This document shows positions 1-16,118 of a stretch of 16,118 bases of DNA, in pieces. Location: positions 1 to 16,118 of the forward strand of contig JADFXS010000045.1 in the NCBI GenBank assembly GCA_015233515.1, in the 5' to 3' direction. The DNA is from Deltaproteobacteria bacterium (GTDB taxonomy: Bacteria > Desulfobacterota > Desulfarculia > Adiutricales > JAGVGV01). Numbering within the stretch: position 1 is the stretch's first letter; every line of letters starts with the position of its first letter. Position numbers and translations under genes: made by a program. A model generated the notes under the pieces. That model did no database searches. It had not been told where the DNA came from and saw only the letters and a program-made list of their open reading frames with translations.

Positions 1-538
1 TCACAGTTCATTAAGGCGGCTTTCAAAACACCCGTAAATGCCTTTGCGTACATGACCGATGCATACTCGTCAGATGGCCAGGCCGTGTTGGAAAAAATCT
101 CTTATGCCCGCAACTCTCGCCTTAGGCGGGGTAGATATCATGTACGGCGCCGGCCGTCTGGGAGGAAGCACCTGCGCAAGCCCGATCCAGATGATAATCG
201 ACGACGATTTAACCGTGGTTACCAAAAGAATGATCGCCGGCGTGAAAATTGATGAAGACCGGCTGGCCCTGAACCAAATCCTTGAAGCCGGCGCCGGCGG
301 CAATTACCTCACGATGGATCACACCAGAAGATATTGCCGTGAAACCGCTCGCCCTGAACTGTGTAGGCAAATTGGGCTGGACAACTGGCAAGATGGAGGC
401 AAGAAGAATTATTTTGACCGGGCAGTGGAAAAGTACCGCAGGATTCAAAAGGAACTCAAGCCTCAAGATCTGCCGGATGACGTTGTGAAGGAAATGAATA
501 GCATTGTCCGAAAAGCAGATAAGGCTTTGTGCGCCTAA
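1..538 (+). pseudogene. MttB-superfamily corrinoid methyltransferase, 3' part, frameshifted
   Basis: This is the C-terminal portion of an MttB-superfamily (COG5598) methyltransferase, the family that moves a methyl group from a methylamine or quaternary amine to a partner corrinoid protein. The reading frame from base 1 gives a family-like stretch (TDAYSSDGQAVLEK) up to about base 108. The match then continues one frame over (LALGGVDIMYGAGRLGG, AGAGGNYLTMDHT) to the stop at 536-538. One extra C in the CCC run at 107-109 explains the shift: removing it gives an uninterrupted ISYAATLALGG. The C-terminal end (DRAVEKYRRIQ, LPDDVVKEM) is typical of the family. The visible part should cover the site of pyrrolysine in trimethylamine methyltransferase, about two thirds along that protein, but no in-frame TAG occurs. 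A non-pyrrolysine homologue (as for glycine betaine, proline betaine or carnitine) is therefore more likely. It lies 25 bases upstream of its corrinoid protein. The 5' part is outside the window. The frameshift may be real decay or an assembly error. The family is confident; the substrate is unknown. Confidence 0.85.
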
Positions 539-563
539 CACCAATTCTGAAAGGAGACATACA

Positions 564-1199
564 ATGGGTGATTATAATAAAATAATGGAAGCGGTTATTA
601 AAGGGGATAAACGCAATGCCGCGGATCAAGCAAAACTGCTTTTAGAGTCTGGAAACGACCTGATAGATGTCATTGAGAATGGCCTGAATGTGGCGATGGG
701 AATTGTCGGAGATCGTATGAAAACGGGTGAAATGTTCATTCCGGAAGTACTGCAATCCGCCATTGCCATGAGGTCCGCGGTCGATGTCTTTAAGCCGCAC
801 ATGGATGCCGGTGAAATCAAGAGCCTGGGCAGGGTTGTGCTTGGAAGCGTTAAAGGGGATTTACACGATATCGGCAAGAGCCTGGTTAGCTTGATGTTGG
901 AAGGCGCCGGGTTTACGGTTTTTGATTTGGGGGTCGATGTTGAGCCGGAACGATTTGTCAAAGCGATAAAAGAACATAACGCCCAACTTGTCGGTATGTC
1001 CGCATTGCTGACAACCACCATGCCTAATATGGAACGTACTGTCAAGGCGATAAAAGAAGCTGGATTACGAGACCAAGTTAAAATTATCCTTGGCGGTGCG
1101 CCAATTAACCAAAAATTCGCCGATAAAATCGGCGCGGATGGTTATGGCGAGAATGCGGGTTCAGCAGTTCAGCTCTCCAAAAGTTTGTTAAAAATTTAG
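564..1199 (+). CDS. Corrinoid (B12-binding) protein, MttC/MtgC type
   Basis: This 211-residue corrinoid protein accepts a methyl group from the MttB-type enzyme upstream on its bound Co(I) cobamide and passes it to a second methyltransferase that methylates tetrahydrofolate or coenzyme M. Residues about 5-85 form the helical cap typical of methionine-synthase-like B12 proteins. Residues about 88-211 are the Rossmann-like B12-binding domain, with the DxHxxG motif at 99-104, so His101 is the expected lower-axial cobalt ligand. A SALLTTT segment and a late LGGAP / GADGYGENAG segment complete the cobamide-binding pattern. The length is normal for MttC, MtgC and MtbC proteins. The ATG at 564 is chosen because AAGGAG lies at 551-556 with good spacing; the upstream in-frame ATG at 504 lies inside the preceding gene and lacks this site. 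No reductive activator (RamA-like) is seen in the window. Confidence 0.95.
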   Translation: MGDYNKIMEAVIKGDKRNAADQAKLLLESGNDLIDVIENGLNVAMGIVGDRMKTGEMFIPEVLQSAIAMRSAVDVFKPHMDAGEIKSLGRVVLGSVKGDLHDIGKSLVSLMLEGAGFTVFDLGVDVEPERFVKAIKEHNAQLVGMSALLTTTMPNMERTVKAIKEAGLRDQVKIILGGAPINQKFADKIGADGYGENAGSAVQLSKSLLKI

Positions 1200-1313
1200 G
1201 CCCTCCAATCGGGACCCAACCAGGCAGAGAAATGCCGAAATCGGGTAGTGCCTTCAAGAGATCGCCGAACACACCAGCGATCTTGAGCAGACTTAATTAA
1301 GGGGCCAAGTAAA

Positions 1314-3335
1314 ATGATCAGCCATGTTGAAATATCACGCGCCATGAAAGTGCGGCTTGATGACGATCTTCCAGAGCTTCAAGCGTTCAAGCCCGGAATC
1401 CGCAGGGCGCCGGACCGTGGATTCAGATTGACAGAAAATCAGACTCGCGTCGCTCTGAAGAATGCCTTGCGATATATTCCCCAACAGCATCACGCTGCCC
1501 TGATCCCAGAATTTCTTGAAGAGTTAAAAACCCGTGGGCGTATTTATGGATATCGCTTTAGGCCCCACGGGTGGATCAAGGCAAAACCCATCGATGAATA
1601 TAGGGGCTGTACGGTCGCAAAGGCCGTTCAGTTAATGATAGACAATAATCTTGATTTTGATGTAGCGCTCTACCCTTATGAGCTGGTGACCTACGGCGAA
1701 ACCGGGAGTGTCTGCCAAAACTGGATGCAGTATCGCCTGATCAAAAAATACCTTGAAGTACTTACCGAAGAGCAGACTTTGGTCCTGCAATCGGGTCATC
1801 CGTTAGGTCTTTTCAAATCATCTCCCGAAAATCCCAGAGTCATTATTACCAACGGTCTTATGGTGGGACTGTACGACAATCCGGATGATTGGGAAATAGC
1901 CGCGCAAATGGGCGTCTCTTCCTATGGCCAGATGACGGCCGGCGGGTGGATGTACATCGGGCCTCAAGGCATTGTCCACGGAACTTACAATACCCTCCTG
2001 AATGCCGGCCGGAAGAAGTGCAACGTTGGCGAAGGTGGAAATCTGGCCGGTCTTTTATTCCTGACCTCCGGCCTTGGCGGAATGAGTGGCGCACAGCCCA
2101 AAGCCGCGAAAATTGCGGGTGCGGTGTCGGTCATTGCCGAAGTGGATTATAGCCGGGTTGAGACGCGCCACTCCCAGGGCTGGGTGGATATGGCATTGAC
2201 AGACTTGTCGGAAGTTTTTCGGCAAGCCGCCCGGGCAATGGAGCGCAAGGAAGCTCTGTCTATCGCCTATCACGGCAATATTGTAGATGTTTTGGAATAC
2301 GTCGTCGAAAATAATATTCACGTGGATCTCTTGTCCGACCAGACTTCATGCCACGTAGTATACGACGGCGGATATTGCCCCCAGGGTATCAGCTTCGAAG
2401 AGCGAACCGAGTTATTATCCAAAGACAGATCACGGTTTAAAAAACTGGTGAATAAGAGCCTGAAACGACATTATGAGTTGATCAAGATCCTGGTTGCGCG
2501 GAATGTTTTCTTCTTCGATTATGGAAATGCCTTTTTAAAGGCGGTATTCGATTCCGGAGTAACAGAGGTTGTTAAAAACGGCGTCGATGCCAAGGACGGA
2601 TTCATTTTCCCTTCATATTTCGAGGATATCATGGGGCCGATTTTTGATTATGGATACGGTCCCTTCCGCTGGGTCTGCCTCAGCGGCCAACCCGAAGATC
2701 TTCAAAAAACCGATCTGGCGGCCATGAGTTGTATCGATCCGGATCGCCGCTCGTATGATATGGATAACTATGTCTGGATTCGGGATGCCGGAGCCAACAA
2801 TCTGGTAGTTGGCAGTCAAGCCAGGATTCTCTATCAAGATGCTGTCGGTCGGGTGACCATTGCGCTCAAATTCAACAAGATGGTTCGCGAAGGCGAGATC
2901 GGTCCCGTGATGGTAGGGCGCGACCATCACGACCCCGGCGGAACAGATTCCCCTTTTCGAGAAACAGCCAACATCCATGACGGCAGCAATGTCTGCGCCG
3001 ATATGGCGACCCATTGTTTTGCCGGTAACGCGGCGCGTGGCATGTCCATGGTGGCACTGCATAATGGAGGTGGGGTCGGTATCGGCAAGGCGATCAATGG
3101 CGGCTTCGGGCTGGTTCTGGACGGCAGCGACCGAGTGGACGGAATTATTCGGTCGGCCATGTTATGGGATGTCATGGGCGGTGTAGCTCGTCGCAACTGG
3201 GTCCGAAACCCTAACGCCATGGAAGTGGCGATAGCCTATAACCAGGATAACCCAAACGGTGATCACATCACCATCCCCTATTTAGCCGATGAAACCGTAG
3301 TGACCGCGGCTGTTAAAAAATTATTCGCCGACTGA
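1314..3335 (+). CDS. hutU: Urocanate hydratase (urocanase), long form
   Basis: Urocanase adds water to urocanate to give 4-imidazolone-5-propionate, the second step of histidine degradation, using tightly bound NAD+. The 673-residue product has the length of the long-form family (vertebrate and some bacterial enzymes) rather than the roughly 555 residues of the Pseudomonas/Bacillus form. Recognisable blocks are a glycine-rich NAD-binding segment (GLGGMSGAQPKAAKIAGA, 253-270), DQTSCH (342-347), FDYGN (401-405), GPFRW (449-453), RDHHDPGGTDSPFRET (536-551) and HNGGGVGIGKAINGGFG (583-599). The short-form signature around GLPARICW corresponds here to GSQARILY (500-507), so the signature Cys is Leu; as I recall, this is normal for the long form. 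AAGGGG precedes the ATG with acceptable spacing. No histidine ammonia-lyase is in the window, and the next pathway enzyme survives only as a relic at 13127. A thiourocanate or N-methylated urocanate substrate cannot be excluded from sequence. Confidence 0.95.
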   Translation: MISHVEISRAMKVRLDDDLPELQAFKPGIRRAPDRGFRLTENQTRVALKNALRYIPQQHHAALIPEFLEELKTRGRIYGYRFRPHGWIKAKPIDEYRGCTVAKAVQLMIDNNLDFDVALYPYELVTYGETGSVCQNWMQYRLIKKYLEVLTEEQTLVLQSGHPLGLFKSSPENPRVIITNGLMVGLYDNPDDWEIAAQMGVSSYGQMTAGGWMYIGPQGIVHGTYNTLLNAGRKKCNVGEGGNLAGLLFLTSGLGGMSGAQPKAAKIAGAVSVIAEVDYSRVETRHSQGWVDMALTDLSEVFRQAARAMERKEALSIAYHGNIVDVLEYVVENNIHVDLLSDQTSCHVVYDGGYCPQGISFEERTELLSKDRSRFKKLVNKSLKRHYELIKILVARNVFFFDYGNAFLKAVFDSGVTEVVKNGVDAKDGFIFPSYFEDIMGPIFDYGYGPFRWVCLSGQPEDLQKTDLAAMSCIDPDRRSYDMDNYVWIRDAGANNLVVGSQARILYQDAVGRVTIALKFNKMVREGEIGPVMVGRDHHDPGGTDSPFRETANIHDGSNVCADMATHCFAGNAARGMSMVALHNGGGVGIGKAINGGFGLVLDGSDRVDGIIRSAMLWDVMGGVARRNWVRNPNAMEVAIAYNQDNPNGDHITIPYLADETVVTAAVKKLFAD

Positions 3336-3377
3336 TAATCGAGAAACACCAACCCTGAGCATGTGGGGAAGTGAATC

Positions 3378-3697
3378 ATGGAATCAAGGTTATCAGAACT
3401 GGAAACAGTATTGGCTCAAGGCCGTAATCGACGGGAATTTTTGCATGGGCCGCGGCCCTCGGGCTAACCTCGGCTTTGCTACCAGGGTTGTGGGGCGCGT
3501 CAGCTCTCGCGGCGACTCCCCAAAATGGAGGCCTTTTTAGAATCGATGTTACCGGTTGAAGCACCGGAGATTCATTTGATCCAACAGCGATGGAGACCTT
3601 CATGCCGCATAATATAAGCCGACAGCTACCCAACAACCTGGTGGAAGCCGGCCCGGACGGAGTCGGTCAGGAATTGATTAAACCGGCCGGGTTATAA
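3378..3697 (+). pseudogene. Relic of a Tat-exported peptide/opine ABC substrate-binding protein
   Basis: This is the N-terminal remnant of a family-5 (SBP_bac_5) solute-binding protein. From ATG 3378 the frame reads a typical twin-arginine start (NRREFLHG) and then meets a TAA at 3465. One frame over, from about 3449, the hydrophobic part of the signal peptide continues (AAALGLTSALLPGLWGASA) with LAAT and a mature start QNGGLFRIDVTG. After a TGA at 3557 come STGDSFDPTAMETF and LPNNLVEAGPDGVGQEL, which match the start of the family. The frame closes at TAA 3695 after only about 105 codons of the expected 500 or more. There is thus one frameshift, one internal stop and a large 3' loss. It sits just upstream of the ATPase genes of a matching importer, whose working binding protein is at 7868, so it looks like a superseded or duplicated component. 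No homology was recognised between 3698 and 3837. Confidence 0.75.
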
Positions 3698-3722
3698 AAA
3701 TTTTTTCCATGAACCTGGATTT

Positions 3723-3754
3723 GGCGATCATCGTTAGACAAAACGATGATCGTC
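3723..3754 (+). repeat. Strong hairpin upstream of the ABC ATPase genes
   Basis: A perfect 11-base inverted repeat, CGATCATCGTT at 3725-3735 and AACGATGATCG at 3742-3752, encloses a 6-base loop. A G-T pair and a further G-C pair extend the stem to 13. No T-tract follows, so it is not a standard intrinsic terminator. It lies between the dead binding-protein gene and the first ATPase and could be an operator or an RNA processing or stability element. Confidence 0.5.
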
Positions 3755-3837
3755 ATTCAGGACCAAGCAGCAGTCCATAGGCGAAGATTTGATGGCGCCG
3801 AAGAAATTCGTTCGTGAAGGACGTTGGTTGGAAATTT

Positions 3838-4806
3838 ATGAACACACCCTTGTTAAAGATTAGCAACCTAAAAACATATTTTCCCGTTCGCACGGGCATA
3901 ATAAAAGCAGTGGATGGTTTGGACTATGCTGTTTTCGAGAACGAAACCCTGGGAATTGTCGGAGAGTCGGGCAGCGGAAAAAGCATCAGCGCTTTATCGA
4001 TCCTGCGGCTAATTCCTTCACCTGGACGCATAGTGACCGGAGACATTTTCTTTAAAGGCGAGAATTTGTTGAGTTTGCCTTTAAAACGGATGCCTCAGAT
4101 TCGCGGCAGCAAGATATCGATGATTTTTCAAGACCCGATGAGCTCATTGAACCCTGTGCTCACCGTGGGAAGACAAATCAGTGAAGCCATTACGACCCAT
4201 CAAAAATTGAAATCCGCGCAAGCCAGACAAATCGTGATTGAAATGTTGCAGCAAGTCGGCATAGCAGAACCCGAAAAACGCTTAAAAGAGTATCCCCATC
4301 AATTCAGTGGGGGGCAACGACAGCGTATCATGATTGCCATGGCGTTGGCCTGCAAACCGGACCTGCTCATTGCCGATGAACCGACCACCGCGCTTGACGT
4401 CACCTGCCAGGCCCAAATAATTAAGCTGATCCAGGAATTGCAGCAAAAACAACGGACTTCAGTGATACTGATAACGCATGACATGGGACTGGTGGCGGAA
4501 ATAGCCGACCGAGTCGTTGTAATGTATGCCGGCTCTCTTATGGAATCCGCCGATGTCTGGAGCTTGTTCAAGCATCCTGCTCACCCCTACACTCAGGCGC
4601 TTCTGAAATCAATATCCTATTTGGGCATGAAAGAACGCAAAAGACGACTGAATGAAATTTCCGGAACAATTCCCAGCCTGTTGGATCTGCCGCCGGGGTG
4701 CAAGTTTCATCCACGATGTGAGCGAGCAGAGCATGGATGCCATAAGGAAGAGCCACCACTCAGAAACATTCAGGACGACCACTGGGTGCGCTGCTGGTTT
4801 GCGTGA
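3838..4806 (+). CDS. dppD: Peptide/opine ABC importer ATPase, DppD/OppD type
   Basis: This is the first of two ATPases that power a family-5 binding-protein importer (di/oligopeptides, nickel, opines and related compounds) at the inner face of the membrane. The 322-residue product shows Walker A GESGSGKS (42-49), a Q-loop FQDP (97-100), the ABC signature FSGGQRQR (156-163), Walker B LLIADEPT (176-183) and the switch His214. The C-terminal oligopeptide/dipeptide extension carries the cysteine-containing PPGCKFHPRC pattern plus a further Cys, a feature of DppD/OppD that can hold an Fe-S cluster in some homologues. A GTG at 3814 would add eight residues; I prefer ATG 3838 because its N-terminus (MNTPLLKISNLKTYF) matches the family start, though neither start has a strong ribosome-binding site. 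The gene begins the dppDFBC-like cluster. The transported substrate cannot be read from the ATPase. Confidence 0.92.
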   Translation: MNTPLLKISNLKTYFPVRTGIIKAVDGLDYAVFENETLGIVGESGSGKSISALSILRLIPSPGRIVTGDIFFKGENLLSLPLKRMPQIRGSKISMIFQDPMSSLNPVLTVGRQISEAITTHQKLKSAQARQIVIEMLQQVGIAEPEKRLKEYPHQFSGGQRQRIMIAMALACKPDLLIADEPTTALDVTCQAQIIKLIQELQQKQRTSVILITHDMGLVAEIADRVVVMYAGSLMESADVWSLFKHPAHPYTQALLKSISYLGMKERKRRLNEISGTIPSLLDLPPGCKFHPRCERAEHGCHKEEPPLRNIQDDHWVRCWFA

Positions 4807-4863
4807 TCCATATCCCAACGGGCATGGTCATTTTGAACCCGTAAAAGGGTTGGAATCAACAAT

Positions 4864-5880
4864 ATGATGGCCGAATCTGATGGAAGGATATTTTCAGACA
4901 TGCTCAGCAATAACAGTGAAACGTTTCTTTCCGTCGAACACTTGACTAAACATTTCCCCCTCAAAGGCGGTTTTTTCTCCAGGCAGAAGGGAATCATACA
5001 TGCCGTCAATGACGTCAGTTTCAAGCTTTCGCGCAAGCTGTCATTAGGTATCGTTGGAGAAAGCGGGTCAGGAAAGACGACCGTCGGTAAATGCTTGCTG
5101 CGACTTATCGAACCCACTTCGGGGAGAGTATGGATCAATGGTTTGGAAATAAGCAACCTGGCCCCCAAAGGCCTTTTTCCGGTCAGAGAAAAAATGCAAA
5201 TGATCTATCAGGATCCCTATGCTTCTTTGAATCCGCGAATGACGGTGGAAGAAATTGTGGCTGAAGGACTCCGTATTAACCGCAAAATAAATCGGAGGGC
5301 ACGCAAGGATTCCGTTGCCGATTTGCTGCGAAAAGTTGGTCTCATGCCTGAAAACATGCTCCGCTATCCGCATGAATTCAGCGGTGGGCAGCGGCAACGG
5401 ATCGGCATTGCACGAGCGCTGGCATTGCGGCCGGATTTGATCGTTGCGGATGAACCGGTTTCCGCCCTGGACGTATCGATTCGGGCTCAAGTGATAAACT
5501 TGATGATGGATCTTCAGGAGGAATTCGGTCTGACCTATATCATTATTTCGCACGATCTTGCCGTGGTACAACAAATGTGCAACATGGTCGCCGTGATGTA
5601 TTTGGGCAAGATCGTCGAAATGGCCAGTACCGAGACGCTGTATGAAAGTCCACGGCATCCCTATACAAAAATACTGCTTGCCTCAGTGCCGGTACCCGAC
5701 CCGGAACAGCGCAGCAAGTGGACTATGGTTCAGGGAGAAATCCCCAGCCCGGCCAATCCGCCGGCCGGCTGTTTCTTTCATCCACGCTGCCCGGAGGTCA
5801 AGGATCTCTGTCGACGGCAGGCGTCCCAACTTCAAGAAATCGGCGGCGGCCATTCAGTGGCCTGCCATTTGCGATACTAA
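4864..5880 (+). CDS. dppF: Peptide/opine ABC importer ATPase, DppF/OppF type
   Basis: This is the second ATPase of the importer, expected to heterodimerise with the DppD-like protein. The 338-residue product has Walker A GESGSGKT (65-72), Q-loop YQDP (115-118), signature FSGGQRQR (172-179), Walker B DLIVADEP (191-198) and switch His230. Its C-terminus has the PPAGCFFHPRCP pattern of the oligopeptide ATPase extension. The first 19 residues before FLSVEHLTKHFPLKGG are longer than usual, and ATG 4900, preceded by GAAGGA at the end of the upstream codons, is an alternative start seven residues before the family match. It follows dppD by 57 bases and ends two bases before dppB, so the cluster is very likely one transcript. 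Confidence 0.92.
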   Translation: MMAESDGRIFSDMLSNNSETFLSVEHLTKHFPLKGGFFSRQKGIIHAVNDVSFKLSRKLSLGIVGESGSGKTTVGKCLLRLIEPTSGRVWINGLEISNLAPKGLFPVREKMQMIYQDPYASLNPRMTVEEIVAEGLRINRKINRRARKDSVADLLRKVGLMPENMLRYPHEFSGGQRQRIGIARALALRPDLIVADEPVSALDVSIRAQVINLMMDLQEEFGLTYIIISHDLAVVQQMCNMVAVMYLGKIVEMASTETLYESPRHPYTKILLASVPVPDPEQRSKWTMVQGEIPSPANPPAGCFFHPRCPEVKDLCRRQASQLQEIGGGHSVACHLRY

Positions 5881-5882
5881 TC

Positions 5883-6896
5883 ATGAAACTCCTAAAGTAT
5901 GTATTGAAACGTTTGGCGCTGCTGGTTCCGGTCATGATCGGTGTCACCGTACTGACTTTTTGCATATCGCACATGGTGCCTTCCAACCCGGCCGCGGTGG
6001 CCTTGGGGCCTCATGCAACCGATGAGACGATAAAAGCGCTGCAAAAAGAATGGGGGCTCGATCGACCCGTTTACGTCCAGTACCTTATCTACATACGCAA
6101 TCTATGCAAAGGCGATCTAGGAACATCGCTGCGTACCAATCGACCCGTACAGAAAGATTTGAAGGATTATTTTCCGGCCACTCTGGAACTCACCATCGCC
6201 AGTCTTCTATTCAGCCTGCTGGTTGGCCTGCCTCTGGGTGTTTTGTCCGCTGTCAATAAAGACAGGCTGATCGATCACACCTCCCGATTTATCTCCTTGA
6301 TTGGAGTCTCCATGCCGGTTTTCTGGCTGGGATTGCTCATGATTTTAGCCTTTTATTTCTATTGTGGCCTGCTCCCGGGAGGCGGGCGTCTTCCCCCAAC
6401 CGCCACCCCTCCAAGCTTCATAACCGGACTTTATATATTGGACAGTCTACTGACGGCAAATTGGGTGACACTCAAACAAAGCGTGCTGCATATCATCATG
6501 CCCATGACCTGTTTGGGGTTCGCTATTTTGGGAGTCATTTCGAGAATGATGCGCTCTTCCATGCTGAACGTGCTTAATGAAGACTACATGAAAACCGCTT
6601 ATGCCAAAGGCCTTTGTCCAACTATAGTAATTTTTACTCACGCTATGAAGAACGCCATCCTTCCGGTGATCACTATTTCGGGAGTCTTGTTTGGGCAATT
6701 ACTGGCCGGAGCGGTTTTGACCGAGACAATTTTCTCCTGGCCGGGAATGGGCTTATATACCATAAATTCCATTATGCATTTGGATTTCCAGCCAATTATG
6801 GGTTTTACCGTCTTGGTGGCAGTCCTCTACGTTATGATCAATCTGTTCGTTGACATTCTTTATGTATTCTTTGATCCGAGGATTCGACTGGATTAG
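5883..6896 (+). CDS. dppB: Peptide/opine ABC importer permease, DppB type
   Basis: This inner-membrane permease forms the translocation channel with the next gene product. The 337-residue protein starts with a basic end and a long hydrophobic helix (LLVPVMIGVTVLTFCISH), then has the extracytoplasmic segment conserved in DppB/OppB (KEWGLDRPVYVQYL, GDLGTSLRTNRPV). About six membrane segments follow in all. The ATPase-contact EAA loop reads EDYMKTAYAKGL...AMKNAILP, and the C-terminus ends in the family pattern DPRIRLD. The ATG at 5883 begins two bases after the dppF stop and gives the expected N-terminus. Longer in-frame starts would run back through dppF and are not supported. Confidence 0.93.
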   Translation: MKLLKYVLKRLALLVPVMIGVTVLTFCISHMVPSNPAAVALGPHATDETIKALQKEWGLDRPVYVQYLIYIRNLCKGDLGTSLRTNRPVQKDLKDYFPATLELTIASLLFSLLVGLPLGVLSAVNKDRLIDHTSRFISLIGVSMPVFWLGLLMILAFYFYCGLLPGGGRLPPTATPPSFITGLYILDSLLTANWVTLKQSVLHIIMPMTCLGFAILGVISRMMRSSMLNVLNEDYMKTAYAKGLCPTIVIFTHAMKNAILPVITISGVLFGQLLAGAVLTETIFSWPGMGLYTINSIMHLDFQPIMGFTVLVAVLYVMINLFVDILYVFFDPRIRLD

Positions 6897-6914
6897 AAAG
6901 AACAGGCAAGGCAA

Positions 6915-7760
6915 ATGGAGCAAGTTCACATCTTCCTTTATCGCATCAAAAAGAGCCCCCTGACCATGATCGGGGCAATGATCGTTTTGTTATTGCTGGC
7001 AACCGCTATTTTCGCCCCATATATTGCACCCTACAATCCAGTAGAAATCAACCCCCCAGAGCGTTTAATGCCGCCATCCCGCAGCCACATATGCGGAACC
7101 GATACAGCCGGTCGGGACATTTTCAGCCGCATTGTCTACGGATCCAGGATATCCATTGAAATCGGTGTTACCGTGGTGTTTTTGGCAGCCGTATTTGGTG
7201 CGCTGATCGGAATTTTTTCCAGCTATCTGGGCGGCATGATAGATGAAATCGTCATGCGCATCACGGACGTCTTCCTGTCGGTTCCGTATTTGATTCTAGC
7301 CATGGCCATCGCGGCGGCACTGGGGCCAAGTCTCATCAATACGCTGATTTCTCTAGTGATCGTGTGGTGGCCGATTTATACTCGTTTGACCCGGGGACAA
7401 GTATTACTGGTGCGTGAATTGACTTACGTGGAGGCTTCCAAAGGCCTCGGCGGCAGGCATTTTTGGATCATCTTCAAACACATTCTTCCCAACAGCATTT
7501 CGCCCGTTATCGTCCAGGCATCGCTGGATTTTGGCAATGCCATCATGTCCGCGGCGGCCCTGAGCTTTATAGGTCTCGGAGCCCAACCCCCATCGCCTGA
7601 GTGGGGAGCCATGATTAGCGAAGGACGTAACTATCTCCGGGATAGCTGGTGGTATGCAACTTTTCCGGGGTTGGCTATTTTTATAACCATCATGGGCTTC
7701 AATCTTCTGGGAGACGGGTTTCGGGACATTCTCGATCCCAAGCTAAGGGAAAGGGGGTGA
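6915..7760 (+). CDS. dppC: Peptide/opine ABC importer permease, DppC type
   Basis: This is the second permease of the importer, 281 residues. A short cytoplasmic start and first helix (MIGAMIVLLLLATAIFAPYIAPY) are followed by the DppC/OppC segment HICGTDTAGRDIFSRIVYGSR. The EAA loop reads LTYVEASKGLGGRHFWIIFKHILPNS, and the C-terminal GFNLLGDGFRDILDPKLR is typical of the family. It starts 18 bases after dppB and is translated in the same direction. A hairpin at 7763-7791 separates it from the binding-protein gene. Confidence 0.94.
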   Translation: MEQVHIFLYRIKKSPLTMIGAMIVLLLLATAIFAPYIAPYNPVEINPPERLMPPSRSHICGTDTAGRDIFSRIVYGSRISIEIGVTVVFLAAVFGALIGIFSSYLGGMIDEIVMRITDVFLSVPYLILAMAIAAALGPSLINTLISLVIVWWPIYTRLTRGQVLLVRELTYVEASKGLGGRHFWIIFKHILPNSISPVIVQASLDFGNAIMSAAALSFIGLGAQPPSPEWGAMISEGRNYLRDSWWYATFPGLAIFITIMGFNLLGDGFRDILDPKLRERG

Positions 7761-7762
7761 CG

Positions 7763-7791
7763 AAAAGAAGACGGATTTGCCTGCTTCTTTT
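7763..7791 (+). promoter_or_regulatory. Possible intercistronic hairpin between permease and binding-protein genes
   Basis: AAAAGAAG at 7763-7770 is the exact reverse complement of CTTCTTTT at 7784-7791, with a 13-base loop. It sits three bases after the dppC stop, 77 bases before the binding-protein start. It might be a weak attenuator or an RNA-stabilising stem that sets higher binding-protein expression, or it may be chance. Confidence 0.3.
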
Positions 7792-7867
7792 TGAGAGAAA
7801 TCTTACAATCCTAAGCAGTTAGTGGTGAATCAACCTGATAAATTGATTTAAAGAATGGGAGAATGGA

Positions 7868-9445
7868 ATGAAAAACATGCGAATCAACGCAAGCCTCTTG
7901 ACCCTATTGTTGGTCTTGACCGTCTGGATGAGCTTATTCGTCGGGCAAGCGGTTGCCGCTGAAAAAGTGTTTGTTTTCACTCGCCCCCTGATTGGGACTC
8001 TTGATCCGGCGACATGCGGAGACGCCGAGGGCGCGCAGAACATGAGCCAGATGTATGACACTCTGGTTATATTGGACAAAACAGGCAACATTGCACCGGG
8101 TTTGGCTGAGTCATGGGATGTGTCTCCGGAGTATAAGACCTATACATTCCATTTAAGGAAAGGTATCAAATTTCACGATGGGACTCCTTTGACCGCGCAG
8201 GCGATTAAATTTTCCTTTGATAGAATGCTGCGCGTCAACCGAAGTGCCTATGGGAATTACTTGAAATACGGTCAGCCTGACGGCTGCCAAGTTATAGACG
8301 ACCATACTATCAAAGTGCAGCTTAAGGAGCCTTTTTCCATCTTTCTCATAGACCTGACTATGGGAGCTTATTATATTGTCAGTCCCGAATATATTAAAAG
8401 TCACGCCACGAAAGACGATCCGGATGCTTTAAAATGGATGACGGATCACGCTTGCGGGACAGGGCCTTTTAAGATGGTGGAACTCATCTCCGGCCAGCGC
8501 TTGGTGTTTGAAAAATACAAAGAATATTGGGGGCAGGGTTTTAAGATTAAACCGCCCGCAAAAATCGACAAACTGATATTCGAAGTGGTCAGGGACCCTT
8601 CAAACGCGCGCTTACTGCTGGAAAAAGGGGACGTAGATGCAACGGAAAAGCTTACAGTCGAGCAGTTTGATAAACTGAAATCGAGCCCCGATGTCAAAGT
8701 AGTTGATTTTCTCTTACCCAAAGCCGTCTACTTGACCATGGATGTCAGCAAACCGCCGTTTGATGACATAAATGTCCGCAGAGCAATTTCTCATGCCATT
8801 AACACCGAACAAATCATTGAATTTATCGAAAAGGGCCATGTGAAGAGGATGCACGGCTTGATTCCCGCCGGACTTATGGGACATAATCCGGATTTCCCGA
8901 TCTACAAGTTCGATCTCGAAAAAGCCAAGGAGTACATGGCCAAGTCCAAATATCCGAATGGCTTTACCACAGACTTTCTGCTCGCGGTCGAGCGCCGTCC
9001 CGAATTCGAGCAGGTATCCGAATATATTCAGGCCTATCTCAAAAAGATCGGTATTACGGTTAATATTCAAAAGGTTGCCTTCGATGTTCAATTGCCCAAG
9101 ATGGAAAAGGGCAATTATGGTATCTCGTTAATGAACTGGACTGCCAACATGCCTGACCCTGAAGACATCGTCGGCTGGCTCTACGACTCGTCCAGGTCTT
9201 CCGGCGGCTGGAACGGTGCGCATTGGGACAACAAAGAAGTGCAAGGGATGCTCAAAAAGGCCCGTGAGATCGGAAACCAGGAAGAAAGAAAAAAACTGTA
9301 TCAGGAAACAGACAAGATTGCCGTAGACCAGGCTATTTATGTTGATCTCTACCAACTTACCGAGCAGTTTGCGGTGCGTAAAAACGTTCAGGACTTCTAC
9401 TTCGATCCGCAGGCGAAAGTATATTTTTGGGAAGTGGATAAGTAA
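7868..9445 (+). CDS. ABC substrate-binding protein, family 5 (SBP_bac_5)
   Basis: This periplasmic receptor delivers substrate to the DppBC-like permeases. The 525-residue precursor has a Sec signal peptide: a basic start (MKNMRINASL), a hydrophobic core and AVA at 28-30 before AEK, giving cleavage near residue 30 or 31. No lipobox Cys is seen, so it should be soluble. Family-5 landmarks are LDPATCGDAEGAQNMSQMYDTL, APGLAESWDVSPEYKTYTFHLRKG reading as two adjacent family blocks, IKFHDGTPLTAQAIKFSFDRM, the GTGPFKMVE block, a DDINVRRAISHAIN block and a C-terminal region rich in aromatics. GGGAGA at 7857-7862 precedes the ATG by five bases. Unlike the dead binding protein at 3378 it uses Sec, not Tat. 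The ligand is unknown; family members bind peptides, opines, nickel complexes, glutathione and sugars. Confidence 0.93.
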   Translation: MKNMRINASLLTLLLVLTVWMSLFVGQAVAAEKVFVFTRPLIGTLDPATCGDAEGAQNMSQMYDTLVILDKTGNIAPGLAESWDVSPEYKTYTFHLRKGIKFHDGTPLTAQAIKFSFDRMLRVNRSAYGNYLKYGQPDGCQVIDDHTIKVQLKEPFSIFLIDLTMGAYYIVSPEYIKSHATKDDPDALKWMTDHACGTGPFKMVELISGQRLVFEKYKEYWGQGFKIKPPAKIDKLIFEVVRDPSNARLLLEKGDVDATEKLTVEQFDKLKSSPDVKVVDFLLPKAVYLTMDVSKPPFDDINVRRAISHAINTEQIIEFIEKGHVKRMHGLIPAGLMGHNPDFPIYKFDLEKAKEYMAKSKYPNGFTTDFLLAVERRPEFEQVSEYIQAYLKKIGITVNIQKVAFDVQLPKMEKGNYGISLMNWTANMPDPEDIVGWLYDSSRSSGGWNGAHWDNKEVQGMLKKAREIGNQEERKKLYQETDKIAVDQAIYVDLYQLTEQFAVRKNVQDFYFDPQAKVYFWEVDK

Positions 9446-9479
9446 ATTTGTTATTTTAAACAAACCATCATGTGGTGCC

Positions 9480-9515
9480 AATATGGAGCCGAAAGTCTTT
9501 CGGCTCCATATTTTT
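9480..9515 (+). terminator. Rho-independent terminator after the ABC operon
   Basis: ATATGGAGCCGAAAG at 9481-9495 is perfectly complementary to CTTTCGGCTCCATAT at 9497-9511, and a T-tract continues to 9515. In practice the tip opens into a small loop. It lies 35 bases after the binding-protein stop. The sequence is nearly symmetrical, but the clear T-run is on the plus strand, so it mainly ends the importer transcript; the converging dehydrogenase gene stops about 100 bases further on. Confidence 0.9.
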
Positions 9516-9610
9516 CCAAAACCTGCCAAAGGGAATTGATGAAACGGCCATCGAACTTACTGATCTTTTAGTTTGTCCAAGTCGACCGGAAAATTAATTT
9601 CTCCAACCGT

Positions 9611-10636
9611 TCAAACCCGTTGTGTCGAAGTAGCAGTCATTCTCAACCGGCCCGTTTCCAAGACCTCTCCATTGACGATATGAGCAGGCAATTCACCTTT
9701 GAAAACCTTGATAACCGCCTGAGCAGATCTAGTCCGAGCTTCGGACAAGGCGTCCTCCGAGTAGAAAGCGGCATGCGGGGTGACCAAAACATTATCCAAG
9801 GACAGCAATGGGCTGTCAAAATCCGGAGGTTCTTTTTCCAAAACATCCAGGGCGGCTCCCCGAATAAGGCCGCTCTTCAATGCTTCATAGAGAGCCTTTT
9901 CATCGACCACTCCCCCACGACACGTGTTGATGATAAAGGCTGATCGTTTTATGCGTGACAGTTCTTCCGCACCGATGGATTTTCGCGTACCCTTCGCAAG
10001 GGGCACGTGGATTGAAAGATAATCCGCCGCGGCAAAGGTCTCTTCCCTCGAGGCTGACTGCACTCCCTGAGCCTCAAAAACCTCATCAGGGATGAATGGA
10101 TCGTAGGCCACCACTCTCATCCCGAAACTCATGGCTCTTGCGGTCACCGCTTGAGAGACCCGACCAAAGCCAATCAGGCCCAAGACTGAACCTCTGATAC
10201 GTTCGCGCGGGCCGGCGGATTTATAATCCCAGATCCCGTTGCGAATCATGCGATCATACTGGAAGAGACCTCTGGCGCAAGAGAGGATCATGGCCATGGC
10301 ATGATCGGCGACTTCTTCAAAACAGTAGTCCGGGCAATTCACTATCAGGATGCCTTCTTCGGTGGCAGTTTCCAAATCAACGTTATCGAAGCCGGCGCCG
10401 CTCATCGAAATGATTTTACATCGTTGAAGAGACCTGATCACCTTCCGTGACAGAGGCGCGTATCCAAGGATGATGGCATCCGCATGCTCGGACAATCGAA
10501 GGACTTCGTCTTCATGCCTGCACTGCGCGGCTGTGAAATTGATGCCGAGTGGAGAAAAGATGCCATGCTCGATACTCAAGTCCGGCCATTCGTAATCAGT
10601 CAAAACGACATGGAATTGGGATTCATGACTCATCAT
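9611..10636 (-). CDS. D-2-hydroxyacid dehydrogenase, CtBP/phosphoglycerate dehydrogenase-like
   Basis: This is a predicted cytosolic NAD(P)-dependent dehydrogenase that interconverts a 2-oxo acid and a D-2-hydroxy acid. In the 341-residue product, residues 1-105 and about 300-341 form the substrate domain and the middle forms the Rossmann domain. The nucleotide loop reads GLIGFGRVS (153-161), where the usual last Gly is Ser. The catalytic triad is present: Arg240 in NTCRGGVVDE, Glu269 in DVLEKEPP and His288 in TPHAAFYS. The PDYCFEEVADHA block places it near C-terminal-binding-protein-like dehydrogenases rather than SerA, and no ACT domain follows. GGAGAAA lies upstream of the ATG pair. It is divergent from the AcnX genes and converges on the importer. 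In this setting it might reduce or oxidise an imidazole- or proline-derived keto acid, but the substrate cannot be read from the sequence. Confidence 0.88.
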   Translation of the reverse strand: MMSHESQFHVVLTDYEWPDLSIEHGIFSPLGINFTAAQCRHEDEVLRLSEHADAIILGYAPLSRKVIRSLQRCKIISMSGAGFDNVDLETATEEGILIVNCPDYCFEEVADHAMAMILSCARGLFQYDRMIRNGIWDYKSAGPRERIRGSVLGLIGFGRVSQAVTARAMSFGMRVVAYDPFIPDEVFEAQGVQSASREETFAAADYLSIHVPLAKGTRKSIGAEELSRIKRSAFIINTCRGGVVDEKALYEALKSGLIRGAALDVLEKEPPDFDSPLLSLDNVLVTPHAAFYSEDALSEARTRSAQAVIKVFKGELPAHIVNGEVLETGRLRMTATSTQRV

Positions 10637-10752
10637 CGGGTGTTTCTCCTCGTCCTGGTTTTATCCACGAAGCGGACGAAATCTTGACGGGAGCAGTAAG
10701 ACAATGCAACTCCCACGAAATCGACCACCGTTCGGTCCAAGGCTGATCTACA

Positions 10753-10826
10753 TTATCATATATCAAAATAATGCAATTAATAAAGTTTTTTATTGATCAT
10801 AAAAACTTATTGTGATATATGACTAA
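10753..10826. promoter_or_regulatory. Two operator-like inverted repeats upstream of the dehydrogenase
   Basis: TCATATATCA at 10756-10765 and its exact reverse complement TGATATATGA at 10813-10822 are 47 bases apart. Each is itself an imperfect palindrome around ATATAT. The second site reads TTGTGATATATGACTA (10810-10825), which fits the T.GT...AC.A symmetry of FadR/FCD-type GntR operators. An 11-base match (ATATATCACAA in the reverse orientation) occurs upstream of the GntR gene at 14180-14190. Binding by that regulator is inference. Confidence 0.4.
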
Positions 10827-10872
10827 TATTACGTTGGCGGCTAGTACTTGCTTGCATAAATCAGAGCAACGT

Positions 10873-11120
10873 TTATGGAGCTTTTGGAGGCCAACCCTCC
10901 AGAGGCGAGTCAAAATCGGTCCAACATGCAGGCGAACTGTCCCCGCGGCATTCCGCGGGACAGCGAGCGAAATTAAAACGCTCCGCCTCCTTCGCCAAAG
11001 AATGAACCGGTCTCGAAGAGACATCCTTCGCTCGGTCTTGGTGTTTCTTGTCCAAGCCTGGAGCGTTTCTTTTTCTTCTTTACGGAGTTCTATCGTTGTT
11101 GGTTTCATAGTGGAGACCAT
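10873..11120 (-). pseudogene. Decayed N-terminal fragment of an IS630-type transposase
   Basis: Read on the minus strand from 11120, the sequence gives MKPTTIELRKEEKETLQAW, TKTERRMSLRDRFIL and, after frame changes, a W...F...PLEGWPPKAP segment ending at TAA 10873-10875. This resembles the helix-turn-helix N-terminus of IS630/Tc1-like transposases (LxxEERxxLExW, Q/RRLxLRARIIL, W..RF...GLEGL..AP). The DDE catalytic domain is missing, and no terminal inverted repeats or target duplication were recognised. It occupies the divergent region between the dehydrogenase and AcnX genes. I see no gene in the remaining bases 10637-10872 and 11121-11363. Confidence 0.5.
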
Positions 11121-11308
11121 GAAAAATCATGACGCTGATTCATGTACGCTAGTAATAGCGAGTCAACTAATTTTTTTATGGAAAAGGAATAAATAGCGTT
11201 CAATGTCGGAATTAGAAGGCGCATGGTCATAGTTGAGGTCCTCGCCGGCAACCGGCTCAGGCAGTACTGGGCCGCCGGACAGCGACGCACGCAGTGTCTC
11301 GAAACAGA

Positions 11309-11336
11309 TTGGTCACGGAACCATTAACATTAGATA
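11309..11336 (+). promoter_or_regulatory. Possible sigma-70-like promoter for the AcnX genes
   Basis: TTGGTC at 11309-11314 and TAGATA at 11331-11336 are separated by 16 bases and end 27 bases before the AcnX ATG. Both boxes are only partial matches to consensus, so this is a candidate chosen by position. Confidence 0.3.
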
Positions 11337-11363
11337 AGGCTAATTTTCACACGGAGGGAACAA

Positions 11364-12593
11364 ATGTATTTAACCCAATTTGAAAAAAAGATGTTAGCTG
11401 GAGAATTTGGAGTGGGTGACCAGGAAGCGATGAAGCTTTTAGTCGCCATTGGCGACGCCCTGGGAGCCGAGCGCATGGTGGAAATCAGCCGCGCGCATGT
11501 ATCATTTACGCATTTTCCTTCTGATAAATGGTACACATCCAAAATGCTTGCCGATGGAGCCAGGTGCCGTATCAGCCCGACAAATAATCCATTGTATGAT
11601 GTTGATTATCTGGAGAAATCAGGATTCGGGGATCCTGTCGGACATAAAGAACACCTAAGAAGCGTCAAGGATACATTTCAGAAACTTGGCATTACGCTCA
11701 CCTACAGCTGCACCCCTGAAATTCAGCAAAACGTACCACGGTTCGGGGAACATGTTGCCTTTGCCGAATCGAGTGCAACGCCATACGTCAATGCTGTCTG
11801 TGGGGCCAGGAGCAATCGGGAATCGGCCAAAAGTGCGTTTGCCGCCGCCGTTACAGGTCGGACACCGCTTTACGGATTCCATTTGGATGAAAACCGATAC
11901 GGCGACACACTTATCAATGTGGAAACAGCCATTACCGACGATTTTGATTACCACTTGCTAGGATATGTTGCTTCCCAAAAAATGGGATTCGGCGTTCCGG
12001 TCTTCACAGGAATGCCAAAAAATCCAACCCAGGAAGAGTTGGTTAGCTTTGGAGCGCAACTGGCCACGGGAGGGTCCGTCGGCATGTATCATATTGTGGG
12101 AGTAACCCCGGAAGCACCTGATATAGAAACTGCTTTTCATGGCAATACGCCCCATCGAACGATAACTATAACCTCTAAAGACCTCAATGATGTGCAAAAA
12201 AAACTGTCCAAGGGTGGCGATAAAATCGATTTTGTGATGTTTGGATGTCCTCACTACTCCATTACGCAAATAGTCGAAATCGCACGTGATCTTAATGGCA
12301 GGCAGATTCACGGGGATATCGATTTCTGGATACTTGCCTCCGCGGCCACCCGCCGGCTGGCCGGCGACATGGGGCTTTTGGATATCATCGAAAAGGCGGG
12401 GGGACATATCATGGAAAATACATGCGCCGATGATTCTTGTTGGTGGAAAATATACGGCGGCAAGGTCGGTGTGACCGATAGTGTGAAGGCTGCATATTAC
12501 ACGCCTCGAATGGGTGTGGATTTCCATCTAAGAAGGCGCAGCGAGTGTGTTGAAATCGCGATAAAAGGAGGATTCGTAAATGAGAACCAATGA
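11364..12593 (+). CDS. Aconitase X large (catalytic) subunit, DUF521/AcnX
   Basis: AcnX enzymes are Fe-S hydro-lyases. Characterised members are archaeal phosphomevalonate dehydratase and bacterial cis-3-hydroxy-L-proline dehydratase. This 409-residue protein has the family blocks TYSCTPEIQQNVPRFGEH (113-130), FAESSATPYVNAVCGARSNRES (read as FAESSATPYVN followed by CGARSNRES), TGRTPLYGFHLDENR (164-178), FGCPHYSI (293-300) and ENTCADDSC (351-359). Cys116, Cys295 and Cys354 sit where AcnX cluster ligands are expected. GGAGGG precedes the ATG by a few bases. The small (swivel) subunit follows with a 14-base overlap, the split arrangement common in archaea and many anaerobes, as opposed to fused bacterial forms. 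Neighbouring genes do not include the pyrroline reductase or proline racemase usually found with hydroxyproline dehydratases, so the substrate is open. Confidence 0.92.
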   Translation: MYLTQFEKKMLAGEFGVGDQEAMKLLVAIGDALGAERMVEISRAHVSFTHFPSDKWYTSKMLADGARCRISPTNNPLYDVDYLEKSGFGDPVGHKEHLRSVKDTFQKLGITLTYSCTPEIQQNVPRFGEHVAFAESSATPYVNAVCGARSNRESAKSAFAAAVTGRTPLYGFHLDENRYGDTLINVETAITDDFDYHLLGYVASQKMGFGVPVFTGMPKNPTQEELVSFGAQLATGGSVGMYHIVGVTPEAPDIETAFHGNTPHRTITITSKDLNDVQKKLSKGGDKIDFVMFGCPHYSITQIVEIARDLNGRQIHGDIDFWILASAATRRLAGDMGLLDIIEKAGGHIMENTCADDSCWWKIYGGKVGVTDSVKAAYYTPRMGVDFHLRRRSECVEIAIKGGFVNENQ

Positions 12594-12999
12594 ACATGTA
12601 TTTACTTGTCATAGGATATCCGGGGATGATGTTGTCGAAGGGAAAGCGCTGATCAGCCCGGAAGCGATCTGTTTTTATATGGTTGAAGCTGAAACCGGGG
12701 TTATCAGCGAAAAGGGACACGCGCTGGAAGGGCAAAGTCTTAAGGACAGAATAGTGATAATGCCAAACGGAAAAGGCAGTTCGGTCGTTCAGGATGAAGG
12801 TTTTTTTGCCATGAAAAAAAATAATAGTGGCCCAAAGGCGATAATTGTAAAAGCACCGGATACGGTCCTTGTCGCGGGAACGATTGTGATGGGCTATCCT
12901 TTAATCGATCGTGTAGAATCAGATTTTTATGAACTTATCGAAAACGGCGACATTGTCCGTGTGGATTGTAATAAGGAAATAGTTGTGATTCATAAATAA
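12580..12999 (+). CDS. Aconitase X small (swivel) subunit, DUF126
   Basis: This 139-residue protein is the swivelling domain that completes the AcnX active site with the large subunit. Typical features are GDDVVEGKALISPEAI near the start, the GKGSS substrate-binding serine loop at 64-68 (within MPNGKGSSVV) and a central IIVKAPDTVLVAGTIVMGYPLID run split between two beta strands. The ATG at 12580 is preceded by AAAGGAGG, a near-perfect ribosome-binding site inside the end of the large-subunit gene, which implies translational coupling. The stop at 12997-12999 is 11 bases before the GTG of the MeTr relic, so the relic was probably once the next gene of this operon. Confidence 0.92.
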   Translation: MRTNEHVFTCHRISGDDVVEGKALISPEAICFYMVEAETGVISEKGHALEGQSLKDRIVIMPNGKGSSVVQDEGFFAMKKNNSGPKAIIVKAPDTVLVAGTIVMGYPLIDRVESDFYELIENGDIVRVDCNKEIVVIHK

Positions 13000-13010
13000 G
13001 GAGCTGCCTG

Positions 13011-13126
13011 GTGATTATAGTGGGTGAATTGATCAACGCCTCCAACAAGATTGTAAACGAGGCCATTGAATAAGAGGACCAGGCGGCCATTGAGAAGTTG
13101 GGTAGGGAATAGGCTGAGGCTGGAGC
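13011..13126 (+). pseudogene. 5' relic of a pterin-binding methyl-H4folate:corrinoid methyltransferase (MeTr type)
   Basis: From GTG 13011, with GGAG at 13000-13003 at good spacing, the frame reads VIIVGELINASNKIVNEAIE, then TAA (13071), EDQAAIEKLGRE, then TAG (13110), then AEAGA. This matches the first 35-40 residues of pterin-binding methyltransferases (AcsE/MtgA/MtrH-like): I.VGE.IN.S...V..AI...D...I..LA..QAEAGA. Those enzymes transfer the methyl group between corrinoid protein and tetrahydrofolate, the partner step to the MttB/MttC pair at the left of this window. The TAG falls where Gln is usual, one transition from CAG. The TAA cannot be read as pyrrolysine, so it is a true relic. After AEAGA the same frame continues straight into imidazolonepropionase sequence; the junction lies at about 13113-13135. 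Confidence 0.72.
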
Positions 13127-13452
13127 CTATTTACGGAAGGCTGAAGTCCCTCTGGCAGTTTTCACGGACCGCAATCCCGGCTCCAGCCCCAGCACCTCGC
13201 GGCTGTTGATGATGGACATGGCCTAGGCGCAGTTTGGTCCGACACCGGCCGAATCCCTGGCCGGCCTGGCCATTAATGTGGTCCGAGTATTGGGAATGGA
13301 AGACATCAAGGGGAGTGAAAATCGGCAAATACGCCGATATGGTGCTTTGGAATATCACGGGGCCCACGGGACCGGCCTACCGGACGGGTGGCAATACCTG
13401 TCAGGCCGCAATCGAAAAAGGCGAAATCGTAATCGGGAAAAATTCAGAATAG
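13127..13452 (+). pseudogene. hutI: 3' relic of imidazolonepropionase
   Basis: Imidazolonepropionase opens 4-imidazolone-5-propionate to N-formimino-glutamate, directly after urocanase. In the same frame as the MeTr relic the sequence reads [31 protein letters not shown], a TAG at 13224, then AQFGPTPAESLAGLAINVVRVLGMED. These match the HutI block with TD.NPGSSP and the following NMAC..FGLTPEEAL helix. A +1 shift near 13310-13320 moves the match to the next frame (VKIGKYADMVLWNI, PAYRTGGNTCQAAIEKGEIV), ending at TAG 13450. The C-terminal third is therefore present, with one stop and one frameshift, and the N-terminal metal-binding part is absent. An intact hutI elsewhere in the genome would be needed for histidine use through this route. 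Confidence 0.8.
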
Positions 13453-13457
13453 AATTT

Positions 13458-13480
13458 GTGAAATCATATTTATATTTCAC
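13458..13480. repeat. Small inverted repeat between the hutI relic and the regulator gene
   Basis: GTGAAAT at 13458-13464 pairs with ATTTCAC at 13474-13480 around a 9-base AT-rich loop. It lies between convergent sequences, just past the GntR gene stop. It lacks a T-tract and GC-rich stem, so at best it is a weak terminator. Confidence 0.25.
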
Positions 13481-13487
13481 TATCTGC

Positions 13488-14123
13488 TTATGAGATAATC
13501 TCTCTTAACTGACTAACAAATTTTTCAATATGCTCTTGAATGGCATCTTGGGCAAGGCTGAAATCACGACTCTCGATACCATTCATGACTCTCCTAAGGC
13601 TATCAAAATGCGAGAACATATTTTTTTTGTTAAATCCTGCATTATACCAATATCTTGACATTAGAGTACGCATGCGATCCACACAACGGGTTAGCTCTTT
13701 ATTGTGGGCCGCCTCATAAACTGTTTGGTGAAATCTGGTATCCAGTTCAGTCTGAACTTCCAAATCTCTATTGTTTTCCTCTGCTTCTCCAAATCCATCG
13801 ATAATCTGTCTCAAAGTATGCAAATGCGATTCATTTCGTTTTTCAATGGCCAACTTTACCGCAAACTCTTCAAGTTCTTTTCGCATCTCCACAATTTCGC
13901 GGAGATCGGAAAGCTCTAGTGGTGCTACAATGGTACCCATTCGGGGGACAATCTTGATCAAGCCATCATTATGTAGTCTTAAAAGAATATCCCGTAGAGG
14001 AGTGCGACTGATCTGAAAACGCTTCATCAAAAAACGCTCGTCCAATTTTGTATTCGGTTTTAGCTCGTTAGCTAGGATCGCGTTCTTAATCTCGGTATAT
14101 ATATGTTCTTTATCTACTGCCAT
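13488..14123 (-). CDS. GntR-family transcriptional regulator, FCD subfamily
   Basis: This 211-residue regulator has an N-terminal winged helix-turn-helix (about 5-70) with the GntR signature SRTPLRDILLRLHNDGLIKIVPRMG, read as helix 39-54 followed by the wing. The C-terminal helical FCD effector domain has the metal/effector-binding pattern: Asp128 and His132 in LDTRFH, His172 in SHFDS and His198 in IQEHIEKF. FCD regulators usually repress catabolic genes and respond to small carboxylic acids or amino-acid derivatives. It is encoded opposite to the AcnX operon and divergent from the MFS transporter. Sequence similar to the 10810-10820 site occurs upstream of its start, which suggests autoregulation together with control of the dehydrogenase/AcnX region. 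No usual additional domain is missing. Confidence 0.92.
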   Translation of the reverse strand: MAVDKEHIYTEIKNAILANELKPNTKLDERFLMKRFQISRTPLRDILLRLHNDGLIKIVPRMGTIVAPLELSDLREIVEMRKELEEFAVKLAIEKRNESHLHTLRQIIDGFGEAEENNRDLEVQTELDTRFHQTVYEAAHNKELTRCVDRMRTLMSRYWYNAGFNKKNMFSHFDSLRRVMNGIESRDFSLAQDAIQEHIEKFVSQLREIIS

Positions 14124-14179
14124 GAAGGGAATGCCTTGAATTTAGTGTCAAAAAATAGTTGCTCAATCTAACACCCTCA

Positions 14180-14190
14180 ATATATCACAA
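14180..14190. promoter_or_regulatory. Half-site matching the 10810-10820 operator-like motif
   Basis: ATATATCACAA lies 57 bases upstream of the GntR start and equals the reverse complement of TTGTGATATAT at 10810-10820. The left half of a palindrome is poor here, so it would be a half-site. The AT-rich composition makes chance occurrence possible. Confidence 0.3.
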
Positions 14191-14634
14191 ATGTAGTTAA
14201 TTGTCGATCATTATTCCATGTAGGGCAATTTCTTTCGACCCAACTCGTATCAAATGGAAATTACAGGGATAATTTTATAAGTACACGCGCCGGAAGGCAG
14301 GTGGACTTTCCGAGCCCGAGAATTTCAAGGAGGCCCCTCCGGGCCGCCGAGGGAGGCGTTACTTTCCGCCACTTCAAGAAGGGACACCGGCAGGTTGAAC
14401 ATGCCAGCGAGCGCATTCCCCTACAAAATGCATTCTTTTTGTGGATCAACCATGGCTTTTTAATGTGGATAGACGTTAATTAACGTATTTAGCGCGCATT
14501 GGCCCCACTATGAATAAAATCGTTATCAACAATTGATTCATCTGCCTCCAGTGCAAAAAAGCGGCTTTTGAAATAAGTCCACATCGAAAAATTCATTCCT
14601 AAAAAACTAGAAAGAAAGGAAAAAGTCACTATTT
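14191..14634. other. Gene-free stretch with a short GC-rich block
   Basis: No gene is supported here. A GC-rich block at about 14285-14420 stands out from AT-rich flanks and reads, in one frame, RISRRPLRAAEGGVTFRHFK. This vaguely recalls the ...VTFR... region of IS91-type transposases, but the match is too short to claim. The AT-rich remainder (14430-14634) shows nothing recognisable until the Ig-like relic begins. Confidence 0.4.
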
Positions 14635-14978
14635 TCCACCAATCCGGCCGATCAAGTCACCAGCATAGCCGAAAACGCCACCGCCAGCGCGACTTTTAGC
14701 GAGGAGATGGATTCCACCACCCTGAGCGCGGCCACTTTTTACCTGAACGATGTCAGCGGCGACGTGTCCTACAATAGCTCCACCAAGACCGCCATCTTCG
14801 CGCCTTTGGCGAGCCTGGCCTACAACACCACATACACCGCCACATAACCACCGACGTTACGGATGCCAGCGGAAACAACTTGGCCGCCGCTTATACCTGG
14901 TCCTTCATCCTCGGGACTAATCCGACGATTTTTTTATCCTTGGCTTTTTCGCCTTTTTCTCCAAAGAAATTTTTCTAA
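14635..14978 (+). pseudogene. Relic of an SbsA-type Ig-like (Big_5) domain from a surface protein
   Basis: The frame from 14635 reads STNPADQVTSIAENATASAT, FSEEMDSTTLSAATFYLN, VSGDVSYNSSTKTAIFAPL and LAYNTTYTAT before a TAA at 14845. One base back, the match continues as ITTDVTDASGNNLAAAYTWSF to a TAA at 14976-14978. This is one near-complete Ig-like Big_5 domain (P..G.......I.ATFSE.MD..T, ...Y......A.F.P...LA..T.YT.TI...V.D..GN.LA..Y.WSF), a repeat module of large secreted or cell-surface proteins. A single-base deletion near 14844 broke the frame. No start codon, ribosome-binding site or neighbouring domains are seen, so it is a stranded fragment. Its GC-rich third positions differ from the surrounding AT-rich DNA. 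Confidence 0.75.
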
Positions 14979-14995
14979 ACAACGTCGTTTGGACG

Positions 14996-15001
14996 TATAA
15001 T
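14996..15001 (+). promoter_or_regulatory. Candidate -10 box (TATAAT)
   Basis: A perfect TATAAT lies 35 bases before ATG 15037 and about 190 bases before the transporter start. No good -35 box is seen at 16-18 bases upstream, only a T-rich segment. It could drive the short ORF and the MHS transporter. Confidence 0.35.
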
Positions 15002-15036
15002 ACCCAGTCATTGATAATCAACCATTCGGAGAGACT

Positions 15037-15174
15037 ATGATTTTCCTTGCTGACCTTCTGTTGCCCCACGCGGAAAGAGCATGCCGCGTCGCGTTTAAAA
15101 AACAAATTGAAAAAAATGATCCATTTGTCATCCGACTTCAGGAACCATGCATCTTACAAAGAACCGGCGCATAG
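15037..15174 (+). CDS. Short ORF (45 residues), doubtful
   Basis: ATG 15037 follows GGAGAG at 15029-15034 and is followed by 45 codons ending at TAG 15172. The product starts MIFLADLLLPHAERACRV and ends in LQRTGA, with no recognised domain. It ends 18 bases before the proposed TTG start of the transporter and could be a leader peptide or chance. The evidence is position and a ribosome-binding site only. Confidence 0.2.
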   Translation: MIFLADLLLPHAERACRVAFKKQIEKNDPFVIRLQEPCILQRTGA

Positions 15175-15192
15175 ATTAAGAGGATATGATTT

Positions 15193-16118
15193 TTGGACAG
15201 CACGCCGCCATATGCCGAAAAACCGCAGGAGGTCGAAGCTGACTCCGCAGCCGCGAAGGAAGTTGCAAGGCTGCTGGTAAAAATTATGTTTATTCGCAAG
15301 GCGAAGGTTTCACGGAACAATAAACTTACAGGCAGAAACCGACTCAAGTCTTTGAAAAAAAATATGTTTGGCGGCGTTGTCGGCAATGTTCTTGAATGGT
15401 ACGATTTTGCGATTTTTGGCTTTTTGGCCCCCCTAATCGGAGAGAAGTTCTTTCCTTCGAACGACCCTTTGGATTCACTCCTTAGCGCGTTCAGCGTTTT
15501 TGCGGCAGCCTACCTCGTACGGCCTCTTGGAGGAATATTATTCGGCTACATCGGCGACCAATTCGGTCGCCAGAAAGCTCTCCAACTTTCAGTGATGATG
15601 ATGGCCGTGCCCACATTTCTTATCGGCCTTTTACCCACCCATGCGGAGATCGGATCGTTAGCTCCCGTCATTCTCGTTTTGCTGCGCCTAGCACAAGGGC
15701 TATCCGTGGGGGGGGAGTATGTCGGATCGATAGCCTTTGTCGCCGAGACGGCCCCGGTCGAACAACGAGGTTATTTCAGCAGTTGGACCTTTTCGAGTTG
15801 CTATGGCGGAATGATGTTGGGTTCGCTGAGTGCTGTTAGTCTCAACGCCATTCTGGGGCCTCAGGCCATGGCGAACTGGGGTTGGCGCTTGCCATTTCTT
15901 TCGGGAATAATCATTGGCATCGTGGGCCTTTGGATGCGCAAAGAACTTACAGAAACACCCGTTTTTGAAAAAATGAAAGCAGAGGGTACTATCGGCGGCA
16001 ATCCCCTTGCGGAAGCGGTGCGACTGGTCCCCGAGCGCATCTTCCACGCCTCGATGTTGGTCATTCTCGTAGGCGGCGGATTCTACCTCCTTTTTATTTG
16101 GTGGCCTACGCTTTTGAG
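15193..16118 (+). CDS. MHS-family (metabolite:H+ symporter) MFS transporter, 3' end outside window
   Basis: This inner-membrane proton symporter belongs to the MHS group, which takes up small organic acids and zwitterions such as alpha-ketoglutarate, citrate, shikimate, proline or glycine betaine. Diagnostic segments are GNVLEWYDFAIFGFLAP in the first membrane helix, the MFS motif GYIGDQFGRQKAL between helices 2 and 3, RLAQGLSVGGEY in helix 4 with the family's SVGGE, and ETAPVEQRG after it. The frame stays open to the window end, covering roughly the first 309 residues of a usual 430-550. I chose TTG 15193 because AAGAGGA at 15178-15184 lies eight bases upstream. ATG 15286 and ATG 15364 are alternatives without clear ribosome-binding sites; the latter would start right at the first helix. 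It diverges from the GntR gene. Confidence 0.85.
   Translation, partial: MDSTPPYAEKPQEVEADSAAAKEVARLLVKIMFIRKAKVSRNNKLTGRNRLKSLKKNMFGGVVGNVLEWYDFAIFGFLAPLIGEKFFPSNDPLDSLLSAFSVFAAAYLVRPLGGILFGYIGDQFGRQKALQLSVMMMAVPTFLIGLLPTHAEIGSLAPVILVLLRLAQGLSVGGEYVGSIAFVAETAPVEQRGYFSSWTFSSCYGGMMLGSLSAVSLNAILGPQAMANWGWRLPFLSGIIIGIVGLWMRKELTETPVFEKMKAEGTIGGNPLAEAVRLVPERIFHASMLVILVGGGFYLLFIWWPTLL

What the first reader, a model, noticed from the sequence alone, without database searches (positions are those of the whole stretch)
13011..13452. Chimeric pseudogene joining a methyl-H4folate:corrinoid methyltransferase start to an imidazolonepropionase end
One frame passes from a MeTr-like N-terminus (VIIVGELINAS, AEAGA) directly into the C-terminal third of HutI ([14 protein letters not shown], then KYADMVLW one frame on). 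This fits an internal deletion that fused two adjacent genes, followed by decay through TAA 13071, TAG 13110, TAG 13224 and a frameshift near 13315. The two lost genes are the missing partners of the living genes: MeTr completes the MttB/MttC pair and HutI follows HutU. The AcnX operon therefore probably once included both a demethylation and an imidazole-ring step.
Basis: partly seen in the sequence, partly recalled or inferred. Interest (0 to 1): 0.8.

Follow-up and report, generated by a model that had tools for sequence, protein, structure and literature searches.

The report
Fused gene remnant beside aconitase X
A short stretch next to an aconitase X gene is the broken leftover of two fused genes, one for methyl transfer and one for histidine breakdown, and intact relatives suggest that this poorly understood enzyme belongs to histidine-type metabolism.

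Summary
13011-13127 encodes the first ~39 residues of a methyltetrahydrofolate:corrinoid methyltransferase (NF005719, E 1.2e-6) and runs in frame into the last ~105 residues of an imidazolonepropionase (TIGR01224, E 1.1e-8; solved HutI, E 1.7e-14). TAA 13071, TAG 13110, TAG 13224 and a frame change near 13315 kill it: a chimeric pseudogene, itself ordinary.

Relatives make it informative. Of 41 aconitase X (AcnX) places examined, 8 of 9 in the lineage nearest the window's have HutU within 10 kb, 0 of 32 others do. The window's AcnX lies in sister clade B, where only this window has context; the pseudogene links clade B to histidine genes.

Corrections: the MttB tail is not an intact gene, and the HutI remnant resembles classical HutI (42-47%) more than the HutI of AcnX loci. 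Boldest open reading: this AcnX dehydrates imidazolelactate to urocanate (untested).

The parts
13000..13013 (+). GGAG ribosome-binding-like site and GTG start of the former MeTr gene, just after the AcnX small-subunit stop
   Evidence: sequence
13011..13127 (+). remnant of the 5' end of a methyltetrahydrofolate:corrinoid methyltransferase gene (about 39 of about 265 codons), with TAA 13071 and TAG 13110
   Evidence: (NF005719 E 1.2e-6)
13128..13452 (+). remnant of the 3' end of an imidazolonepropionase (HutI) gene (about the last 105 of about 410 codons), with TAG 13224 and a frame change near 13315; stop TAG 13450
   Evidence: TIGR01224; 2oof_A E 1.7e-14
12580..12999 (+). aconitase X small (swivel) subunit, intact
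   Evidence: PF01989 E 6.4e-23
11364..12593 (+). aconitase X large subunit, intact, type II architecture
   Evidence: PF04412 E 1.2e-123
1314..3335 (+). urocanate hydratase HutU (673 aa, long type), intact
   Evidence: TIGR01228 E 1.4e-124, 416.7 bits against a cut-off of 375
564..1199 (+). MtgC/MttC-like corrinoid protein, intact (ORF from TTG 504; ATG 564 a likely start, by eye)
1..538 (+). tail of an MttB-family methyltransferase; the matching frame (59-538) is closed by stops at 35 and 53, so the gene is cut short or frame-broken here
   Evidence: (TIGR02369 E 5.4e-30)
9611..10636 (-). D-2-hydroxyacid dehydrogenase; relatives (35% identity in G671) sit beside AcnX in G671 and G1078
13488..14123 (-). 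GntR-family regulator on the far side of the remnant

Best explanation
13011-13452 is a non-coding remnant: a deletion removed the 3' four-fifths of a MeTr gene and the 5' three-quarters of a HutI gene that lay downstream on the same strand, and the fused frame decayed by three stops and a frameshift (shown: both ends, fusion, stops, frame change; inferred: a single deletion, its order relative to the decay). The MeTr gene began just after acnX-small and so was the next gene of the AcnX operon (sequence). In relatives AcnX of the sister clade sits in histidine-utilisation clusters, in some with MttB/MtgC (one also with MeTr) and a betaine-type transporter (shown for gene content), so the remnant is what is left of the methyl-transfer and imidazole part of such a module (inferred). 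Proposed working of the intact module (all inferred): a methylated histidine such as hercynine is imported, its methyl groups go through MttB, MtgC and MeTr to tetrahydrofolate, the imidazole acid reaches urocanate, and HutU and HutI open the ring; AcnX dehydrates a hydroxylated imidazole acid in this path. In the window the module has lost MeTr and HutI, and perhaps MttB, while AcnX and HutU remain intact.
For: Both halves recognised by profile, by solved structures and above shuffles. tblastn places HutI frames at 13125-13316 and 13315-13422. No protein of this build among those the large protein search scored (25 candidates sharing words, 0 at E <= 0.001), so no sign of a conserved fusion. 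AcnX context: all 41 AcnX places that searches returned at their cut-offs were fetched and examined; HutU within 10 kb for 8 of 9 of the lineage nearest the window's (1.7-5.3 kb), 0 of 32 others; without G671 and G1078, which trace back to a HutU query, 6 of 7 (Fisher p 2.1e-6, not corrected for kinship). G989:C129 holds MtgC, MeTr, MttB, HutH, HutI, FtcD, HutU, OsmF/OpuC transporter, AcnX, AcnX small, RidA, HisC-type transaminase, two more MttB and MtgC. Clades A and B join at 100/100 support.
Against: No clade-B row other than the window has genomic context, and later searches gave none. HutU lies 8.0 kb from AcnX in the window, with a transporter operon and a divergent gene between. The HutI remnant is not of the type found in AcnX loci. 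In 15 of 39 positions that mark the nine-sequence set the window's AcnX departs from the other eight, so its substrate may differ. The genes between MeTr and HutI, and the deletion itself, cannot be seen. HutH is present in 6 of 8 genomes tested, so AcnX does not simply replace it. Two 84-85% AcnX relatives are known only as proteins here.
Confidence: 0.75

Rival explanations
1. Assembly artefact: the contig wrongly joins a MeTr gene and a HutI gene.
For: No genome is held for the window and its AcnX cluster has one member sequence on one contig, so no second assembly checks the join.
Against: Both sides of the join are decayed: two stops in the MeTr part, one stop and a frame change in the HutI part. 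A wrong join of living genes would not do that.
Confidence: 0.07
2. The two remnants have separate histories: HutI arrived or decayed independently (for example from a classical hut operon) and was only brought next to the MeTr stump by rearrangement, so HutI never was part of the AcnX operon.
For: The remnant is nearest to classical HutI (42-47%, six proteins; four of these six lie in hut operons with standard HutU, and for two HutU), not to the HutI of AcnX loci (25-37%).
Against: Same strand, same frame over the join, immediately downstream of AcnX, and HutI lies within 11 kb of AcnX in L126, L127, L064, L166, L204 and on the G989 and G1032 contigs.
Confidence: 0.3
3. The stretch is still expressed, for instance as short peptides or by reading TAG as pyrrolysine.
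For: Two of three stops are TAG and MttB-type genes are near; the start and ribosome site survive.
Against: TAA 13071 and the frame change remain, and neither half contains a complete fold (39 of 268 and about 100 of 377 profile positions).
Confidence: 0.02
4. The link of AcnX and hut genes is real but the enzyme acts on a 3-hydroxy amino or betaine substrate (as the proline enzyme does), not on imidazolelactate, and the hut genes merely finish the ring.
For: RidA-type imine hydrolase beside AcnX in G989 and G1073 and a transaminase in G989; other AcnX lineages sit near MtgC (L177, L180) or MttB and MtgC (L185) without hut genes.
Against: The residue that binds the proline nitrogen (Asp203) is Ala or Ser in all 9 sequences of the set (window and eight clade-A rows); hydroxyacid enzymes (D-2-hydroxyacid dehydrogenase, LarA) sit beside AcnX in G671, G1078 and G129.
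Confidence: 0.35

Closest known systems
Methyltetrahydrofolate:corrinoid methyltransferase (NF005719, PRK07535)
   Same: first 39 residues incl. IIVGELINAS and AEAGA; preceded by a ribosome site
   Different: about 85% of the gene missing, two stops
Imidazolonepropionase HutI (TIGR01224)
   Same: last about 100 profile positions incl. TDRNPGSSP and ADMVLW
   Different: first about 276 of 377 profile positions missing, stop and frame change
Aconitase X type II, e.g. archaeal mevalonate 5-phosphate dehydratase fold (7cnr)
   Same: two subunits; cysteines, Glu, Lys and Tyr of the active site kept
   Different: phosphate-binding stretch not kept; hut genes in the window and in the sister clade
[quoted passage not shown]
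   Same: same family and most catalytic residues
   Different: separate subunits; the Asp that binds the proline nitrogen is Ser in the window
MttB-superfamily betaine demethylation (MttB-type, MtgC, MeTr)
   Same: MtgC-like corrinoid protein, MttB tail and MeTr remnant in the window; intact set in G989
   Different: sits with hut genes and AcnX; in the window MeTr is lost and the MttB tail is not intact

Membership tests
MeTr (NF005719) | N-terminal signature of the pterin-binding barrel | tested here: met
   E 1.2e-6, profile 2-40 of 268
MeTr (NF005719) | complete open frame of the barrel (about 265 aa) | tested here: not met
   two stops, then HutI sequence
MeTr (NF005719) | PF00809 match | tested here: not met
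   no Pfam hit for the 43-residue half; an intact MeTr in G989 hits PF00809 at 1.8e-24
HutI (TIGR01224) | C-terminal region | tested here: met
   E 1.1e-8 and 0.02, PDB 1.7e-14
HutI (TIGR01224) | N-terminal half and open frame | tested here: not met
   first about 276 profile positions absent; TAG 13224 and frame change
AcnX type II | separate large and small subunits | tested here: met
   PF04412 and PF01989 in two ORFs
AcnX type II | three cluster cysteines, Glu, Lys, Tyr of the archaeal enzyme | tested here: met
   C116, C295, C354, E135, K375, Y379; site list from PMC8184944
[quoted passage not shown]
   Ser47 in the window, Ala in the other 8 of 9
mevalonate 5-phosphate dehydratase | phosphate-binding stretch A47(G48-V49-S50)...N53 | tested here: not met
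   S47-F48-T49-H50...S53 in the ungapped part of the alignment
AcnX type II subclasses IIc-IIf | assignment to a published subclass | not tested
   reference sequences of the subclasses were not at hand
hut-linked AcnX (clade A of this report) | AcnX within 10 kb of HutU | tested here: met
   8.0 kb in the window
hut-linked AcnX (clade A of this report) | place inside clade A | tested here: not met
   the window is in sister clade B
imidazolelactate dehydratase | activity | not testable with these tools
   no assay possible

The most novel reading that the evidence does not exclude
A whole subclass of type-II aconitase X (clades A and B) is a hydro-lyase of histidine-type metabolism, most simply turning imidazolelactate (from histidine by transamination and 2-hydroxyacid dehydrogenase, or from a racemase) into urocanate, giving a route into HutU that does not need histidine ammonia-lyase; in some anaerobes it is coupled to corrinoid demethylation of a histidine betaine. 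The pseudogene is the fossil that ties clade B to it.
Probability: 0.3. Interest if true: 0.75.

Novelty: new variant of a known kind. Interest (0 to 1): 0.5.

Why it matters
Type-II aconitase X subclasses other than IIa and IIb had no assigned function in the 2021 structural study read in part here (PMC8184944, section 14). A repeated link with urocanate hydratase and imidazolonepropionase, in Desulfobacterota and Bacillota, with hydroxyacid enzymes next to it in three genomes and with the ammonia-lyase not found in two of eight tested genomes, gives a testable substrate class. The chimeric pseudogene itself is an ordinary case of gene decay, but it adds the sister clade to that link.

Tried and rejected
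Pfam on the halves found nothing for MeTr. Nucleotide search of 12900-13500 in plasmids gave 29 records with short weak matches, several annotated hutI, none covering 80% of the query. The chimera as a conserved short protein: 0 of 25 scored candidates. AcnX in viral contigs: none; in plasmids 103 records, all under 60% identity, 38% or less in the 25 listed. Clade-B AcnX in Desulfobacterota: 0 of 395 genomes of the phylum sample (the tool warns that an empty answer shows nothing), only clade-A G112 among 116 relatives of G001 and only G129 among 7 of its family. 'AcnX replaces HutH' as a general rule: rejected; HutH was not found in G671 and G846 but is present in G129, G112, G672 (AcnX broken), G780 (AcnX neighbourhood cut), G989 and G1032; G1073 and G1078 not tested; completeness of the genomes is not given. 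MttB frame change: the frame-1 piece 1-108 scores 30 against six MttB proteins and 312 of 1000 shuffles do as well, and two profile scans of that frame gave 0 families, so the frame change is by eye; only the closed tail frame is shown. A LarA fragment before the broken AcnX of G672: tblastn none, Pfam no LarA, NCBIfam LarAH10 E 0.0016; left as weak. Window ORF 10797-11120 (-) looked like a transposase by eye; Pfam 0 families. D-2-hydroxyacid dehydrogenase of the window as a fixed AcnX partner in clade B: by eye, apart from the window's own, no contig length is shared between the listed relatives of the two, so no support. A D-2-hydroxyacid dehydrogenase beside AcnX is seen only in G671 and its relative G1078.

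Full report
Observation. In the frame beginning at 13014 the window reads [72 protein letters not shown]..., and one frame on IGKYADMVLWNITGPTGPAYRTGGNTCQAAIEKGEIVIGKNSE*. NCBIfam recognises the first half as methyltetrahydrofolate:corrinoid methyltransferase (NF005719, E 1.2e-6, profile 2-40 of 268) and the second as imidazolonepropionase (TIGR01224, E 1.1e-8, 277-339 of 377; last piece E 0.02, 343-377). Four distinct solved HutI sequences match at E 1.7e-14 to 2.8e-6. Shuffle and cross controls agree. Pfam does not see the MeTr half. The GTG start and a GGAG site follow the small AcnX subunit at once, so by position the former MeTr gene was the third gene of the AcnX operon.

What it is. Only about 39 of 265 MeTr codons and about 105 of 410 HutI codons remain, and both parts are broken, so this is a pseudogene. 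The simplest history is one deletion between two same-strand genes, with decay; a rearrangement that joined unrelated remnants is not excluded. The large protein search scored 25 candidates sharing words with the read-through and none reached E 0.001.

Where the halves come from. Searching the read-through in 395 genomes of the phylum of G001 gave matches at E <= 1e-6 in 36; the six best (42-47%) are full-length HutI proteins, two of them confirmed by profile (TIGR01224). By ORF lists L118, L119, L120 and L121 are in hut operons with standard HutU (HutU of L118 and L120 confirmed), L117 has a cyclodeaminase-like and a methyltransferase-like gene before HutI, and L116 has no other hut gene in the fetched stretch. 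HutI near the window's long type of HutU in Desulfobacterales loci is only 32-37% identical where tblastn found it (L003-L021), and HutI of AcnX loci 25-37%. So the remnant is a real HutI, but its source differs from the usual partner of this HutU. The long HutU type scores 417-424 bits against TIGR01228 (cut-off 375), standard HutU about 900-970, so its exact substrate is not settled here.

The neighbourhood of AcnX. L126 showed AcnX with HutU, HutI and FtcD genes, and L083/L127 AcnX in another hut cluster. I then collected AcnX places: 1 in 3 genomes, 14 in 12 of 291 genomes at E <= 1e-60, 24 in 23 of 398 at E <= 1e-50 (one search repeated part of that sample), one new among 20 genomes and one new among 4, both at E <= 1e-90. 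These 41 places were all examined with tblastn of marker proteins at E <= 1e-10, many also by ORF lists; stretches were 9-22 kb, and in several the AcnX lies near a contig end. Nine are of one lineage (46-52% to the window): G129, G112, G671, G1032, G846, G989, G780, G1073, G1078. HutU lies 1.7 to 5.3 kb away in eight; G780 is cut 117 bases before AcnX. None of the 32 others matches HutU, HutI, HutH, FtcD, HutF-like or HutD queries in the stretch (one, L184, matches the M20-amidase query). G671 came from a HutU query and G1078 is its close relative; without them it is 6 of 7 against 0 of 32 (Fisher p 2.1e-6), a figure that ignores kinship.

Tree. In a tree of 69 AcnX rows (window, 40 context rows and 28 proteins that I chose from the 120 listed) eight of the nine fall in clade A (100/95) and the window in clade B (96/96), with A plus B at 100/100; G1078 was found later and is placed by identity only. 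The tree tool warns of long branches among the outer rows. Clade B has 20 rows and no context but the window's. Of 39 positions that mark the set of eight clade-A rows plus the window, the window departs at 15 (e.g. F51, N74, H130, H173), so its substrate may differ from that of clade A.

Methyl transfer. In G989 one contig carries MtgC, MeTr (NF005719 E 1.8e-113), MttB (PF06253), HutH, HutI (TIGR01224 E 5.6e-147), FtcD (TIGR02024), a cyclodeaminase/cyclohydrolase-like gene, a PAS regulator (by eye), HutU (TIGR01228), a ProV/OsmF-type betaine transporter, AcnX, small AcnX, RidA, a HisC-type transaminase, two more MttB (PF06253) and MtgC. G1032 and G1073 have similar sets (MttB in both, MtgC in G1032; the G1073 contig is only 11,082 bases; MeTr not matched in their stretches). 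So every hut, methyl-transfer and AcnX family seen in the window, the two lost ones included, occurs intact on one contig. In the window the MttB tail is a 159-aa frame closed by stops at 35 and 53, so it is not an intact gene; a frame change near 105-112 is my reading by eye and has no statistical support. Being at the contig end it may be an error or decay.

How it may work. AcnX keeps the archaeal type-II cluster cysteines (C116, C295, C354), E135, K375 and Y379 in the large subunit, and the Gly-Lys-Gly-Ser region in the small one, so it should be an active dehydratase. It lacks the Asp that binds the proline nitrogen and the phosphate-binding stretch of the two known enzymes (site lists from PMC8184944, of which I read the abstract, the introduction, section 14 and parts 2 and 3 of the results). 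In G671 and G1078 the AcnX pair is followed by a D-2-hydroxyacid dehydrogenase, then HutU and HutI, and preceded by an amidohydrolase of the HutF/deaminase kind (below every curated cut-off); G671 also has a second such dehydrogenase, a 2-oxoacid:ferredoxin oxidoreductase-like and a CoA-ligase-like gene, and no HutH match in the genome as held, like G846. In G129 a LarA-type hydroxyacid racemase follows. This suggests imidazolelactate to urocanate as the AcnX step; it is an inference with no test. HutH is present in six other tested genomes, so the enzyme would there serve another entry compound or direction.

Literature. Searches for aconitase X with histidine (5 papers), AcnX with dehydratase (4), combinations of urocanate hydratase, urocanase, aconitase X, DUF521 and imidazolelactate (19, none pairing a urocanase term with an aconitase X term), imidazole lactate with urocanate (0) and urocanate hydratase with trimethylamine methyltransferase (0) listed no paper on such a link; searches on hercynine and MttB listed none either. 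I saw listings only, apart from the parts of PMC8184944 named above and passages of PMC5144071. The library lacks most subscription journals.

Verdict. The finding is confirmed as a chimeric pseudogene.

Noticed in passing
window 1-538: The MttB-family tail is not an intact gene: its frame is closed by stops at 35 and 53; it may be a second broken gene of the same module or an error at the contig end.
   Followed up: partly
L207 (G672:C43:26000-38000), L047:100-487: In a Dethiobacter genome a broken AcnX (two pieces in different frames) lies just after HutH in a hut operon, a second decay of the AcnX member; a weak LarA-like fragment precedes it.
   Followed up: partly
L164:1744-3000 (G780:C141): A histidinol dehydrogenase homologue (TIGR00069 E 6.1e-147) directly follows the AcnX small subunit.
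   Followed up: no
L064:7779-21170 (G671): Two D-2-hydroxyacid dehydrogenases, a 2-oxoacid:ferredoxin oxidoreductase-like gene and a CoA-ligase-like gene beside AcnX, HutU and HutI: could be an oxidative and a reductive branch of imidazolepyruvate use.
   Followed up: partly
L177, L180, L185: AcnX of other lineages lies near MtgC (L177, L180) or MttB and MtgC (L185) without hut genes, so AcnX and corrinoid demethylation may be linked more widely.
   Followed up: no
L117:2595-3290 and L083:673-1359: A small SAM-methyltransferase-like gene (by eye) sits between a cyclodeaminase-like gene and HutI or AcnX in two hut clusters.
   Followed up: no
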